Shown here: positions 1 to 64,000 of the stretch, in pieces
Numbering within the stretch: position 1 is the first letter of the stretch
Layout of the letters: the number at the start of each line of letters is the position of its first letter
Assembly: GCF_000403645.1 (NCBI RefSeq)
Contig: NC_021313.1
Coordinates: 1,693,014 to 1,757,013 of the forward strand
Source of the DNA: Salinarchaeum sp. Harcht-Bsk1
GTDB taxonomy: Archaea; Halobacteriota; Halobacteria; Halobacteriales; Salinarchaeaceae
DNA: 64,000 nucleotides
Direction of reading: 5' to 3'
Made by a program: the position numbers and the translations under genes
The notes under the pieces: model-generated
Databases searched by the model: none
Seen by the model: the letters and a program-made list of their open reading frames with translations, nothing else
Told to the model about the DNA's origin: nothing

Positions 1-513
1 ATCGTGTTCGCGGGCTTCAAGACTGCCGACGGGGAGACCGGTCACACTGGCCCACAGACCTGCTGGGCGCTCGAACGGCCGCTGATCACGCACGTGATCT
101 CGCTGGACGTCGACCCCGACGAGGAGATCGTCCGCGCGAAGCGACTCGTCAAGGGCGACGTCTCCGAGATCGAGACCGTCGAGGCGCCGATGCCGTGTGC
201 GATCGTGACCGACCCCGAGTTCGAACCGGTCTACCGCAAGGCCGAGCACCGCCTGAAGCACAAGGACCTCCGCGCCGAGACCCAGGAGCGCGTCGAGAAC
301 GCCGAGGAGCACCTCACGGTCTGGGACCACGAGGACCTCAACCTCGACCCCGACTACATCGGGCTCGACGGCTCGCCGACGATCGTCTCCGGCGTCGACC
401 CGATCCCCAAGGCACCGGACGAGCGCGAGGCGACCGTGATCGAACAGGACGACCAGGAGGGGATGCGCGAGGTCGTCGAGGAGATCACGCAGTTCGCTGC
501 GGGGGGTGACTGA
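1..513 (+). CDS. etfB: Electron transfer flavoprotein beta subunit (5' end outside window)
   Basis: This is the C-terminal part of an EtfB/FixA subunit. The frame is open from base 1, so the true start lies upstream. The first visible residues match the AMP-binding beta-subunit core, with the stretch GHTGPQTCWALERPLITHV followed by alternating strands and a charged tail. EtfB pairs with EtfA to carry electrons from acyl-CoA or other dehydrogenases to a membrane quinone oxidoreductase. The stop at 511-513 is two bases from the etfA start at 516, and the FixC-like gene follows, so this is an etfBA-fixC operon. Family assignment is secure; the missing N-terminus cannot be assessed. Confidence 0.9.
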   Translation: MVFAGFKTADGETGHTGPQTCWALERPLITHVISLDVDPDEEIVRAKRLVKGDVSEIETVEAPMPCAIVTDPEFEPVYRKAEHRLKHKDLRAETQERVENAEEHLTVWDHEDLNLDPDYIGLDGSPTIVSGVDPIPKAPDEREATVIEQDDQEGMREVVEEITQFAAGGD

Positions 514-515
514 CG

Positions 516-2195
516 ATGCCCGAGATCGACCCCACCGAGCACGAGATTTCCGAACTCGGCCCGAAAGTGAACCAGGTCGAGGACGTCGACGAACTCCAGG
601 AGATGCTCGAACTGGAGGAGGGCGGCGAGGACCGCACCCCGGTCAAGACCCTCATCGAGAGCCGGATCGAGACGCTCGAAGCCGAGGACGAGGAGCCCGA
701 AGACGCCGGCGAGGTCGACCTGAGCGAGAAGACCACCGCCGACGTCGGGAACCTCATCCGGGACGTCGACGAGGTCGAGGACCTCGAAGCGCTGCTCGAA
801 CAGGAGGAGAGCGGCGAGGACCGCGACTCGGTGAAGCGCCTGATCAACCAGCGCATCGACTCCGTCCAGGGCAGCGACGACGACGGCGAGGAGGAAGAGA
901 TCCTCCCGCCGGAGGAGGCCCACCCCGACCTCGACCACCCGACGGCGGACAAGCGCCACGTCCGCGCCCTCGAGGACGGCGAGTACCGCGACATGTGGGT
1001 CTACTGTGAGACCCAGCACGGCGAACTCCTCGACGTCTCGAAGGAGATGCTCGGGAAGGCCCGCGAGCTGATGGACGGGTACAACGAGGACTACGACGAG
1101 GCGGAGAAGGTCGTCGCGGTCGTCATCGGCGACGACGCCGAGCCGATCGCCGAGGACACCATCGAGTACGGTGCCGACCTCGCGGTCTACTACGATGACG
1201 AGCGCCTCGACCGGTTCCGACACAAGCCCTATTCCGAGGTCTTCTGCGACATGGCGCGGGGCGCCGGCCACCCCTACGGCCGCGAGGACCGCCCCGACGA
1301 AGACTGGCACGACTACGACGAGCCACGCTACGCCATCTTCCCGGCGACGCACAACGGTCGGGACCTCTCCGCGCTGGTCCAGGCCGAACTCGACTCCGGG
1401 CTCGCCTCGGACTGTTCGGACCTCTACATCGAGAACGAGGTCATCTCGAACCCCGTCAAGACCGGCGCGAAGGACAAGGTGGAGTTCGAGCGCGTGCTCC
1501 ACATGCCCCGCCCGGACTTCTCCGGGTTCGAGTACTCGACGATCCTCTGTCTGGACTCCCCGCGACGGGAGTTCCACCCGCAGGGCGCGTCGGTGATCCC
1601 GGGCAAGTTCGAACTGCCCGACCCCGACCCCGAGCGCGAGGGCGAGGTCGTCGAGCACAGCTTCGACCTCGACGACGCCTGGCTCGACGTCGAGGTCACC
1701 GACCACGACCGCCTCGAGGGCGGCGTCGACCTCACCGACCACGAGGTCGTCGTCTGCGTCGGTCGCGGGATCGACCGCAATCCGACCGAGGGGATCGAAC
1801 TCGGCGTCGAACTCTCCGAAGCGTTCGAGGACGGCGCCTTCGGCCTCACGCGCGGCGTGATCACCTCCTCCTTCCAGTTCGCCGGCCACGTCGAGCAGTA
1901 CACCGGCGAGGACCGCCAGATCGGCGAGTCCGGGCAGGAGGTCGAACCGGACCTCTACATCGCCGCGGGCGTCTCCGGGGCGATCCAGCACAAGGTCGGC
2001 TGCGAGGAGTCGGACACGATCGTCGCGATCAACACCGACGAGCACGCGGACATCCGCGACTGGTCGGACTACTACATCCACGGCGACCTTTTCGACGTGC
2101 TGCCCGCGTTCACCGAGGCGGTCGAATCCGGGAGCGTGGACTCGGCGCTCGAGGAGTTCGGTGCGGTGCCGGCCGCGGGTGGTGACGATGACTGA
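516..2195 (+). CDS. etfA: Electron transfer flavoprotein alpha subunit with duplicated acidic N-terminal extension
   Basis: The C-terminal half (about residues 200-559) is a standard EtfA/FixB: an N-terminal alpha/beta domain, then the FAD-binding domain with GVSGAIQHKVG near residue 486 and a following INTDE stretch. Usual EtfA proteins are about 320 residues; this one has 559. The extra roughly 200 N-terminal residues are acidic and hold two copies of a repeat of about 45 residues (about 11-55 and 74-118). Both copies share a GEDR motif (37-40 and 100-103), a V-K-x-L-I stretch and a final R-I-(E/D). The start is two bases after etfB. The extension may form a partner-binding or salt-adapted surface, which is inference. 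Confidence 0.93.
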   Translation: MPEIDPTEHEISELGPKVNQVEDVDELQEMLELEEGGEDRTPVKTLIESRIETLEAEDEEPEDAGEVDLSEKTTADVGNLIRDVDEVEDLEALLEQEESGEDRDSVKRLINQRIDSVQGSDDDGEEEEILPPEEAHPDLDHPTADKRHVRALEDGEYRDMWVYCETQHGELLDVSKEMLGKARELMDGYNEDYDEAEKVVAVVIGDDAEPIAEDTIEYGADLAVYYDDERLDRFRHKPYSEVFCDMARGAGHPYGREDRPDEDWHDYDEPRYAIFPATHNGRDLSALVQAELDSGLASDCSDLYIENEVISNPVKTGAKDKVEFERVLHMPRPDFSGFEYSTILCLDSPRREFHPQGASVIPGKFELPDPDPEREGEVVEHSFDLDDAWLDVEVTDHDRLEGGVDLTDHEVVVCVGRGIDRNPTEGIELGVELSEAFEDGAFGLTRGVITSSFQFAGHVEQYTGEDRQIGESGQEVEPDLYIAAGVSGAIQHKVGCEESDTIVAINTDEHADIRDWSDYYIHGDLFDVLPAFTEAVESGSVDSALEEFGAVPAAGGDDD

Positions 2196-3933
2196 GCGAG
2201 CGGCTGCGGACGACGACGTGCGTACGGACGGCGGGACCGCGACGCAGCGCGTCGCGACGGACGGAGGATCCATGGACGAGCACGAACACTACGAGGCGAT
2301 CGTCGTGGGCTGTGGCCCCGGCGGCGCCGCGGCGGCAGCGGCACTGGCAGCGAACGACGTCGAGACGCTCGTGCTCGAACGGGGCGTCGACGCCGGTTCG
2401 AAGAACGTCTCCGGCGGGCTGATCTACGCCGAGGAGTCGGCGCCGTACACGATCGACGACCTGTTCCCCGACTTCCGCGAGGAAGCCACGGAACGGCCCG
2501 CCGTCGAGTACAAGATGCACAACTGCTCTGAGGAGAAGGTCGCGACCTTCGACCTCGAGTCGATCCACAACAAGGGCACGGAGTGGTGTGACGCCGTCCT
2601 CCGTCGGCACATGGACTCCTGGCTCGCAGAGCAGGTCCACGAGCGCACGCGCGAGACCGGCGGCGGCCTGCTCACCGACGTCCGCGTGAACGGTCTCCTC
2701 CGCGAGAACGGCGAGATCGTCGGCGTCACCTGCGACGAACTCGACCCGATCACCGCGGACCTGATCGTCGCGGCCGACGGCGTCAACTCCGAACTCGCCC
2801 GCGACGCGGGCCTGATGGACTGGGAGGAGCCCGACGACTGGTTCCAGGGCGTCAAGGCCGTCGTCGACATGGATCGGGAGACGATCGAGGAGCGCTTCGA
2901 CCTCGACGGCCCCGACGACGGCGCCGCCCACCTGTTCTCCGGCGACCTCTTCGAGGGCGTCCGGGGCGGTGGCTTCCTCTACACGAACGAGGACTCGCTG
3001 TCGATCGGGACCGTCTTCCACCTCGACTCGATCGCCGACGAGCGCGCGGAGCCCCAGGACCTGCTGGACGCCCTGCTGACCCACCCGCTACTCGACCAGT
3101 GGTTCCAGGGCGAGTACGACGAACTTGAGTACTCCGCGAAGCTCGTACCCGACTCGAAGAAGGTCGCGAACCCCTCGCCACACCAGGGGCGCCTGCTCCT
3201 CGTCGGCGACGCCGCCGGGCAGATGCAGGCCCAGGGCCCGATCATCAAAGGGATGAACCACGCCGTCTCCGCCGGCGGACTCGCCGCTGAGGCGTTCCAG
3301 GACGCCAAGACTCGCGGCGATCCCAGCGCGGCGGGGCAGCTCTACGAGCAGAAACTGAACGACGAGGGCGTGATGGACAAGCTCCGCCCCACGCGCTACG
3401 AGGCGACGAGCTGGCTGTCGGAGAGTTCCGTCATGACCTCGATCGGTTCGGCCGTGCTGAACTCGCCGGTCGGCCGGTTCGGCGTGAAGACGTTCGACGG
3501 CCTGCTCGAGAAGTCCTTCAACTCGCCGTTCGTGCTCGGGATGATCCCCGACACGAAGATCTCCTACGTCACGGTGCCGACCGTAATCGGCGACGTGCTC
3601 GGGGAGCCGGTCTCCGCCGAGCACGAGATCGAGCCGCCGGACCTCGCGGATCGCATCGGCGACCTCACCTACGACGTGGGCGACCCCCACATCGAAGTGC
3701 TCGACAACTCCTACGAGGCCAGCGGCACGGCGGTCACCGCCTGCCCGGTCTCCGCGGAGGAGTTCGGCGGCGGCTGTTACCGCTCGGAGACGATCGAGAC
3801 AAACGGCGACACCGAACGGGTCGTCAGCCTCGACACCCAGCCCTGCGTCGAGTGTGGGACCTGTGCCGTCGTCGCGGACACCCACTGGGAACACCCCGCG
3901 GGCGGCAAGGGCGTCGAGTACAAGCAGGGATGA
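2188..3933 (+). CDS. fixC: FixC/ETF:quinone oxidoreductase-like flavoprotein with C-terminal ferredoxin domain
   Basis: This FAD-dependent oxidoreductase takes electrons from EtfAB and passes them to the quinone pool. A dinucleotide-binding motif (VVGCGPGGAA) lies near residue 38 and a second FAD contact (LLLVGDAAGQMQAQGP) at about residues 337-352. The C-terminal 70 residues resemble the ETF-QO/FixX iron-sulfur domain: a first Cys in TACPVSAEEF, then CVECGTC, then the HPAGGKGVEY motif. That gives the one-plus-three cysteine layout of ETF-QO rather than four clustered cysteines. The ATG at 2188 overlaps the etfA stop (ATGACTGA), so the reading frame upstream of it was not used. The product is about 581 aa. 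Confidence 0.9.
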   Translation: MTERAAADDDVRTDGGTATQRVATDGGSMDEHEHYEAIVVGCGPGGAAAAAALAANDVETLVLERGVDAGSKNVSGGLIYAEESAPYTIDDLFPDFREEATERPAVEYKMHNCSEEKVATFDLESIHNKGTEWCDAVLRRHMDSWLAEQVHERTRETGGGLLTDVRVNGLLRENGEIVGVTCDELDPITADLIVAADGVNSELARDAGLMDWEEPDDWFQGVKAVVDMDRETIEERFDLDGPDDGAAHLFSGDLFEGVRGGGFLYTNEDSLSIGTVFHLDSIADERAEPQDLLDALLTHPLLDQWFQGEYDELEYSAKLVPDSKKVANPSPHQGRLLLVGDAAGQMQAQGPIIKGMNHAVSAGGLAAEAFQDAKTRGDPSAAGQLYEQKLNDEGVMDKLRPTRYEATSWLSESSVMTSIGSAVLNSPVGRFGVKTFDGLLEKSFNSPFVLGMIPDTKISYVTVPTVIGDVLGEPVSAEHEIEPPDLADRIGDLTYDVGDPHIEVLDNSYEASGTAVTACPVSAEEFGGGCYRSETIETNGDTERVVSLDTQPCVECGTCAVVADTHWEHPAGGKGVEYKQG

Positions 3934-4457
3934 CCGACGACGGCGGTGGGTCGACGGGTGCCGACGGCAGGCGCGCCGCAGCGGCGAACGGCGTTGCGGA
4001 CGCGGCGACCGACGCTGCCGACGCGGCGAGCAGCGCCGACGCTCCACCACCGCCGCCAGGCGTCCCCGACGCCACCGAGATCGGTGCAGACGTCCTCCGC
4101 GGCGACGCCGACGGCCTGGAGGAGCGGGTCGACGACCTCCACGACGTTGCACAGGACGCTCGCGAGGCCTTCGAACCGCCCGAGGACGCCGCCGAGCGTG
4201 CGCTCGCGTACTGCCGCCACGGCCTCTGGCCGGTGCTGGCGGTGTACGTCGACCGTCGCGGCGCCGGTGCCGCGCTCGGCCAGCCCCACCACGACCGGCT
4301 GGAGGTAGCGTTGAACACCTGGCTCGAACTGTACGCGCGGAGCTACGGCGGGGATCACTCGTTCGACTTCAGCGTCCGCGAAGCCGCGGAACTGTTCGTC
4401 TCGACCCACAACGTGCTCGACGTCGCACAACTGTTGACGGACGTGCCGGAGCGCTAG
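3930..4457 (+). CDS. Uncharacterised helical protein, last gene of the etf operon
   Basis: The ATG overlaps the fixC stop by an ATGA junction, so it is probably translationally coupled and cotranscribed with the ETF genes. The 175-residue product starts with a low-complexity Ala/Asp-rich stretch and a run of five prolines (about residues 39-43). A predicted helical region follows with a conserved-looking core around YCRHGLWPVLAVYVD and FSVREAAELFVSTHNVLDVA. No enzyme motif or membrane segment was recognised. Position suggests a link to ETF or quinone electron transfer. I do not recognise the family. Confidence 0.8.
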   Translation: MTDDGGGSTGADGRRAAAANGVADAATDAADAASSADAPPPPPGVPDATEIGADVLRGDADGLEERVDDLHDVAQDAREAFEPPEDAAERALAYCRHGLWPVLAVYVDRRGAGAALGQPHHDRLEVALNTWLELYARSYGGDHSFDFSVREAAELFVSTHNVLDVAQLLTDVPER

Positions 4458-4484
4458 GTCGGCGGGGCTGTCCGGATCCGCTTC

Positions 4485-4676
4485 TCAAGGGAACTCGTCT
4501 TCGGCGTCCTCGAGTGGCGCAGCGACCACGCCGTCCTTCGAGGCGATCGTCCGGGCGTGGGCGGCACAGACGTCTCTGTCCTCGGCCCACGGAACGTGGA
4601 CGCGTACTGCGGCCGGGCGGTCGCAGTCTGCTTCCGCACACCGGGCCATACTGGTACACATCGGGTCCGCGACCAC
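4485..4676 (-). CDS. Small cysteine/histidine protein, putative zinc-binding
   Basis: This 63-residue frame runs opposite to the etf operon and converges on it. The core is MARCAEADC, then about 19 residues, then DVCAAHAR: a C-x4-C...C-x2-H arrangement suited to one zinc ion. The GTG at 4676 is chosen because a TATA-like element on this strand (about 4697-4704) lies about 25 bases upstream, as expected for leaderless starts. In-frame ATGs at 4661 and 4649 are alternatives. An overlapping plus-strand frame lacks such motifs. The function is unknown. Confidence 0.6.
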   Translation of the reverse strand: MVADPMCTSMARCAEADCDRPAAVRVHVPWAEDRDVCAAHARTIASKDGVVAAPLEDAEDEFP

Positions 4677-4696
4677 GACCCTTTCGACGGCAGCCG

Positions 4697-4704
4697 GTTT
4701 TTAC
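4697..4704 (-). promoter_or_regulatory. Putative TATA box of the small zinc-binding protein gene
   Basis: A T-run on the plus strand reads TAAAAACC on the minus strand. It is about 21-28 bases upstream of the GTG at 4676, the usual distance for a leaderless haloarchaeal transcript. Confidence 0.4.
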
Positions 4705-4740
4705 TCCTCACCAGCCCCTCCGAACGGAAGTTGGAACGCA

Positions 4741-4844
4741 TAGGAATATAATGAAATTATAGTGAAAATGGCCATGATGTAAGTGGTAACAAGTAGGTAT
4801 TATTTGGCTAATATTAAGTTAACGGCTGAACAAGCACTTCGAAC
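4741..4844 (+). promoter_or_regulatory. AT-rich promoter region ahead of the giant pilin-like genes
   Basis: The roughly 100 bases before the ATG at 4845 are strikingly AT-rich against a G+C-rich background. They contain several TATA-like stretches (for example TATAATGAAATTATAG near 4747-4762 and GGCTAATATTAAGTTAA near 4807-4823). One of these probably serves as the promoter. Which one cannot be decided by eye. Confidence 0.45.
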
Positions 4845-7800
4845 ATGAATAAACGCCCCCGCACGTTGGAACCAACGAACGCCGATTCGTCTGGCGATCG
4901 GCTGCGGGGGCAGTCCGACGTCATCGCGATCGTCCTCTTGCTCGGCATGATCTTCATCAGCGCGACGGCCGTGATCCTGATGGGCGGCTTCATGGTCGAA
5001 AGCGTGCAGGATCAGTCACGCCACGACCTCGCCGTCGACAGTGCAGTCCAGACGCACCAGCAGATCGCGGAGGCGCTGGCGAGTGGCGAGGCGAGACGAC
5101 TTTCGGTTACCGACGCGGTCGACGTCCAGGTCAGGACGACCGGTTCGATGCGGGTCGAGATGCGTAACGCTGCCGGCGCGGCGTGCTCGGGCACGGTTTC
5201 GAACGTCAACCCCGTCGAGACGGATCTCGGATCGATCGTCTACGACACGCCAGAGGGGGAAGTAATCTACGAGGGTGGCGCAGTCTGGGAACGGACCGAT
5301 GCCGGGTTGTCGGTGCGGCGGAGCCCATCGATCAGCTACGACGGTGACACGGCGCGCATCGCGGTGCAGAGTGTTTCAACCAACGCCACCTCCCTCGATG
5401 GCGAGATCGCACGACCCGACGAGCGGCTCCAGCGGGCGCTGGCCCGGAACACGACGCGGATGCTCCGGGAGTGCCCCAGCAACGGGTTCACCGAGGTGAA
5501 CATCTCGCTCACGAGTCCGTACCACGAGCTCTGGGCCCAGCACTTCCACCGGCAGGTCGACACGACACCGAACGTCACTGTCTCGACGAGGGGCGACACC
5601 GTCTTCGCAACGATCGAGAACGCGACGACGGCCCACGCCTCTCGAGGACTCCGGTTCGACGGCTTCCACGCTCCACGTGTCGTCGGGCCGAACGGTCCGG
5701 CGCCGTTGCCCAATCACTTCAACGTCACTGCGTCCGTCACGAACGACGACTTCCGCCCACGCAACGCGACCGTCGAACTCGTGATAGACGGAAACGTCTG
5801 GACGAGCAGCGAGTTCGAGGTCCCGACGACCGGCAACGTAACCACGAGCCTGCCAGCATCGCCGCTCCACCGGCAGGCCGATCTCGTCAACCTACTGGGA
5901 CTCCAGCCCAGCCAGAGCCATCCCTACACCGTCCGATTGCTGGACGACGACGATGACGTGGTCAGTACGACCACGGGACGGTTCTTCCTCGAGGACGGTG
6001 GGGGCGGCAACGTGACGTTCTTCGACGACAGTCACACGCTCTCGAACGGCGAGCGGACCCTCAGCGTGAACGCAACGCTCATCAACACGTTCCCCTCGAA
6101 CGCGACGGGCGAGACCGTCGAGTTCCAGATCACCGACGAGGACGTCGACATGCCGTCGCCGGTCACTGCGCCCCTCGACGTTCCCGCGTACGGCGGCACC
6201 AAGGAGATCTCCTTCGACGTCAACGTCTCGAGTCTTCCAGCGGGCACCTACGACTACCAGCTCCGTCATCGCGGCGTTACGCTCAACCGGACGTTCACCA
6301 TCTCGACCCTCTCGGGCAGCGGGACTGTCGTCGGCGACCTCCGGGTGGAGTCGATCGACCCATCCGCGGAGTACGTCACCGTCGGCGATCCGTTCAACGT
6401 CAGCCTCCAGCTGTACAATACCGCGCAGAACGCGACGACCGCCGACGTCTCGCTCGATCTGCCGGGCGACGCAAGTCTGAGCCAGCAACAGTCCGTACAG
6501 ATCCCCGGCGGTGACCGCCGCACGGTCACGCTCGAGATCCCCGCCAATGACGTGGACGATCTCCCGACCCGACAGAGCCACGACTACAACGTCACCATCG
6601 AGCACGGCAACGACGAGCAGGGGTTCCCTGGAAGCTTCGTACTGCTCTACCCCGGCTCACACTTGCTGATCGAGGAGAACTCCACGACGCGGATCGGCGA
6701 CGACCGCTGGATCAACGTCACGCTCGCCAACCACGGTATGCAACCGAACGGCGACAACGTGACGTTCTCACTGTACGACGCCGACACCGGCGACCTGCTC
6801 GGCAGCACGGTCACCGACGAGATCAGTCTGGGTCGCGCGAACGCCACGGTACTTCCGTTCCGTCTGAACGAATCCAAACTCGGTGGATCCTACGAGTACG
6901 AGGTCGTGTACGGCTCCAATCCGCGTGGCGTCGCCACCGGCGAATTCACCGTTGACGGGACGAACCTCGGCAACGGTAACGTCTCGATCACCACGCCTGG
7001 GAACGGTTCGGTCACCGTGCTCGGGACGGAGGTGTCTGGCTACGACGACGGGTACTGCTGGCAGGATTGGTTCGGCAACTGGGACTGTACCCCCTCGGAG
7101 AAGCAGTGGTCTCCGATTACGGTCTCGACCGTTCTCGAGATCAACGGCACCGAGAACGCGAACCAGTTCGTCAATCACGCGAACGACGACCAGTACACCC
7201 ACGACGAGCACAATCTCAACACGTTCGACACCCAGACGGACACGTTCACGTACGATTGGTCGCTCGACGAGGGCGAGACCGCGAATCTCACCGTCCGCTC
7301 GCGTATCTGGTCGCTCACGACCGGCGGCTACCAGCACGTGCACACGCGGAGCGACAACGACCCGTCGACGCCCGACATCCACGACGAACACCCGCCGGAG
7401 AGTGCGTGGGACTCCCCGGCACGGGTGGTCGACGCCAGCCAGGGCTCCAACGTCGAATCGGTCCGCGTCCTCGGAAACGGTGACGCGGTGCCGAACGTCA
7501 ACGCCGCCTCCGACGACCAGCGCAGCGCCGCCGAGGTGCTCAACCAGGGTGCTGCGGATCGCGTCCACCCCAACGGAACGCTCGACCTCGGCCCCAACGA
7601 GGCCATCTTCCTCTTCGAGATGACCGACGACCCCGCCAACTACGGCGACATGTGGCAGGCTGCACACAACACGAACGGGGACCCGGACTACAACGACGTC
7701 ATCACACTGGTGAGTTTCAACCCCGACAACCCCGGCGACGTTCAGTTCCACATCGGCGATCACTCGCTCTCGATCGGACCGGCGCCGGACGATCCCCAGA

Positions 7801-7964
7801 ACGTCAACGACACGGGAGAACAACAGGTCAACGTCAACGGAACCACGCAAGGCCCCGGATCTGGCGGCGCACCCTCGCCACCGCAGCCACAGAACCCCGA
7901 CCCCGGTAGTCCGTCCGAACCTGACGAGGTCGACGTTGACGTCGGCGGGATCGTGATCGGGTAA
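4845..7964 (+). CDS. Giant surface protein with type IV pilin N-terminus and DUF4114-like C-terminus
   Basis: Residues 22-50 (RGQSDVIAIVLLLGM and the following hydrophobic stretch) form a class III signal peptide of the kind cut by the archaeal prepilin peptidase PibD, leaving a hydrophobic helix as assembly or membrane anchor. A short conserved globular part follows, then several Asn/Thr-rich beta-sandwich repeats resembling CARDB-type domains with many N-glycosylation sequons. Near residues 945-952 is GDPDYNDVI, the signature of DUF4114-like calcium-type C-terminal domains. The tail is Pro/Ser-rich and ends in a DVDVGG-type motif. At 1039 aa it is far larger than ordinary pilins. It is paralogous along its whole length to the next gene. 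Confidence 0.85.
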   Translation: MNKRPRTLEPTNADSSGDRLRGQSDVIAIVLLLGMIFISATAVILMGGFMVESVQDQSRHDLAVDSAVQTHQQIAEALASGEARRLSVTDAVDVQVRTTGSMRVEMRNAAGAACSGTVSNVNPVETDLGSIVYDTPEGEVIYEGGAVWERTDAGLSVRRSPSISYDGDTARIAVQSVSTNATSLDGEIARPDERLQRALARNTTRMLRECPSNGFTEVNISLTSPYHELWAQHFHRQVDTTPNVTVSTRGDTVFATIENATTAHASRGLRFDGFHAPRVVGPNGPAPLPNHFNVTASVTNDDFRPRNATVELVIDGNVWTSSEFEVPTTGNVTTSLPASPLHRQADLVNLLGLQPSQSHPYTVRLLDDDDDVVSTTTGRFFLEDGGGGNVTFFDDSHTLSNGERTLSVNATLINTFPSNATGETVEFQITDEDVDMPSPVTAPLDVPAYGGTKEISFDVNVSSLPAGTYDYQLRHRGVTLNRTFTISTLSGSGTVVGDLRVESIDPSAEYVTVGDPFNVSLQLYNTAQNATTADVSLDLPGDASLSQQQSVQIPGGDRRTVTLEIPANDVDDLPTRQSHDYNVTIEHGNDEQGFPGSFVLLYPGSHLLIEENSTTRIGDDRWINVTLANHGMQPNGDNVTFSLYDADTGDLLGSTVTDEISLGRANATVLPFRLNESKLGGSYEYEVVYGSNPRGVATGEFTVDGTNLGNGNVSITTPGNGSVTVLGTEVSGYDDGYCWQDWFGNWDCTPSEKQWSPITVSTVLEINGTENANQFVNHANDDQYTHDEHNLNTFDTQTDTFTYDWSLDEGETANLTVRSRIWSLTTGGYQHVHTRSDNDPSTPDIHDEHPPESAWDSPARVVDASQGSNVESVRVLGNGDAVPNVNAASDDQRSAAEVLNQGAADRVHPNGTLDLGPNEAIFLFEMTDDPANYGDMWQAAHNTNGDPDYNDVITLVSFNPDNPGDVQFHIGDHSLSIGPAPDDPQNVNDTGEQQVNVNGTTQGPGSGGAPSPPQPQNPDPGSPSEPDEVDVDVGGIVIG

Positions 7965-8149
7965 CCCCCGCTGGATCGGCCTCGCTGGCGAAGAAGTTGT
8001 AGTCAAACTGGAGTGGGTCAATTGCCGTCGGTATCGAGACCACGTATTCCTCATTTTCCATCCAAAATTGCCGCTGAAGACTATTTTCATTCGAACTGTC
8101 TCGGCCCGTACAATACAGTTATACGCCCTGAGTCCTAAATTGCAGTCCC

Positions 8150-11146
8150 ATGAGTAGGAGATCAGGTGCGGGCGGCGGGACCGAAGCGCGAACCGCCCGG
8201 CACCGGGGCCAGTCCGAGATCATCGGGCTGGTCCTGCTGCTCGGTGCGATCCTCATCGGGGCCTTCCTGACGATCGCGATCGGCGGCATGGCGCTCCAGT
8301 CGGTCCAGGAGAACGCACAGGGAGGGCTCACGCAGGACACCGCCCAGCAGGCGCACGCGGCGCTCTCCGAGGCGGCGGTCACTGGCGATCCCCAGGCGAT
8401 CCCGATGGGCGAGGGCCCGGTCGACGGTCGGCTCGTCGACGGTGGCACGCTCACGATCTCGATGCACGACGGGCCGGACACCTGTTCGAGAGCGGTTCGC
8501 GAAGAGCTCGGCGCGCTCCGGTACCAGGGTGGCGATCGTGCGGTGATCTACGAGGGCGGTGCGATCTGGGCGGAGACCGAGGCTGGGCTCGCGGTCGATC
8601 GCGCACCGCCGATCAGCTACGACGGTGGGACGACGCGCATCTCGGTGCTCTCCGTGTCGGCGGCCACGACGACCGACGACGGGCAGCTCGTCGCGCGACC
8701 GAACGAATCGGCGCGTCGGCGGCTCGCAGAGGAGACGTCCTCGCTCCTGACGGTGTGTCCCGCCCGGGACTACACGGACCTCCGCATCACCGTCTCCAGC
8801 CCCTACAGTGACGGCTGGGAGCGTCACTTCGAGCAACGGGTCAACACGACGTCGAACGTCACCGTCACTCGCCTGGACGACGACACCGTCCAGGCCACGA
8901 TCGAGAACGCCACCGAGCCCCGCGACTTCGATGGACTCGCGATCCCGTACGTCGGAGCGGCCGTTGCAGTGTCGCCCGGCGAACACTTTACGCCGGAGGT
9001 CCACGTCGCGAACGGCAACTACTCCGCCACGACCGGCACCGTCGAACTTCGGATCGACGGCACGTCGATAACCCGAACTCGGCCCGTCTCCGTCGACGCC
9101 TTCGACGTCAACCGGAGCACGAGCTTCAACGTCTCCTCGAGTACGATCAACGCGTCGTTGACCGTCGGCGAGACCTACAACTACACCGTCGCCGTTCGGA
9201 ACGACACTGGAACGACCGTCGACGCCAGGAACGGCTCGTTCGTGGCCGGCACCCACGGCCCGATGGTCCGGCTCACGAGGCTGAACGAGACGATGGACAC
9301 AAGTGAGCAACAGCTCACGATCGGGGCGGCCCTCCGGAACTACGGGCTCCAGAACGGCACGGGATCGGTCACACTCGAGTTCACCGATCCGGTCGTCGCG
9401 GCACCGAACCGGACGGCGAGTGGTATCCGCGTCAACGGCACCGGGACGACGACGGTGGGCTTCCAACTCGACGTGGGTTCACTCCCCGTCGGCCACTACG
9501 AGTACGCGGTCCACGGCCCCAACGGGACGCTGCACTCGGCGTTCGTGATCGGCAACCGCACGGAAACGACGCCGATCGCGGGCGACCTCCGCCTGCGAAA
9601 CGTCTCGACCGCCGGCACGACCGTCACCGAGGACGACGCCTTCACCGTCGATACGACCGTGGAAAACGTCGGCGGCGACCCCACGAACGGCGGGGTGGCG
9701 TTCCGACTCGAGGGCGGCCCCAACGCGAACGTCCCGGTCAGTCTCGACCCAGGCGAGCTGGGAAGCAACTCATTCTCCCTCTCGCCGAGTCAGGTGTCGG
9801 CACTGGAGACCGGCGAGACGCACGAGTACGAGATCGAACTCGCCTCGGGCAACGACACCGAGACGGTGACGGGCGCGTTCTACCTCGGCGAGTCCGGGAG
9901 CGCGCTCGGCGTCGAGGCACTGAACGCGACGCAGGACGACGGCACCGTCACGGTCGACGCCACGCTCGACAACGACGGCCTCGCGAACGCTACCGACAAC
10001 GCGACGCTGACGATGTACGAGGCGAACGGCTCCGGCGATCAGGTAACGTTCGCCGAGACGCCGACGCGGACGGTCTCGGTTCGCTGGGGCGCGACGAAGA
10101 CCGTCAGCTTCCAGTTCGACGGGAGTTCCCTCGGTGGCAATTACACGATCTCCGTCGACTACGGCAACGAGACGGGGAGCGACGTGGTGAACCTCGGCGC
10201 GCTCGAGGGGGGCGACGGGGACGTGGCGATCAGCGGCGCCGGGAACGGCACCGTGCGCGTCCTCGGAACCGAAGTCTCCGGCACCAACGACTGGTACGAC
10301 AGGAAGTACTGGGCCCCGATCAGCGTGACCTCGGTCCTGACCGTCGACGGGAGCCAGTCCCACCACACCTTCACCAACGACGAGACCGAGGATCCGGGCA
10401 GCCTCCACACGCTCACCAACCTCAACTCCTACGACACGCAGAACGCGACCTACTCGTACGACTGGACCCAGGAGGCAGGAGAAACCTCGACGCTCACGGT
10501 CGCCTCGACGCTCTGGTCCCGGTCGGGCCCGTGGGAGTACGCCAACACGCGGACCTACGGTGGCGAGACGTGGGAGGACTACCAGGCGGAGGCCTCGGCC
10601 TACGACGACGCGTACAACGAGGTCAACGCGAGTTCCGGTGACAACCCGTCGAACGTCCGCGTCCTGCTCGACGGCGACGACGTCCCGGGGGTCCACGCGG
10701 CTGGCGACCAGCAACGCAGCGCCGCGGAGATCCTCAACCAGGGTGCAGCCGACAGGGTGGACGACGACGGAACGCTCGACCTCGGGCCCAACGAGGCCGT
10801 GTTCCTCTTCGAACTGTCCGATCGGACGGCGACCTGGGCGGAGGCAGACGACGACCCGGGGGAGGACCCCGATTACAACGACGTCATCGCGATCGTCGAG
10901 TTCGAGACGCCCGACGGTGCCGTCCCCGTCGATATGGAGGTCACGGACGACGGCACCGGACTCGTGATCGGTTCGCCCTCGGTCACCGCCCCGTCGAACA
11001 CGACGATATCGCCGGGGAGCATCACGAACAGTTCGAGTTCGGGGGCGCCGGACGTCTACGCCCCCGGGGCGAACGGAACGCTCCCCGGCGGCCCGACGCC
11101 GCCTGAGGACGTCGACGTCTCGGTCGACGTGGTTACGCTGGGTTGA
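8150..11146 (+). CDS. Second giant pilin-like surface protein, tandem paralogue
   Basis: This 998-residue protein parallels its upstream neighbour domain by domain. It has RGQSEIIGLVLLLGA (about residues 23-37) as prepilin-peptidase site plus hydrophobic helix, and a shared segment around VIYEGGAIWAETEAGLAV. Asn/Thr-rich beta repeats follow, then the block NQGAADRV...GTLDLGPNEAVFLFE, then DPDYNDVIAI near residue 906, then a Ser/Pro tail and an EDVDVSVDVV ending. It lacks the Cys/Trp-rich insertion seen in the first copy (about residues 728-750 there). The 185-base gap before it includes a TATA-like TTATAC (8118-8123), so it may have its own promoter. A surface filament or adhesin role is inferred. 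Confidence 0.85.
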   Translation: MSRRSGAGGGTEARTARHRGQSEIIGLVLLLGAILIGAFLTIAIGGMALQSVQENAQGGLTQDTAQQAHAALSEAAVTGDPQAIPMGEGPVDGRLVDGGTLTISMHDGPDTCSRAVREELGALRYQGGDRAVIYEGGAIWAETEAGLAVDRAPPISYDGGTTRISVLSVSAATTTDDGQLVARPNESARRRLAEETSSLLTVCPARDYTDLRITVSSPYSDGWERHFEQRVNTTSNVTVTRLDDDTVQATIENATEPRDFDGLAIPYVGAAVAVSPGEHFTPEVHVANGNYSATTGTVELRIDGTSITRTRPVSVDAFDVNRSTSFNVSSSTINASLTVGETYNYTVAVRNDTGTTVDARNGSFVAGTHGPMVRLTRLNETMDTSEQQLTIGAALRNYGLQNGTGSVTLEFTDPVVAAPNRTASGIRVNGTGTTTVGFQLDVGSLPVGHYEYAVHGPNGTLHSAFVIGNRTETTPIAGDLRLRNVSTAGTTVTEDDAFTVDTTVENVGGDPTNGGVAFRLEGGPNANVPVSLDPGELGSNSFSLSPSQVSALETGETHEYEIELASGNDTETVTGAFYLGESGSALGVEALNATQDDGTVTVDATLDNDGLANATDNATLTMYEANGSGDQVTFAETPTRTVSVRWGATKTVSFQFDGSSLGGNYTISVDYGNETGSDVVNLGALEGGDGDVAISGAGNGTVRVLGTEVSGTNDWYDRKYWAPISVTSVLTVDGSQSHHTFTNDETEDPGSLHTLTNLNSYDTQNATYSYDWTQEAGETSTLTVASTLWSRSGPWEYANTRTYGGETWEDYQAEASAYDDAYNEVNASSGDNPSNVRVLLDGDDVPGVHAAGDQQRSAAEILNQGAADRVDDDGTLDLGPNEAVFLFELSDRTATWAEADDDPGEDPDYNDVIAIVEFETPDGAVPVDMEVTDDGTGLVIGSPSVTAPSNTTISPGSITNSSSSGAPDVYAPGANGTLPGGPTPPEDVDVSVDVVTLG

Positions 11147-11182
11147 CCTCGAACTGTGCTAATCGTCACCAACCTATATGTG

Positions 11183-11201
11183 CGTGTGACGCTATCACAC
11201 G
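11183..11201. promoter_or_regulatory. Perfect inverted repeat between TATA box and start of the GNAT gene
   Basis: CGTGTGA, a five-base spacer CGCTA, then TCACACG form a perfect 7-bp palindrome. A TATA-like CTATATG lies at 11174-11180 and the ATG is at 11205. The palindrome therefore covers the expected transcription start, a typical place for a repressor operator. No regulator is identified. Confidence 0.45.
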
Positions 11202-11204
11202 GTC

Positions 11205-11945
11205 ATGACGCTTCGCCGGCCCCTTGAGTTCGACCACGACGATCGCAAGTCGATCTACGAGTACGTCGAGGAACACGGCGCGGTCGATCCCGACGTAGCG
11301 CAGACCGACTGTCTGCCGCACGACGCCGGCGGGTTCCGGCACCACGTCGCGATCCTCCGGCGCAACGGCTACCTCGCGCGGACCGACGACGGCCACCTCG
11401 AGGTCGCCGTGGACTCCGACGAGACCGAGGAGGAGTACGACCGCGAGGACCTCTCCTTCCGGGTGCGGCCCGCACGCCAGGCCGACCTCACCGGGATCGT
11501 CGGTGCGATGCGCCAGGTCGTCGAGGACGGCAGGTACATCGTCGCGGAGTCGGTGGCCCAGGAGGTCGATCACGACCAGGCACTGCTCCGGCACAACGAG
11601 ATCGAGTCACGGATGTTCTTCGTCGCGACCGTCGACGACGAGGTCGTCGGATGGGTCCACCTTCGCTCCCCGGAACTGGAGAAACTCGCTCACACGGCCG
11701 AGCTGACCCTCGGCGTCCTCGAGGAGTACCGCGGTAACGGTATCGGCAGCCACCTCCTCCAGCGCGGGCTGCAGTGGGCGGCGAGTCGCGGGTACGAGAA
11801 GGTGTACCAGTCGCTGCCGGCGACGAACGAGGAGGCGATCGCGTTCCTGGAGGAGCACGGCTGGGCGATCGAGGCGGTGCGGGAGGACCACTACGTCATC
11901 GACGGGGAGTACGTCGACGAGACGATGCTGGCGGTGGAGCTCTGA
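11205..11945 (+). CDS. GNAT-family N-acetyltransferase with N-terminal helical domain
   Basis: Residues about 87-246 form a Gcn5-type acetyltransferase. The acetyl-CoA pyrophosphate-binding motif is visible as EEYRGNGIGSHLLQRGL, and the SLPATNEEAIAFLEEHGW segment is typical of the C-terminal half. Residues 1-80 look like a small winged-helix-type domain (DRKSIYEYVEEHG, then FRHHVAILRRNGYLARTDDG), an arrangement found in haloarchaeal acetyltransferases. The substrate, a protein N-terminus or a small amine, cannot be told. The transcript is probably leaderless and may be controlled through the palindrome just upstream. Confidence 0.85.
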   Translation: MTLRRPLEFDHDDRKSIYEYVEEHGAVDPDVAQTDCLPHDAGGFRHHVAILRRNGYLARTDDGHLEVAVDSDETEEEYDREDLSFRVRPARQADLTGIVGAMRQVVEDGRYIVAESVAQEVDHDQALLRHNEIESRMFFVATVDDEVVGWVHLRSPELEKLAHTAELTLGVLEEYRGNGIGSHLLQRGLQWAASRGYEKVYQSLPATNEEAIAFLEEHGWAIEAVREDHYVIDGEYVDETMLAVEL

Positions 11946-12412
11946 GAAGGGAGGAGTTGTGTCATCCTTGGCTCACACTCTTTTGTGAACCAGAACATAC
12001 CATTGTAACCAGGGTACTCGAATTACTGCCGATATCTCCGCACCGCCTGGTGGCGCTGAAACCGCACTGACAGATACGACTACCCCCCGAGTGGATTGAA
12101 GCAATAAGATACCTGTGCTGGCTGAATGCTACACGTGGCTACCCACAAAGTAGAATCATCGGCCCGCACATTCCGGGATTCCCCTCGAGCTTGATCGGAA
12201 TAAATTCGATTGCAGGGGGAATGATTTCTGCCATATGCGCCAGGCTGTCGTACATTGCCGGTTCCATGCACTTCAGTATCCATGAATTAAATACTTATAT
12301 CTTTCTATATTTGAATGATAGTATTGTTTACTTTCCCGCCCCTCGTGTGAGTGAAAGTCGGGTGACTACTTGTCCGCAACTTGGCGACGGCTATTTCCTC
12401 CAGCGTTTCTAC
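11946..12412. other. Low-G+C intergenic stretch with no convincing gene
   Basis: About 470 bases separate the acetyltransferase from the surface protein. The region is clearly poorer in G+C than its surroundings, most strongly around 12285-12335 with TTAAATACTTATATC and CTATATTTG. Open frames here have no codon bias or recognisable motif. It probably carries the promoter of the next gene, and it could be a remnant of acquired DNA. No tRNA, repeat or IS end was seen. Confidence 0.4.
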
Positions 12413-14083
12413 ATGTACAACGTGCCCTTCCAAACGACGCACGTTCGCTGGCTACTGATCGCCGTGCTCGCGGTCGCTGCCATCGGATTGCTCGGTGGGG
12501 GCGTCGCGGCGAGTGACGCTGCCACGGGCGTCACGACAGCAGAAGCGACACAGGACGGCGAGGATCCGCTCGTGGCCTCCTGCGCCGCCGAGATGCCATC
12601 GGACTACGCCGACCCCGCGGGCGGCACGTCCGGGACGATCGGCTGGGTCGACGGCTACTGGTACGACGAACCGATCGACGTCACCGCGAGCGACGGGCTC
12701 TCAGAAGCCGAACTCGAGCGGCTGACTGCCCGAACGTCCGCCCGCGCCGAGGCGTTGCGCTGTCTTACTTTCGAGGAGGTCCCACCGGTCGAGGTCGTCT
12801 CCCGCGAGGAGTACGCGAACACGACCGGCGAACAGTTCGCGAACGTCTCCGCCGACGCCCGCCGGTTCGACAACGCCATGCTCTCGACGATGTTGCTCGT
12901 CGGGCAGACGAACGACTCCGTCGGCGTCCGCGAGGATTCCCGCTCTCAGACCGTCGCCGGCTACTACAGTATCGAGGACGATCGGATCGTCGTGATCGAG
13001 CAGGAGGGAACGGGCTCGGCCGTCGACGAGACCGTACTCGTCCACGAGGTCGGCCACGCGCTCCAGGATCAGCACTTCGACATCCAACGTCCGTCCAACG
13101 TGACGATGGACCGGGACAACGGCCTGCTCGGACTGATCGAGGGCGACGTCTCGTGGCTCGAGAACCAGTACCTCGACCGCTGCGAGGCCGGTCGCTGGGC
13201 CCAATCCTGCGTGACCCTCGAGTCCGCCGGCGGGAACGGTACCGGTGGCTCGGGCGGAGCGAGCGCCAGCGCGCCGCCGAACTGGGGGCTCTACCTCGAG
13301 CAGTTCCAGCCCTACAGCGACGGCCCGACGTTCGTCCGGTCGATCTATCGGGAGGGCGGCTGGGCGGCCGTGAACGAGACGTACGCCGACGTTCCCCGGA
13401 GCGCGCTCTACGTCATCTCGCCGGAGACGTACGGCGAGGTCGAACTCGTCGAGCCGGAAATCACGAACGACAGCCGGGGTGACTGGGAACGGCTGACGGT
13501 GCCTGGTGCACCGGCCGACGAGCGTCCCGGACCAGCAGGCATCGGCGGGATGGTGATCGCGCCCACGTACGAGACCAGCGGCGCCCGGAACGTCGTCTCC
13601 CCGATGGGGATCCTGAACTACGGCCCCGACGGGAACGTGTCCGACTTCGATCCCCTCAACTACGACCAGCCGCCCGTGGAGGGCTGGCGCGGCGGCCGGA
13701 TGGCCGTCTTCGAGCGAGGCAACGGCACCGCGACCGTCTGGCGGACCGCCTGGACCGACGGCGAGGAGGCCCAGGAGTTCGCCGACGCCTACGAGCAGTT
13801 GCTGGCCATCCACGACGCCGCTGCGGTCGAGGGTCGCGAAGGCGTCTTCCGGTTCAACCAGTCGAGCGACCACTCGGGGGCCGTGGCGATCGTCGTCGAG
13901 GGCGACCAGGTACGGATCGTCACCGCGCCCTCCGTCGACGCGCTCGAGGACGTGTCGCCAGCACTCCGGAGCGGCGGGGGCGGTGGAAGCGGCGAGGGGC
14001 TCCCGGTCCCCGGGTTCGGGATCGCTGTGGCGCTACTGGCAGCGATCGCGAGCGCCGGGCTGCTCGTTCGCCGCCAGCGCTGA
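12413..14083 (+). CDS. Hvo_1808-like surface protein with HExxH motif and PGF-CTERM anchor
   Basis: A Sec-type signal peptide occupies residues about 10-33 (RWLLIAVLAVAAIGLLGGG). The mature protein contains HEVGHALQDQHF at residues 211-222, a zinc-metalloprotease-type HExxH. The C-terminus reads VPGFGIAVALLAAIASAGL then arginines, a PGF-CTERM signal recognised by archaeosortase A and replaced by a lipid anchor. The middle is Asn/Gly-rich with glycosylation sequons. The ATG at 12413 is chosen over the longer frame from 12191 because it leads straight into the signal peptide and the upstream part is AT-rich and non-coding in character. From memory it resembles the Hvo_1808 surface family. Protease activity is unproven. 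Confidence 0.85.
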   Translation: MYNVPFQTTHVRWLLIAVLAVAAIGLLGGGVAASDAATGVTTAEATQDGEDPLVASCAAEMPSDYADPAGGTSGTIGWVDGYWYDEPIDVTASDGLSEAELERLTARTSARAEALRCLTFEEVPPVEVVSREEYANTTGEQFANVSADARRFDNAMLSTMLLVGQTNDSVGVREDSRSQTVAGYYSIEDDRIVVIEQEGTGSAVDETVLVHEVGHALQDQHFDIQRPSNVTMDRDNGLLGLIEGDVSWLENQYLDRCEAGRWAQSCVTLESAGGNGTGGSGGASASAPPNWGLYLEQFQPYSDGPTFVRSIYREGGWAAVNETYADVPRSALYVISPETYGEVELVEPEITNDSRGDWERLTVPGAPADERPGPAGIGGMVIAPTYETSGARNVVSPMGILNYGPDGNVSDFDPLNYDQPPVEGWRGGRMAVFERGNGTATVWRTAWTDGEEAQEFADAYEQLLAIHDAAAVEGREGVFRFNQSSDHSGAVAIVVEGDQVRIVTAPSVDALEDVSPALRSGGGGGSGEGLPVPGFGIAVALLAAIASAGLLVRRQR

Positions 14084-14162
14084 GGGCACCGTCGCTACTC
14101 CGCCGCGACGTCGCCGCCCCACGAAGCGAAAGGCAGTTGCCCGACACGGGCAGAGACGAACC

Positions 14163-15341
14163 ATGCTGACCGTCGCGCTCGCGGGCAAGCCCAACGCCGG
14201 CAAGTCCACGTTTTTCGAGGCCGCGACCCGCGATCCCGTCGAGGCCGCCAACTACCCGTTCACCACGATCGATCCGAACCACGGCGTCGCCCACGTCCGG
14301 ACGCGGTGTCCCTGCCTCGACCGCGAGGAGCGCTGTGGGAACGACACCTGCCGAGACGGCAAGCGGTACGTGCCGATCGAACTCCTCGACGTGGCGGGCC
14401 TCGTCCCCGGCGCTCACGAGGGCCGCGGGCTCGGCAACCAGTTCCTCGACGAACTGACCAACGCCGACGCGGTGATCGCGGTCGTCGACGCCGCGGGCGC
14501 GACGAACGCCGAGGGCGAACCCGTCGAGGTCGGGAGCTACGATCCGGTCGAGGAGGTGGACTTCGTCGAGTCCGAACTCGTCGAGTGGCTCGCGGACATC
14601 CTCGATCGCAACTGGGAGACGATCGAGCGCCGCTCCCGCTCGCCAGACTTCGACGTGGACGACGCGCTCGCGGACGTGCTGACCGGGTTCGGTGCGAGCG
14701 AGGCCGACGTCGCCGCCTGTCTCCGCGCGATCGAGTACCCCGACGACCCGAAGCACTGGGACGACGAGGATCGCCACGCCCTCGCCGAGCACCTCCGGCG
14801 GGAGACGAAGCCGATTCTCGTGGCCGCGAACAAGATGGACGTCGCGCCAGCCGAGCACCTGGAGCGACTGCTCGACCTCGATCGGCCGGTCGTGCCCACC
14901 ACGGCGGAGGGTGAACTGGCCTTGCGCAGGGCCGCGGAGGCGGACCTGGTCGACTACGACCCCGGCGACGATGACTTCGAGATCGTCGGCGACGTCAGCG
15001 ACGAGCAACGCGGCGCCCTGGAGGACCTGCAGGACACCGTCCGGACGTACGACGGCACCGGCGTCCAGGAGGCACTGAACGAGGCTATCTACGGCATGCT
15101 CGATCGGATCACGGCCTACCCCGTCGAGGACCAGAGCAAGTGGACTGACGCGACCGGGACGGTGTTGCCCGACGCGCACTTGCTCCGCCGCGGCGCCACG
15201 CCGCGGGACCTCGCCTTCGCGGTCCACTCCGACATCGGCGAGGGCTACCTGCACGCCGTGGACGCTCGCTCCAGTCGTGACGTCGGCGACGACAAGGAAC
15301 TGGAGGAGGGCGACGTCGTCAAGATCGTCAGCACGGCCTGA
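14163..15341 (+). CDS. YchF/Obg-type GTP-binding protein with TGS domain
   Basis: The product is 392 aa. The P-loop GKPNAGKST is at residues 7-15, the G3 region is in LLDVAGLVPGAHEGRG, and NKMD is the G4 motif. An inserted Cys-rich stretch (RCPCLDREERCGNDTC) follows the switch I region, as in archaeal members. The C-terminal 80 residues are a TGS domain (WTDATGTVLPDAHLLRRG). Such Obg-superfamily NTPases bind ribosomes or RNA; bacterial YchF prefers ATP. The ATG at 14163 begins the canonical MLTVALAGKPNAGKST; the longer frame runs back into the preceding gene. The gene stands alone on this strand. Confidence 0.92.
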   Translation: MLTVALAGKPNAGKSTFFEAATRDPVEAANYPFTTIDPNHGVAHVRTRCPCLDREERCGNDTCRDGKRYVPIELLDVAGLVPGAHEGRGLGNQFLDELTNADAVIAVVDAAGATNAEGEPVEVGSYDPVEEVDFVESELVEWLADILDRNWETIERRSRSPDFDVDDALADVLTGFGASEADVAACLRAIEYPDDPKHWDDEDRHALAEHLRRETKPILVAANKMDVAPAEHLERLLDLDRPVVPTTAEGELALRRAAEADLVDYDPGDDDFEIVGDVSDEQRGALEDLQDTVRTYDGTGVQEALNEAIYGMLDRITAYPVEDQSKWTDATGTVLPDAHLLRRGATPRDLAFAVHSDIGEGYLHAVDARSSRDVGDDKELEEGDVVKIVSTA

Positions 15342-15457
15342 CGCGCCGGCAGCGGGCCCTCGGACGGTCGATCCGGCGCTCGACGCTCCGACGAACCCGT
15401 GGCTCCGGGAGTGGCCATTATGTGCGTCGCTCGCCTAGTGGTACGTGGTGACACACC

Positions 15458-15670
15458 ATGAACAAGAACGTCGGCGGGCTCGACCGGTCCGGGCGCATCG
15501 TCGTCGGAATCATCGCCGTCGTGGCGGGCGTCGCGGCGTTCGCCGGCTCCCTCGCGGTCGGCGCAGTGATCGGGGCGGTCGCGCTCCTGGTGGGTGCGAT
15601 CCTCCTCGTCACCGGAACGACACAGCGGTGCCCGATCAACCAGGCGGCGGGCATCGATACGACGAAGTGA
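15458..15670 (+). CDS. Small two-helix membrane protein, DUF2892/YgaP-like
   Basis: This 70-residue protein has the typical DUF2892 layout. An amphipathic start (MNKNVGGLDRSGRIVVG) is followed by two transmembrane helices filling residues about 15-55. The end is GTTQRCPINQAAGIDT, where a conserved Cys-Pro precedes the tail. Members often accompany rhodanese or redox proteins. Here it stands alone, converging on the channel gene. The function is unknown. A TATA-like CATTATG at about 15415-15421 is a plausible promoter. Confidence 0.85.
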   Translation: MNKNVGGLDRSGRIVVGIIAVVAGVAAFAGSLAVGAVIGAVALLVGAILLVTGTTQRCPINQAAGIDTTK

Positions 15671-15714
15671 GCAGCGGCGCCGTCCGTCGGTTCGGACGGT
15701 GACGGGGGAACTAC

Positions 15715-17445
15715 CTACCCGACCGCCCGCTCGAACTCCTGGATCGCCTCGTCGCTGCCCGCCACGAGGACCTCGTCGCTCTCGACGACTTCGATCCCGG
15801 CGTCGGTCCGGACGCCGTCGCTGCGCACGACGCCGACGACGGTCCAGCCCCGGTCGCGCCGCTCCCGGAGTTCGCCGAGGGTCTCGCCGACGAACGCTGC
15901 GGACTCGACGCGGACGATCCGGAGCTGGCTGGCGAAGTCGACGACCCGCTCGCCGTACACCTCGTTGGCGACGAGGCGGGCGCAGACTCGCTGTACGGAG
16001 AGCACGTAGTCGGCGCCGGCGCGGAACGCTGGGGCGGTCTTTGCTGCGTCGGTGACCCGCGCCAGGATTTCGACGTCGGGCGCCAGCGAGCGGGCCATCG
16101 CGATTGTCAGGAGCGCGCTCGCGTCGTCGTCGACGGTGACGACGAGCGCGGAGGCGTCGTCGATTCCCGCTGCCTCGAGCGTCCCGGGCTCCGTGACGTC
16201 ACCGACGACGTCGGGCTCGCGGGATTCATCTTCGTCGATCGTCGTCGCATTTGCCGTTGCTGGCAGGACCTCGACGGCGCTTCGGCCACCCTCACCCAGC
16301 CCTGCGACGACGATCCGCTCGTGGCGGGCCGCTTGCGGCGAACTGACGCCGCCGACCTCGCCGACGAGGGCGTCGATCTCGTCCTCGGGGCCGGCGACGA
16401 CGAGAACGGCGTTCGGGGTCAGTCTCGCGTCGGGCGCCGGCGGCACCTGCAGGTGACCGTCGAACCAGCCGGCGACGAGGGTGAGCGACGGGTGCGCAGC
16501 GAGGGGCGACTCGCCGACGAGCACGCCGTGGAGCGGGCTGTCCCGGCGGACCAGGATCTCGCGAACGCCGACGCCGCTCGTTGCCGACGGGGCCTCACCA
16601 CCGGCGTCTCGCTCGCCGCCGACGTCCTCGCTCAGGCGCTCGCCGCCTGGCCCTCCATCGATGGAGACTGGCGTCGTGGCCTTCTCCGCGAGGCGCCTGC
16701 CGATCAGGGCGTGCGGTGCGACGCTGCGATCAACGCCGACCTCCGCGAGTGCGGCCGTCCGCCGCGCCGACTCGGTGAAACTCACGACCCGGAGGTCCTC
16801 GTTCATCTCCAGCGCGGTCAGGACGACGCTCGCGGTCGCGTCCCCGGCGTCGGTGATGAGCAGGCTGGCCTTGCGGATCGTCGCGCGCTCGAGGTCCTTC
16901 GCGTCCTCTGGATCGCCGTTGATGGCCTGGTAGCCGTCGTCGGAGAGGCGCTTGGCTTCTTCCTCGTCGGACTCGATGAGGACGTAGTCGACGTCGAGCG
17001 TCTCGAGTTCGTCGAGGAGCACCCCGGTGTCACGCTTGTACTCCGCGACGACGACGTGATCGCGTTTGGGCGTGAGGCGGTCGTCGAGGTTGAGCGGCGT
17101 CTGTTCGAACAGCGGTATGACGAGCACGCGCAGGGTCGCGAGCCCGATGAGCACGCCCGAGAACTGCATCGCCACCATATAGAGGTTCATCCACGGGCTG
17201 TCCCAGGGCGAGTCCGCCCCGTACCCCGTCGTCGTCATCGTCTCGACGACGATCTGCAGGGAGTGGAAGATCGACCGCGGGCGGTCCTCGAGCGTGCGCA
17301 TCCCGAGGTAGTAGAAGACGGTGTAGAAGAGCACGACCGACCCGATCGCGATCGCGAGCAGACCCACCAGTCGCTGGCGCTTGGTGAGGTTGCGAGGCGT
17401 CAGGTCGCCGAACTCCGTGAGCGATCGCATGCGCGGTGCCGCCAT
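15715..17445 (-). CDS. Two-TM potassium channel with two RCK (TrkA-N/TrkA-C) modules
   Basis: Two transmembrane helices (about residues 25-47 and 100-122) flank a pore loop carrying the K+ selectivity filter TTTGYGAD. This is a KcsA/MthK-type pore. The cytoplasmic part has two RCK units. In the first (from about residue 132) the Rossmann glycine motif is degenerate (VVVAEYKRDTG); in the second (from about residue 380) it is intact (VVAGLGEGGRS). A TrkA-C domain follows the first and a second TrkA-C ends the protein. Ligand gating of K+ flux by the RCK ring is known for this family. It follows hom on the same strand 42 bases downstream and may be cotranscribed. Confidence 0.88.
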   Translation of the reverse strand: MAAPRMRSLTEFGDLTPRNLTKRQRLVGLLAIAIGSVVLFYTVFYYLGMRTLEDRPRSIFHSLQIVVETMTTTGYGADSPWDSPWMNLYMVAMQFSGVLIGLATLRVLVIPLFEQTPLNLDDRLTPKRDHVVVAEYKRDTGVLLDELETLDVDYVLIESDEEEAKRLSDDGYQAINGDPEDAKDLERATIRKASLLITDAGDATASVVLTALEMNEDLRVVSFTESARRTAALAEVGVDRSVAPHALIGRRLAEKATTPVSIDGGPGGERLSEDVGGERDAGGEAPSATSGVGVREILVRRDSPLHGVLVGESPLAAHPSLTLVAGWFDGHLQVPPAPDARLTPNAVLVVAGPEDEIDALVGEVGGVSSPQAARHERIVVAGLGEGGRSAVEVLPATANATTIDEDESREPDVVGDVTEPGTLEAAGIDDASALVVTVDDDASALLTIAMARSLAPDVEILARVTDAAKTAPAFRAGADYVLSVQRVCARLVANEVYGERVVDFASQLRIVRVESAAFVGETLGELRERRDRGWTVVGVVRSDGVRTDAGIEVVESDEVLVAGSDEAIQEFERAVG

Positions 17446-17487
17446 CCACTTGCTCCGCGATCGCCCTAAATGGTGGCCTACAAACCG

Positions 17488-18459
17488 CTACTCCAGCCGC
17501 CCAACGTCGGCCAGTACCGCCGTCGCGGTCTCCGGGCCGCCGGCACCGCGCCCGGAGATGTTCAGTCGACCGGCGTGCTCGGTGTCGATCTGGACGATGT
17601 TCCGGGTACCCGTGACCGCGAGCACGCCGTTCTCGGGGACGAGCCGGGGTCCGACGCGGACCGTGTCCCGGGTGGCCTCGCCGATCAGGCGGACCGTCCG
17701 GCCCTCCTCCTTGGCGAGTTCGAGCGCGGAGCCGGGCACGTTCCGGATGCCCTCGACCTCGGCGTCGGACAGCGAGAACTCCGGCTCGCCGCCGGTGAGC
17801 ACGTTCGCGAGGATGACGCACTTGAGTGCGGCGTCGGTGCCGTCGACGTCGAAGCTCGGGTCGGCCTCCGCGACCCCGAGATCCTGGGCCTCCGCGAGTA
17901 CATGCTCGTAGCCCAGACCCTCCGCGGCCATCCGCGTCAGGACGAAGTTCGCCGTGCCGTTGAGTACGCCGCGGGCGGCCTCGACGGTCTCCGGGCCGTA
18001 GTCCTCGATCGTGGAGATCGCCGGGATCGCGCCCGCGACCGTCGCCTCGAAGCGAACGGTCCCCTCGCTTGCCGCTTCGAGGGCGCGAAGGTCCGCGTAC
18101 CGTTCCGCGACCGGGCCCTTGTTCGCCAGGACGACGTCCCGATCCGCTTCGAGCGCGGCCTCGCAGTGACCGAAGCCGGGCTCGGCGTCGTCGAGCGTGG
18201 TTGGAGTGGCCTCCACGAGCGCATCGTAGTCGGCCGCGAGCGCGTCTTCGGGATCGGCGTCGCCGACGACCCCCTCGGAGTCCTTGCGCTCGAGGACGGC
18301 CGACGCGTCGAGCGCGTCGTCGCTGCCTGCACCGCCGCTGCCGCCGGCCACCGCTGCGCTCCGGGAGTCAGCGACGGCGACGACCTCGTGGCCGTACTCG
18401 CCGGCGAGTTCGACGACGGAGCGCCCGACTGCGCCGGCGCCGAGGACGGCGAGACGCAT
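17488..18459 (-). CDS. hom: Homoserine dehydrogenase
   Basis: NAD(P)-dependent reduction of aspartate semialdehyde to homoserine, for threonine and methionine synthesis. The N-terminus has a Rossmann motif (LGAGAVGRSVVELAG). The catalytic domain shows LNGTANFVLTRMAAEGLGY and DPSFDVDGTDAALKCVIL, where the Lys is the expected catalytic residue. Length 323 aa fits the short monofunctional type without an ACT domain. The start overlaps the stop of the upstream ACT-domain gene by one base (ATGA), so the ACT protein may supply feedback regulation in trans, which is inference. Confidence 0.93.
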   Translation of the reverse strand: MRLAVLGAGAVGRSVVELAGEYGHEVVAVADSRSAAVAGGSGGAGSDDALDASAVLERKDSEGVVGDADPEDALAADYDALVEATPTTLDDAEPGFGHCEAALEADRDVVLANKGPVAERYADLRALEAASEGTVRFEATVAGAIPAISTIEDYGPETVEAARGVLNGTANFVLTRMAAEGLGYEHVLAEAQDLGVAEADPSFDVDGTDAALKCVILANVLTGGEPEFSLSDAEVEGIRNVPGSALELAKEEGRTVRLIGEATRDTVRVGPRLVPENGVLAVTGTRNIVQIDTEHAGRLNISGRGAGGPETATAVLADVGRLE

Positions 18460-19022
18460 CAGGCGTCACCTCCGCTGTCCAGTTGCGGTTCGATCACGTG
18501 GAGTTCCTTCTCTGCGGCGACGTCGCGGACGGTTTCGAGCACGTCCTCGGTCCGGTCGGCGGACGTGGCGATCCGCAGCCGGGCGCTCGAGACGTCGTCG
18601 GTGCCCTCCGGCGCGGAGAGCGCGAGGTCGGTCACCGACGCGCCGGCGGCGGTCTGGATCCGGTCGAGCGTGTCCGAGAGGTCCGTGTCGATGACGTGCC
18701 CGACGAGCAGCAGGGTGAGTTCCTCGCCGTACTCCTCGCGACCGGCCTGGACGACGTTCATCCCGGCCTCGCGAAGCGCCTGGACGATCCGCTCGAACTG
18801 CTCGGGGTGGCACTCCAGGTCCACCTCGACGGGAATCTGTCCGCGCGGCGTAATGTTTCCCCGCTCGTGGAAGATCGAGAGGAGGTTCCCGCCGTTGTCG
18901 GCGATCGGCTGGAGCGCGTTGAGGAGTTCGCCCGGTTCGTCCGCGAGTTCCAGGCGCACTGTGTAGGCACCTGTCTGGCCCCCGTCGGGCGTGGCTTCCG
19001 GTTCGATCTGCTCGTCGGTCAT
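18459..19022 (-). CDS. Tandem ACT-domain regulatory protein paired with homoserine dehydrogenase
   Basis: The 187-residue product has an N-terminal ACT domain beginning TVRLELADEPGELLNAL and a second ACT-like half (LTLLLVGHVI...). ACT domains bind amino acids and control biosynthetic enzymes. The ATGA overlap with hom suggests translational coupling and a regulatory partnership, for example threonine feedback. The start at 19022 gives MTDEQIEPEATPDGGQTG; the frame extends 13 codons further upstream, but those residues look non-conserved. Confidence 0.85.
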   Translation of the reverse strand: MTDEQIEPEATPDGGQTGAYTVRLELADEPGELLNALQPIADNGGNLLSIFHERGNITPRGQIPVEVDLECHPEQFERIVQALREAGMNVVQAGREEYGEELTLLLVGHVIDTDLSDTLDRIQTAAGASVTDLALSAPEGTDDVSSARLRIATSADRTEDVLETVRDVAAEKELHVIEPQLDSGGDA

Positions 19023-19361
19023 CGCGCCACCTCCGAGGGGCCTCGTCGTGCCATCTCGCATGCGACTGTGCCGCCAGCCTGCTTAAGGATTGATACTCCA
19101 CCTTTTTCTCGTCGCGGGTCGCGAAACGACCCGCTCCTCGAAAAACGTGGTCTTGCCGAACGAAGTGAGGCAAGGCTCGTCAGAGCGGAGTTATGACGGT
19201 GGCGAAAAGCCGCCTGTGCCCTCCGCCACCGCACGCCGGACGCTTCCCGCTCTGGCGGTGGGTGCGCTCGCATTCACTCCTTGGGCCATCATCCCCGCGA
19301 AACGAACGGCCAAATGACCGCCAGCCGAGCACGTATCCGGCTGGAACGGTACGCAAACGCC
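19023..19361. other. Intergenic region with divergent promoters and a GC hairpin
   Basis: This 339-base gap separates the divergent ACT/hom operon and the acetyltransferase gene. It contains a perfect 8-bp hairpin GCGGGTCG-CGAAA-CGACCCGC at 19114-19134, flanked by T-rich and A-rich runs (CCTTTTTC and TCGAAAAACG). No protein-coding frame with convincing bias was found. A short frame from 19314 could extend the acetyltransferase upstream. Confidence 0.4.
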
Positions 19362-19916
19362 ATGAGCGAGAAGGAGAAGATGATCGCGGGGGAGCTGTAC
19401 GATCCGACGGACCCGGAGCTCCGCGAGGACCACGAGCGCGCCCAGGAACTCACTCGGGCGTTCAACGACACCGAGCCTGACCAACACGATCGCCGCGAGG
19501 CGCTCCTCCGCGACCTCCTCGGTACCGTCGGCGACAGCGTCTACGTCACGCCGCCGTTTCGCTGCGACTACGGCTACAATATCCACGTCGGCGATCGATT
19601 CTACGCGAACTTCGACTGCGTCTTCCTCGACGTCTGTCCCATCGAGATCGGCGAGGAGTGCATGCTCGGGCCGAGCGTCCACGTCTACACTGCGACGCAT
19701 CCACTCGACGCCGAGGAGCGGACCTCCGGCGTCGAGTACGGCAAGCCGGTGGAGATCGGGGACCAGGTCTGGATCGGCGGGCAGGCGGTGATCAACCCCG
19801 GCGTCACGATCGGCGATCGGGCAGTGATCGCCTCGGGCGCGGTCGTCACGGAGGACGTCCCCGCCGACGTGGTGGTGCAGGGGAACCCCGCCGAAGTCGT
19901 GCGGGAGATCGAGTGA
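19362..19916 (+). CDS. Maltose/galactoside O-acetyltransferase-like hexapeptide transferase
   Basis: The N-terminus [20 protein letters not shown] is the characteristic Maa/LacA cap. After it, left-handed beta-helix hexapeptide repeats run through [20 protein letters not shown] and the catalytic region with [10 protein letters not shown] (active His), ending [27 protein letters not shown]. It transfers acetyl from acetyl-CoA to sugar hydroxyls; the true acceptor is unknown. The ATG at 19362 matches the family start. In-frame ATGs at 19314 and 19281 would add a basic leader and are less likely. Confidence 0.88.
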
Positions 19917-19949
19917 GTGGATCGCCGACCGCCGTCGCGTCGCCGCGTG

Positions 19950-20477
19950 CTACTGACAGTAAGGGCCTTCCTCACAGCGGATCGTGAGTTCGAAGCTGTC
20001 GACGGCCGATGCCTCGGACTGCATCTGTGGAATGATCTCGACCTTCCCGGGGTTGCCGTCGTAGAACCCGTCGCGGTTGGCGGCGGCAGTGCCCATCGTC
20101 TCGATTTCGGACCCCGAGGAGTCGTAGAGCGTGACGTCGTACCCGAAGTCGAGGACGCTCGTGTCCTCACCGCCGGTGTTCCGGAGGGTCACCATGATCG
20201 AGTACCGGCCGCCGCTGGACTCTGCGGTCGCATCCGTCACCTCGATGCCGTCGACCTCGTTCTGGACGTTGTCCGGTCCGCTCCCCGAGGAGCCGCCGCC
20301 TCCGCCACCACCGAGGATGCCCGAACAGCCGGCCAGTCCGGCGACGGCGACGGTTCCGGCGGCGCCGAGCAGTCGGCGTCGGGAGACGTCGGTCGCTCGA
20401 CGGTCGGTGCCGTCGTCGTCATCTGCGTCGGTCGATGCGCCAGCGTGATCGCGAGCCTTCGGTCGATCGCGGTTCAT
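19950..20477 (-). CDS. Tat-exported lipoprotein, FxLYD-like
   Basis: The 175-residue product has a twin-arginine signal (SRRRLLGAAGTVAVAGLAG) ending in a lipobox LAGC, so it should be exported folded and lipid-anchored outside the membrane. A Gly-rich linker follows, then one small beta-rich domain with YSIMVTLRNTGGEDTSVLDF and YDVTLYDSSG, resembling FxLYD extracellular domains. The C-terminus has a CEEGPYC pair that could form a disulfide. The start at 20477 is chosen as the nearest ATG giving a short hydrophilic n-region; the frame is open to 20573. The function is unknown. Confidence 0.8.
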   Translation of the reverse strand: MNRDRPKARDHAGASTDADDDDGTDRRATDVSRRRLLGAAGTVAVAGLAGCSGILGGGGGGGSSGSGPDNVQNEVDGIEVTDATAESSGGRYSIMVTLRNTGGEDTSVLDFGYDVTLYDSSGSEIETMGTAAANRDGFYDGNPGKVEIIPQMQSEASAVDSFELTIRCEEGPYCQ

Positions 20478-20579
20478 TGCCTCGACCGAATCGAGACGGG
20501 GATCGGGAATCAAACCGCTCGCTAGGTACTTGGGGTCGACGGACAGCGGCCGTAACTGACCGACAGTAAGCAAGCGAGC

Positions 20580-21545
20580 TTACTCCGGATCGATCGCGAC
20601 GCTCGCCAGCCGATCGCCGGCGTTCACCGTCGCTTCACGGGTCAGCGCGTAGAGCACGCCGGCCCGATCGGTCTCGACGAACTGGAGGGGCTCGTACGTC
20701 GTGGGGTGATAGACGCTCCCGAGCTGGAACCCCTCCGGAACGCGCTGTCCGAGTTCGACGTCGGCGGTGACGCGGAACAGTCCGGAGTGATCGGCCGTCA
20801 CCCGGCCGAGGTGGTTACGGGCGATCGTCGGCTCCGCGCTCGTGATGCGCTGGCCGCGGAGGGCGTCGAGTTCCCGAAGCACGCCCAGTACGCCACGGAC
20901 GCCGACCTCGATGGCGCTCTCGACGAGTTGCTTGTTGTGGGCGAGTTCGGGCGTGATCGCCGGGATCCCGGCGTCGGCGGCTGCGACCCGGAGCTTGCCG
21001 TCGAAACTGCGCTCGTGCCACTCGTCGCTGGCTGCCTCGCCCGCGGGCTCCGCCAGGAGCAACTCCGTCCCGAAGGCGATCGCGAGGTCCCGGGCGCGCT
21101 CGTCGCCGGCCGTGTAGACCGCGTGGGTCAGCATCTCCACGGAGCCGGTGTGGAGGTCGACGATCGCGTCCGCGTCGCCCGCGAACGCCCAGAGCCGGGC
21201 GGCCATCTGCTCGTGGATCGTGCCGTCAGCGTCGCCGGGCCAGACCCGGTTCATGTTCGGGTTGACGCCGTCGAGGGCTTCCGGCGTCGTGTAGGAGACG
21301 CGATCGAAGGTCAGGGGATTGGCGACGGGGACGACGATCACGCGCCCGAACAGCTCCTCGGGATCGAGCCGATCGTCGAGGCGGCGGCAGACCTCGGTGC
21401 CGTTGATTTCCTGGCCGTGCTGGGCGGCCTGGACGTAGACGGTGGGTCCATCGCCGGCGCCCTCGTAGGTGTGGACGGTCGTTGCGATCTCCGTGCCAGC
21501 GGGGAGCCGGGCCAGCGTGATGCGTTCGGCGTGGTGGCCGGCCAT
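20580..21545 (-). CDS. M14-like succinylglutamate desuccinylase/aspartoacylase family hydrolase
   Basis: A zinc carboxypeptidase-fold amidohydrolase of 321 aa. The zinc ligands are visible in QAAQHGQEINGTE (His and Glu) and in DADAIVDLHTGS (His), with NPNMNRVWPGD between them as in the family. These enzymes remove acyl groups from N-acyl amino acids or related amides; the substrate cannot be predicted. A second, shorter family member lies at 38175. A 127-base gap separates it from ubaA upstream on the same strand. Confidence 0.87.
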   Translation of the reverse strand: MAGHHAERITLARLPAGTEIATTVHTYEGAGDGPTVYVQAAQHGQEINGTEVCRRLDDRLDPEELFGRVIVVPVANPLTFDRVSYTTPEALDGVNPNMNRVWPGDADGTIHEQMAARLWAFAGDADAIVDLHTGSVEMLTHAVYTAGDERARDLAIAFGTELLLAEPAGEAASDEWHERSFDGKLRVAAADAGIPAITPELAHNKQLVESAIEVGVRGVLGVLRELDALRGQRITSAEPTIARNHLGRVTADHSGLFRVTADVELGQRVPEGFQLGSVYHPTTYEPLQFVETDRAGVLYALTREATVNAGDRLASVAIDPE

Positions 21546-21672
21546 ACCGTGCGCAAGGCGGTGCGCGTAATTAGGGGTTCTGCCCGTTTTCGCGGGCAGG
21601 CGGGGACTACGATCGGCAGGTGCTGCCTGCGCCCCGACGATGACCGCCCGGTCGGCCGTCCGTTCGCCGGCC

Positions 21673-22494
21673 TCAGTCCGCGTCCACCGTACAGCCGCCC
21701 TCGTAGGTCACGTCGGCGACGTCCCGAATCTCGGCGTCGGCGCTACAGACCGGACAGTCCGGTCTGGGCCGCAGGTCGACCGTCTCGGTGCCGGGGTTCC
21801 GGGCGTCGTAGTAGACGACCGCCTCCGTCAGCGGATCGCCGACGCCGAGGACGAGTTTGATCGCCTCCGTCGCCTGCATCGCGCCGATCGTGCCCGGGAG
21901 CACGCCGAGCACGCCCGCCGTCGCACAGTTCGGCACGGTTCCTTCAGGCGGCGCTTCGGGGAACAGGCAGCGATAGCACGGTCGGCCGCCGGCCGCGACT
22001 GTCGTGAGCTGTCCCTCGAAGCGGTAGACCGCGCCGTGGACGAACGGCGTCTCCGCGAGGACGCAGGCGTCGTTGACGAGGAACCGGGTCGGGAAGTTGT
22101 CGCTTGCGTCGAGGACCACGTCGTAGTCGCTGACCAGCGCCATCGCGTTCTCGGCGGTGAATCGGGTCTCGTGGCGATCGACCGTCACGTCGGGGTTCAG
22201 CGACGCCACCGCTTCCGCCGCGCTCTCGACCTTCGGCCGCCCGACGTCGGCCTCGCCGTGGAGGACCTGGCGCTGGAGGTTCGATCGCTCGACCACGTCG
22301 TCGTCGACGATGCCGAGCCGTCCGATCCCCGCCGCGGCGAGGTACTGGATCGCCGGACAGCCCAGGCCGCCGGCACCGACCACGAGCACCGAGGCATCGA
22401 GGAGGGCAGCCTGTCCCTCCGGCCCGACGTCGTCCATGACCACGTGCCGGGCGTAGCGCTCCAGTTGTTCCGGCCCGAGGTCGAGGTCGCTCAT
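21673..22494 (-). CDS. ubaA: SAMP-activating E1-like enzyme UbaA (MoeB/ThiF family)
   Basis: ATP-dependent adenylation of small archaeal modifier proteins (SAMPs) for protein conjugation, molybdopterin sulfur transfer and tRNA wobble-uridine thiolation, as established in Haloferax volcanii. The 273-residue product has the nucleotide motif VLVVGAGGLGCPAIQYLAA (about 36-54) and RSNLQRQVLH. A putative catalytic Cys190 lies in TVPNCATAGVLG, with zinc cysteines C173/C176 and C247/C250. The start at 22494 (MSDLDLGPEQLERYARH) is the canonical one; the longer frame upstream crosses the divergent neighbour. Adjacent genes also serve tRNA modification. Confidence 0.92.
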   Translation of the reverse strand: MSDLDLGPEQLERYARHVVMDDVGPEGQAALLDASVLVVGAGGLGCPAIQYLAAAGIGRLGIVDDDVVERSNLQRQVLHGEADVGRPKVESAAEAVASLNPDVTVDRHETRFTAENAMALVSDYDVVLDASDNFPTRFLVNDACVLAETPFVHGAVYRFEGQLTTVAAGGRPCYRCLFPEAPPEGTVPNCATAGVLGVLPGTIGAMQATEAIKLVLGVGDPLTEAVVYYDARNPGTETVDLRPRPDCPVCSADAEIRDVADVTYEGGCTVDAD

Positions 22495-22596
22495 GCCCGG
22501 TGGGAGGGGCGGCACGGCAAAAAGCGGCCCGGGACTCCTTCCTGGCGGCGGATCCCCGACGTTTACCCGCCAGCGCCGCGATCGTCCGGCCGAACG

Positions 22597-23229
22597 ATGG
22601 ATCGCTCGCGAGCCGCGACGCAGGCGGTGTACGACGAGATCGCCGCCCACTTCGCCGAGACGCGGCGCTACCCCTGGCCGGAGGTCACCGAGTTTCTCGA
22701 CGCCGCGCCACCCGGGGAGTTCGGTCTCGACGTCGGCTGCGGGAACGGCAGGCACCTCGCCCCGCTCGCCGATCGCGTCGAGCACACGATCGGCCTCGAT
22801 CTGAGCACCGAACTGCTCGAGATCGCGCGCGAGCGGACCAACGTGGACGCCGACCTCGTCGCCGGCGACGCCGCCACGCTCCCCGTCCGGAGCGATTCGA
22901 TCGCGGTGGCCGTCTCGATCGCGACGCTGCACCACCTCCCGACGCGGGACCTCCGAGTCCGCAGTCTCGACGAGATCGCCCGGGTCCTGACGCCCGACGG
23001 CCAGGCGCTCGTCTCGGCCTGGAGTGTCGCGGCCGACCGCTTCGACGCCGACGCGGGATTCGACGCCGAGATCCCGTGGGAACTCCCCGACGGAGAAACG
23101 GTCGATCGATACTACCACGTCTACGATCCCGACGAGTTCGAGGCCGACCTCGCGGCGAGCGACGTGCGAGTACTCGACGTCGAGGTGTCGAGTGGGAACT
23201 GCTACGCGACGGTCGCAAAGCCAGAGTAG
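22597..23229 (+). CDS. Trm9/ABH8-like tRNA wobble-uridine methyltransferase
   Basis: A 210-residue class I SAM methyltransferase with the AdoMet motif GLDVGCGNGRHLAPL (about 43-57). Its similarity to eukaryotic Trm9 runs beyond the SAM core. It has an N-terminal VYDEIAAHFAETRRYPWPEV, the TLHHLPTRDLRVRSLDEI segment, the GQALVSAWS stretch, RYYHVYDPDEFEADL and a final GNCYATVAKPE. Trm9 makes the methyl ester of cm5U34 and needs Trm112, and archaeal Trm112 is known. The gene diverges from ubaA with a 102-base gap. Function is inferred from family features. Confidence 0.85.
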   Translation: MDRSRAATQAVYDEIAAHFAETRRYPWPEVTEFLDAAPPGEFGLDVGCGNGRHLAPLADRVEHTIGLDLSTELLEIARERTNVDADLVAGDAATLPVRSDSIAVAVSIATLHHLPTRDLRVRSLDEIARVLTPDGQALVSAWSVAADRFDADAGFDAEIPWELPDGETVDRYYHVYDPDEFEADLAASDVRVLDVEVSSGNCYATVAKPE

Positions 23230-23266
23230 CTCCTCGCTCTCGCCTGCGCCAAGGCCGGGAATCCGT

Positions 23267-23890
23267 TCAGTTCGCCTCGAGCCAGTACTCGATTTCGTCG
23301 GCCATCGCACCGCGCCGCACGATCTCGCCCACTTCGACGTCGACGACCGTGCTCTCGCTGCCCGGCGTCTCGCCGGCGTCGAGGACGACCGCGACAGCGT
23401 CGCGAACCTCGTCGCTCAGTTCTGACACGGTCCGGACGCTCCCGGTGCCGCTCACGTTCGCGCTCGTGGCGGTAATCGGCGCGTCGGTCCGCTCGAGGAG
23501 ATCCAGCGCGACGTCGTGATCCGGAATTCGGACGCCGACTCGATTGCTGCCGGCGGTCAGCACGTCGGGGACCATCTCCTTGCGATCGACGACGACCGTC
23601 ACCGGGCCGGGTAGGAACTCGTGCATGAATCGGCGTTCACGGGCGGTCGGCGCGGTGAACTCGAGCGCGGCGTCGACGTCGGGCACGCCGAGCGAGACCG
23701 GCTTCGAGCGATCGCGGTCCTTCACGTCGAACACGCACTCGACGGCGTCGGGGTCGATCGCGTTCGCGCCGAGGCCGTAGACCGTCTCCGTCGGATAGAC
23801 GACGCACTCGCCGCGCTCGATGGCGGCCGCGGCGGCGTCGAGATCGCCGTCGGCCACCGGAGCGCCGTCCGTTGCACCGTCGCCAGTCAT
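23267..23890 (-). CDS. L-threonylcarbamoyladenylate synthase (TsaC/Sua5)
   Basis: It makes threonylcarbamoyl-AMP from threonine, bicarbonate and ATP, the first step of t6A37 synthesis in ANN-decoding tRNAs. The 207-residue product is a YrdC domain with ECVVYPTETVYGLGANA, DRDRSKPVSLGV (Lys and Arg contacts), FLPGPVTVVVDR, NRVGVRIPDH and the ATSANVSGTG loop. It lacks the C-terminal Sua5 domain, so it is the short TsaC type. The start at 23890 (MTGDGATDG) is the nearest ATG; the frame continues upstream with residues of non-coding character. It converges on the Trm9-like gene. Confidence 0.9.
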   Translation of the reverse strand: MTGDGATDGAPVADGDLDAAAAAIERGECVVYPTETVYGLGANAIDPDAVECVFDVKDRDRSKPVSLGVPDVDAALEFTAPTARERRFMHEFLPGPVTVVVDRKEMVPDVLTAGSNRVGVRIPDHDVALDLLERTDAPITATSANVSGTGSVRTVSELSDEVRDAVAVVLDAGETPGSESTVVDVEVGEIVRRGAMADEIEYWLEAN

Positions 23891-23964
23891 TGGCAGGACA
23901 CAGCAGGTCCGACGGGAAAAGCGAGCGGGATCGGGATCCGGGTCCGCGATACCGTCGTGGAGTG

Positions 23965-24477
23965 CTACAGCCCGCCCAGCGCGTCCTCGACCTCGTCGTA
24001 GGGCGGGAAGTCGGGCCACTGCTCGGCGACCCAGGCGTACTGCACGACCCGCTCCTCGTCGAGCAGGTAGACGGCGGGGCGGTGCTCGGTGATACCGGCC
24101 ATGCCGTCGAGGTCGTTCTCGACGCCGTAGGTTTCGGCGACGTCAGCGGCGGGATCGGAGAATAGCGACGCGTCGATCCCGCTGTCCGCGATCAGGTCCT
24201 TGTGCTCGTAGGGCGAGGAGATCGAACAGCCGACGATCTGGGCGTCGAACGCGCTCGTCCACTCCCGGTCGCGGATCTCGCTCCAGACGTACGTCGCCGG
24301 GAACGCGCCGTCCATCGGGTGGAACACGAGGAGTACGGGCCCCTCGGCGGTGAGATCGGAGAGGGCAACGTCTTCCCAGAACTCGTCGTTGACGAGCGGG
24401 CGCTCGAAGTCCGGCGCCTGCTCGCCCACGGCGACGTGGTCGGTCTCGGGCAGATCGACGACCTCGAAGTCGACCAT
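23965..24477 (-). CDS. Peroxiredoxin-fold protein lacking the usual peroxidatic cysteine
   Basis: The 170-residue chain has the AhpC/Bcp thioredoxin-like fold: an N-terminal VGEQAPDFERPLVN, the strand GPVLLVFHPMDGAFPATYVW, then IVGCSISSPYEHKDL and a C-terminal HRPAVYLLDEERVVQYAW. In active peroxiredoxins the segment after the VLLVF strand carries T-x-x-C; here the equivalent (GAFPATYVW) has no cysteine, and the only Cys is in VGCSISS. It therefore may have lost peroxidase activity or use another residue. The start overlaps the glutaredoxin stop by one base, so the two are an operon. Confidence 0.85.
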   Translation of the reverse strand: MVDFEVVDLPETDHVAVGEQAPDFERPLVNDEFWEDVALSDLTAEGPVLLVFHPMDGAFPATYVWSEIRDREWTSAFDAQIVGCSISSPYEHKDLIADSGIDASLFSDPAADVAETYGVENDLDGMAGITEHRPAVYLLDEERVVQYAWVAEQWPDFPPYDEVEDALGGL

Positions 24478-24791
24478 CAGGCGTCACCTCCAGTCGCGGG
24501 AGCAGCGTCCGCATCGTCGGCTTCGGCGCCGTACGTGCCGTCGAGATAGTCGACGATGTTCGCGCTCTCCGCCATCGTGACGCCGGTGGTCCGGTCGACG
24601 ATCACGGGAACCGTCCGGACGCCCGAGACGCGCTTGACGACGTCCCGGTCTCCGTGCATGGGTTCGACGAAGCGGGACTGGAAGTCGAGGTCGAGTTCGT
24701 GCAGGCGGCGGACGACCCGCTCGCAGTACGGGCAGGCCTGGAGCCGGTACAGCGTGATCGCTGGCTGCTCCTCGGCCGATTCGGCTGGCAT
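24477..24791 (-). CDS. Glutaredoxin/GST-N-like thiol protein
   Basis: A 104-residue thioredoxin-fold protein with the redox motif CPYC in ITLYRLQACPYCERVVRRL. The cis-Pro region VRTVPVIVDRTTGVTMAES and ANIVDYLDGTYG follow, as in glutaredoxins and GST N-terminal domains. It probably reduces disulfides; since haloarchaea use gamma-glutamylcysteine rather than glutathione, the partner is uncertain. The ATG at 24791 is chosen because the frame beyond it runs into low-quality Arg/Ser-rich sequence. ATGA coupling to the downstream peroxiredoxin-like gene suggests they act together. Confidence 0.88.
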   Translation of the reverse strand: MPAESAEEQPAITLYRLQACPYCERVVRRLHELDLDFQSRFVEPMHGDRDVVKRVSGVRTVPVIVDRTTGVTMAESANIVDYLDGTYGAEADDADAAPATGGDA

Positions 24792-24933
24792 GGGGCCTGC
24801 TATGGGCGAACGGCGGGTAAGCCCATCGACGGCCCGGCGGGCTTGCCGGCGTCGCGCAGCAGCGGTCAGCCCCTCGGGGCGGACGGCGCCGCTCCCACAA
24901 CGTTCAGTACCCACCGCTCCGATTCCCGAGCTC

Positions 24934-25425
24934 GTGGGCGAGCACGCACGGCAGGTCCAGGAACGACTCGCGGACCGGCTGGCGGCAGCCCTGCCTGCGG
25001 CCGAGTGGTCCGTCGAGCGACCCGTCGGCGGCACCCCGGTCGACGTCGCTGGCGAGACTCCCGACCGGCTGGTGCTTCTCGAACTCGAGTGGCGCCGTGC
25101 GGATCCCGCGAACAACACCGCGAAGCTGTTTCGTCACCTCGCCGACGACGGCGCGCTCCGGGCGGTGCTCGGCGATCGCGACGCGGTCGTCGTCCAGCTG
25201 TTTACGAACTACTACGACCTGGCCAGCGGCGGCGTGTCCTCGAAGCGCAGGGACGCGACGTTCGTGGGCGCGGCCGCAGCCGAATACCTCGATAACGTGG
25301 CGTACTGGCCGGTCGACCTCTCCATCGACCCGCCGAAAGGCGGTGGGGAGTTGCCCGAGGATTGGAACGCGGCGGTCGACGCTGCCGTCGATTCGATCGT
25401 CGACCGCCTCGAAGCGAGTCGTTAG
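24934..25425 (+). CDS. Uncharacterised protein, possible restriction-endonuclease-like fold
   Basis: The coding signal begins near 24934 (GTG; VGEHARQVQERLADRLAAAL) and runs for 163 residues. A central segment GGTPVDVAGETPDRLVLLELEW has an Asp followed about ten residues later by E-L-E, reminiscent of PD-(D/E)xK nucleases, but the final Lys is missing. RRDATFVGAAAAEYLDNVAYW and YWPVDLSIDPPKGGG follow. The longer open frame upstream lies opposite the glutaredoxin gene and lacks codon bias. The function is not assigned; the nuclease resemblance is a weak inference. It converges on the Hsp20 gene. Confidence 0.65.
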   Translation: MGEHARQVQERLADRLAAALPAAEWSVERPVGGTPVDVAGETPDRLVLLELEWRRADPANNTAKLFRHLADDGALRAVLGDRDAVVVQLFTNYYDLASGGVSSKRRDATFVGAAAAEYLDNVAYWPVDLSIDPPKGGGELPEDWNAAVDAAVDSIVDRLEASR

Positions 25426-25434
25426 CGGTCGGAC

Positions 25435-25833
25435 CTACTCCCCGATCTCGATGCGCTTGCCCGCCTCCGCAGGCGCTTCCTTGGGGAGCGTGACTCGGAG
25501 GACGCCCCGGTCGTCGAGGTCCGCGTCGATCGCGTCGGCGTCGACCGGTTCGGGCAGCCGGACGGTCCGCTCGACGGCGTGCTTGCGCTCGCTGCGGACG
25601 TAGTCGGCCTCGACGTGTTCCTCTCGCTCGGCCACGATGGAGAGACGGCCCTCCGAGTAGGTGAGTTCGAGGTCGCCCGCCTCGAAGCCCGGCAGTTCCG
25701 CCTCGACGACGAACTGGTCGTCCTCGTCGACCACGTCGACGGCGACGGTGCTCCCGAAACTGGCCTGCCCCTCGAACTGCGATTCCATCCGGTCGAACAG
25801 CCGCTCGAGTTCGCTGAAGGGGTTGCGTGCCAT
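25435..25833 (-). CDS. Hsp20/alpha-crystallin small heat-shock chaperone
   Basis: This 132-residue protein has a short N-terminal arm (MARNPFSELERLFDRMESQF), an alpha-crystallin domain and a C-terminal arm. The domain shows VDVVDEDDQFVVEAELPGF at its start and the signature GVLRVTLPKEAP near its end. It should bind unfolding proteins in the cytoplasm as an oligomer. The usual C-terminal I-x-I is present as RIEIGE. The start at 25833 matches the family; the longer frame upstream is non-coding in character. Confidence 0.92.
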   Translation of the reverse strand: MARNPFSELERLFDRMESQFEGQASFGSTVAVDVVDEDDQFVVEAELPGFEAGDLELTYSEGRLSIVAEREEHVEADYVRSERKHAVERTVRLPEPVDADAIDADLDDRGVLRVTLPKEAPAEAGKRIEIGE

Positions 25834-26045
25834 GACGTTCTGACCTTCGACCCGGGGCGTAATAAGCCTCAGCTGGTGAACTGGACCGTTTCGGAGCGAT
25901 TCGGGGCGACGGCGAACCGCTTGGAAGCCCGTTCCGCCCGAGAGTGGTTCGGGAAGTCCAGCGAGGTCACTGTGGCGGGTCGAACCAGACGGCACTCCGG
26001 TGGAGTGCGAACGCTCGCGGTGTCCGGCGGTCGTGCCGGCAGCCG

Positions 26046-26501
26046 TTACTCGCCCAGCTCGACCACGCCGGCGTCGAGGAGGTCGCCGAGCACGTCGCGA
26101 GCGTGGCCGTCGGGCGAGACGTCCTCGTAGACGCGCCAGATATCGCCGTCGAGGAGGACGAACGTCGTTCGCGCTGCGGCACCGCGGCTGGTGTCGACGT
26201 CGAACGCGTCGGCGAGTTCGGCGTCGGGGTCAGCGAGGAGGTCGAACTCGAGCCCCTGGTCGTCGCAGAACTCGCGGTGCGATGAGACGGTGTCCGTCGA
26301 GACGCCGTAGACCGCTACGCCGGCGTCGCGGTAGCTCTCCAGTTCGGTCTGGAACTGGCGGGCCTCGGTGGTACACCCAGGCGTGTCGTCGCGGGGGTAG
26401 AAGTAGAGCACTGTCGGGCCGTCGATCGACGGGCGGACGACCTCGCCGTCCTGGTTCTCCGCGGCGATCTCGGGTGCCGAATCGCCTGCATCGAGTGACA
26501 T
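26046..26501 (-). CDS. Bcp-type peroxiredoxin (thioredoxin-dependent)
   Basis: A complete 151-residue peroxiredoxin of the Bcp/PrxQ class. It starts MSLDAGDSAPEIAAENQDGE and carries the active site VLYFYPRDDTPGCTTEARQF, where the Cys is peroxidatic. GVSTDTVSSHREFCDDQGL follows and may include a resolving Cys. The C-terminal part (ARTTFVLLDGDIWRVYEDVS) matches the family. It reduces hydrogen peroxide and alkyl hydroperoxides in the cytoplasm. It contrasts with the cysteine-less paralogue at 23965. Confidence 0.93.
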   Translation of the reverse strand: MSLDAGDSAPEIAAENQDGEVVRPSIDGPTVLYFYPRDDTPGCTTEARQFQTELESYRDAGVAVYGVSTDTVSSHREFCDDQGLEFDLLADPDAELADAFDVDTSRGAAARTTFVLLDGDIWRVYEDVSPDGHARDVLGDLLDAGVVELGE

Positions 26502-26583
26502 GGCACCCGCTTGGACGCTGGGGGAGAAACCAGCTACGGTCCCGTCGGTCGGGCGTTTCGTCGTTGCGTCGCCCCCGATCGAA

Positions 26584-27387
26584 TCAGACCACGGTCTCGA
26601 CGTCGTAGGACCCGAGTTCCCGGACCCAGCCGTTCGACGCGATCTCGCGGATGTCGTCGAGGGCGGCCTGGGTCCGTTCCTCGTAGAGCCCCGCGTTGAC
26701 GTCCACGTGGAAGACGTAGTCGCCGAGGCGCTCGCCGCTGGGCCGAGACTCGACGCGCGTGAGGTTGATGTCCCGGTCGGCGAAGGGTTCCAGCAGTTCG
26801 AGCAGGAGGCCGGGGTAGTCCGTGTTCGGGTAGACGACGAAGGAGGACTTGCCGCCGGCCTCCGTCGCGTCCTCCGGGTGCGCGAGCACGAAGAAGCGCG
26901 TGGAGTTCGAGGACGAATCCTGGATGTCCTCGGCGATCACCTGCAGGCCGTCTCCCGCGTTGGCGGGATGGCCGATCGCTGCGAGGTCGGGGTTCTCGCG
27001 GGCGTGCTCGACGCCGCGGGCGGTGGAGGCGACGGCCTCGCGGGTCACGTCGGGGTAGTGCTCGGAGAGGTAGCCCCGGCACTGTGCGAGCGCCTGCGAG
27101 TGGCTCACGATCTTCGAGAACTCCTCGGACTGGGCGAGGATCGCGTGCCGGATCGGCGTCACGATCTCCTTGACGACGGCGACCTCGTTCTCGGCGAGCG
27201 CGTCGAGGCTCTCCGTGACCGAGCCCTCGATGCTGTTCTCGATCGCGATGACGCCCCGCTCGAACTCGCCGCTGGCGACGGCCTCGACGATTGCCGTCAC
27301 GGACTCGCGAAACGCGACCGAGTCGTCGACGGCCTGCGCTGCGCGATGCGAGTAGGTGCCCTCGGGGCCGAGCGTGACTGCGGTCAT
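26584..27387 (-). CDS. pheA: Prephenate dehydratase
   Basis: It converts prephenate to phenylpyruvate for phenylalanine synthesis. The 267-residue product starts VTLGPEGTYSHRAAQAV and has the conserved IAIENSIEGSVTESLDAL. The catalytic TRF motif lies in SNSTRFFVLAHPE. A C-terminal ACT domain carries the ESRP motif in TRVESRPSGERLGDYVFHVD, which binds Phe for feedback inhibition. No chorismate mutase domain is fused. It diverges from the COG2433 gene with a 111-base gap. Confidence 0.95.
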   Translation of the reverse strand: MTAVTLGPEGTYSHRAAQAVDDSVAFRESVTAIVEAVASGEFERGVIAIENSIEGSVTESLDALAENEVAVVKEIVTPIRHAILAQSEEFSKIVSHSQALAQCRGYLSEHYPDVTREAVASTARGVEHARENPDLAAIGHPANAGDGLQVIAEDIQDSSSNSTRFFVLAHPEDATEAGGKSSFVVYPNTDYPGLLLELLEPFADRDINLTRVESRPSGERLGDYVFHVDVNAGLYEERTQAALDDIREIASNGWVRELGSYDVETVV

Positions 27388-27498
27388 GCTCGCCGGCTAC
27401 TCCGGCGGCGGACAAAAGGCCACCGACGGGCCGCTCCGGGGGCGACGTCCTCCGGTTGCTGCGCCGCCGCTGCCGTGGATTTTTGCCCGCTGGGCCCC

Positions 27499-29550
27499 AT
27501 GCTTCCAGCAGTGAGTTCACGAACGCGGGCACTCGACGACACCATCTTCGGCGTCGACGTGCACAGCGGGGACGTCCGGGGGGACGCGCCGTCCTACGCG
27601 CTGGTCCGCATCGACTGGGGAGGGCCGGACGGCGGATCGGGTGGCGAGCCGGGCGATTCGATCGACGGGCCGACGATCGAGCGCGACGTCGTCTCCCACC
27701 GGAAGCTCCGCCGGCTGATCGCCTCGGCGGAGCCAGCCCTCCTCGCGACGGACAACGTCTACGAACTGGCGACCGACGCCGACGACCTCGTGCGATTCCT
27801 CCGGGAGCTGCCCGACGCGACCCGGCTGGTCCAGGTCACCGGCGCCGAGCAGCCAGAACCGCTCTCGCGGGTCGCCAAGCGCCACGACGTGCCCTACGGC
27901 AAGGATCCGATGCAGGAAGCCGAGGCGTCGGCCAGGCTGGCGGCGGCGAACGTCGGCCAGGTCGTCTCCGCGTTCACCAACACGACCAACGTGAAGGTCG
28001 CCAGGGGCCGCTCCGTCGGCGGCGGTGGCGGGTGGAGCGAGGACCGCTACACCCGGAAGATCCACGGCGCCGTCAAGCGGCGGAGCCGGGAGGTCGAGTC
28101 CGCGCTCGAGGGAGCCGGCCTCGAGTTCGAGAAGACGGTGACGGAGAAGTACGGCGGCTACTCCCGGGCGATCTTCGAGGTCGAGGCCTCGCCCGAGGAA
28201 CTGCCGATCGGTCGCGAGCGCTCCGGCGACGTGCGCATCGAAATCGAACGGGAGCGCCGGGACGGCATCGAGTTCGAGCCGCTGGCGAAGCGTCGGGATC
28301 ACGTCGTCGTCGGCGTCGATCCGGGCACGACCACGGCCGTCGCACTCGTCGGCCTCGACGGCGAACTGCTCGACGTCCTCTCGACCAGGACCGCGGACAC
28401 TGCCGCCGTCACCGAGTGGATCGTCGAGCGCGGCCGGCCGCTCCTCGTCGCCGCCGACGTCGAGCCGATGCCCGAGACCGTCGAGAAGCTCCGGCGGAGC
28501 TTCGACGCCGCGGGCTGGATCCCCGAGTCGGATCTCCCGATCGACACGAAGCAGCACCGCGCCCCCGACCACGCCTACGACAACGACCACGAGCGCGACG
28601 CCATCGCCGCCGCCCTCTTCGCCTTCGACGACCACGAGGACCAGTTCGAGCGGATCGCACGGAAGGTTCCCCGGACCGTCGATCGGGGCGAGGTCACCGC
28701 GCGTGTTCTCGCGGAGGAGACCTCCGTCGAGGCCGTGCTCGCAGATCTGGAGGACGACGGCGAGGACGGCGGCGGGTCGACGGACGAGACCGCCCACCAG
28801 CCACGCGAACTCAGCGACGACGAGCGACGGATTCGCGACCTGGAATCGCAGGTCGACCGGCTCCAGGACCACGTCTCGGCGCTCGAAGCGACCGTCGCCG
28901 AGAAGGACGACCGGATCGACGACCTCGAATCCGAACTCGAGGCAGCCCGCAATCGCGAGCGCCAGGAGGTCCGCGAGACCCGGGCGGTCACCCGGCTGAA
29001 GCGCCGGAACGACGCGCTCCAGCGTGACCTCGATGCGAAGGAGGAGACGATCGAGGCCCTGGAGGGCAAACTCGACCGCCTGAAGGCCCTCTGGAAGCTC
29101 GATCACTCGAACTTCGCCGACGTCGACGCCGAGAAGCGCGGGCTGGTACCCGTCAAGCCGATCGACGAGTTCACCTCTTCCGCCATCGAGGCCGCCGACG
29201 AGACCTACGGTCTCGCCGAGGACGACGTGATCTTCCTGCGCAATGCCGGCGGGGCGGGGCGCTCGACCGCCGAGACGCTCGTCGAGATCGGTCCCCGCGT
29301 CGTGCTGCTCGGTGAGGGGAACCTCTCTGAGATAGCGGATGCGGTCCTGTTTCAAGCCGACATTCCGGTCGGGCCCGCAGCCGACGTCGCGATGCAGGAG
29401 GTCGACGAACTCGCCGTCGCCAGAGACGCCGACGTCGACGCCGTCATCGACGACTGGAAGCGTCGCGCCCGAGAGCGCGAGCGCGAGCAGACCGCCGAGA
29501 TGGTCGATCAGCTGATCTCCGAGCACCGCGCCGGCGACAACGAAGCCTGA
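27499..29550 (+). CDS. COG2433/DUF460 protein, RuvC/YqgF-like domain plus coiled coil
   Basis: A 683-residue protein typical of the archaeal COG2433 family. Residues 1-190 form one conserved domain. Near residue 270 is VVGVDPGTTTAVALVGLDG, a RuvC/RNase H-like first strand with its acidic residue, followed by NDHERDAIAAALFAF, where further acidic residues could complete a nuclease site. Residues about 437-530 are a long heptad-rich coiled coil, and a final conserved domain ends before a basic Arg/Glu tail. The family is thought to act on nucleic acid, but no activity is established to my knowledge. The ATG at 27499 follows 111 bases after the divergent pheA. Confidence 0.88.
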   Translation: MLPAVSSRTRALDDTIFGVDVHSGDVRGDAPSYALVRIDWGGPDGGSGGEPGDSIDGPTIERDVVSHRKLRRLIASAEPALLATDNVYELATDADDLVRFLRELPDATRLVQVTGAEQPEPLSRVAKRHDVPYGKDPMQEAEASARLAAANVGQVVSAFTNTTNVKVARGRSVGGGGGWSEDRYTRKIHGAVKRRSREVESALEGAGLEFEKTVTEKYGGYSRAIFEVEASPEELPIGRERSGDVRIEIERERRDGIEFEPLAKRRDHVVVGVDPGTTTAVALVGLDGELLDVLSTRTADTAAVTEWIVERGRPLLVAADVEPMPETVEKLRRSFDAAGWIPESDLPIDTKQHRAPDHAYDNDHERDAIAAALFAFDDHEDQFERIARKVPRTVDRGEVTARVLAEETSVEAVLADLEDDGEDGGGSTDETAHQPRELSDDERRIRDLESQVDRLQDHVSALEATVAEKDDRIDDLESELEAARNRERQEVRETRAVTRLKRRNDALQRDLDAKEETIEALEGKLDRLKALWKLDHSNFADVDAEKRGLVPVKPIDEFTSSAIEAADETYGLAEDDVIFLRNAGGAGRSTAETLVEIGPRVVLLGEGNLSEIADAVLFQADIPVGPAADVAMQEVDELAVARDADVDAVIDDWKRRAREREREQTAEMVDQLISEHRAGDNEA

Positions 29551-29599
29551 ATTTGGGTGTTTCAGTAGCTGGGATCGTCGCTACAGCAGCGACTGCTTC

Positions 29600-30186
29600 G
29601 GAAGCCCCCTCCCGCTCGCGGCACCTCACTCGTTGCGCGCTTCGCTCGGCCGTCGGCCTCGCTGCAGTGCTTACTTCGTGACGAGCCGCGACCGGTCGGC
29701 CCCTCCCAATCCCACCCATTGATTATCCGCGGATCGCGAAACCCCGGTGGTCCACGTCGGCGCGCGCTGCGCATGGCTGCGAGCCCTCTCACGGGCGAGC
29801 AGCCAATCGCCGACGCCGTGCGAGGGCCGACCGAGCGAAGTCCTCGCAAGCGGCAGCGAGCGAGGGCTCGGAAGTCGCAGCCTGCGAGCGAAGCGAGCCG
29901 GAACGTCTTCCGGCGCGAGGGAGAAGGCTGGGGAGGAATGAGGCTGGTTTGGGTGGTCATCGAAAGGGGCCGGGCGGTCGGTCGTTCCCGGGCGAAGGTG
30001 AGCCGAGCAGCGCGAGGCGAACGTCGAAAGGTGAGCGAAGCGAATCTTTCGGAACAAGCACTGGAGCGAAGGAGCGAAAGCGACTGAGCGAAGCGCGCAG
30101 CGAGCCGCAGCCCTCGAGCACCGGGAGAGCGGAGCTCTCCCGAGCACGCGGGAGCTTCGCGCCCGCGAACGATCGGGGGCTTTCGG
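29600..30186 (+). repeat. Dispersed hairpin-ended repeat, copy A
   Basis: This full copy of about 587 bp fills most of the gap between the convergent COG2433 and small membrane-protein genes. The left end CGGAAGCCCCC and right end GGGGGCTTTCGG are inverted. The left hairpin has arms at about 29613-29630 and 29679-29696 (15 of 18 positions pair) around a loop containing TCGTTGCGCGCTTC and CTGCAGTGCTTACTTC. A central palindrome-like GCCGGAACGTCTTCCGGC is shared with copy B. The right unit is the longest of the three. No frame inside shows haloarchaeal codon bias. Confidence 0.8.
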
Positions 30187-30227
30187 AGTTGTCGGCCGCG
30201 CGCACTCCAAAATTACAACGACGAAAT

Positions 30228-30416
30228 TTAGACCAGCCCGCCCATCCCCATCGCGCCGAGCGCGGAGGAGACGAGCGAGCGGACGATCAGGCCGAGGCCA
30301 GCGATCGAGATCGCGATCCCTGCCGCGATGACCGGATTGACCCAGCCGATGAGCGCGACGCCGCCGACGAGCAGGAACACGCCGAGGATACCGCCAATGC
30401 CGAGATGCTTGAGCAT
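30228..30416 (-). CDS. Small two-helix membrane protein
   Basis: A 62-residue, almost wholly hydrophobic protein. MLKHLGIGGILGVFLLVGGV forms the first helix and VIAAGIAISIAGLGLIVRSL the second, ending Gly/Met-rich. Small proteins with this layout are widespread in haloarchaea without known function. It converges on the COG2433 gene across repeat copy A. The stop codon lies about 40 bases beyond the repeat. Confidence 0.7.
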   Translation of the reverse strand: MLKHLGIGGILGVFLLVGGVALIGWVNPVIAAGIAISIAGLGLIVRSLVSSALGAMGMGGLV

Positions 30417-30603
30417 GTGCTGGCGGACTCAGCCGTGCCCGATAAGCACCACGATTCGAGGAGGGGCGGCTCGGGAAAACCCTTCGTCACACGGGGCTCG
30501 GTGGGGGTAACTCTCGTCACCGCCGCCCCTGCCCGCTATCGACCGGGGAGTGCAATGGGCCTTTCGTGGCGCGACGACGCGCTGCCAGCGAGCCCCGATG
30601 TGC

Positions 30604-31506
30604 TCACTCCTCGCCGCGCATCGGGACGCAGAACACGGGGACGTCGCCGTGCCGGACGACGTGCTCGGTGACGCTGCCCAGCAGGTACCGATCGAGGCCG
30701 GAACGGCCGTGGGTGCCCATGACGACGAGGTCGATGGGTTCGTCCTCGCAGTACTCGAGGATCGTGGGGCCAGGTGCTCCGCTGGCGACCGCGCCGACCA
30801 CCTCGACGTCTCTCGCTTCGCCGCGCTCCCGGACCGCCTCGATGGCGTCGTTCCCGGCGGACTCCAGCGCCTGGAGGAGCTGTTTCGAGCGAACCGTCGT
30901 CGGGAACGGCGACGCGTCGGCGGCGAACAGGGCATGCAGCGGCGCCGCGTAGTGCGCTGCGAGGCCGATCGCCCAGTCGAGCGCCCGATCGGCGCCCTCG
31001 CTGCCGTCCGTCGGGAACAGCAGTTCGTCGTAGGGCGTCTGGTCGGCGTCGGGCGCCGGCGTGCCGGGGGAAATCAGGAGGACCGGCCGGGTGCTCGTCC
31101 GCAGGACGTTCTCGGCGACCGATCCCAGCAAGACGCGATCGAGGCCGGAGCGCCCCTCGGTGCCGAGCACGGTGACGTCGGCGTCGATCTCCTGGGCGTA
31201 GGCCGCGATCTCCTTGTGGGCCAGGCCAGTCCGGACGATCGTCGTCACGTCCGGCGACGCGGGAGCGTCCGCGGCGAGATCGGCGACCGCCCCCGTCGCT
31301 TCCCTCGCGGCCTCGTTCAGCACGGAGTCGCCGCCCTGCTCGCCCAGCGTCGCCTCGGCCATCCGACTCGCGGCCGCGTCGGCGACCGCCAGGACGTGGA
31401 GGTCGGCCTCGGTCGTCGCGGCCAGCGCGATGGCGTGCTCGGCGGCGCGCTCTGCGGGATCGCTCCCGTCGGTTGCAAGTAGCACCGTATCGATGGTCGG
31501 TTCCAT
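30604..31506 (-). CDS. Universal stress protein with two tandem UspA domains
   Basis: The 300-residue chain consists of two fused Usp domains. Each starts with a strand and DG motif (TVLLATDGSDPAERAAEHAI; LLFPTDGSEGADRALDWAIG). Each ends with the nucleotide-binding signature G-x2-G-x9-G-S: GTEGRSGLDRVLLGSVAENV and GTHGRSGLDRYLLGSVTEHV. Both ATP-binding loops look intact. Such proteins are cytoplasmic stress or energy sensors; the signal here is unknown. Confidence 0.92.
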   Translation of the reverse strand: MEPTIDTVLLATDGSDPAERAAEHAIALAATTEADLHVLAVADAAASRMAEATLGEQGGDSVLNEAAREATGAVADLAADAPASPDVTTIVRTGLAHKEIAAYAQEIDADVTVLGTEGRSGLDRVLLGSVAENVLRTSTRPVLLISPGTPAPDADQTPYDELLFPTDGSEGADRALDWAIGLAAHYAAPLHALFAADASPFPTTVRSKQLLQALESAGNDAIEAVRERGEARDVEVVGAVASGAPGPTILEYCEDEPIDLVVMGTHGRSGLDRYLLGSVTEHVVRHGDVPVFCVPMRGEE

Positions 31507-31629
31507 ACGTCCCCTTGCACCGCCCGTGTCTTAGTCGCGGCGTCGCCCATCGACCACGCCCCCGTATGCTACGGGCGCTGCTTCCGGGTACCACGGGCAG
31601 TACGAAGGCAACGGTACAGCGCCGGTCCC

Positions 31630-32952
31630 TCAGGCAGGTTCGAGTTCTCGAAGTTCCGCGGCGACCTCGGCGATCGCCTCGACGTCGAGCACGCCCCGCT
31701 CGGTGACGATCCCGGTGATCGCGTCCGCCGGCGTCACGTCGAAGGTCGGGTTCGCGACGTCGAGGGGTGCGTCGCCGTCGTAGATCGCCGAGGGGTGGCC
31801 GGACTCGAGGTTGACCTGCTCGCGGGTCGTGACCTTGTCGGTCGCCGCCGCGACGTAAACGGGGACGTCCTCCCGCGCGGCGGCGATGGCTGCGCCGCGG
31901 GTGCCGGTCTTGTTCACGACCCGACCGTCGGGGAGGATCGCGTCCGCACCGACGACGACAGCGTCGACGTCAGCAACGGCGAGCCGGTGGGCGATCGCGG
32001 CGTCGGTGTGGACGGTGATCGGGGCCTCGATGCCATCGCTGTCGGTGCTCGACTCACCGCTTCCGGACGCCAGCGCCTCCGCGACGTCGATCCCCTCCCG
32101 CGCAGGCCGGGATTCGGCGATCGAGATCGCGGAGACGGTGTCGGCTGCCAGCGCGTCGAAGACGGTCCCCGATCGCGAGAGCGTGAGGACGTGCCAGCCC
32201 GAGAGCAGCCCCGCGGCACGCATCGCGGCCTCGGCGTCCGCGGCGAGCGCACGGTTGATCCCGTCGACGGCGGCCTGCTCGACGTCTTCGGGTGCCGACC
32301 CTTCGTTTCCGGTGTCGCCGCTCCTCTCTGTCGGCTCGACGAGCCCGGCCGCCGCGAGCGCCCGGTTCACCCGGTTCCGGAGCACGGCCATACTCGGGCG
32401 TGCCTCCCGCAGGCGGTCGCCGAGATAGCGGAGTTCGTCGAGATCGGCGTCTTCCTCCGTTGCGAGCAACCCTGCCCGATCCCGGAGGACCTCGAGCGCC
32501 CGTATCGACAGCGTCGCGGCACCGTGCTCGTCGTCGGCCGCGACCGACTGCACCGTCGGCGCGACCCGCTGGTAGGTCTCGAAGAGTCGCGGGACGGTGT
32601 CCCGCCGCAGTAGCTCCGTCGCCGGAACCCACTCCGCGGCCTGCAGCTCGTCGGAGAGCGTAAGTTCGCGGTCCGGTGCGTCGAACAGCACCGGGTGGAC
32701 CACGAACACCGCCTCGTACTCCGGGGCCCTGACGCGAAGCGACTCGGCGCTTCGGACCAGCATCAGCCCCGTCGCGCCGACCTCCTCGCTCGCCTCCCGA
32801 CGTGCGGCCTGGTCCGGATCCTCGCCGTCCTCGATCACGCCGGAGACGCCGCCCCACTGTCCGGGATACGTCGGCGCGTCCTCGCTCCGGTGGCAGGCCA
32901 GCACCTCGCCATCGTGGCGCAGGAACGCCGTGACGACCGCGACCTCGTCCAT
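31630..32952 (-). CDS. Nudix hydrolase fused to eIF-2B/ribose-1,5-bisphosphate isomerase-like domain
   Basis: The 440-residue product has two domains. Residues 1-150 are a Nudix hydrolase with the Nudix box in GVIEDGEDPDQAARREASEE followed by VGATG. Residues about 165-440 are an eIF-2B alpha-like domain, including GWHVLTLSRSGTVFDAL, VDAVVVGADAILPDGRVVNK and GTRGAAIAAAREDVPVYVAA. That domain belongs to the superfamily of ribose-1,5-bisphosphate isomerase and methylthioribose-1-phosphate isomerase. A joint role in nucleotide or sugar-phosphate salvage is likely but unproven. The start at 32952 (MDEVAVVTAFLRHDG) fits the Nudix domain. Confidence 0.88.
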   Translation of the reverse strand: MDEVAVVTAFLRHDGEVLACHRSEDAPTYPGQWGGVSGVIEDGEDPDQAARREASEEVGATGLMLVRSAESLRVRAPEYEAVFVVHPVLFDAPDRELTLSDELQAAEWVPATELLRRDTVPRLFETYQRVAPTVQSVAADDEHGAATLSIRALEVLRDRAGLLATEEDADLDELRYLGDRLREARPSMAVLRNRVNRALAAAGLVEPTERSGDTGNEGSAPEDVEQAAVDGINRALAADAEAAMRAAGLLSGWHVLTLSRSGTVFDALAADTVSAISIAESRPAREGIDVAEALASGSGESSTDSDGIEAPITVHTDAAIAHRLAVADVDAVVVGADAILPDGRVVNKTGTRGAAIAAAREDVPVYVAAATDKVTTREQVNLESGHPSAIYDGDAPLDVANPTFDVTPADAITGIVTERGVLDVEAIAEVAAELRELEPA

Positions 32953-33080
32953 GCGCGTTACTCCGGCCGGCCGTGGCCTATCGCTTTCGACGTGCGATGG
33001 GTGGATCGATCTGGTCGCGTACCGCTGCCCCGAGCACTGGAGGAAAACGGCTACGGCACTCGACGGGCAACGCACAGCCA

Positions 33081-33566
33081 ATGCCACGGATCGCGATTCT
33101 CTCAGACACGCACATTCCTTCGCGCAGGGCCGCGCTGCCCGGATTCGTTCGGGAGGAACTGGCGGCCGCGGACTTCGCGATTCACGCCGGCGACTTCGAC
33201 AGCCGGGAGGCCCTCGAGACGATCCGGGACCTCGCCGGCGACCTCACCGCCGTCTCGGGCAACATGGATCGCGGGATGGACCTCCCGCGGGTCGCGACGC
33301 GGACCGCCGGCGGCGTGACGTTCGTCGTCACTCACGGCACCGGCTCGCGCCACGACTACGAGGAGCGCGTCGCCGGGATCGTCAGGGAGCACGATCCGAA
33401 CGCCGTCGGGATCTCCGGGCACAGCCACGAGGTGCTCGATACGGAGGTCGCGGGCGTGCGGCTGCTGAATCCGGGGAGTGCGACGGGGGCGTCGACGGAT
33501 CGTACGACGATGTACCGGGCGGAGGTGCTCGACGGCGAGATCGACCTGGAACTGTTGGAGGGGTAA
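33081..33566 (+). CDS. YfcE/MJ0936-type metallophosphoesterase
   Basis: A 161-residue calcineurin-like phosphoesterase. The metal ligands are visible in order: ILSDTHIPSR (Asp, His), HAGDFDS (Asp), SGNMDR (Asn), VTHGTG (His) and GHSHE (His). Members hydrolyse phosphodiesters in vitro; the physiological substrate is unknown. The ATG at 33081 starts MPRIAILSDTH; the longer upstream frame lies opposite the Nudix promoter region. It converges on radA across a repeat scar. Confidence 0.9.
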   Translation: MPRIAILSDTHIPSRRAALPGFVREELAAADFAIHAGDFDSREALETIRDLAGDLTAVSGNMDRGMDLPRVATRTAGGVTFVVTHGTGSRHDYEERVAGIVREHDPNAVGISGHSHEVLDTEVAGVRLLNPGSATGASTDRTTMYRAEVLDGEIDLELLEG

Positions 33567-33901
33567 TTGAGAAGTCCCGGAGAATCGCGCTGGAGTCGGT
33601 ACCTCCACTGCACCAAACCGCTTGGGGCCCCGCTCGGCCCCTTCCAGTCCTATCCGGTGGGGTTGGCGATGCCATCGCGTGCAGTTGTTGAACGTCCGCG
33701 AGCGATCGGAGGGAGCGAGCGGTTTGGTTCGAGAGAGCGAAGCTCTCTCGTCATCACGAAAGGCGCGAAGCGCCTTTCGAACGACACCGAGAGCGAGGGC
33801 GAAGCCCGAGCTGTCGGCCTTTTTTCGTGGAGATTTTTTGGAGGAGGGTTCCCGCAGCGAGCGTCAGCGAGCGAGGAAACTCTCCTCGAAAAACGGTCCG
33901 C
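33567..33901. other. Intergenic region between convergent genes holding repeat scar E
   Basis: The phosphoesterase and radA converge here. The first 105 bases include a short relic of the dispersed repeat (about 33612-33670: AAACCGCTTGG fused directly to CTCGGCCCCTTCCAGTCC, with the hairpin missing). The rest is rich in GAGCGA-type words and has T-rich stretches near 33825-33845 and GTTTTTCGAGGAG on the minus strand at about 33882-33894, the likely radA terminator. Confidence 0.5.
33612..33670 (+). repeat. Dispersed repeat, scar E (hairpin deleted)
   Basis: AAACCGCTTGG matches the sequence just outside the left end of copies B and D. GGCCCCTTCCAGTCC matches the inner edge of the left hairpin unit. 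The intervening hairpin of about 100 bases is gone, leaving GGCCCCGCT. This looks like a precise internal deletion of one palindromic unit. Confidence 0.5.
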
Positions 33902-34936
33902 TTATTCCGGCTTGAGACCGCCGCCCTCGATCCGCATGACGGCCTCGCCGTCGGCGAGGTTCGGGGCGTCGACGAGGCGGACGATCCGCTTGTCGCCCTT
34001 GGACTTCCGGAGGTACATCCGGAACGTCGACTTGTGGCCGAGGATGTTGCCGCCGATCGGCTGGGTCGGGTCCCCGAAGAAGGAGTCGGGGTTGGAGGCG
34101 ACCTGATTCGTCACGACGACGGCCGTGTTGTAGAGGTTCCCGACCTTCTCGAGGGCGTGAAGGTGCTTGTTCAGCTTCTGCTGACGATCTGCGAGCTCGC
34201 CACGGCCGACGTACTCCGCGCGGAAGTGGGCCGTGAGGGAGTCGACACAGAGGAGGCGAACGGGGTACTCGGCGTCCTCGTTCTCGCTGGCCAGCTCCTG
34301 GGCCTTGTCCGCCAGCAGCATCTGGTGGCTGGAGTTGAACGCCTTCGCGACGTGGATGTACTCGAGGAACGAGTCCACGAGCGCGTCCAACGTCTCGTCG
34401 TCGCCGACGTCGCCTTCGATGTCGCGCTCTTCGAGCATCGCCTCCAGCGCCTCCTCGGGGAGCCCGCGCACCATGTCGTCGATGCGCTCGGGGCGGAACG
34501 TGTCCTCGCTGTCGACGAAGATCGCGGAGCCGTGGAGCCCGCCGTGCTCCTGGGGAAGCTGAACGTTGACGGCCAGCTGGTGGGTGACCTGGGACTTGCC
34601 GGAGCCGAACTCGCCGTACACTTCGGTGATCGACTGGGTCTCGACGCCGCCGTCGAGGAGGTCGTCGACCTCGTCGACCTGCCAGGAGAGCTTGCCGATC
34701 TGCTCGCGGCGTTCGAGGACGGTCGCGCCCGTCTCGAACCCGCCGACGTCCGCGGCGTCGCGAGCGGCGTTGATGATGTCCGCGGCCGTGGACTCGCCGA
34801 CGTCCGCCGTGTTCGAGAGCTCTCCGGGGCTGGCGACGGCGAGGCCCTGGTAGGAGTCGAACCCGTTATCGGTCAGCTTCTCTGCGGTCGCCGGGCCGAC
34901 GCCCGGGAGATCTTCGAGGTCAGCGTCTGCTGCCAT
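33902..34936 (-). CDS. radA: DNA repair and recombination protein RadA
   Basis: The archaeal RecA/Rad51 recombinase: it forms filaments on single-stranded DNA and drives strand exchange. The 344-residue product has an N-terminal helix-hairpin-helix domain ([18 protein letters not shown]). The Walker A is [19 protein letters not shown], the Walker B is in [17 protein letters not shown], and the L2 region is [15 protein letters not shown]. No intein interrupts it. The start at 34936 ([12 protein letters not shown]) is supported by a TATA-like ACATAAAC at 34960-34967, about 25 bases upstream. Confidence 0.97.
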
Positions 34937-34959
34937 ACCACTCGCTCGGTCGCCATGGG

Positions 34960-34967
34960 ACATAAAC
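34960..34967 (-). promoter_or_regulatory. Putative radA TATA box
   Basis: The minus strand reads GTTTATGT, centred about 27 bases before the radA ATG. That spacing is right for a leaderless transcript. Confidence 0.5.
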
Positions 34968-35374
34968 CCCCGTTAACAGGGAAGTGAAAGTGAAATTCCT
35001 CCGGCCGATCGATCCGCCGTCGGGCCGTCGTCGAGACGTCAGTGCGCGGCTGATCACCAGCGCTTCTGGCGATCGATCCACGTACCCGTCGCGGTCTGGT
35101 CGTCCGTCGGGCCGAAGTCGAACGCGGGGACCACGACCTGCTCGCCGCGGTATCGTACTTCAACGTGTGGTCCGCTACGTTGCCAGGGCCCGGTCGATTA
35201 CCACGGTCCGCGAGGGTAGCCCAGATCAGGCGGGTTGTCCAGGCCTGCCGTCTTGCCCAGGCATGTCGGGCCCAGGATCCGGGCCGCCGCCAGGGCCGCC
35301 GTATCGGGCGTCCCAATTTCTGGACGCATCACGCATTCGGCACGCTTATGCGCGATCGGACGCAAGCGTAGGGC
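34968..35374. other. Divergent intergenic region between radA and rbkR with a possible gene remnant
   Basis: About 400 bases separate the divergent genes. On the minus strand, 35054-35197 is an open stretch of 47 codons with haloarchaeal codon use. It ends in peptides such as EVRYRGEQVVVPAFDFGP and TGTWIDRQKRW, but it has no ATG, GTG or TTG start and is preceded by an in-frame TAA. It may be the tail of a decayed gene. A 36-codon minus frame at 35226-35336 is Gly/Pro-rich and doubtful. No RNA gene was recognised. Confidence 0.35.
35054..35197 (-). pseudogene. Possible decayed gene tail upstream of radA
   Basis: Forty-seven sense codons with typical third-position G/C bias end at a TGA (35054-35056). 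They encode a strand-rich segment (VEVRYRGEQVVVPAFDFGP) then TATGTWIDRQKRW. There is no usable start codon, and a TAA closes the frame just upstream. Either a frameshift separated it from a lost 5' part or it is chance. No family is recognised. Confidence 0.25.
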
Positions 35375-36100
35375 ATGAGCAACGCCGCAGCTGGTGCGGT
35401 CGGACACGACGAACTCGCGGTCCTGAAGCTGCTCGCCCTGGAGGGCGGGCTCGACGGGGAGGTCAAGACCTCCTGTGGCGCGCTCGGCGACTCCGTCGGC
35501 GCCTCCACGCAGACGGCCTCCCGGCGGCTGCAGCGTCTCGAGGACGCCGGCCTCCTCGAACGCGACACCGTCAGCGACGGCCAGTGGATCGAACTGACCG
35601 AGGACGGCGAGCGCGAACTCCGCAACGAGTACGAGGACTACCGCCGCATCTTCGAGGGCGTCTCCCGCGTCGCCCTCCTGGGAACGGTCACCGGCGGCAT
35701 GGGCGAGGGTCGCCACTACATCACGCTCCCCGGATACATGGAGCAGTTCCGCGAGCGCCTCGCCTACGAGCCGTTCCCGGGCACACTGAACGTCGACCTC
35801 ACGGAGGCGAGCGTTCGCCGCCGCGGCGCCCTCGAGGCGATGGACCCCGTCCCGATCGACGGCTGGGAGGACGACGAGCGGACCTACGGACCCGCGGTCT
35901 GCTACCCGGCCACGATCGCGAAGAGCGATCCCGACGCCGGCGACGAGGACCCGCCCGCCTACGACGGCGCCCACGTCATCGCGCCCGAGCGCACCCACCA
36001 CGACGAGGACCAGCTGGAGGTCATCGCCCCCGACAAGCTCCGGGACGAACTCGGCCTCGACGACGACGATCACGTCACCGTCACGGTGCGGGGGACCTGA
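35375..36100 (+). CDS. rbkR: CTP-dependent riboflavin kinase fused to transcriptional regulator (DUF120, RbkR)
   Basis: Residues 1-85 are a winged-helix DNA-binding domain ([20 protein letters not shown], then [18 protein letters not shown]). Residues about 95-241 form the archaeal CTP-dependent riboflavin kinase domain with [31 protein letters not shown] and [13 protein letters not shown]. RbkR is known to make FMN and to regulate riboflavin genes. Its stop is one base before the ribB ATG, fitting a regulator controlling its own pathway. Confidence 0.93.
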
Positions 36101-36101
36101 G

Positions 36102-36878
36102 ATGGGCGGGAGCGACGTTCGCGGCGAGGAGGAGCCGGCGGAGACGGGCGGCGACCACCGCGCGAGTGGAGCGACCGACTCGGTGGATCGAGCGATCGAG
36201 GCGTTCCGTGCCGGCGAGCCAATCTGCGTCCACGACGCCGACGACCGCGAGGGCGAGACGGACATCCTCTACCCCGCGACCGCCGTGGACCCCGACGCCC
36301 TCGCACAGCTCCGCAACGACGCTGGCGGGTTGGTCTGCGTGGCGCTCGCCGCCGACGTCGCCGACGCCGCGGACCTGCCCTACTACGTCGACGCCGTCGA
36401 GCACCCTGCCACGATGACTGGCGCCACGGCATACGGCGACCGCCCATCGTTCTCGCTGACCGTCAACCACAGCGGCACCTACACCGGTATCACCGACGAG
36501 GACCGCGCGCTGACGATCTCGGAACTTGGCGGGTTCGCCGCGGACGTGGCGGACGGCGCGCTCGGTGGCGGCGACGGCACGCTCGCCGATCCGACCGACG
36601 CCTTCGCCGAGGAGTTTCGCGTGCCCGGACACGTCCACCTCCTCCGAGCGGCGCCGGAACTGCTTGACGAACGCCGGGGCCACACGGAGTTCGCCGTCGC
36701 GCTCGCCGAGGAGGCGGGGATCCCGCCGGCGGTCGTCGTCTGCGAGATGCTCGACGACGCGAGCGGCGAGGAACTCTCCGTCGCCGGCGCGAGGGAGTAC
36801 GCGGATCGACACGACATCCCGTTTCTGGAGGGCGAGGACGTGGTCGGGGCGCTTCAGCGCGACACCGAACGCCGGTAG
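36102..36878 (+). CDS. ribB: 3,4-dihydroxy-2-butanone-4-phosphate synthase
   Basis: It converts ribulose 5-phosphate to the four-carbon unit of riboflavin. The 258-residue product has a short acidic N-terminal extension. The RibB core then shows [17 protein letters not shown] (metal and substrate acidic residues), a Thr/Tyr loop in [19 protein letters not shown], and PGHVHLLRA followed by [14 protein letters not shown]. No GTP cyclohydrolase II domain is fused. It immediately follows rbkR and is probably cotranscribed and regulated by it. Confidence 0.93.
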
Positions 36879-36886
36879 TCACGTCG

Positions 36887-37375
36887 ATGGACGACCACAC
36901 TCGCGATCCCGACGTCTCGCCACCCCGCTCCGGCGACCCGACGGGCTGGAACGCGACCGCCCAGCAGTGGGAGCACGCCACGCTCCGCCGGGCGCTCGTC
37001 CACGGCGTCCGACTGTTCAACGCCGGCGAGTTCCACGAGTCCCACGACTGCTTCGAGGACGAGTGGTACAACTACGGCAACGGTACCGACGAGAGTCGGT
37101 TCCTCCACGGGATGGTACAGGTCGCCGCCGGCGCGTACAAGCACCACGACTTCCGGGACGACGCCGGCATGCGCAGTCTCTTCGAGACGGCGCTGGACTA
37201 CCTCGCCGGGCTCCCGCGTGACTACTACGGCGTCGACCTGCTCGACGTGCGGACGAAACTGACCCAGGCCTTGGAGGACCCGACGGCGATCGAGGGCTGG
37301 CAGCTCCGGCTCGACGGCGCCGTCGTGGTGGCCGAGGAACGGGACTACGCGTACGTCGAGGCGCTGGAGCACTGA
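36887..37375 (+). CDS. DUF309-domain protein
   Basis: This 162-residue, largely helical protein carries the DUF309 signature: [21 protein letters not shown] with conserved His and Glu, then [20 protein letters not shown] and [18 protein letters not shown]309 proteins are small helical proteins of unknown biochemical role. It starts 8 bases after the ribB stop, so it may belong to the riboflavin operon. Confidence 0.88.
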
Positions 37376-37408
37376 CGGCAGGGACGGCGACGGCGGCCGG
37401 GCGACGAA

Positions 37409-38047
37409 TCAGCACCTGGCGAGCAGGAAGATCCAGTATTCACGAGCGTCGACCGTCTCGACGGTGAAGCCAGCGTCCTCGACCAGTTCTCGGAATTCCC
37501 CGGGCTGGTAGAGCACGAACTCCCGCTGGTCGTCATCGTAGCCGTCGCCGGGCCGCGTTCCGTCGCCGCGCTTGACGCTCAGCGCGAGCACGCCGCCGTC
37601 GGTGAGTACCCGCTCGAACCCGGCGAGCGTCGCGGGTGCGTTCTCGCGTGGCACGTGGAGGAAGGAGGCGCAGGCCCAGAGCCCGTGGAAGGTCGCATCC
37701 ACGAATCCGAGCCGACGCATGTCCATCCGCGCGAAGTCGGCCGTTGGGGCCGTCTCGTTCGCCGCGGCGTCGAGGAACTCGCTCGTGAGGTCGATGCCCA
37801 GCACGTCGTGGCCGGCGTCTGCGAAGGTCGCGGACTCCCAGCCCGGTCCGCAGCCGACGTCGAGCACTCGTGGCTCGTCTGGCTCGCCGCCGCCGTTCGT
37901 GTCGCTCGCCGGGCCGGCAGCCGTCCCGGCGGTCAGGGCGTCGAGAAACGCGTCGACGATCTCGGCGACCACCGAGCGGTCGGCGTGACGCTCCCGGTAC
38001 TCCACGGCGACCGATTCGTAGGTGGCGATCGTGTCGGGATCGCTCAT
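37409..38047 (-). CDS. Class I SAM-dependent methyltransferase
   Basis: The 212-residue product starts MSDPDTIATYESVAVEYRER, a cap typical of small-molecule methyltransferases. It contains the AdoMet motif RVLDVGCGPGWESATFADAG, a downstream acidic residue in VLGIDLTSEFLDAA, and a post-I region ADFARMDMRRLGF. The C-terminal half (YQPGEFRELVEDAGFTVETV) is conserved in UbiE/Coq5-like enzymes. The substrate is unknown. It converges on the DUF309 gene. Confidence 0.87.
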   Translation of the reverse strand: MSDPDTIATYESVAVEYRERHADRSVVAEIVDAFLDALTAGTAAGPASDTNGGGEPDEPRVLDVGCGPGWESATFADAGHDVLGIDLTSEFLDAAANETAPTADFARMDMRRLGFVDATFHGLWACASFLHVPRENAPATLAGFERVLTDGGVLALSVKRGDGTRPGDGYDDDQREFVLYQPGEFRELVEDAGFTVETVDAREYWIFLLARC

Positions 38048-38174
38048 CGCGTGGGGCTGGGACCGCCCACCGCATAGCTTCGTTGCTCCCCGCTTAACCG
38101 ACGTTCCTGACCGGCAGCCGTGACCAACTGCGGACCGAATGGCCTAACAGCCCCTCGCTCCTACGACGGTCCGA

Positions 38175-38960
38175 ATGCGGATCGAGACGCTGGGGGACGG
38201 GGAACCGGAGATCGCGGTGATCGGGGGGATTCACGGCGACGAGCCGTCGGGCCAGCGAGCCGTCGAGGGGCTCATGGAGGATCCCCCCGACGTCGAGCGG
38301 CCGGTGAAGCTGATCGTCGTCAACGAGGAGGCGCTCGAAGCCGGGGAGCGCTACCTCGACGAGGACCTCAACCGCGCGTTCCCGGGCGACCCGGACGCCG
38401 ACACCCACGAAGGCCGACTCGCCGCCAAGTTGACCGACGCGCTCGAGGGCACCGTCGCGCTCTCGCTGCACTCCACGCAGTCCTACCCGAAGCCGTTCGC
38501 CATCACCCGGGAGGTCGACGACCTCGCGCGGGAGTTCGTCCCGGCGCTCCCGGTGGATTCCCTCGTCACCGCCGGGACGTTCACCGACGGCAGGCTCCTC
38601 GACGTCGCGGACGTGATCGAGGTCGAGGCCGGCCACCAGGGAAGCGAGCGCGCCGCCGAGAACGCCGCGTTGATCGTCGACGCCTTCCTGAAAGCGGCAG
38701 GCGTCCTGCCCGGCGAGGTCGAGCGCCGCGAGCACCTCCCGGTCTACCGGCTTTCCCGGTCGGTTCCCAAGGCCGCCGCGACGGACTACGACCTGCTCGC
38801 TGCGAACTTCGAGCGCGTCTCGCCCGGCGAACCATTCGCTGCTGCCGGTGGCGAGGAGGTCGTCGCGGACGAGCCGTTCTACCCGGTGCTCATGTCCGCG
38901 GAGGGCTACGAGAGCATCTTCGGCTACGCCGCCGAGCACGTCGGCTCGATCGAGGGCTGA
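38175..38960 (+). CDS. Short aspartoacylase/succinylglutamate desuccinylase-like hydrolase
   Basis: The 261-residue product begins MRIETLGDGEPEIAVIGGIH and continues GDEPSGQRAVE, where His and Glu are the first two zinc ligands. EDLNRAFPGD follows, and LSLHSTQSYPKPFA supplies the third ligand. The family cleaves N-acyl or amide bonds; the substrate is unknown. It differs clearly from the 20580 paralogue. A fused C-terminal half (from about residue 180) has a small beta domain common in archaeal members. Confidence 0.87.
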   Translation: MRIETLGDGEPEIAVIGGIHGDEPSGQRAVEGLMEDPPDVERPVKLIVVNEEALEAGERYLDEDLNRAFPGDPDADTHEGRLAAKLTDALEGTVALSLHSTQSYPKPFAITREVDDLAREFVPALPVDSLVTAGTFTDGRLLDVADVIEVEAGHQGSERAAENAALIVDAFLKAAGVLPGEVERREHLPVYRLSRSVPKAAATDYDLLAANFERVSPGEPFAAAGGEEVVADEPFYPVLMSAEGYESIFGYAAEHVGSIEG

Positions 38961-39011
38961 ATCGGCGGACGGACGGCGTCGCGGTGACCAGCACAGCGCC
39001 GCACAGACGCC

Positions 39012-39461
39012 TCACTCCTCCCGCGGCGCGAACTCGACCATCGTCAACTCCCGATCCAGGTGGCAGTGCTCGTGGGGCGGTTCGCCGAGCACCTCCTCGA
39101 TCCGGTAGGAGTCGTCGAAGTCGGCGCCGTCCGGCACGCAGAGTTCGTGGCTCGGACAGGACGTGAGCGGGCACGGCCCGGCGAGTGCGGTTTTGCTGCC
39201 GGCGTAGGCGCCGGTGCTCGGCACGTTCGCGGTCACCGACGCCGGTTCGACGTCGACCGCACGGACGCCATCGTCGTGGACGGCACAGTCGAGTTTCTGG
39301 GTGTTCTCCCGCACCTCCGTGACCTCGTACTTCACGCCCTCCGTGAGATTCAGGCACTGGCTGCGGTAGGGACAGCCCTCGCAGCCAGACGCCTCGCCGT
39401 GGTAGACGAACTCCTGGCCCTCCTCCGCGAGGCGCGTTCCCAGGAGGGTCAACTGGCTCAT
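39012..39461 (-). CDS. UPF0179 family protein, cysteine-rich
   Basis: A 149-residue archaeal UPF0179 protein. It has two cysteine clusters: SGCEGCPYRSQCLNL near residues 25-39 and AGPCPLTSCPSHELC near residues 91-105. A further Cys-His lies in EHCHLDRELTMVEF. The spacing suggests an iron-sulfur cluster or zinc site. The function is not established. The start at 39461 (MSQLTLLGTRLAEEGQEF) is the family start. Confidence 0.9.
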   Translation of the reverse strand: MSQLTLLGTRLAEEGQEFVYHGEASGCEGCPYRSQCLNLTEGVKYEVTEVRENTQKLDCAVHDDGVRAVDVEPASVTANVPSTGAYAGSKTALAGPCPLTSCPSHELCVPDGADFDDSYRIEEVLGEPPHEHCHLDRELTMVEFAPREE

Positions 39462-39837
39462 GGTGGCTCCTCGGCGCCCGAGCGTCTTGGGCGTTCGGTC
39501 CTCACGCGAATGAGGCGTGGCCTGGGAGTTGCCGATAGCGAACCGCTTGGAAGCCCCCTCCCGCTCGTGCCCGCTCACTCGTTGTGCTCCTCGGCTACGC
39601 TCACTGCGTTCGCTCCGCCTGCGGTGCTTACTTCGTGAGCGAACACGAGCGGTCGGCCCCTTCCATTCCCACCCGATCGTGCATGGTCGACGCTCGCGAC
39701 ACCCCGGTGGACGGACCGGCCGAGCGCGGCGGCGCCGGTGGGTTTCGCTCGCGTTGGGCGGTCGGAGGGGATCACTTTCGCCGCGGGGGACGCGAACTCT
39801 TTACCGCTCGGCGTCCGAACGCCTGCCAGATACCACC
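39462..39837. other. Divergent intergenic region holding half repeat D
   Basis: This 376-base gap lies between UPF0179 and the helicase. Its centre is a half copy of the dispersed repeat (39549-39730). Downstream of the repeat, ACTCTTTACC at about 39797-39806 is a possible promoter element for the helicase. An overlapping long open frame continuing into the helicase has no coding character. Confidence 0.45.
39549..39730 (+). repeat. Dispersed hairpin-ended repeat, half copy D
   Basis: The left unit is complete: GGAAGCCCCC, then an 18-base arm at about 39561-39578 pairing 16 of 18 positions with about 39635-39652, then GGTCGGCCCCTTCC. The loop retains TCGTTG and GGTGCTTACTTC. A piece of the central region (ACACCCCGGTGGACGG) follows, but the right hairpin unit is absent. 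Confidence 0.7.
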
Positions 39838-42078
39838 GTGGCGTCGACGAACGGCTACACCCGCTTCTTCCCCTACGACGAACCCTTCGAGGGCCAGCGA
39901 GAGGCGATGGACCGGATCTACAACGCGCTGGTCCGGGGCCAGGACGTCACCTTCGAGGGCGCCTGCGGGACTGGGAAGACGCTCGCGGCGCTCGCGCCGG
40001 CGCTGGAGCACGCCCGTGAAACCGACAAGACCGTCGTCATCACGACGAACGTCCACCAGCAGCAACGGCAGTTCGTCCGCGAGGCGCGGCGGATCACCGA
40101 ACAGGAGCCCATCCAGGCCGTCGTATTCCGCGGGAAGGGGTCGATGTGCCACGTCGACGTGGACTACCAGGAGTGTCAGGTCCTGCGGGACGCGACGCGG
40201 GACCTCGTCGACCTGGAGCAGGAGCAGGCCGAACTGGAACGGCGGGCTGACGCGCTGCAGGCGAGCGCACAGGCCGGCGAGGAGGATGCGACGGAAGCGT
40301 ACGGGGCGGTGACCGAGGAACTCGAACGGGTCGAGACCGAACTCGAGAACCTGCAGGACGCCTCGACCTGCGAGTACTACCGCGCCAATCTGGAGCGCGA
40401 CCCCGCCGGATTCTACCAGTGGCTCTACGACGACGTCCGCACCCCAGACGAGATCTACGAGCGCGCGGAGGCCGCGGGCTTCTGTGGCTACGAACTCCTC
40501 AAGGACGGCGTCGACGACGTCGACCTGGCGATCTGTAACTACCACCACCTGCTCGATCCCCAGATCCGCGAGGCGTTCCTCCGCTGGCTCGACTGCGACC
40601 CCGAGGACGTCATCGTCGTCTTCGACGAGGCCCACAACGTCGCCGACGCCGCCCGGGAGCACGCCACCCGGACCTGCACCGAGAACACGCTCGAGCAGGC
40701 GCTCGACGAACTCGAGGCGACGCCGGATCCGCGCAGCGACGCGGCGGCGAACGTCCTCGCACCGTTTCTCGCCGCCCTCCGCGAGACCTACGACGAGAAT
40801 CTCGGTTTCGGCGACGTCGGCGAGCACTGGAGCGACGTCGCGATCGACAACGACGACCGTCGGGACGATCTCACGCTGGCGTTCCTCCAGGCCTACTCCG
40901 GCCGCGGCGTCGAGGACGACATCGAGGACGCGCTCGCGCTGGGCGAGGAACTCGACTCGGAGTACGAGGAGGCATTCAGAGAGGGCGAGGCCAGCGAGCG
41001 ACAGGAGTGCCAGACGCTCCAGGCGGCCCGGTTCGTCGACGCCTGGCTCGAGGACGCTCCCGAACCCGGCTACTACCCGACGCTCGGGGTGCGCCGCGAT
41101 CAGGGCACGGACGAAATCTACGGCCGCGCGGAGCTATACGCCTGCCTCCCCGGCTCCGTCACCGGCGACCTCTCCGCCGACGCCCACGCCACCGTCCTCA
41201 TGTCGGCCACCCTCCGGCCCTTCGACGTGCTCGAGGACGTCCTCGGTCTCGACGATCCAGCGACGATGGCCTACGGGCTGAACTTCCCCGAGGAGCGCCG
41301 CCGCACGTTCGCCGTCGACACCCCGCCGCTGTTCTCCTCGGACCGCGACGATCCCGAAGTCCAGGCCACGGTGGCTGGCGCCCTGCGCGACACCGTCGAG
41401 TTCACGCCCGGCAACACGCTCGCTTTCTTCCCGAGTTACAGCGAGGCCGAGCGCTACCACGAACTACTGACCGGCGAGCGAAACCTGGTCGGCGGCGCGA
41501 CGGGGGACGGGAGCGGCTCGGCGGCTGACACGATCACGCTCGACGACGGCACCACCGCCTACCTCGATCGCGCCGGCACGAGCGCGGAGGACCTCCGCCA
41601 GCGCTTCGTCGAGGACGACCACGCCGTCCTGTTCACGTCGCTGTGGGGCACCCTCACCGAGGGCGTGAGCTTCGACGGCGACGACGCGACCAGCGTGGCG
41701 GTCGTCGGCGTACCCTATCCGCACCTCGACGACCGCGCGAAAGCCGTCCAGGAGGCCTACGACCTCGCCTTCGCGGATCGCCCCGTCGCGGACCCCGGCT
41801 GGCGCTACGCCGTCGAGATTCCCACCGTTCGGAAGACGCGGCAGGCACTCGGGCGCGTGCTCAGATCGCCGGAGGATCTGGGCGTCCGGGTGCTGCTGGA
41901 TCGGCGCTATACCGCTGCGGGGCAGGGCCAGCTCGGGCAGTATTCGGTGCACGATACCTTCCCGCCCGAGGAGCGCGAGGAGCTGATCGACGTCGCGCCG
42001 GGGAAGCTGAAGTTCGCGATCAGGAACTTCTACACCGACTACGCGGCGTACGACGGGGATCCGCCGATTCCGGAGTGA
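39838..42078 (+). CDS. XPD/Rad3-type Fe-S DNA helicase (DinG family)
   Basis: A 746-residue superfamily 2 5'-3' helicase. Walker A is TFEGACGTGKTLAALAPAL (about residues 37-55), the DEAH box is VFDEAHNVADAA near residue 262, and CNYHHLLDP precedes it. Cysteines C104, C113, C178 and C216 could hold the 4Fe-4S cluster of XPD. An acidic coiled-coil segment sits between the second and third. Late motifs include GTLTEGVSFDGDD and RQALGRVLRSPEDLGVRVL. The GTG at 39838 is chosen because homologous residues (NGYTRFFPYDEPFEGQREAM) begin there. A role in DNA repair is inferred. Confidence 0.9.
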   Translation: MASTNGYTRFFPYDEPFEGQREAMDRIYNALVRGQDVTFEGACGTGKTLAALAPALEHARETDKTVVITTNVHQQQRQFVREARRITEQEPIQAVVFRGKGSMCHVDVDYQECQVLRDATRDLVDLEQEQAELERRADALQASAQAGEEDATEAYGAVTEELERVETELENLQDASTCEYYRANLERDPAGFYQWLYDDVRTPDEIYERAEAAGFCGYELLKDGVDDVDLAICNYHHLLDPQIREAFLRWLDCDPEDVIVVFDEAHNVADAAREHATRTCTENTLEQALDELEATPDPRSDAAANVLAPFLAALRETYDENLGFGDVGEHWSDVAIDNDDRRDDLTLAFLQAYSGRGVEDDIEDALALGEELDSEYEEAFREGEASERQECQTLQAARFVDAWLEDAPEPGYYPTLGVRRDQGTDEIYGRAELYACLPGSVTGDLSADAHATVLMSATLRPFDVLEDVLGLDDPATMAYGLNFPEERRRTFAVDTPPLFSSDRDDPEVQATVAGALRDTVEFTPGNTLAFFPSYSEAERYHELLTGERNLVGGATGDGSGSAADTITLDDGTTAYLDRAGTSAEDLRQRFVEDDHAVLFTSLWGTLTEGVSFDGDDATSVAVVGVPYPHLDDRAKAVQEAYDLAFADRPVADPGWRYAVEIPTVRKTRQALGRVLRSPEDLGVRVLLDRRYTAAGQGQLGQYSVHDTFPPEEREELIDVAPGKLKFAIRNFYTDYAAYDGDPPIPE

Positions 42079-42144
42079 GTCTGCGTCCGAGGATTGGAGA
42101 TTGATTTGTACTCGCCGACGGCGATCGCGCGATGACAAACCGCT
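42079..42144. other. Spacer between helicase stop and repeat copy B
   Basis: Short unstructured spacer; nothing supported apart from the AAACCGCTT word that precedes several repeat copies. Confidence 0.3.
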
Positions 42145-42617
42145 TGGAAGCCCCCTCCCGCTGACGGCTTCTAACTCGTTGCGCGCTTCACTCGCTCCCG
42201 TCGGTCGCTCGCTGCAGTGCTTACTTCGTTACAAGCCGCCAGCGGTCGGCCCCTTCCAGTCCCCCCGATGGCATTTGCTCAGCATCGCGATACCTCGGTG
42301 GACCTCCTCGGCGCGCGCTGGCGCCGGCTGCGAGCCCCGAAGCGGGTGAGCAGCCGGTCGCGGGACACCGTGCGAGGGCCGACCGAGCGAAGTCCTCGCG
42401 AGCGGCAGCGAGCGAGGGCTCGGAAGTCGCAGCCCGCGAGCGAAGCGAGCCGGAACGTCTTCCGGCGCGAGGGAGAAGGTTGGGGAGGAGTGAGGCAGTT
42501 TTGGTGGACATCGAAAGGGGCCGGGCGCTGAGCGATTGTAACGACGCAAGCACCGCAGCGACCGAGGGAGCGAGGAGCGCAGCGAGTTAGAATCGCTCAG
42601 CGGTCGGGGGCTTTCGG
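42145..42617 (+). repeat. Dispersed hairpin-ended repeat, copy B
   Basis: A full copy of about 473 bp between the convergent helicase and 2H phosphoesterase genes. The left arm at about 42158-42175 pairs 16 of 18 positions with about 42230-42247. The right unit contains GCTGAGCGATT and, near its end, AATCGCTCAGC, a perfect 11-bp inverted pair. The outer ends are GGAAGCCCCC and GGGGGCTTTCGG. The central part is nearly identical to copy A for more than 100 bases, including GCCGGAACGTCTTCCGGC. Confidence 0.8.
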
Positions 42618-42666
42618 AGATAGCGATAGATTCGAGATAGCTACCGAACTTAGCACAGCAACTCAG

Positions 42667-43167
42667 TCACTGACCGAGCGGGATCGTGCCGATCGCGTGG
42701 TCGTGGTGCGCGTCGGTGAACTCGAGTTCCGAGACCGTCCAGGTCACGGGTTCGATCTCGCGCTCGGCCAGTCGCTCGGCGTCTGCGATCTCCCCGTCCC
42801 GAGCGAGCGTCACGTGCGGAACGTACTCGTCCCCTTCCAGCCCGGGTAACGCACCGAACGCCTCCACGAGCGTCTTGTGGACCTGCAACAGACCGGGACT
42901 CTCGACGGTCAGGTACACCACCGGGTCGGTCCCGTCGGTCGGCGTCTCGAAGTAGTCGATTCCCGTCACCGCGACCTCGAAGGCCGGCGCGTCTGCGAGC
43001 ACGGTCCGCGCCCGGTCCGCGAGCGTCTTGTAGGGCTCGTCGTCGCCGAGCCGCTTGACGCAGATCGAGTGGTCCTCGCGCACGTCCGCGAAGCTCGCGA
43101 GGTGGGGATACAGGTCGCCGGCGATCCTGCGAACGCGTCCAGGGACCGCGGCGTTGAGACTGTACAC
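42667..43167 (-). CDS. 2H phosphoesterase, 2'-5' RNA ligase family
   Basis: A 166-residue LigT/ThpR-like protein. The two active-site motifs are DHSICVKRL near residues 32-40 (an H-x-I variant of HxT) and EYVPHVTLARDG near residues 113-124 (canonical HxT). Length and spacing fit the family, which opens 2',3'-cyclic phosphates or seals 2'-5' bonds in RNA. The in vivo substrate is unknown. The first motif's Thr-to-Ile change is a mild oddity. Confidence 0.87.
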   Translation of the reverse strand: MYSLNAAVPGRVRRIAGDLYPHLASFADVREDHSICVKRLGDDEPYKTLADRARTVLADAPAFEVAVTGIDYFETPTDGTDPVVYLTVESPGLLQVHKTLVEAFGALPGLEGDEYVPHVTLARDGEIADAERLAEREIEPVTWTVSELEFTDAHHDHAIGTIPLGQ

Positions 43168-43257
43168 GCCAGCGGATCGGCGAGCCGGGCGAATAGTGGT
43201 GTCGGTCGATCCGGAGGACGATGAGTTGCCGCCCGAAATGCGACGAACTGAGACGCC

Positions 43258-43443
43258 TCAGATCTCGTCGAGGAGATAGAGCACCAGCAGGAGGATCAGG
43301 ATCAGAACGATGACGTTTCCAGCGATGCCGACCACCAGGTCCACGAAGTAGCCGATGAGCTGGAGCGCGAGGATCACGATCAACAGGACGAGCACGATCT
43401 TGAGCAGCGTCTCGACATCGATCTTCCCCCGTCGTCCGAACAT
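43258..43443 (-). CDS. Small membrane protein, single long hydrophobic domain
   Basis: The 61-residue product has a short basic start (MFGRRGKIDVETLLK) and then hydrophobic residues to the end (IVLVLLIVILALQLIGYFVD, VVGIAGNVIVLILILLLVLY). It probably makes two transmembrane helices with a brief acidic terminus. This type is common in haloarchaea without known role. The start at 43443 is the nearest ATG. The much longer frame upstream has no membrane or coding character. Confidence 0.75.
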   Translation of the reverse strand: MFGRRGKIDVETLLKIVLVLLIVILALQLIGYFVDLVVGIAGNVIVLILILLLVLYLLDEI

Positions 43444-43622
43444 AATCGGCGCTCCTCCTGCACGCGGGAAAAGCCTTGTGCGTCTCTGCGGCCGGTAGTC
43501 GCCGGTAGTCGCTCCGTACTCGGTGACGGCGGGGAGATGGGGACGCAGGGTAGCGCGGAGCCGTCGGCGCACCGATCCGATGCCATAGCGATTTAGGGCG
43601 TGGCCCATTCTACCCGTCAACG

Positions 43623-44885
43623 ATGGAGCTACGGCGCGGGACCGTCCGCCGGGCGGCCGCGATCGCCCTGACGGCCCTCCTGCTCGCGAGTCTACTGCCA
43701 GGACTCGCGGTGGGAGACGCCACGACAGGCACAACCACCGCCGGCGCGACGACCGCCGAGACCGGACCGCTCGCGTCGACGAACGCATCGACGGCCATCC
43801 AGGAGGTCGACGCGGACCGCACGCGTATCAGGATCGACCTCCAGGAAGACGGCGACGCGACCTGGACCGTCGAACTCTGGACGCGCCTCGAGGACGACGC
43901 CGACGAGGAGGCGTTCGCGAGCCTGGAGGCCGACGTCCGCAACGACAGCGAGTCCTACACCGCGGACTTCCGGAGCCGGATGAACGGCTCGGTGACCGCA
44001 GCGAGCGACGCGACCGGCCGCGAGATGACGATCGAGGGCCTGACCGTCTCGACGCGCACGGAGGGCGTCCCAAGCAGCTACGGCGTACTGGCCTACGAGT
44101 TCGAGTGGACGAACTTCGCGGTCGTCGACGGCCAGGAACTCCACGCTGGCGCAGCGATCGACGGGTTCCTCATGGAGCAGCACACTCGCCTGACGATCTC
44201 CTGGCCCGAGGGCTACCGGACGGCGAGCGTCGAACCGTCGCCCAACGACCGCACGGACTCCGCGGCCATCTGGCAGGGCAGTGAGACGGACTTCGTGGCC
44301 GGGCAGCCCCGACTCGTCGTCACGAGCGCGGCCGCAGAGGACGACTCGCTGCTCCCGCTCGTGGGCGCAGCCGTCCTGCTCGCGGCGATCGTCGCGCTGG
44401 TCGGCTACCTCGCGTGGAGCGGTCACCTCTCGCTACCGGGCTCATCCGGCAGGGAGGCCGACGGCGAGGTGGCAATCGCCGACAGCGGCGGTGCGGGGGC
44501 GGCATCCGCTTCCGCAGGAGCGGGTGCGGCGCCGACCGACGACGATTCGAGCCACGAGGCCACCGGTGCCAGCGAGGCGCCATCGGACGCAGACGGCGCC
44601 GCCGAGGAACAGCCCGGCGACGGGGAGCCGACAGCCGAGGCGGACGAACCGGCCGAGGACGAAGCCGACGTGCCGCCGGAGCTGCTCTCCAACGAGGAGC
44701 AGGTGCTTCGGCTACTGGAGGGCCACGGCGGCCGGATGAAACAGCAGCAGGTCGTCTCGGAACTCGAGTGGACCGAGGCGAAGACCAGCCAGGTCGTCAC
44801 GGGGATGCGCGAGGACGACCGGATCGAGGTGTTCCGCATCGGCCGGGAGAACGTGCTCGCACTGCCCGGGGAGGCAGACCTGTGA
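43623..44885 (+). CDS. Membrane-anchored winged-helix regulator with extracellular sensor domain
   Basis: The 420-residue protein has a signal peptide or first helix (residues 10-30). An extracytoplasmic beta-rich domain (about 55-235) contains IRIDLQEDGDATWTVELWTR and VLAYEFEWTNFAVVDG. One transmembrane helix (about 241-265, PLVGAAVLLAAIVALVGYLA) is followed by an acidic, low-complexity cytoplasmic linker. A C-terminal winged helix (about 355-417) carries LSNEEQVLRLLEGHGGRMKQ and VSELEWTEAKTSQVVTGM. This one-component layout could pass an outside signal to DNA. The ligand and targets are unknown. Confidence 0.85.
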   Translation: MELRRGTVRRAAAIALTALLLASLLPGLAVGDATTGTTTAGATTAETGPLASTNASTAIQEVDADRTRIRIDLQEDGDATWTVELWTRLEDDADEEAFASLEADVRNDSESYTADFRSRMNGSVTAASDATGREMTIEGLTVSTRTEGVPSSYGVLAYEFEWTNFAVVDGQELHAGAAIDGFLMEQHTRLTISWPEGYRTASVEPSPNDRTDSAAIWQGSETDFVAGQPRLVVTSAAAEDDSLLPLVGAAVLLAAIVALVGYLAWSGHLSLPGSSGREADGEVAIADSGGAGAASASAGAGAAPTDDDSSHEATGASEAPSDADGAAEEQPGDGEPTAEADEPAEDEADVPPELLSNEEQVLRLLEGHGGRMKQQQVVSELEWTEAKTSQVVTGMREDDRIEVFRIGRENVLALPGEADL

Positions 44886-45033
44886 TTCCACCGCGTTTGC
44901 GGCCCGCCGATCGTTTCGAACGAATCGCAATACGGCAGCCTCGAAAAACGGTGTTGAATTCGGCTAAACCGTCGTTGATCCGGCGCGAGCGTGTGGCCGC
45001 TATATGGGGTCGTGGCCCCGAGGTGGAGATACG

Positions 45034-45858
45034 ATGAAACGAACCGTCGCGGTCTCGCTGCTCGTGGTGGGCCTCCTCCTGGCCCCGCTGGCAGCGGCCG
45101 CTGCCCCCGGGCTCGCCGGCGGCGACGCCGCCGACGGCGGCCAGGAGACGAACGAGAGCTTCACCGCTGGCGAACGCCTCTCCGGCGCGATCGGCGCCGA
45201 GCGGGCCGAACTCGACGGCGAGGTCAGCGAGCGCTCCTTCGGCGCGGCGCTGGCCGCTACGGAGACCAACGACTCCGCGGCTGGCGTGGTCGGCGAGCGG
45301 CTCGATCACATCCAGCAGCGCCTCGACGACCTCGAATCGCGCAACGAAACGCTCGCCGCCCAGTACGAGAACGGCACGATCTCGCGGGGCGCCTACGCTG
45401 CACGGGCCGCCGCGATCGAAGCCGAGCGCGCGAGTCTGACCCGACAGCTCGGCGCCGTCGAGAACGCCACGGGGCGGCTCCCCGCCGACGCGCTCGTGGC
45501 CAATGGCGTGAACGCAAGCGCCATCGAGCGGCTCCGAGGCCAGGCCAGCGAACTCGGCGGTCAGCAGGTTCGCGAACTCGCCCGCTCGATCGCGGGCCCC
45601 AACCTCGGGAACGGGATCGGGCCCGGCGATCGCGCCCCCGACGAGATTCCCGGCCTCGGCGGGGACGGACTCCCGGGCGAACGCGGCCCGGAGGATCGTC
45701 CCGGTAACGGCGGCGGGAACGACGCCGACGGCAACGAGACCGACGGGAGCGGCGACGGGGACGCCACCGGCGGTGACGACGGGACGGGGTCCGACGCTGA
45801 CGGCGGCGACGGCGGTACTGACACCGACGCTGGGAGCGAGGACGACGCCGACGGCTGA
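45034..45858 (+). CDS. Secreted coiled-coil protein with acidic Gly/Asp-rich tail
   Basis: The 274-residue product has a Sec signal peptide (MKRTVAVSLLVVGLLLAPLA) with AAA before the mature part. A helical domain follows with a coiled coil (RLDHIQQRLDDLESRNETLA, then NATGRLPADALVANGVNAS). From about residue 200 the tail is almost wholly Gly, Asp, Asn and Thr. No C-terminal anchor is seen. It starts 148 bases after the membrane-anchored regulator on the same strand and may be its target or partner. I do not recognise a function. Confidence 0.75.
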   Translation: MKRTVAVSLLVVGLLLAPLAAAAAPGLAGGDAADGGQETNESFTAGERLSGAIGAERAELDGEVSERSFGAALAATETNDSAAGVVGERLDHIQQRLDDLESRNETLAAQYENGTISRGAYAARAAAIEAERASLTRQLGAVENATGRLPADALVANGVNASAIERLRGQASELGGQQVRELARSIAGPNLGNGIGPGDRAPDEIPGLGGDGLPGERGPEDRPGNGGGNDADGNETDGSGDGDATGGDDGTGSDADGGDGGTDTDAGSEDDADG

Positions 45859-45943
45859 GGGCCGTTTCTCGCCGCGTACGGCCGCTTCGAGCCGTCTCCG
45901 TCTCGAAAGCGTTTAGTAACGGCCCGCATCTACCTACGCCCAC
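45859..45943 (+). promoter_or_regulatory. Promoter candidate ahead of a leaderless micro-ORF
   Basis: GTTTAGTAAC at 45911-45920 has TATA-box character and is preceded by CGAAAGC, possibly a BRE. An ATG occurs at 45944, about 28 bases downstream, the distance of a leaderless start. Confidence 0.4.
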
Positions 45944-46045
45944 ATGACGCGGACAGCCAGCGCCGCCACGGGCCGCTCCCCACCGGTCGCGAGCGCTGGC
46001 GCCGCCGCCCTTCTCCGACGACGACCGCGACGACGGGCCCCCTAG
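45944..46045 (+). CDS. Candidate 33-residue leaderless micro-ORF upstream of argG
   Basis: ATG to TAG gives a 33-residue peptide beginning MTRTASAATGRSPPVASAG and ending in six arginines within LLRRRPRRRAP. Support is the TATA-like element about 28 bases upstream and the location 145 bases before argG. The peptide is very basic, unlike the acidic proteome, so it may be a leader peptide or chance. No homology is recalled. Confidence 0.3.
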   Translation: MTRTASAATGRSPPVASAGAAALLRRRPRRRAP

Positions 46046-46189
46046 GCCCACCTACACTTCACTCTCCACGACGCAGTTTCGTTCGTCGATCCACCTTCCT
46101 TCGGTCGGTTAGTCGGCACTCTCCCAATTTATTCCATAATTAATATGGACAAATTTATCCCCTCGAAGCGGTTTCCCTGAAACACCACA
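46046..46189 (+). promoter_or_regulatory. argG: argG promoter region with AT-rich palindrome
   Basis: CCATA-ATTAA-TATGG at 46134-46148 is a 5-bp palindrome lying just upstream of a TATA-like AAATTTAT at 46151-46158. The ATG is at 46190, so transcription should begin about ten bases upstream of it. A palindrome abutting TATA/BRE suits a repressor or activator of arginine synthesis. Confidence 0.5.
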
Positions 46190-47422
46190 ATGTCACGCGT
46201 TGCACTCGCCTTCTCGGGGGGACTCGACACCACCGTCTGCGTCCCGCTGCTCGAGGAGGAGTACGGCTACGACGAAGTCATCGGCGTCACCGTCGACGTC
46301 GGCCAGCCAGATTCGGAGTTCGAGGAAGCCGAGGAGACCGCCGAGGCGCTCGGCCTGGACCTCCACGTCGTCGACGCGAAGGACGAGTTCGCCGACCTCT
46401 GTCTCGACGCGGTCGCCGCGAACGCGACGTACCAGGGCTATCCGCTCGGCACTGCGCTCGCGCGCCCGGTCATCGCCGAGGCGATCCTCGAGGTCGCCGA
46501 GGAAGAGGACTGTGACGGGATCGCTCACGGCTGCACGGGCAAAGGCAACGACCAGCTCCGCTTCGAGGCCGTCTGGCGCGGCTCCGATCTGGAAGTCATC
46601 GCGCCCGTCCGCGAACTCGGCCTCACCCGCGAGTGGGAAATCGAGTTCGCCGACGAGCGCGACCTCCCGGTCGAGGCCGGCGACGGCGGCGTCTGGTCGA
46701 TCGACCAGAACCTCTGGTCCCGCGCGATCGAGGGCGGCGAACTCGAGCACCCCAACTACGTCCCGCCGGAGGACATCTACCAGTGGACCGAGGAGCCCGA
46801 CGGCGGCACCGAACTGATCGAGGTCGAGTTCGAGCAGGGCGTCCCCGTCGCCGTCGACGGCGAGGCAATGGAGCCCGTCGAACTCATCGAGTACCTCAAC
46901 GAGCACGCCGGGCAGTACGGCGTCGGTCGCACGGACGTCATGGAGGACCGCATGCTCGGGCTGAAGGTCCGTGAGAACTACGAGCATCCGGCCGCGACGG
47001 TGCTCCTCGCCGCCCACCAGGCGCTGGAGGACCTCGTCCTCACGAAGGAGGAGCGTTCCTTCAAGAAGGGCATCGAGCACGAGTGGGCGGAGAAGGCCTA
47101 CGAGGGCCTCGTCTTCGCGCCGCTGGTCGACGCGCTCGACGCGTTCGTCCAGGAGACCCAGGACGTCGTGACCGGCACCGCGACCGTCAAGGTCCAGGGC
47201 GGGTCGTGCCGCGCGGTCGCCCGCGACAGCGAGTACGCGGTGTACTCCGAAGAGATGGCCTCCTTCAACACCGAGGACGTCGCCGGCATCGCCCAGGAGG
47301 ACGCCACGGGCGTCGCGAAGTACCACGGGCTCCAGGAGCGTCTCGCGAACTCCGTGAAGGCCGAGGCGCTCGATCGCTCGCCCGCCGTGACGGACGGTGG
47401 CGAATCCGAGAACGAGGAGTAA
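46190..47422 (+). CDS. argG: Argininosuccinate synthase
   Basis: It joins citrulline and aspartate using ATP, the seventh step of arginine synthesis. The 410-residue product starts VALAFSGGLDTTVCVPLL, containing the SGGLDT PP-loop. It has GCTGKGNDQLRFE and YGVGRTDVMEDRMLG further on, all family hallmarks. argH follows 4 bases after its stop. The promoter with a palindrome lies just upstream. Confidence 0.97.
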   Translation: MSRVALAFSGGLDTTVCVPLLEEEYGYDEVIGVTVDVGQPDSEFEEAEETAEALGLDLHVVDAKDEFADLCLDAVAANATYQGYPLGTALARPVIAEAILEVAEEEDCDGIAHGCTGKGNDQLRFEAVWRGSDLEVIAPVRELGLTREWEIEFADERDLPVEAGDGGVWSIDQNLWSRAIEGGELEHPNYVPPEDIYQWTEEPDGGTELIEVEFEQGVPVAVDGEAMEPVELIEYLNEHAGQYGVGRTDVMEDRMLGLKVRENYEHPAATVLLAAHQALEDLVLTKEERSFKKGIEHEWAEKAYEGLVFAPLVDALDAFVQETQDVVTGTATVKVQGGSCRAVARDSEYAVYSEEMASFNTEDVAGIAQEDATGVAKYHGLQERLANSVKAEALDRSPAVTDGGESENEE

Positions 47423-47426
47423 TCGA

Positions 47427-48989
47427 ATGAGCGAGGACGACGCGACGACGGACGAGCAGGCTGACGCCGACAGCGACGGCGCCGATTCCGGGGAGGGCGT
47501 CGTCCGCCGCGACCGCTTCGCCGGCGGGCCCGCCCGCGAGTTCATGTCCTCGCTCGACGCCGACCGGCGCATTTTCGAGGCGGACCTCGCGGTCGATCGC
47601 GCCCACACCCTGATGCTCGCCGAGCAGGAGATAATCGAGGAGGACACCGCCGGCGAGATCCTCGCGGCGCTCGACGATATCGAGGAGGCCGTCGAGTCGG
47701 AGGGCTACGGCGCCGTCCTCTCCGAGGGCGAGGACGTCCACGAGGCCATCGAGACTGCCGTCATCGAGCGCGTCGGCCCGGAAGGCGGCCGGATGCACAC
47801 CGCCCGCTCGCGCAACGACGAGGTGGCGACCTGCATTCGGTACCGTCTGCGCGAGGACGTGATCGCGGTCCTCGAAGCCGTCGCGGAGACGCGCGAGGTG
47901 CTCGTCGAGGCCGCAGAGGAGCACTCCGAGACGCTCCTGCCCGGCTACACGCATCTCCAGCCCGCCCAGCCGATCACGGTCGGGTTCTGGCTCGCGAGCT
48001 ACGAGGCCGCGCTGGCCCGCGACGCGAGCCGCCTCCTCGACGCGTTCACGCGGATCAACGAGTCGCCGCTGGGCGCGGCGGCCTTCGCCGGTACCACCTT
48101 CGACGTGGACCGCCAGCACGCGGCCGCGCTGCTGGGCTTCGACGGCATCGTCGAGAACGCGATGGACGCGGTCTCCACGCGGGACTTCCTGCTGGAGACC
48201 GCCGGCGCGCTCTCGGGGCTCTCGGTGACGCTCTCGGGGATCGCCGAGGACCTCGTCGTCTACAGCAATCGCGGCTTCGTCGACCTCGACGACGACTACG
48301 CCTCGACCAGTTCGATCATGCCCCAGAAGAAGAACCCCGACTCGCTGGAGCTGGTACGGGCGGTCGCGGGCGACGCCGCCGGCGCCCACCAGGCGCTCGC
48401 GACGACGCTCACGGGCCTGCCCCGTTCCTACAACCGCGACCTCCAGCGCGCCGGTCCGCACGTCTGGAACGTGATCGACGACGTCGCGGACGCGGTGGAC
48501 GTCGCCGGCGGCGCGATCGCCACGGCGGAGTGGAACGAGGAGACCTGCGCGGCGGCCGCTGGCGAGGGCTTCTCGACGGCGACCGGCGTCGCGGACCTGC
48601 TCGCCCAGTCCGGCGTCCCGTTCCGCACGGCCCACGAGGTCGTAGCGGTCGCGGCGGAGGACGTGGCGGCGCTCGAAGACGACCAGACTGCTGGCGGCGC
48701 CGCGGATCCCGACGCGGCGATCGACGTGCTCGACGACGCGGCACACGCGGTGCTCGGCGAGTCGATCACCGACGCCGTCGAGGAGTCCGCGCTCCGCTCG
48801 GCGCTCGACCCCACCGAGAGCGTCGCGAGTCGCGATTCGGCGGGTGGTCCCGCCCCGTCGGCGGTCGAGGACGCGATCGAGAGCGCGAAGGCGAGTCTCG
48901 AGGACGACCTGATCGCGATCGTCGCGACGCGGAAGGGCCTCGAGGGCGCCCAGGAGCGTCTCGAATCCGGGGTGAGCGAGTATGTCTGA
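47427..48989 (+). CDS. argH: Argininosuccinate lyase
   Basis: It splits argininosuccinate into arginine and fumarate. The 520-residue product has an acidic N-terminal extension of about 30 residues. The fumarase/aspartase-fold core shows MHTARSRNDEVATCIRYRLR, TLLPGYTHLQPAQPI and the signature SSIMPQKKNPDSLELVRA. The C-terminal domain is longer than in many bacteria, with an Ala/Ser/Asp-rich insertion. Its stop overlaps a 27-codon micro-ORF (48982-49065). Confidence 0.95.
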   Translation: MSEDDATTDEQADADSDGADSGEGVVRRDRFAGGPAREFMSSLDADRRIFEADLAVDRAHTLMLAEQEIIEEDTAGEILAALDDIEEAVESEGYGAVLSEGEDVHEAIETAVIERVGPEGGRMHTARSRNDEVATCIRYRLREDVIAVLEAVAETREVLVEAAEEHSETLLPGYTHLQPAQPITVGFWLASYEAALARDASRLLDAFTRINESPLGAAAFAGTTFDVDRQHAAALLGFDGIVENAMDAVSTRDFLLETAGALSGLSVTLSGIAEDLVVYSNRGFVDLDDDYASTSSIMPQKKNPDSLELVRAVAGDAAGAHQALATTLTGLPRSYNRDLQRAGPHVWNVIDDVADAVDVAGGAIATAEWNEETCAAAAGEGFSTATGVADLLAQSGVPFRTAHEVVAVAAEDVAALEDDQTAGGAADPDAAIDVLDDAAHAVLGESITDAVEESALRSALDPTESVASRDSAGGPAPSAVEDAIESAKASLEDDLIAIVATRKGLEGAQERLESGVSEYV

Positions 48990-49168
48990 GATCCGAGCCC
49001 CGTCCACACTCGCCGGGCCGCCACCGCGGCGCCCCGTCCGACGTCCCCACTCCGGGGACGAATGACACATCCAGCTGACACTGGTCTCGTGAATTCGCGG
49101 TCGTTCGACGTGCTTCGTGCGATTAGCTGGCAGTCTGGGTACTGTTTCTAATCTGGTAAGTTCGATGG

Positions 49169-49202
49169 GTTTAAGGTATCGCGCCCACGACGTGGGTGTA
49201 CG
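49169..49202 (+). promoter_or_regulatory. lysW operon promoter with CCCAC-GAC-GTGGG palindrome
   Basis: A TATA-like GTTTAAGG at 49169-49176 lies about 27-30 bases before the lysW ATG at 49203. Between them at 49184-49196 is the palindrome CCCAC-GAC-GTGGG. It covers the region from TATA to transcription start, a typical repressor site. lysW to argF therefore probably has its own promoter, separate from argGH. Confidence 0.5.
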
Positions 49203-49367
49203 ATGACCGAATGCGTCGAGTGCGGGGCGGAGGTCTCCCTGCACGAGAACCTCGAAGTCGGAGAGATCGTCGATTGCACCACCTGCGGCGCCGAACTCGA
49301 AGTCGTCGGGGTGGACCCGGTCGAGCTCGAGACGGCCCCCGAGCTCGAAGAAGACTGGGGTGAGTGA
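49203..49367 (+). CDS. lysW: LysW amino-group carrier protein
   Basis: This 54-residue protein is the carrier to which glutamate or 2-aminoadipate is attached during arginine or lysine synthesis. It has the LysW zinc fold: MTECVECGAEVSLHENLEVG, then IVDCTTCGAELEVVGVDP, giving two CxxC pairs (C4/C7 and C25/C28). The C-terminus is EDWGE, whose terminal Glu gamma-carboxylate receives the substrate. The start is ATG at 49203, and its stop overlaps the GTG of the ligase. It is easily missed because of its size. Confidence 0.95.
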   Translation: MTECVECGAEVSLHENLEVGEIVDCTTCGAELEVVGVDPVELETAPELEEDWGE

Positions 49368-50256
49368 GGTGCAGGTCGGGATCCTCTACTCCAGGATCCG
49401 CAAGGACGAGAAGCTCCTGCTGAGCGAGCTCCGCGAGCGCGGCCACGACGTCGTCAAGATCGACGTCCGCAAGGAGGTCTTCGACGTCCACGGCGCGCCA
49501 GAGGCCCTGCAGGAGCTCGACGTGGTGCTGGATCGCTGTCTCTCGACGAGCCGCTCGTTGTACGCGACGCAGTTCTGCGAAGCATACGGCGTCCCGGTGA
49601 TCAACAGCGCCCACACCGCCGACGTCTGCGCGGACAAGGTCAAGAACTCGCTCGCGCTGCAGGGAGCGGGGGTCCCGACGCCGCGCACGAAGGTCGCGTT
49701 CACGAAGGACTCCGCGCTCGAAGCGATCGAGCAGTTCGGCTACCCCTGCGTGCTCAAACCCGTGATCGGCTCCTGGGGCCGCCTGATGGCGAAGATCGAC
49801 TCCCGCTCGGCTGCGGAGGCGATCCTCGAACACAAGGCGACGCTGGGCCACTACGAGCACAAGGTCTTCTACGTCCAGGAGTTCGTCGAGAAGCCCGGTC
49901 GCGACATCCGCGTGCTCGCCGCCGACGGCGAGCCGATCGGCGCGATGGTCCGCTCCTCGGATCACTGGCTCACCAACGCCGCGAAGGGCGCCGACGTCGA
50001 GGAGTTCGAACTCGACGACCGCGCCCGCGAACTCGTCGAGACGGCCAGCGACGCGGTCGGCGGCGGCCTGCTCGGCGTCGACCTGATGGAGACGATGGAC
50101 GGCGACGGTAACGTCGACGACTACACCGTCCACGAGGTCAACCACACGGTGGAGTTCAAGGCGCTCGACGACGCCACTGACGTGGACGTACCGTCCCGCG
50201 TGATCGACTGGCTCGAAGCGACCGTCGCCGACGACTCGGTTGAGGCGACCGCCTGA
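49360..50256 (+). CDS. argX: LysW-glutamate ligase (ArgX/LysX, RimK-type ATP-grasp)
   Basis: An ATP-grasp ligase of 298 aa that couples the alpha-amino group of glutamate (or aminoadipate) to LysW. It starts VGILYSRIRKDEKLLLSELR and carries the family segments CLSTSRSLYATQFCEAYGVP, VLKPVIGSWGRLMAKI, FYVQEFVEKPGRDIRVLAAD and VHEVNHTVEF. The last contains the N-x-T-V-E-F stretch that, in the family, separates ArgX-like from LysX-like enzymes. The GTG at 49360 overlaps lysW by 8 bases; GTG at 49369, just after the lysW stop, is an equally possible start. Confidence 0.93.
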   Translation: MSEVQVGILYSRIRKDEKLLLSELRERGHDVVKIDVRKEVFDVHGAPEALQELDVVLDRCLSTSRSLYATQFCEAYGVPVINSAHTADVCADKVKNSLALQGAGVPTPRTKVAFTKDSALEAIEQFGYPCVLKPVIGSWGRLMAKIDSRSAAEAILEHKATLGHYEHKVFYVQEFVEKPGRDIRVLAADGEPIGAMVRSSDHWLTNAAKGADVEEFELDDRARELVETASDAVGGGLLGVDLMETMDGDGNVDDYTVHEVNHTVEFKALDDATDVDVPSRVIDWLEATVADDSVEATA

Positions 50257-50272
50257 GACGAGAAGGTTAGAC

Positions 50273-51319
50273 ATGACTGACGAGACACTTACTGCATCCG
50301 TCGTCGGCGGTACCGGGTTCACCGGCGGCGAACTGCTCCGCCTGCTCGATGGCCACCCGAACTTCGAAATCGAGGAGGCCACCAGCCGCTCGACGGCGGG
50401 CAAGTCCGTCGGCTACAAGCATCCGAACCTGCGTCACCTCGACCTGCGCTTCACCGATCCCGAGGAGTTGGCGTCGGTGGACGTCATCTTCGCCGCGACG
50501 CCCCACGGCGTCTCGATGGAGCGCATCGACGCGTTCCGCGACGCCGCGGACACCGTCGTCGACCTCTCCGCGGATTTCCGCCTGCCGACCGCCGAGGAGT
50601 ACGACGAGTGGTACGACGGCCACACGTCCCCCGAGTACCTCGACGACGCCGTCTACGCGCTGCCGGAACTGACTCGCGAGGAACTGCCCGGCGCCGACCT
50701 GATCGCCAGCGGCGGCTGCAACGCCACCGCGACGATCCTCGGCCTCAAGCCGCTGGTCGACGATGGCATCCTCTCCGGCGATGAGCAGATCGTCGTCGAC
50801 GTCAAGGTCGGTTCATCCGAAGGTGGCGCCGGCGGCGGCGAGGCCTCCTCTCACCCCGAGCGCTCGGGCGTCGTCCGCCCCTACGCGCCGACGGGCCACC
50901 GCCACGAGGCCGAGATTGAGGCCTACCTCGGCCTCGACGTCTCCTTCACCGTCCACGCGGTGGACATGATCCGCGGTGCCTCCGCGACGTGCCACGTCTT
51001 CCCCGAATCGCCGGTGTCGACGGGTGACCTCTGGGGCGCGTATCGCGGCGCCTACGAGGAGGAGCCGTTCGTTCGCATGGCCTCCGGCGGTGGCGGGGTG
51101 TACCGCTACCCCGAGCCGAAGGCCGTCGCGGGCTCGAACGTCGCCGAGGTCGGTTTCGAGGTGGACGCCTCGAACGAGCGCCTCGTCGTCTTCTCGGCCA
51201 TCGACAACATGATGAAGGGCTCCGCGGGCCAGGCGGTCCACGCCGCGAACGTCGCACTGGGCCTCGAGGAGACCGCCGGCCTGGAGGCGACGGGGCTCCA
51301 CCCCGTCGGCGCGCCCTGA
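50273..51319 (+). CDS. argC: [LysW]-glutamyl/aminoadipyl phosphate reductase
   Basis: It reduces the LysW-bound acyl phosphate to the semialdehyde. The 348-residue product has SVVGGTGFTGGELLRLLDG (NADPH-binding) at its start, the catalytic Cys in LIASGGCNATATILGLKPLV, and a His in SSHPERSGVVRPYAPTGHRH. AIDNMMKGSAGQAVHAANVAL closes the domain. It is 16 bases downstream of argX. Confidence 0.95.
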   Translation: MTDETLTASVVGGTGFTGGELLRLLDGHPNFEIEEATSRSTAGKSVGYKHPNLRHLDLRFTDPEELASVDVIFAATPHGVSMERIDAFRDAADTVVDLSADFRLPTAEEYDEWYDGHTSPEYLDDAVYALPELTREELPGADLIASGGCNATATILGLKPLVDDGILSGDEQIVVDVKVGSSEGGAGGGEASSHPERSGVVRPYAPTGHRHEAEIEAYLGLDVSFTVHAVDMIRGASATCHVFPESPVSTGDLWGAYRGAYEEEPFVRMASGGGGVYRYPEPKAVAGSNVAEVGFEVDASNERLVVFSAIDNMMKGSAGQAVHAANVALGLEETAGLEATGLHPVGAP

Positions 51320-51358
51320 TCGCCGTTTTCATACCGCTCTACTCCGAGATTCGATACA

Positions 51359-52258
51359 ATGACCATCGTACTCAAGATCGGCGGCGCCCGCGCGGTCGAC
51401 CCCGCGGGAGCGCTCGCCGACGTCGCGAAACTGACCGCCGAGGGCGAGGACGTCGTCGTCGTGCACGGCGGCTCCACCGCCGTCGACGAGACGCTCGAAC
51501 AGCTCGGTGAGGAACCCACATACGTCGAGACGCCCGGCGGCGTCGTCGGACGGTTCACCGACGAGCGCACCATGGAGGTCTTCGAGATGGTGCTCCCCGG
51601 GAAGCTCAACACTGACCTCGTCGCCGGCCTCCAGAACGAAGGCGTCGACGCGGTCGGCCTCTCCGGCGTCGACGGCAAACTGCTGGCCGGCCCGCGCAAG
51701 TCCGCCGTTCGCGTCCAGGAGGACGGCAAGAAGAAGATCAAGCGCGGCGACCACTCCGGGACGATCAAGCAGGTCAACGCGGACCTCCTGGAGACGCTCC
51801 TCGCTGGCGGGTACACGCCCGTCGCGACCGTCCCGATGGCGGGGAAGGACGGTGACGACTGGCTTCCGGTCAATGCCGACGCCGACCGCGCCGCTGCGGC
51901 GATCGCCGGCGCGCTCGACGCGACGCTGGTCGTCCTCACCGACGTCCCCGGCGTACTGGCCGATCCCGACGACGAGTCGACGCTCATCGAGACCGCCGAG
52001 ACGCCCGCGGAGTTCGCACAGATCGAGGACGCCGCGGAGGGGTTCATGACGAAGAAGGTCATGGCCGCCACCGAGGCGATCGAGGGCGGCGCCGAGCGGG
52101 TGGTCGTCGCCGACGCGAACGTCGACGAGCCGGTCGTAACGGCCGTCGACGGCGGCGGGACGCACATCCTCGCGAGCGCGCTGGATGACGGCGAATCAGA
52201 CGGCGAATCGGACGCCGAAGCAGACGACGAATCCGACGAAGCAGCGGAGGTGTCCTGA
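51359..52258 (+). CDS. argB: [LysW]-glutamate/aminoadipate kinase
   Basis: It phosphorylates the carrier-bound acid. The 299-residue product is an amino-acid kinase with VLKIGGARAVDPAGALADVA, VVVVHGGSTAVDETLEQLG, VDGKLLAGPRKSAV, VNADADRAAAAIAGALDA and VLTDVPGVLADPDDE in the usual order. The last 25 residues are a repetitive Asp/Glu/Ser tail, a typical halophilic extension. Its stop is directly followed by the argD ATG (TGAATG). Confidence 0.94.
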   Translation: MTIVLKIGGARAVDPAGALADVAKLTAEGEDVVVVHGGSTAVDETLEQLGEEPTYVETPGGVVGRFTDERTMEVFEMVLPGKLNTDLVAGLQNEGVDAVGLSGVDGKLLAGPRKSAVRVQEDGKKKIKRGDHSGTIKQVNADLLETLLAGGYTPVATVPMAGKDGDDWLPVNADADRAAAAIAGALDATLVVLTDVPGVLADPDDESTLIETAETPAEFAQIEDAAEGFMTKKVMAATEAIEGGAERVVVADANVDEPVVTAVDGGGTHILASALDDGESDGESDAEADDESDEAAEVS

Positions 52259-53407
52259 ATGGGGAACGCCGGCTTCGTCTTCTCGGAAAAGCCGATCCGC
52301 ATCGAGCGCGGCGAGGGACCCTACCTCTACGACGACAACGGGAACGAATTCCTGGACTTCGGCGCGAGCTACGCATGCACGCCGACGGGGCACTGCCACC
52401 CCGAGGTGGTCGACGCCGTCGTCGAGCAGGCCAAACAGCTGCTCTACGTCCAGGGCTCCTATCCGGTCGACGCCCGCGACGCGCTCTACGACCGCCTCGC
52501 CGCGATCGCGCCGGGCGATCTCGAGAACGTCTGGCTCTGTAACTCCGGCACCGAGGCCAACGAGGCCGCGCTGAAGTTCGCCCGCGCGGCGACGGGCGAT
52601 TCGAAGCTCGTCGCGACGAAACAGGCGTTCCACGGCCGCACCATGGGCGCGCTCGCGACCACCTGGAAGGGCAAGTACAAGGCGCCCTACGAGCCGTTGA
52701 TCGGTGGCGTCGACCACGTCGACTACGGCGACGCCGACCAGCTCGCCGACGCAGTCGACGGCGACACCGCCGCGATCATCCTCGAACCCGTCCAGGGCGA
52801 GGGCGGGGTCCACCCCGCTACCGCCGAGTACCTCCAGGCGGCCCGCGACGTCGCTGACGACAACGGCGCGGCGCTGGTGATCGACGAGATCCAGACCGGC
52901 CTCGGTCGCACGGGCTCGCTCTGGGCCTGCGAACGGGCCGACGTCGTTCCGGACGCGCTCACCACGGCCAAGGGGCTCGCGAGCGGGCTGCCGATGGGCG
53001 CGACGCTCGTCGCCGACTGGCTCGCGGAGGAGCACGGCGACCACGGCTCGACCTTCTCGGGCGGGCCGACCGTCAGCGCCGCTGCAGAAGCGACGCTCGA
53101 CGTGATCGTGGAAGAGAACCTTCCCCGGAACGCTGCCGAGGTCGGCGGCTACCTCCGCGAGGAGATCGAGGCCGGCATCGAGTCCGGCGAGATCGACGCC
53201 CGCGGCGTCCGCGGCCAGGGCCTCATGCTCGGCATCGAGGTCAAGCGCGGCGCGAACCGCCTGCTCAAGGAACTCGCCCTCGACCACGGCATCCTCGCGC
53301 TGCCGGCGGGCCGCACCGTGCTGCGCCTGCTCCCGCCGCTGACGATCGACGAGTCCCACGCCGACGAAGTCGTGGCGGCGATCGCCGACGTCACCGGAGG
53401 GGACTGA
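52259..53407 (+). CDS. argD: [LysW]-ornithine/lysine aminotransferase
   Basis: A class III PLP-dependent aminotransferase of 382 aa that converts the carrier-bound semialdehyde to the amine. Recognisable parts are FLDFGASYACTPTGHCHPEV, NSGTEANEAALKFARAATG, GRTMGALATTWKGKYK, ALVIDEIQTGLGRTGSLWAC with the PLP-binding Asp, and ALTTAKGLASGLPMGATLVA with the PLP-binding Lys. It is two bases from lysK downstream and abuts argB upstream. Confidence 0.95.
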   Translation: MGNAGFVFSEKPIRIERGEGPYLYDDNGNEFLDFGASYACTPTGHCHPEVVDAVVEQAKQLLYVQGSYPVDARDALYDRLAAIAPGDLENVWLCNSGTEANEAALKFARAATGDSKLVATKQAFHGRTMGALATTWKGKYKAPYEPLIGGVDHVDYGDADQLADAVDGDTAAIILEPVQGEGGVHPATAEYLQAARDVADDNGAALVIDEIQTGLGRTGSLWACERADVVPDALTTAKGLASGLPMGATLVADWLAEEHGDHGSTFSGGPTVSAAAEATLDVIVEENLPRNAAEVGGYLREEIEAGIESGEIDARGVRGQGLMLGIEVKRGANRLLKELALDHGILALPAGRTVLRLLPPLTIDESHADEVVAAIADVTGGD

Positions 53408-53409
53408 CG

Positions 53410-54528
53410 ATGGCAACGAGCACCACCCACGAGGTCGACGCCGACGCCGCGGAGGAACTCCTGCTCGACCTCGTCGAGACGCCCTCCCCCTCCGGCGAGG
53501 AGGACGCCGCGGCCGAGCGCCTGATCGCCTTCTTCGAGGCCCACGATCGCGAGGTCTTCCGCGACGAGGTCGGGAACGTTCGTGCGCCCGCCGACGATTC
53601 CGTGCTCCTGACGAGTCACGTCGACACGGTGCCCGGCGAGATCCCGGTGCGCGTCGAGGACGATCCAGCCGACGAGGTGCTCTCCGATCGCGACGCCGCC
53701 GACGAGGACACCCGCGTCCTCTGGGGTCGCGGCAGCGTCGACGCCACCGGCCCGCTCGCGGCGATGGCCGTCGCGGCGGTCGAAACTGGTGTCTCCTTCG
53801 TCGGCGTGATGCAGGAGGAGACCGACTCTGCGGGCGCCCACTTCCTGGTGGAGGATCGCGACGCGCCGGGCGCCGTCGTCAACGGCGAACCCTCCGGCTG
53901 GGACGGCATCACGCTGGGCTACCGCGGGCTCATCGCCGGCACCTACGTCGCGACCAGTGAGTCCGGCCACACCTCGCGTCCGGAGCCCAACGCCATCGAG
54001 CACGCGACCAGCTGGTGGGCGGCGGTCCGCGAGGCCGTGAGCGAGGTCGGCGGCGACGAGTTCGATCCCGTCTTCGAGCAGGTCACCGCCAAGCCGGTCT
54101 CGATCGACGGCGGGACCAGCGAGGATGGCCTCTCCGTCGAGGCGACGATGGACGTCCAGTTGCGGATTCCGCCGGCGCTGGACGCGGGATCGCTCCGCGA
54201 ACTGGCCGACGGGGAACTCGATCTCGGCACCGTCAACTGGGGCACGCCGATCCCGCCGGTGATGGAGAGCCCCCGCACGCCGGTCGCCCGCGCGCTTCGC
54301 GGCGCGATCCGCCGTTCGGAGGGCGATCCGCGCCTGCTGCGCAAGACCGGCACCAGCGACATGAACGTCTTCGCTCGCGAGTGGGACTGTCCGATGGCGA
54401 CCTACGGGCCAGGCGACTCGGACCTCGACCACGCGCCGGACGAGCGCCTGCCGCTGGCGGAGTACCACCGCGCGATCGCGGTGCTGACTGACGCGGCAGC
54501 GGACCTCGCGGAGGGCGATGCGGCATGA
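53410..54528 (+). CDS. lysK: [LysW]-ornithine/lysine hydrolase LysK
   Basis: An M20-type zinc carboxypeptidase of 372 aa that frees ornithine (or lysine) from the LysW carrier. Visible metal-ligand segments are VLLTSHVDTVPG (His, Asp), GRGSVDATGPLAAM (Asp), VGVMQEETDS (Glu-Glu, catalytic and ligand) and NGEPSGWDG (Glu). The last is the ligand in the C-terminal part before the dimerisation insert. Its stop overlaps a 21-codon micro-ORF by ATGA. Confidence 0.94.
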   Translation: MATSTTHEVDADAAEELLLDLVETPSPSGEEDAAAERLIAFFEAHDREVFRDEVGNVRAPADDSVLLTSHVDTVPGEIPVRVEDDPADEVLSDRDAADEDTRVLWGRGSVDATGPLAAMAVAAVETGVSFVGVMQEETDSAGAHFLVEDRDAPGAVVNGEPSGWDGITLGYRGLIAGTYVATSESGHTSRPEPNAIEHATSWWAAVREAVSEVGGDEFDPVFEQVTAKPVSIDGGTSEDGLSVEATMDVQLRIPPALDAGSLRELADGELDLGTVNWGTPIPPVMESPRTPVARALRGAIRRSEGDPRLLRKTGTSDMNVFAREWDCPMATYGPGDSDLDHAPDERLPLAEYHRAIAVLTDAAADLAEGDAA

Positions 54529-54590
54529 CAGCCGGCGCGATCGGCGGTACGGACCCGGCTGCGAGCGAACCCGAGGGTGACTCCCAATGA
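54525..54590 (+). CDS. Candidate 21-residue micro-ORF coupled between lysK and argF
   Basis: The ATG at 54525 overlaps the lysK stop (ATGA) and the TGA ending at 54590 overlaps the argF ATG (ATGA again). This gives a 21-residue acidic peptide starting MTAGAIGGTDPAASEPEGD. ATGA overlaps at both ends are the pattern expected of a translated gene that couples its neighbours, but chance cannot be excluded at this length. The peptide has no recognisable motif. Confidence 0.4.
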   Translation: MTAGAIGGTDPAASEPEGDSQ

Positions 54591-55510
54591 CCACCGAACC
54601 ACGCCACTACCTCGACGTCGACGACCTGACCGCTGACGAACTGGACGAGGTGCTGGGCCTCGCTGCCGAGTACAAGGCCGAACAGACCGAGGGCGTCCTC
54701 CACGACGACCTCGACAACCAGACCCTCGGGATGGTCTTCGAGAAGCCCTCGACCCGCACGAGGGTTTCCTTCGAGACCGGGATGACACAGCTCGGGGGCC
54801 ACGCGATCTTCCTGGGCGACTCCGACATCCAGCTCGGACACGGCGAGCCCCTCAAGGACACCTCGCGAGCGCTCTCCCGCTACGTCGACGTGTTGATGGG
54901 ACGCATGTTCGACCACGAGTCCCTCGAAGAGATCGCGGCCTACTCCGACGTGCCGGTGGTCAACGGGCTCACCGACGACGCCCATCCGTGCCAGACGCTC
55001 GCGGATCTGCTGACGATCCAGGAGCACGCCCGCGGACTGGAGGGCACCAGCGTCGCGTGGGTCGGCGACGGCAACAACGTCGCCCAGTCGTTCGTGATCG
55101 GCGCGGCGCTGGCCGGGATCGATCTGACCGTCGCGACGCCCGAGGGCTACGGCATCGACGACGAGGTCGTGGAGCGCGCCGCGGAACTCGGCGGCGAACC
55201 CGCGATCGTCGACGACCCCGCCGACGCCGTCGCCGACGCCGACGTGATCTACACCGACGTCTGGGTCAGCATGGGGCAGGAGGACGAGCGCGAGGAGAAG
55301 CTGGCCAACTTCGACGGGTTCCAGGTCAACGACGAGTTGCTCGACTCCGCGGCTGACGACGTGTCCGTGATGCACTGCCTGCCCGCTCATCGCGGGGAGG
55401 AAATTACGGACGACGTGCTCGAATCCGACCACGCGATCGTCTGGGATCAGGCCGAGAACCGCCTGCACGCCCAGAAGGGCCTCCTCGTCTGGCTCTGCGA
55501 GTACGCCTGA
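54587..55510 (+). CDS. argF: Ornithine carbamoyltransferase
   Basis: It makes citrulline from ornithine and carbamoyl phosphate. The 307-residue product has the carbamoyl-phosphate motif EKPSTRTRVSFETGM, HPCQTLADLLTIQE and the ornithine-binding DVSVMHCLPAHRGEEI. All are intact. It is the last gene of the lysW operon, followed by repeat copy C. Confidence 0.97.
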   Translation: MTTEPRHYLDVDDLTADELDEVLGLAAEYKAEQTEGVLHDDLDNQTLGMVFEKPSTRTRVSFETGMTQLGGHAIFLGDSDIQLGHGEPLKDTSRALSRYVDVLMGRMFDHESLEEIAAYSDVPVVNGLTDDAHPCQTLADLLTIQEHARGLEGTSVAWVGDGNNVAQSFVIGAALAGIDLTVATPEGYGIDDEVVERAAELGGEPAIVDDPADAVADADVIYTDVWVSMGQEDEREEKLANFDGFQVNDELLDSAADDVSVMHCLPAHRGEEITDDVLESDHAIVWDQAENRLHAQKGLLVWLCEYA

Positions 55511-55556
55511 ATTCGGGATTTCCTGGAGTCGATCCCGAAGTTGTTTTTCACCGCCT

Positions 55557-55989
55557 CGGAAGCCCCCGACCGCTCGCGTGGCCTGACTCGTTGCGCGCTT
55601 CGACTCGTTCGCTACGCTCACTCGTCTGCAGTGCTTTCGTCGTCAGGCCACGCGAGCGGTCGGCCCCTTCCAGTCCCACCCGGTGACGTTTGCCCAGTTT
55701 CACAATACTCCGGTGGCCATCACCGGCGCGCGCTGTGTGACGGCCGCGAGCCCCGAAGCGGGCGAGCGGCCGATCGCCGAAACCGTGCGAGGGATGAGCA
55801 GCGCAGTGGTGACCGAAGGGAACCCGAGCAGCGCAAGAGGCTGGGGAGGATCGAGGTGCGGTGGGCGGGACTTCGAAAGGGGCCGATCGCTCGACGGTGC
55901 GAGGCGAAGCAAGCACCGCAGGGAGGGAGCGAAGCGACTGACTGAGGAGCACAGCGAGCCGCAGCCCTCGAGCGGTCGGGGGCTTTCGG
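55557..55989 (+). repeat. Dispersed hairpin-ended repeat, copy C
   Basis: A full copy of about 433 bp between convergent argF and ftsY. It has the best structure. The outer ends CGGAAGCCCCCGACCGCTCG (55557-55576) and CGAGCGGTCGGGGGCTTTCG (55969-55988) are near-perfect inverted repeats. In the left unit, 55566-55587 and 55642-55663 are perfectly complementary over 22 bases around a 54-base loop. The right unit holds a further small hairpin CGGTGC...GCACCG. The central part is shorter and diverged relative to A and B. Confidence 0.85.
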
Positions 55990-56041
55990 GGATGCCCGCA
56001 GCTACGACTGCTCGATATCCACGAACACCAGAATTCCGCGA

Positions 56042-57199
56042 CTACTCCCCGAGCAACTGCTCCGCCACCCACTCGGGGTCGAACCGCTCGAGGTCGTCGT
56101 AGCCCTGGCCGGTCCCGAGGAAGAGGATCGGCTTCCCGGTGACGTGCGCGATCGAGATCGCCGCACCGCCACCCGAATCCGCGTCGGCCTTCGTCAGGAT
56201 CGTCCCGTCGATCGCCGCGGCGTCGTCGAATTCGCGTGCCCGGTTGACGGCGTCCTGCCCGGCGACGGACTCGTCGACGAAGATCGTCATGTCGGGGTCG
56301 ACGACCCGATCGATCTTCGCGAGCTGGTCCATCAGGCCGTCACTCGTGTGGAGCCGCCCCGCCGTATCGCCGAGCACGACGTCGACGTCGTTGGCCTCGG
56401 CGTACTCCACGGCGTCGTAGATCACGGCCGCGGGATCGCCACCCTGTTCGTGGGAGATGAGTTTCCGGTCGAGCCGGCGGGCGTGCTCCTGGATCTGCTC
56501 GTTGGCGCCGGCGCGGAAGGTGTCGCCGTTTGCCAGGACGCTGGAGAGGCCGCGATCGGCGAAGTACTCCGAGAGCTTCGCGATGGTGGTGGTCTTCCCG
56601 ACGCCGTTGACGCCCGTGAAGATGATGACGACGGGCTTGTCGGCCTCCTGTACGCGTTGCTCGAAGTCGAACTGGCCGACGCTGATGACGTCGAGCAGCG
56701 CGTTCTCGAGGGCCTCTTCGACGACGGCGCCGGTGGAGGTCGTGACGGTGCGGGTCTCCCCCACGAGTTCGTCGCGGATGTTGTCCAGCAGCGTCTTCGC
56801 GACGTCCATCTCGACGTCGCTCGCCAGGAGTGACATCTCGAGGTCCTGGAGGGGCCCCTCGAGGTCGTCCTCCTCGATGACGAACTGCCCGCGAACGAGG
56901 TTCTTTGCCTTCCGCGCGAACCCGGTGTCGGGCTCGTCGTCCGCGTCGGAGTCGGTCTCCTCCTCGGACGCGGCCGGCTCCGCCTCGGCAACGCCGGCCT
57001 CGCTGGCCGCTGCTGTCTCGTCCGTCGGCCCAGCGTTCTCGGACACGACGTCGCCAGCGGTGCGTTCAGATTCGTCTGCGTCCTCGAACTCCTCGGCCTC
57101 TTCGAGTTCGTCTTGGTCGACCTCCTCGACGTTCTCCTCGGCAGCCTCCTCGGCGTCCTCACGGAAGCTGCCCAGCGTGTCCTTCAGCCCCTCAAACAT
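56042..57199 (-). CDS. ftsY: Signal recognition particle receptor FtsY
   Basis: The GTPase that docks SRP-ribosome complexes at the membrane. The 385-residue product has a long acidic N-terminal A domain (about 1-95) that probably binds the membrane or translocon. A four-helix N domain follows, and then the G domain: IIFTGVNGVGKTTTIAKLSE (P-loop), DVVLGDTAGRLHTSDGLMDQ (G3), TILTKADADSGGGAAISIAH (G4) and PILFLGTGQGYDDL. The start is 12 bases after the pfdA stop, giving an rpl18a-pfdA-ftsY operon. Confidence 0.96.
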   Translation of the reverse strand: MFEGLKDTLGSFREDAEEAAEENVEEVDQDELEEAEEFEDADESERTAGDVVSENAGPTDETAAASEAGVAEAEPAASEEETDSDADDEPDTGFARKAKNLVRGQFVIEEDDLEGPLQDLEMSLLASDVEMDVAKTLLDNIRDELVGETRTVTTSTGAVVEEALENALLDVISVGQFDFEQRVQEADKPVVIIFTGVNGVGKTTTIAKLSEYFADRGLSSVLANGDTFRAGANEQIQEHARRLDRKLISHEQGGDPAAVIYDAVEYAEANDVDVVLGDTAGRLHTSDGLMDQLAKIDRVVDPDMTIFVDESVAGQDAVNRAREFDDAAAIDGTILTKADADSGGGAAISIAHVTGKPILFLGTGQGYDDLERFDPEWVAEQLLGE

Positions 57200-57210
57200 C
57201 GATTATCTCC

Positions 57211-57675
57211 TCACTCGCCGTCGCCTTCGCCCTCGCCGCCCATGCCCTGCATCTGCTGCATCTGCTGTTGCATCTGCTGTTGCTGCATCTGCTGCATCTG
57301 CTGTTCCATCTCCTCGAGGGTGTCCTCGAGGTCGTCGATGTCCGCCTCGAACTCGTCGATGCGGTCGTCGATGGTGTCCTGCTTCGAGCGCAGGGTCTCG
57401 ACGGCGTCCTCCTGGTCGCGTTCGGCGGCGTAGCCGCCGCCGAGGCCGACGATGATCTCGTCGGCGTCCTCGACCTCCGCGCGGACGTAGGCGTCCCCGC
57501 CGAGGGGGACGTGGACCGTCTCGCCGGTCTCGATGGCCTCGACGGCCTCGACGGCCTCGTCGATCTCGTCCTGCTCGTCTTCGAGCCCCTCGATCTCCTC
57601 GCCGACGAGTTCGATCTGCTGCTCGACCTCCTGGATCTGCTCCTGGATCTCCTGCATCTCCCCACGTCCGCTCAT
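57211..57675 (-). CDS. pfdA: Prefoldin alpha subunit
   Basis: The 154-residue chaperone subunit has two long coiled-coil helices (MQEIQEQIQEVEQQIELVGE and VETLRSKQDTIDDRIDEFEA) around a beta core (VHVPLGGDAYVRAEVEDADE, VGLGGGYAAERDQEDA). A Gln/Met-rich tail of QQM repeats before GGEGEGDGE is a local oddity. It hands unfolded proteins to the thermosome. Its ATG overlaps the rpl18a stop by two bases. Confidence 0.95.
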   Translation of the reverse strand: MSGRGEMQEIQEQIQEVEQQIELVGEEIEGLEDEQDEIDEAVEAVEAIETGETVHVPLGGDAYVRAEVEDADEIIVGLGGGYAAERDQEDAVETLRSKQDTIDDRIDEFEADIDDLEDTLEEMEQQMQQMQQQQMQQQMQQMQGMGGEGEGDGE

Positions 57676-57848
57676 GCTGCCTCGACCTCCTCGACCTCGA
57701 CCTGCGCACGCTTCAGGTTGTGCCGGGAGCCCATCTCGGAGTAGGTGTGCTCCTCGGCCACGTCCTCGTTTGCCGCCTCGATCTCGGTCTCGAAGGCCTG
57801 CCAGCCCTCGCGGATCTGGAACCGGCCACTGACCGTGTAGACACTCAT
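57672..57848 (-). CDS. 50S ribosomal protein L18a (L20e/LX)
   Basis: A 58-residue ribosomal protein of the archaeal LX type: [20 protein letters not shown], then [20 protein letters not shown]. Length and the order rpl18a-pfdA-ftsY match other archaea. The start CAT is at 57846-57848 and the stop TCA at 57672-57674, overlapping the pfdA start. It is too short to stand out among overlapping frames. Confidence 0.92.
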
Positions 57849-57974
57849 GTCACGGAGTTCCGCCCGGGAGTCGGAAGTACGTTCCGACTCGGGGAGGTGC
57901 TGGGTCGGTGCGATCCGATCGCTCGTCGTGCGGTCCGGTCGCTCGTCGTGCGCGCCGGGTGATCGTCGGGACGC

Positions 57975-58175
57975 TCAGGCAGCGGCGTCGCGATCTGCTC
58001 GCAGTTGCCGCTGCAAGGTCCAGTCCAGCGCCACCGCCAGGACGAACAGCCCCACCGCAGCCCAGAGGACCAGCGCGCCGTCGGACGACTGGAACCACTG
58101 CACCCAGGCGACGAACGGAACGAGCGTCGAGCTAACGGCGTACGCGAACTGCCGGGACTGGGGCACCGAGGGCAT
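57975..58175 (-). CDS. Small two-TM membrane protein between rpl18a and pcn
   Basis: The 66-residue product begins [20 protein letters not shown] and has two hydrophobic segments ([38 protein letters not shown]). A basic end, [14 protein letters not shown], would stay cytoplasmic. A longer frame reaches 58325, but its extra residues look non-coding. The family is not recognised; the membrane prediction is the main support. Confidence 0.6.
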
Positions 58176-58406
58176 CGCGTGGTGCTTGACCGGCGTCACT
58201 CGAAAATGTACCGCCGACGCGGCTGGTCGCCGTCCCGTCGACGAGCCAGTTTGCAAGCAACCAGTGTGCGGGCAATCCGGTGTGCAGGGCGTGCGGGAAA
58301 CCCCAGCGCTCGAGGCCCGCGTCACTTCCCAGGACCCGCATCGTCTCCAGGGCTCGCGTCATCCCTCGAGGTCTCGCTTCGCACGCCCGCGAGCGCAACC
58401 GCGTGG

Positions 58407-58440
58407 CTTTTTATGGGCCCGGTGGCTACGCACGGACGAT
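58407..58440 (+). promoter_or_regulatory. pcn: Promoter of pcn
   Basis: CTTTTTATG at 58407-58415 is a clear TATA box. It lies about 26-34 bases upstream of the ATG at 58441, consistent with a leaderless transcript. Confidence 0.6.
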
Positions 58441-59184
58441 ATGTTCAAGGCCATCGTGGACGCCGAGACGCTCGGCGACGCGCTCGACTCTGTGAGCGTG
58501 TTGGTCGAGGAGTGCAAGATCCACCTCGAGGAAGAAGGGCTCTCTATTCGGGCGGTCGACCCCGCGAACGTAGGCATGGTCGACCTCGAACTCGACGCCA
58601 GCGCCTTCGAGTCCTACGAGGCCGACGGCGGGCTCATCGGCGTCGACCTCTCCCGACTGCAGGACATCGCGGGCATGGCCGACAAGGGCCAGCTCGTCGA
58701 ACTCGAACTCGACGAGGAGACTCGCAAGCTCCACACTCAGATCGACGGGCTCGAGTACACCCTCGCGCTGATCGACCCCGACTCGATCCGCCAGGAGCCG
58801 GACATCCCGGATCTCGACCTCTCCGCCGAGATCGTCCTCGAGGGCGCCGATATCGGCCGCGCCGTCACCGCCGCAGACATGGTCTCCGACCACATCGCGC
58901 TGGGCGTCGATCCCGATAACGCCCTGTTCTACGTCGACGCCGAGGGCGACACCGACGACGTCCACTTCGAGCTCGACACTGGCGATCTCATCGGTCTCCA
59001 GCCGGGCGACGCTCACTCCCTGTTCAGCCTCGATTACCTCGGCGACATCCAGAAGGCGATCCCCAAGGACGCTGAGGTCACGATGGAGCTCGGCGAGGAG
59101 TTCCCGGTCAAGCTGCACTTCGAGATCGCGGAGGGCCAGGGTCGCGTGACCTACATGCTCGCACCGCGCATCCAGTCCGACTGA
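58441..59184 (+). CDS. pcn: DNA polymerase sliding clamp (PCNA)
   Basis: The trimeric processivity clamp, 247 aa. It starts [20 protein letters not shown], has [20 protein letters not shown] and [20 protein letters not shown], an acidic interdomain loop ([20 protein letters not shown]) and ends with [12 protein letters not shown]. Many surface acidic residues replace the basic patches of mesophilic clamps, a known halophile trait. It appears monocistronic. Confidence 0.96.
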
Positions 59185-59369
59185 GGAGGCCGTACCCCGG
59201 CTGCGTGGCCAATCGCGCAGTTGCGTCGGACTGCCACCGTCGCTCGGCCGTCCACGGGCGCCGCCCAGCGACCGATTCTGCTCGATGCTCCCACCGCTTG
59301 CCAAGCGACCAGTCCATCGGCGCCTCGTCCGGCGACACCTACAAAGCCGGCGCCGCCCCACACTCGCCC

Positions 59370-60197
59370 ATGCAAGTCCTCGGCGTCGTCGGCCCGTCCG
59401 ACAGCGGCAAGACGACGCTCGTGGAGCGGCTCGCAACGAGGCTCGCCGACCGCGGCCGGGTCGCGACGGTCAAGCACTGCTCGCACGACCCCGACCTCGA
59501 CACCGAGGGCAAGGACACCGCCAGACACCGCGCTGCGGGCGCCGACGCCACCTACGGGCTGACCGACGACGCGGGCTGGTTCGCGACGGGGGCCGATCGC
59601 TCGCTCGAGGCGACGCTCGACGACCTCGCCCCGGACTACGACTACGCCGTCGTCGAGGGGTACACCGACGCCTACCTCCCGCAGGTCGAACTCGGTGGGC
59701 GCGAGGGTGCCGGGACGGTCCTCCAGCGCGCCGAGCGCGCCGCCGACGTGGACCTCGAGGCCCTCATCGCAACGCTCGAGGCCACCGATCCCCACGAGAC
59801 CCTGGAGGCGCTCGTGGCCCGGGTCGAGCGCTCCGCCGACGCCGACCGGGCCGGCGCCATCGCGACCTTCACCGGGCGCGTGCGTGCGAAGGACTCGCCG
59901 GACGACGAACGCACCGAGTACCTCGAGTTCGAGCGCTACGACGGACTCGCGGAGGAGCGGATTGATGCACTCCAGGCTGACCTCGAAGCTCGGGAGGACG
60001 TCTTCGCCGTCGCGCTCCATCACCGGACCGGGATCATCGAGGCGGGCGAGCACGTCGTCTTCGTCGTCGTGCTGGCGGGCCACCGCGAGTCGGCGTTCCG
60101 TGCCGTCGAGAACGGCATCGACCGGCTCAAGGCGGAGGTGCCGCTGTTCAAGAAAGAGGTCACCGTGAGCGAGGAGTTCTGGCGCCACGAACGCTGA
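59370..60197 (+). CDS. MobB-MoaE fusion: molybdopterin synthase large subunit with GTPase adapter
   Basis: The 275-residue product joins two molybdenum-cofactor proteins. Residues 1-145 are MobB-like, with the P-loop GVVGPSDSGKTTLVERLA and RVATVKHCSHDPDLDTEGKD. Residues about 150-275 are MoaE, with AGAIATFTGRVRAKDSPDD, ALHHRTGIIEAGEHVVFVVV, LAGHRESAFRAVENGIDRLK and the catalytic lysines in VPLFKKEVTVSEEFW. MoaE makes molybdopterin with the thiocarboxylated SAMP/MoaD, which is activated by UbaA, also encoded in this window. The ATG at 59370 begins the MobB P-loop strand; the upstream frame is not conserved. Confidence 0.92.
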   Translation: MQVLGVVGPSDSGKTTLVERLATRLADRGRVATVKHCSHDPDLDTEGKDTARHRAAGADATYGLTDDAGWFATGADRSLEATLDDLAPDYDYAVVEGYTDAYLPQVELGGREGAGTVLQRAERAADVDLEALIATLEATDPHETLEALVARVERSADADRAGAIATFTGRVRAKDSPDDERTEYLEFERYDGLAEERIDALQADLEAREDVFAVALHHRTGIIEAGEHVVFVVVLAGHRESAFRAVENGIDRLKAEVPLFKKEVTVSEEFWRHER

Positions 60198-60605
60198 GGA
60201 AGACCGCGGCGTCTCGAGTTCGTCCAGCGTCGCCGAGCGTTGTTCAGCGTCTGCCGAGAGGAGAGTGAGATAGCGAGTGAGGGGCAGGAGGTACTGTGTG
60301 CGAGGGCGGTCTCCCTGCAATCTCGCCCGGACCGACCGCCGCGCACGACGGCGCGCGCGGCGCGGACTCCGCCGATTGCCCGGTACTGACGCGATTTGCT
60401 CCAGAATGCAGACAGGTACGTTTCGATTGGAGGTAACTAGTTTAGATCGGTTTGTAAAATGTCTAATCGCCTCTCGGCGGTTCGTGAAAGGTCCGCTAAT
60501 CGTCGTGAAAGGTGTGAAACGTCGTCGATCTGGGGGACAATCTCCGAAAATCCCCGAAGCGACTGTCGCTTATAACAGGTAGTGACGGATAGCCGTGATC
60601 GAGGC
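60198..60605. other. Intergenic region with AT-rich promoter of the small wHTH gene
   Basis: The first 220 bases are G+C-rich without a convincing gene. From about 60410 the composition drops, with GTAACTAGTTTAGATC and GTTTGTAAAATG. The direct words GTTCGTGAAAGG, GTCGTGAAAGG and GTGTGAAACG repeat at roughly 10-20 base spacing (60480-60523), possible binding sites. GCTTATAAC at 60568-60576 is the likely TATA box for the gene at 60606. Confidence 0.45.
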
Positions 60606-60857
60606 ATGAGCGCCACTACGCAGCCCTCCAACGACGGTGCGCCCGCCAAAGAACAGCGCCTGCGCGACTACCTCGCCGAGAAGGTCCGCGAGGAAGGCGT
60701 GGTCTACTTCAAGAGCAAGTTCATCGCGGACGAGGTCGGTCTCTCGCCCAAGGAGATCGGCGCACTGATGGTCAAGCTCAGCGACTCCGCCCGCGAGATC
60801 AGCGTCGAGAAGTGGTCGTACACGAGCGCGACGACCTGGCGCATCGAACCGAACTGA
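60606..60857 (+). CDS. Small haloarchaeal winged-helix-like protein
   Basis: The 83-residue product has a flexible N-terminal 17 residues. A compact helical domain follows (KEQRLRDYLAEKVREEGVVY, KSKFIADEVGLSPKEIGALM, VKLSDSAREISVEKWSYTSA) ending TTWRIEPN. Helix-turn-helix-like spacing suggests DNA binding. From memory it resembles the haloarchaeal DUF7123 family, which I cannot confirm here. The start is set by ATG at 60606, 30 bases after a TATA box; repeated words upstream might be its own operators. Confidence 0.82.
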   Translation: MSATTQPSNDGAPAKEQRLRDYLAEKVREEGVVYFKSKFIADEVGLSPKEIGALMVKLSDSAREISVEKWSYTSATTWRIEPN

Positions 60858-61028
60858 GCCGACGCGGCGAACCGGACCGAGCCGACGTGGCGGTCCCCGC
60901 GAGCGAGTTGGTCCCCGCTCGACGGCGACCCGATGTTCTCCTTGCTTTCCACTCCGACGACCCGATACCGGCAGGGCCGGCCGCAAGCAGCGGAAACGCT
61001 TTCGTAGCGCTCGCACCGATCCGGTGAC

Positions 61029-61976
61029 GTGTCGCTGCTCGACGCGCTGACCCAGGCCGTCCTGCCAGTCCTCGCCATCGCGACCGCCGGCTACCTGCTC
61101 GGCCGGATTCGCGACGTCGCGGTCGAACCTCTCGCGACGGTGACGATCTACGTCCTGACGCCAGCGCTCGTCTTCCACAGCCTCGCGACGACGCCGATTG
61201 GCGGCGAAACCGCGGTCAGACTTGCGATCGGAGTGACAGCGTTCACGATCGGGATGGTCGCGATCGCCAGCGCGGTCGCTCGCGCCGTCGGCCAGCCCGA
61301 CGGCACCCGCGGCGCGATGGTGCTCGCGAGCACGTTCCCCAACGCGGGCAACTACGGGATCCCGATGGCCGCGTTCGCGTTCGGGAGCGTCGGCCGCTCC
61401 ACCGCGATCCTCTACATCGTGTTCCAGGCGGTCCTGATGTACACCCTCGGTGTGTACCTCGCCTCCCGCGGCGCCGTCGCGTCGCCGCGCGAGGCCGCGA
61501 TCGAGGTGCTCTCCCTGCCGCTGGTCTACGCGCTCGCCGCAGCGTGGCTCGCCCGGGCGTTCGCCGTCGTCCCAGACGCCGACACCGCCGCGATGGAGGC
61601 GATCCAGCTCACCGGGGACGCCGCCATTCCCGTCATGCTCATCATGCTGGGCATCCAGCTGGCGAACACGAGTCACGGCGCAGCCCTCCGGTCGGCAGTG
61701 CCCGCGTCTTCGCTCAAACTATTCGTCGCCCCGGCGGTCGCACTCCTCATCGCGCTCCCGCTCGGACTTCCGACCGGCGTCGGGCGCGTGTTCGTCCTCT
61801 CGTGTGCGATGCCCGCGGCCGTGACGCCGCTGATGCTCGTCGTCGAGTACGGGACCGATCGCGAGGGCGTCACTGCACCGGAGTTCGTCAGCACCGCTAT
61901 CCTCCTGACGACGCTCGCGAGCACGGTGACGCTCACGGTGTTGATCGCGTTGCTGCAGGACGGCGTGCTCGTGTAG
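61029..61976 (+). CDS. AEC (auxin efflux carrier) family transporter
   Basis: The 315-residue membrane protein has about ten transmembrane helices in two five-helix halves, each with a broken helix. It starts VLPVLAIATAGYLLGRIRDV. LASTFPNAGNYGIPMAAFAF contains the NYG/P motif of the family, and AIPVMLIMLGIQLA and LSCAMPAAVTPLMLVVEYGT form the second half. AEC members export or import organic acids or amino-acid-like solutes; the substrate is unknown. GTG at 61029 is the start. Confidence 0.9.
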   Translation: MSLLDALTQAVLPVLAIATAGYLLGRIRDVAVEPLATVTIYVLTPALVFHSLATTPIGGETAVRLAIGVTAFTIGMVAIASAVARAVGQPDGTRGAMVLASTFPNAGNYGIPMAAFAFGSVGRSTAILYIVFQAVLMYTLGVYLASRGAVASPREAAIEVLSLPLVYALAAAWLARAFAVVPDADTAAMEAIQLTGDAAIPVMLIMLGIQLANTSHGAALRSAVPASSLKLFVAPAVALLIALPLGLPTGVGRVFVLSCAMPAAVTPLMLVVEYGTDREGVTAPEFVSTAILLTTLASTVTLTVLIALLQDGVLV

Positions 61977-62076
61977 GGTTCGTTCACAGCACGGGCACGC
62001 CGTGCAGTGGCCGACGCGCCCCGCTGCGCCCGCCGCCACCGCCGGTATCATGTGGACGGCCGCCATTATAGCGGGT

Positions 62077-63114
62077 GTGCACGTCCTCCTCACCGGCGCG
62101 ACCGGCTTCGTCGGTCGCCACCTCCTCCCCGAGCTTCGCGACCGCGGCCACCAGGTCACGGCGCTCGTTCGCGACCGATCGGCAGTGACCCTCCCCGACG
62201 ACGTCCGGGTCATCGAAGGCGACCTGCAGGAACCAGCGGCCATGACGGTGTTCGAACCCGCCCCCGAAGCGACCGCTGGCGGTGACGACGTCGCTGCCGC
62301 CAGCGACGCCGCGGGCGAGCCAGGGGCGACCGAGACCACCTTCGCCGACGCGATCGCCGGCTGCGACGCCGCATACTACCTGATCCACTCCATGCGCGCC
62401 GGCGAGGACTTCGAAGCGCTCGATCGCGACCTCGCCCAGGGCTTCGCCGACGCGGCGTCGGCGGCCGGCATCGAGCGGGTGATCTACCTCGGCGGACTCG
62501 GAGAGGGAACGGGTAGCGCGTCTGGCGACGGCGACGCGGACGCTCGGGGCCGGACCCTCGAGGACCTCTCGCCACACCTCCGCTCCCGGCGCGAGGTCGA
62601 GGCGATCCTGGCGGAGGGCGACTACGAACTGACGACCCTTCGCGCGGCGATCATCATCGGGAAGGGCAGCGCCGGCTTCGAGATCGTCCGCCAGCTCTCG
62701 ACGAAGCTCCCGGTGATGGTGACGCCCAGCTGGGTCCGGACGCCCTGTCAGCCGATCGCGATCGCCGACGCCGTCGCGTACCTCGCTGGGGTCCTCGACG
62801 CGCCGGAGACCGCCGGCGGAACGTACGGCATCGGAGGTCCGGAGGTGCTCCCCTACGAGGAGATGCTCCGGCGGGTCGGCCGCATTCTCGGCGGCGGACC
62901 GATTATCGTTCCTGTGCCGGTGCTCTCCCCGAAGCTGTCCTCCTACTGGGTGGGCCTGGTCACGGACGTCGACGCGTCGATCGCGCGGCCGCTGATCGAA
63001 GGGCTCCGGACGCCGGTCGTCGTCGAGGATCCGGCGATCGACGAGTACGTCGACGTCGAGAAGACGCCCTTCGACGAGGCGGTCCGGCGAGCGCTGGCGG
63101 AGGCTGGGCCGTGA
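62077..63114 (+). CDS. Atypical SDR/NDUFA9-like NAD(P)-binding protein
   Basis: The 345-residue product begins VHVLLTGATGFVGRHLLPEL, an atypical-SDR dinucleotide motif. VTALVRDRSAVTLPDDVRVI follows, then AAYYLIHSMRAGEDFEALDR and RVIYLGGLGE, then SRREVEAIL and TTLRAAIIIGKGSAGFEIVR. The pattern resembles the NDUFA9-like and DUF2867-linked group, which bind NAD(P)H without clear catalysis. GTG at 62077 is chosen over ATG 62050 since it begins the first strand. Its stop overlaps the next gene's GTG. Confidence 0.87.
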   Translation: MHVLLTGATGFVGRHLLPELRDRGHQVTALVRDRSAVTLPDDVRVIEGDLQEPAAMTVFEPAPEATAGGDDVAAASDAAGEPGATETTFADAIAGCDAAYYLIHSMRAGEDFEALDRDLAQGFADAASAAGIERVIYLGGLGEGTGSASGDGDADARGRTLEDLSPHLRSRREVEAILAEGDYELTTLRAAIIIGKGSAGFEIVRQLSTKLPVMVTPSWVRTPCQPIAIADAVAYLAGVLDAPETAGGTYGIGGPEVLPYEEMLRRVGRILGGGPIIVPVPVLSPKLSSYWVGLVTDVDASIARPLIEGLRTPVVVEDPAIDEYVDVEKTPFDEAVRRALAEAGP

Positions 63115-63911
63115 GCGGCGATCGGCGGGCGTCCTCGGGACCGGCGACGGAGGACGGCGGCGTGGAGGGCGAGGCCGACTCGTTCGACGGCGATCCGACC
63201 GAGGCCGCCGAGCAGCGGACGGACCTCCCCGCCTACGGCGAGACCTGGACGTACGAGGGCCTGATCGGAGCGATTCCGGGGCTCTCGATCTCGCCCCGGA
63301 TCGCCGTCGCCCTCCAGATCGCCGGGTTCGAGATCGCCGTGCTCGTCATGGCGGCCGTCTACGACTTCTGGGACGCGGCACTCGTGGGAACGCTCGCCGT
63401 GCTCGTCGCCGGCGGTGGCAGTGCGATCACGCTCCGGATGGGCGACAAACTTCGGTCGCTCCCGGTCCCGGCGGCGTACCGCAGGCTCGCCTTCGGCTCG
63501 CGGATCGAGATCGTCCTCTCGGTGCTGGCCTACGTCGCGCTCGTGACGTACCTCTTCGCCGTGGATCCCGTCGGCGCCGAGATGACGCTGTTGACGGACT
63601 CGCTGGGTGAGGACCCGCCGGTGCCGGCGGTGTATCTCGCGCTCCTCCTGGCCTGGGACGTCATCTACCGCATCGGCATCGCCTGGTGGGCCAGCGTCGC
63701 CGCACTCTGGCGCTCCTGGCGCTACGACTTCGACCCGGAGGTCGCGCGTGCCATCGCTCGGGCGGATCTGTGGCCGCTCGCGTTCGCGGTGCTCCAGCTA
63801 GCGCTCGTGCCGATCGTCTGGGACCGACCGCTCTTGCTGTTCGCGCTGATCGGCCACGTGGTCGCCGTAACGACAGTCGTGGCTCTGTCGGTCGTATTGC
63901 TACGGACGTGA
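63111..63911 (+). CDS. Uncharacterised polytopic membrane protein
   Basis: The 266-residue product has an acidic cytoplasmic N-terminus of about 45 residues. Hydrophobic segments follow around VALQIAGFEIAVLVMAAVYD, LVGTLAVLVAGGGSAITL, IEIVLSVLAYVALVTYLFAV, AVYLALLLAWDVIYRIGIAW and two near the end, giving about six transmembrane helices. The GTG start overlaps the stop of the SDR-like gene by four bases (GTGA), suggesting joint function. No transporter motif is recognised. Confidence 0.75.
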   Translation: MSGDRRASSGPATEDGGVEGEADSFDGDPTEAAEQRTDLPAYGETWTYEGLIGAIPGLSISPRIAVALQIAGFEIAVLVMAAVYDFWDAALVGTLAVLVAGGGSAITLRMGDKLRSLPVPAAYRRLAFGSRIEIVLSVLAYVALVTYLFAVDPVGAEMTLLTDSLGEDPPVPAVYLALLLAWDVIYRIGIAWWASVAALWRSWRYDFDPEVARAIARADLWPLAFAVLQLALVPIVWDRPLLLFALIGHVVAVTTVVALSVVLLRT

Positions 63912-63918
63912 GGAAGCG

Positions 63919-64000
63919 TTACTGCGATTTGATCTCCTCGAACTGGTCGAGGAGGTCCTCCGCGGAGTCCCCGGAGTCGTACTCCATGGATCCCTCGTAC
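63919..64000 (-). CDS. C-terminal end of a DUF5786-like small haloarchaeal protein (5' end outside window)
   Basis: The minus frame ending at TAA (63919-63921) reads YEGSMEYDSGDSAEDLLDQF then EEIKSQ. This matches what I recall as the C-terminal end of the haloarchaeal DUF5786 family, small acidic proteins of unknown function. The rest lies beyond the window. Identification rests on 26 residues only. Confidence 0.6.
   Translation of the reverse strand, partial: YEGSMEYDSGDSAEDLLDQFEEIKSQ

What the first reader, a model, noticed from the sequence alone, without database searches (positions are those of the whole stretch)
29600..30186. Dispersed 430-590 bp non-coding repeat family with hairpin-tipped inverted ends
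Copies at 29600-30186, 42145-42617 and 55557-55989 share the same order of parts. These are an outer end GGAAGCCCCC, a long hairpin, GGTCGGCCCCTTCC, a central region, CGAAAGGGGCC, a second hairpin, and GGGGGCTTTCGG. The right unit is an inverted version of the left, so each full copy is a large palindrome whose two ends are themselves hairpins. None carries a frame with haloarchaeal codon bias, a transposase, or visible target duplications. It resembles a MITE or a structured RNA but matches no class I can name.
Basis: seen in the sequence. Interest (0 to 1): 0.85.

Follow-up and report, generated by a model that had tools for sequence, protein, structure and literature searches.

The report
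Haloarchaeal intergenic DNA hairpin element family
The genome is dotted with about 100 copies of a long imperfect palindrome that folds into a conserved hairpin, sits in the gaps between genes, and recurs in most salt-loving archaea but not in other members of their phylum; I found no published description of it.

Summary
The three window copies are inverted pairs of ~105-225-nt hairpins. A fourth copy, a single hairpin plus tail, lies at 39549-39713.

The window is from Salinarchaeum sp. HArcht-Bsk1. A covariance model of the hairpin finds ~100 units at 74 loci in this genome. It finds matches in 111 of 145 haloarchaeal genomes, often dozens per genome, and in 0 of 67 other genomes of the phylum.

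The stem is supported by covariation: 95.7% of cells pair, 13 of 24 pairs change on both sides, no shuffle reaches the score. G.T pairs are rare (1.1%, against 7.1% in haloarchaeal tRNA stems), which favours DNA structure over RNA.

Copies lie ~105 nt upstream of start codons and ~55 nt downstream of stops. They often keep their position between species, are lost by deletion, swap stems between loci, and are enriched at inversion breakpoints. I found no target duplication and no gene-bearing relative; the genome has no Y1 transposase.

Best reading: an ancient family of extragenic DNA palindromes, REP/BIME-like in anatomy but not a member, acting as DNA cruciform/hairpin sites in untranscribed spacers and as recombination substrates. 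The molecular role is inferred. New variant of a known kind.

The parts
29600..29758 (+). Short (S) unit of doublet 1: hairpin GGAAGCCCCC..GGTCGGCCCCTCCC (29600-29707) plus tail ending near CCCCGGTGGTCCACGTC
   Evidence: CM hit G000:1722611-1722722, 6e-18
29759..30185 (-). Complex (C) unit of doublet 1: multi-hairpin tail (GGCGCGCGC..GTGCGAGGG..GGCTGGGGAGGA) plus terminal hairpin 29962-30184, whose loop carries nested extra palindromes
39549..39713 (+).
   Evidence: same position in the congener
42146..42309 (+). S unit of doublet 2: hairpin 42146-42257 plus tail
42310..42616 (-). C unit of doublet 2: tail 42310-42512 and hairpin 42513-42615; the doublet lies at a synteny breakpoint with Salinarchaeum laminariae
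55558..55724 (+). S unit of doublet 3: hairpin 55558-55671 plus tail
   Evidence: CM hit 6e-23
55725..55988 (-). C unit of doublet 3: tail 55725-55874 and hairpin 55875-55987; doublet is conserved between argF-like and ftsY-like genes in S. laminariae
   Evidence: 50c

Best explanation
These are copies of an ancient, haloarchaea-restricted family of long extragenic palindromes that act at the DNA level. SHOWN: each unit is a ~105-120-nt hairpin (longer when the loop holds nested palindromes) with conserved ends, a conserved CCC/CCC internal loop and a conserved asymmetric loop near the tip. Between these, stem sequence is free to change but stays Watson-Crick paired. Units occur singly or as inverted pairs. 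They lie in spacers at a fixed offset from start and stop codons. Many keep their position between species, are lost by deletion, exchange stems between loci, and coincide with rearrangement breakpoints more often than chance. INFERRED: the palindrome extrudes as a cruciform (or folds when single-stranded at the replication fork) in the untranscribed spacer. There a structure-specific or nucleoid protein recognises its unpaired loops, giving a BIME-like role in local topology or gene insulation. The same structure and the dispersed homology promote gene conversion and inversions between copies. The protein and the physiological effect are unknown.
For: Family size and range: ~100 units at 74 loci here; 111 of 145 haloarchaeal genomes have a match; in the phylum sample 12 of 13 haloarchaeal and 0 of 67 other genomes do. 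Structure: 95.7% of cells paired, 13 of 24 pairs with two-sided changes, covariation score 0.40 against 0.12 in shuffles (0/500 reach it), collapse when partners are slid by 1-3 columns. Orthologous Halorubrum copies next to a predicted msrA gene show matched changes on both arms, including a 1-nt deletion on both arms. DNA rather than RNA: G.T is 1.1% of pairs and rarer than A.C, against 7.1% G.T in 41 tRNAs. Placement: start-facing ends at 107 nt (IQR 94-125) from start codons, stop-facing ends at 56 nt from stops; 71% of start distances fall in 80-125 nt against 21% for uniform placement. The H. volcanii median 3'-UTR is 58 nt (PMC7237163) and 72% of its protein-coding transcripts are leaderless (PMC4983044). 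Position kept: about two dozen loci have both flanks matching the same element locus in S. laminariae. Recombination: 11 of 36 small breakpoint intervals contain an element against 2.2 expected (rotation p = 0.001); adjacency-level odds ratio 7.6, p = 3e-5. Chromosomal bias: the IMG/VR exact-pattern scan found nothing; few plasmid copies.
Against: No protein, binding assay, supercoiling data or RNA-seq could be examined. Two-sided change with few intermediates could also come from template-switch correction of palindromes or from whole-stem replacement, without selection at each locus. Two of the six window hairpins folded are weak as single-stranded DNA (left hairpin of doublet 2, z = -1.4; left hairpin of doublet 1, z = +1.0). 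About a quarter of haloarchaeal genomes have no match at this sensitivity, so the family is not essential. The breakpoint association weakens when only spacers of at least 150 bp are compared (odds ratio 3.4, p = 0.045). Gene positions are from my own codon-based gene calls, not an annotation.
Confidence: 0.45

Rival explanations
1. A non-autonomous mobile element (MITE-, PATE- or REPIN-like) with hairpin ends, moved in trans by an unidentified transposase, now mostly fossil.
For: Multicopy, dispersed, intergenic, inverted ends, solo and paired forms; copy number varies widely between genomes; some copies on large haloarchaeal plasmids; haloarchaea are rich in MITEs and PATEs (PMC3119063).
Against: Element-free alleles are deletions with remnants, not clean sites with duplications; positions conserved between species; no + ... 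- pair around a gene in the own genome; no Y1 transposase in G000, G001, G006, G010 or G033, all of which have dozens of copies; copies only ~70-85% alike; exact-pattern scan of viral contigs empty.
Confidence: 0.28
2. A structured non-coding RNA or bidirectional transcription terminator / 3'-end element.
For: Strong conserved secondary structure; doublet 3 folds far better than shuffles as RNA (z = -8.5); all three window doublets lie between convergent genes; hairpins can terminate transcription in H. volcanii (PMC7237163).
Against: Genome-wide there is no strong convergent bias (43 tandem, 16 convergent, 14 divergent, against 245/59/64 in the background); G.T pairs depleted; units begin ~55 nt after stops, about where transcripts are expected to end; no Rfam match at gathering score.
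Confidence: 0.15
3. Functionless palindromes kept paired by template-switch correction and spread by ectopic gene conversion.
For: Whole stems swapped at orthologous loci while flanks stay; matched deletion on both arms; few mismatched intermediates.
Against: Unpaired features (CCC/CCC loop, CTCGYTGYG / GTGCTTNCKTCG loop, a mismatch shared by five Halorubrum orthologues) are conserved rather than corrected; tight placement relative to genes; conservation across haloarchaeal families.
Confidence: 0.12

Closest known systems
REP / BIME / REPIN (bacterial extragenic palindromes; described e.g. in PMC2817692, PMC3116915)
   Same: Intergenic imperfect palindromes, singly or as inverted pairs, many copies per genome.
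   Different: Units are ~105-120 nt with GGAAG/GAAAG ends and a conserved CCC/CCC internal loop, with S and C tails. The REP-associated Y1 transposase family is absent from this genome, its congener and several other high-copy genomes.
PATEs of Haloquadratum (palindrome-associated transposable elements; PMC3119063)
   Same: Haloarchaeal, non-coding, palindromes near the ends, no target duplication.
   Different: PATEs lack inverted terminal repeats and are related to IS605-type transposons. Here the two ends are inverted homologues, no Y1 gene is present, and positions are conserved between species.
SMR-A small mobile repeats of Haloquadratum (PMC3119063)
   Same: ~110 bp, prominent inverted ends, no target duplication, unknown mobiliser.
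   Different: SMRs are highly conserved within a type (commonly >95% identity) and SMR-A insert into PATEs and IS605-type elements. These copies are ~70-85% alike, lie in ordinary gene spacers and are shared across haloarchaeal families.
Integron attC sites (from general knowledge)
   Same: Hairpins whose structure, including unpaired bases, is conserved more than sequence.
   Different: No gene-cassette arrays were seen, and an integron integrase was not searched for.

Membership tests
REP/BIME/REPIN | Intergenic imperfect palindrome in many copies, partly as inverted pairs | tested here: met
REP/BIME/REPIN | REP-associated Y1 transposase (RAYT) in the genome | tested here: not met
   PF01797: 0 matches in G000, G001, G006, G010, G033
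REP/BIME/REPIN | Short unit (about 20-40 nt) | tested here: not met
   Units are about 105-120 nt
PATE (IS605-derived) | No inverted terminal repeats; ends match IS605-type transposons | tested here: not met
   Ends are inverted homologues; no Y1 transposase in own genome. TnpB genes were not searched for.
MITE | Terminal inverted repeats related to a known transposon | tested here: inconclusive
   Inverted ends present; no gene-bearing copy in own genome; ISfinder not available
MITE | Target-site duplication / clean empty sites | tested here: not met
   Element-free alleles in HArcht-Bsk1 and Halorubrum are deletions with remnants
Known RNA family (Rfam 15) | Match at curated gathering score | tested here: not met
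   (only sub-threshold matches, mostly microRNA-precursor look-alikes)
Functional RNA helix | G.U pairs tolerated more than A.C | tested here: not met
   10 G.T against 23 A.C in the hairpin helices; tRNA control 7.1% G.T
Integron attC | Recombined by an integron integrase in cassette arrays | not tested
   No integrase search was made; no cassette arrays seen around copies
Nucleoid or gyrase-type binding site | Binding by a chromosomal protein | not testable with these tools
   Needs pull-down or ChIP

The most novel reading that the evidence does not exclude
Haloarchaea carry a dedicated DNA-hairpin system: dozens of chromosomal palindromes per genome, read by structure rather than sequence by a conserved protein, which mark the boundaries between transcription units and let stem cassettes be swapped between loci and the chromosome be rearranged at these sites.
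Probability: 0.2. Interest if true: 0.85.

Novelty: new variant of a known kind. Interest (0 to 1): 0.62.

Why it matters
If right, a large share of the structured intergenic DNA of a whole archaeal class has gone undescribed. It would give archaea a counterpart of bacterial REP/BIME elements without the transposase that explains those. The matched changes and stem swaps at orthologous loci are a natural experiment on how palindromes are maintained in polyploid, recombining chromosomes. The link to inversion breakpoints gives a testable cause for gene-order turnover in haloarchaea.

Tried and rejected
Convergent-gene bidirectional terminator: suggested by the three window doublets, rejected as a general rule by genome-wide context.

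REP/RAYT or IS200-type mobilisation: Y1 family absent from the own genome and several high-copy genomes.

Known RNA: Rfam scans without a match at gathering score.

Virus-borne element: exact-pattern scan of IMG/VR empty; a relaxed pattern was not tried.

Replication-terminus clustering: loci are concentrated in the middle of the contig (51 of 74 between 1.14 and 2.45 Mb, counts), but sampled GC skew gave no clear origin/terminus and the first genes of the contig did not settle where it starts, so no claim is made.

Empty site at G000 661366-661503: read at first as a clean insertion site, but it keeps a degenerate linker, so a deletion is more likely.

G-quadruplex repeats of archaea (PMC8044849) and the REP catalogue of RepRanger (PMC12306157): different sequences or taxa.

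Full report
OBSERVATION. The repeat finder adds a fourth copy at ~39549 that has the left hairpin and the start of the centre only. The window is G000:C1:1693014-1757013 of a 3,255,260-bp single-contig genome. That length and type match Salinarchaeum sp. HArcht-Bsk1 (PMC3715672). The nearest genome, G001, appears to be S. laminariae R26 (L195 shows the same hairpins).

FAMILY. A blastn search with copy 2 gives 90 matches in the genome; 62 hairpin units were extracted by their ends. A covariance model R1 from 51 units finds about 100 units, grouped here into 74 loci. With R1, 22 of 40 relatives and 111 of 145 haloarchaeal genomes have matches. In a phylum-wide sample 12 of 13 haloarchaeal and 0 of 67 other genomes match. 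Copies elsewhere keep the same plan: (C)AAAGCCCC - stem - CTCGCTGYG ... GTGCTTNCGTCG - stem - GCCCCTTT - AGTCCCACCC.

ANATOMY. Two kinds of unit share the hairpin. In Halorubrum-type genomes the dispersed unit is a hairpin followed by CCTCACGCCTCCCCAGCC - hairpin - TCCCTCGCG - hairpin - GGCGCGCC (dispersed matches end at the same points). In Salinarchaeum, solo units are hairpin plus AGTCCCACCC...CCCCGGTGGA. The window doublets are one solo-type and one Halorubrum-type unit meeting tail to tail. This division is my reading of the alignments.

STRUCTURE. On 51 units 95.7% of cells are standard pairs against 80.2% in shuffles. 196 cells have changes on both sides against 58 in shuffles, and the score falls from 0.40 to below 0.1 when partners are slid. 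At one orthologous spacer beside a predicted msrA gene in five Halorubrum species the two arms differ by one or two positions within each species although the arms differ between species, including a one-base deletion made on both arms. One mismatch is shared by all five. In the hairpin helices G.T pairs are 10, A.C 23 and Watson-Crick 910; in 41 tRNAs from the longer sequences held here G.T is 7.1% of pairs (A.C is not counted there because the program marks only pairs). This favours a structure acting or maintained as DNA, whichever strand is read. As single-stranded DNA, four of six window hairpins fold clearly better than shuffles (z -2.3 to -7.9), one weakly (-1.4), one not (+1.0).

CONTEXT. 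Gene calls are mine (codon log-odds). Spacer types are 43 tandem, 16 convergent, 14 divergent against 245/59/64 in the background. Start-facing element ends are at 107 nt (IQR 94-125) from start codons, stop-facing ends at 56 nt from stops; uniform placement would put 21% rather than 71% of start distances in 80-125 nt. In H. volcanii the median 3'-UTR is 58 nt (PMC7237163) and 72% of protein-coding transcripts are leaderless (PMC4983044). By analogy the copies occupy the part of the spacer that is neither transcribed nor core promoter. Solo hairpins mostly point their outer end at a gene start.

EVOLUTION. Of the S. laminariae element loci whose two flanks both match held HArcht-Bsk1 sequence, about two dozen match the two sides of one element locus and seven are rearranged (count by eye). 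The argF-ftsY doublet is orthologous, but its left stem has been replaced wholesale while the ends, flanks and right hairpin stay. The same replacement is seen at one spacer in four Halorubrum genomes; in others at that spacer the hairpin is partly or wholly deleted, with remnants. No target duplication was seen. In a 400-kb region, 11 of 36 small breakpoint intervals contain an element (2.2 expected by rotation, p = 0.001) and gene adjacencies with an element are broken more often (odds ratio 7.6, p = 3e-5; 3.4, p = 0.045 when only spacers of at least 150 bp are compared). Doublets 1 and 2 of the window are at such breakpoints, doublet 3 and the solo are not.

MOBILITY. Family PF01797 is absent from G000, G001, G006, G010 and G033, and present in some genomes with few or no copies. 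No gene-bearing version was seen in the own genome. An exact-pattern scan of IMG/VR gave nothing. The Salinarchaeum element matches 20 plasmid records, all predicted non-mobilizable; the Halorubrum element matches 3.

LITERATURE. Paper searches found PATEs and SMRs of Haloquadratum as the nearest described elements and no description of this family. The library lacks most subscription journals, so absence is not proof.

CONCLUSION. Shown: a class-restricted, positionally persistent family of structured extragenic palindromes with stem turnover and an association with rearrangement. Inferred: a role as DNA cruciform/hairpin sites in spacers. Ancient mobility may explain the first spread, and I rate that as the main rival.

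Noticed in passing
window 29960-30185 (loop of right unit); L025 hairpin at G000 1493302-1493475; L036 hairpin at G000 1488986-1489144; L147 near G001 647928: The apical loops and linkers of many hairpins carry nested ~45-60-nt double palindromes (e.g. GAGAGAGCGAAGCCCTCTCGTGATCACGAAAGGCGCTTCGCGCCTTTC). One in S. laminariae lies between two AGTCCC copies, as if duplicated on insertion. They look like a second, smaller element family.
   Followed up: partly
G000:C1:1430000-1835000 against G001:C1:610000-1010000: Gene order is heavily rearranged between the two Salinarchaeum species here (38 breakpoints in ~400 kb), and the palindrome loci are also densest around this part of the contig.
   Followed up: partly
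L262, L237, L240, L259 (Halorubrum spp.): A predicted msrA gene near ftsY is flanked on both sides by these hairpins, outer ends facing the gene, in several Halorubrum species; shortened copies of the outer end (CAAAGCCCCAGCCGCTCGG) repeat just outside.
   Followed up: partly
outer flanks of Halorubrum copies (L237, L259, L262): TTTATAA-type motifs recur ~40-45 nt outside the hairpin and at the far end of the unit in some copies; they could be promoters or element termini.
   Followed up: no
window 57247-57314 and 57610-57662: Short-period CTGCATCTGCTG-type repeats in a predicted minus-strand coding region next to ftsY.
   Followed up: no
window 7461-7627 and 10655-10821: Two 167-bp stretches 77% identical, 3.2 kb apart, probably paralogous coding sequence.
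   Followed up: no

Follow-up and report, generated by a model that had tools for sequence, protein, structure and literature searches.

The stretch of DNA analysed here, which we call the window, comprises 64,000 nucleotides of the chromosome of Salinarchaeum sp. HArcht-Bsk1 (3,255,260 bp; PMC3715672). Between two convergent genes, which by inspection of their sequence we read as ornithine carbamoyltransferase and ftsY, it carries a pair of inverted hairpin units, L and R. A preliminary description had recognized this repeat as copy C and three relatives in the same window as copies A, B and D. The features of copy C and of the other copies are the following.

55557–55683, minus strand (G-rich, the presumed folding strand): unit L of copy C, with helix P1 formed by 55558–55562 and 55667–55671
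55563–55565, 55664–55666, 55675–55677 and 55679–55681: G-tracts of this unit L (CCC on the plus strand)
55566–55663: P2 hairpin of this unit L
55566–55587, no strand: left arm of P2 (hypervariable stem), the perfect complement of 55642–55663
55642–55663, no strand: right arm of P2 (hypervariable stem)
55684–55860, no strand: spacer between L and R, with hairpins of its own and a conserved segment, CTGGGGAGG, adjoining R
55861–55988, plus strand (the G-rich strand is plus), inverted relative to L: unit R of copy C, an nhmmer match at 1748874–1749001 of genome G000
29599–29719, minus strand: unit L of the 29.6 kb copy (copy A)
29949–30134, plus strand: unit R of the 29.6 kb copy, its loop enlarged by inserted hairpins
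33612–33656, minus strand: decayed relic that has lost most of P2; its complement is GGATAGGACTGGAAGGGGCCGAGCGGGGCCCCAAGCGG
39548–39676, minus strand: solo unit L (copy D), with the same site occupied in S. laminariae
42145–42269, minus strand: unit L of the 42.1 kb copy (copy B)
42500–42616, plus strand: unit R of the 42.1 kb copy

These copies belong to a larger family. Genome searches, together with iterated nhmmer runs over fetched stretches, gave 77 matches that correspond to roughly 75 units at about 50 places, and because they stem from these searches and stretches the copy numbers for Salinarchaeum are lower bounds. Units in this genome are about 102–118 nt long and are either solitary or arranged back to back in inverted pairs, as L, a variable spacer and R reversed. 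They are intergenic, with typical distances of around 100 bp to start codons and 50 bp to stop codons (approximate gene calls), and divergent, convergent and tandem regions hold them alike, with no clear link in these approximate calls between gene orientation and the solo or paired form. The position of copy C between convergent genes, and of some other units about 50 bp past stop codons, would suit bidirectional transcription terminators or 3′-UTR stabilisers, a reading to which we give hardly any credence: in the units read, no T-tract follows the hairpin as it would in intrinsic terminators at gene 3′ ends, and 28 of 132 solo units lie, by approximate gene calls, between divergently oriented neighbours, which have no 3′ end.

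The arms of the repeat vary in sequence and still pair. Those of copy C are complementary at every one of their 22 bases, and the 18-position inner arms of copies A, B and D, read off the sequences, pair at 15, 16 and 16 positions, respectively, just as the preliminary description had reported. It had proposed either selection for structure or that one arm serves as the template for the other. We aligned 26 genomic units with 13-base variable arms (alignment A2) and used shuffled sequences and slid pairing partners as controls. Paired cells made up 87.7% of the alignment, against 73.3% after shuffling and no more than 42% once the partners were slid; both sides had changed in 18 of 32 pairs and in 111 cells, compared to 34 (s.d. 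5) in shuffled and at most 19 in slid alignments. The covariation score of 0.330 (0.085 when shuffled) was reached in none of 500 shuffles, which puts the pairing far beyond chance. In the arms themselves, 23 of the 24 listed units with 13-base arms on both sides have distinct 5′ arms. The loops, which had been thought constant, covary too: copy D has TCGTTGTGCTCCTC where copy C has GTGCTTTCGTC, and across the 26 units GCTTC goes with GCAG and CTCCTC with GCGG, the loop pair 43–77 being CG in 13 units, TA in 12 and AT in one.

The nearest named relative, S. laminariae R26, allowed the same comparison at orthologous sites. There, the element is found at the matching site, oriented the same way, and its L stem is wholly different in sequence yet paired; among 136 positions paired in both species, both partners have been replaced at 31. 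Dead copies would lose their pairing; the orthologous units compared are kept up at each site. The alternative is mechanical upkeep, in which arm-templated repair (quasipalindrome correction or cruciform conversion) keeps the arms complementary and the structure itself is unselected. In its favour, arms change blockwise and those of copy C form a flawless inverted repeat of 22 bp. Copying alone would erase mismatches, whereas specific ones persist in most copies (T.C/C.T in 19–20 and C.C in 18 of the 26 units, plus a CCC/CCC internal loop); mismatches are strand-asymmetric, and the outer stem and the loop covary as well. Mechanical upkeep is thus highly unlikely as the whole explanation. Arm copying may contribute but is insufficient by itself, and genome-wide covariation together with the compensated replacements at orthologous sites supports the other proposal, that selection on structure maintains the pairing site by site. 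Pairing of L with R across the whole element was rejected as the selected structure because the variable arms of L and R of one element differ and each pairs internally.

The mismatches also indicate which strand folds. On the strand read in the preliminary description, the variable arm in A2 has 240 Watson–Crick cells, no G.T, 15 A.C and 31 other mismatches; an A.C on that strand is a G.U on its complement. An independent count over both Salinarchaeum genomes gave 70 G.U against 21 A.C on the G-rich strand, and in genomes outside Salinarchaeum the asymmetry was not significant (67 against 57). On the complement, the conserved T.C/C.T mismatches are tandem G.A, C.C is G.G and CCC/CCC is GGG/GGG. 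A cruciform would favour neither strand, and we rejected a cruciform or double-stranded DNA structure as the selected form since the mismatches are strand-asymmetric and the conserved ones give G.A, G.G and G.U on one strand only. The folding strand is probably the G-rich complement, a point missed at first, and a selected single-strand structure on this strand is, in our judgement, likely.

Such a structure could be that of a non-coding RNA, with the G-rich strand transcribed, loops and hairpins acting as RNA motifs and stems covarying through selection on the RNA fold. Stems that covary, internal and apical motifs that are conserved in two lineages, rich inner loops and the excess of G.U over A.C on one strand in Salinarchaeum would all suit a transcribed RNA. 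Solo units in tandem gene settings are mildly sense-biased (54 sense, 29 antisense), which hints weakly at a connection with transcription. We nevertheless consider this reading doubtful. No unit set has a TATA-like peak upstream, whereas such a peak does precede gene starts in this DNA, which led us to discard a stand-alone RNA gene; a search of Rfam returned nothing above gathering score and only weak matches to unrelated families, far below thresholds, which likewise discards a known RNA family. Units occur in divergent as well as convergent regions, and those some 100 bp ahead of start codons would lie outside leaderless transcripts. A DNA level of action is slightly favoured over an RNA one.

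The hairpin sits inside a conserved frame of G-tracts, a context the preliminary description had not recognized, with relatives across the order. On the G-rich strand the frame reads GGG-T-GGG-ACT-GRAAG-GGG-(variable hairpin)-GGG-CTTYC, and units of other genera have 5′-GGGTGGGACTGRAAGGGGC-hairpin-GGGGGCTTYC-3′ in common on the complement. Two of the four G-tracts lie in GGGTGGG and two are opposed in an internal loop between P1 (GRAAG/CTTYC) and P2. The exact 19-mer GGGTGGGACTSAAAGGGGC occurs 600 times in 63 of 146 Halobacteriales genomes, in which the reversed pattern used as a control does not occur at all. The element as a whole is spread patchily over families, from none to about 90 copies per genome. 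Of the exact frame we counted 38 copies in Haloarcula rara, 31 in Halorubrum aquaticum and 14 each in Natronococcus sp. A-GB1 and Halorarius litoreus, and none in Haloferax larsenii, Haloferax mucosum or Halococcus morrhuae. Copy sets from four genomes share the one frame around hairpins that are very unlike in length and inner design. On this same frame, an alternative inner domain, GTCGTCTCAGCGACCCCTATC...GATATGTCGCTGAGCGACCG, has stems of its own that covary (loci L367–L386, genome G073).

Tract length varies in a concerted manner. In a second, two-tier form each tract is one G shorter, GGYGGACTGAAAGGGC...GAGGGCTTTC, and both forms coexist in many genomes. Over the 146 genomes, upstream and internal tracts are of lengths 3/3 in 600 cases, 2/2 in 203, 3/2 in 10 and 2/3 in 18, so that 28 are mixed; as the three-tier and two-tier forms may be two old subfamilies, this two-by-two table overstates independence and its p-value is not to be taken at face value. 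Conservation in Salinarchaeum is 91, 85, 100, 97, 95 and 85% for the six Gs that make up the two 5′ tracts, compared to 73% for the intervening T; some copies miss one G of a 5′ tract, which speaks against the quadruplex proposed below. The two-tier subfamily with GGYGGACTGAAAGGGC is found in genomes G129 and G057 and at 12 sites of G000; one genome has 89 copies of it, and some of its members are very short and may be products of deletion. One copy, L201, has no hairpin and keeps all four tracts (GGGTGGGACTGAAAGGGGCGAGGGCTTTC).

These features suggest a quadruplex–duplex hybrid. Once single-stranded, the G-rich strand of each unit is predicted to bring the tracts of GGGTGGG and the two opposed internal-loop tracts (GRAAG-GGG ... 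GGG-CTTYC) into a G-quadruplex of two or three tiers that helix P1 would clamp, with the long hypervariable P2 hairpin as its last loop. The letters of P2 would then be free as long as its fold-back brought the tracts together, which would explain arms that are variable yet complementary, and covariation in tract length is what such a hybrid would require. Quadruplexes with a built-in hairpin form a recognised structural class (PMC4477648), and, like its members, the units have four G-tracts with a duplex stem-loop inside one loop, a likeness at the level of sequence. Whereas that work catalogues motifs of the human genome, here the motif forms a repeated family, and its copies covary in tract length and in stem. 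ViennaRNA prefers the quadruplex for L201 (−8.4 versus −4.1 kcal/mol) and did not choose it for the other short forms tested, and the program cannot model a quadruplex with a long hairpin loop. We judge the chances of a quadruplex–duplex core on the G-rich strand to be about even.

The intracellular setting would favour such a core. Haloarchaeal cells, Haloferax volcanii among them, contain about 2.5 M K+, and the G-quadruplexes tested at such salt were very stable (PMC12678505). Work on archaeal G-quadruplexes (PMC7565180, PMC12873603, PMC12678505) likewise describes haloarchaeal genomes as rich in sequences prone to form them and intracellular K+ as very high, and keyword searches of PMC7565180 and PMC12873603 found no repeated hairpin-bearing family. 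The element would most likely act at the DNA level, on a strand that supercoiling, transcription or replication exposes, and any cellular role might be to provide a local structure, or a site recognised by a protein, next to short direct repeats. The full proposal is that haloarchaeal chromosomes carry, in up to about 90 copies, a natural, selected quadruplex–duplex hybrid in which P2 is only a quadruplex loop, the number of tiers changes in concert in all tracts and K+ at multi-molar concentration renders the hybrid stable, as a structure of the chromosome or a site where proteins dock; we rate it a little short of an even chance.

The short direct repeats are about 27 bp long and, in some copies, lie directly 5′ of the G-rich strand, with 2.8 copies in L012 (L012:1418–1498). 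They form tandem arrays of two to five (L012:1418–1498; L370; L374), CCGGTGAACCAATCCACCG-type units are in tandem in G073, and they look like candidate protein-binding repeats. Paired units in Haloarcula rara are only about 24–26 bp apart. A second repeated module, two adjacent short hairpins with stems that vary but stay paired, was seen in the loops of many units across genera. Examples are CGAGAGAGC-loop-GCTCTCTCG, TCATCA/TGATGA and CGAAAGGCGC-loop-GCGCCTTTCG, at 33725–33787 of the window and in the loops of L033:1405–1590, L117:12434–12616, L136:15209–15379 and L346.

Among described elements, the closest are the REPs, BIMEs and REPINs of bacteria (PMC3116915), which are likewise extragenic, many-copy palindromic hairpins that occur as singlets and inverted doublets with compensatory changes, as do the roughly 75 intergenic units found here. 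They differ in that our units are about 115 nt long, have a G-tract frame and a hypervariable stem and reside in an archaeal host; where REPs are palindromes of 20–40 nt with a GTAG or CGTC tag, these units, at about 102–118 nt, lack either tag and are flanked by GGGTGGGACTGRAAGGGGC. The cognate RAYT transposase (Y1, PF01797) has no representative in either Salinarchaeum genome (G000 and G001), so the defining REPIN partner is missing, and none was found in G033, a genome with 57 exact frame copies. MITEs resemble the family in their inverted terminal units and their non-coding, intergenic nature; we saw no target duplication, empty site or parent transposase here, and at the single site examined in detail homology does not run cleanly up to the edges. 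Integron attC sites, considered for their variable stem, were discarded because the near-loop CTAAC/GTTA bases vary between copies. So was a viral origin, as copy C has no match in phage records; the three-tier frame occurs in no viral contig and the two-tier frame in four, and related stretches occur on some haloarchaeal plasmids. Neither literature nor Rfam searches found a description of this hairpin family or a described element that would explain it. The element behaves as a REP/REPIN-type repeat would but lacks the transposase in the genomes searched, and its frame is shared by no described family that we found.

A non-autonomous mobile element of MITE or REPIN type, the inverted units being ends read by a transposase and selected to fold as single-stranded DNA, would account for the inverted doublets with their variable spacer, the patchy spread from none to about 90 copies and the compensatory changes, which are also known from REPINs (PMC3116915). 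We regard it as unlikely: no Y1/IS200–RAYT protein is encoded in the two Salinarchaeum genomes, which also removes IS200/RAYT mobility, neither a precise empty site nor a target duplication was found and units found at one site in both species have been preserved instead of decaying. It can be compatible with the quadruplex reading. The best explanation for the hairpin repeat is a dispersed, REP-like intergenic family that is mainly kept vertically.

Some copies coincide with rearrangements between the two Salinarchaeum species. In S. laminariae, the units at L179, L185 and L189 have flanking sequences that adjoin two different units in HArcht-Bsk1, and the two sides of the 29.6 kb element (29599–30134) are joined to the flanks of other elements (L179, L189), which places copies at several synteny breakpoints. 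The species also differ by an inversion of about 11 kb (window 22535–22597 and 33565–33815; L300, L302). Both of its breakpoints carry units in S. laminariae, whereas HArcht-Bsk1 lacks a unit at one breakpoint and has a relic at the second. Recombination between copies would explain these rearrangements most simply.

The family described here is a long hairpin whose letters are free and whose shape is kept, in dozens of scattered copies, in salt-loving archaea, with signs, read from its sequence, of a four-stranded G-rich core on one strand. The units mark rearrangement sites between related genomes. If our reading is true, in this repeat family structure, not sequence, would be inherited at fixed chromosomal sites, quadruplex formation in the cell could be argued from covariation instead of motif counting, and the high-K+ haloarchaea would provide a direct test bed for in vivo selection of G-quadruplexes.
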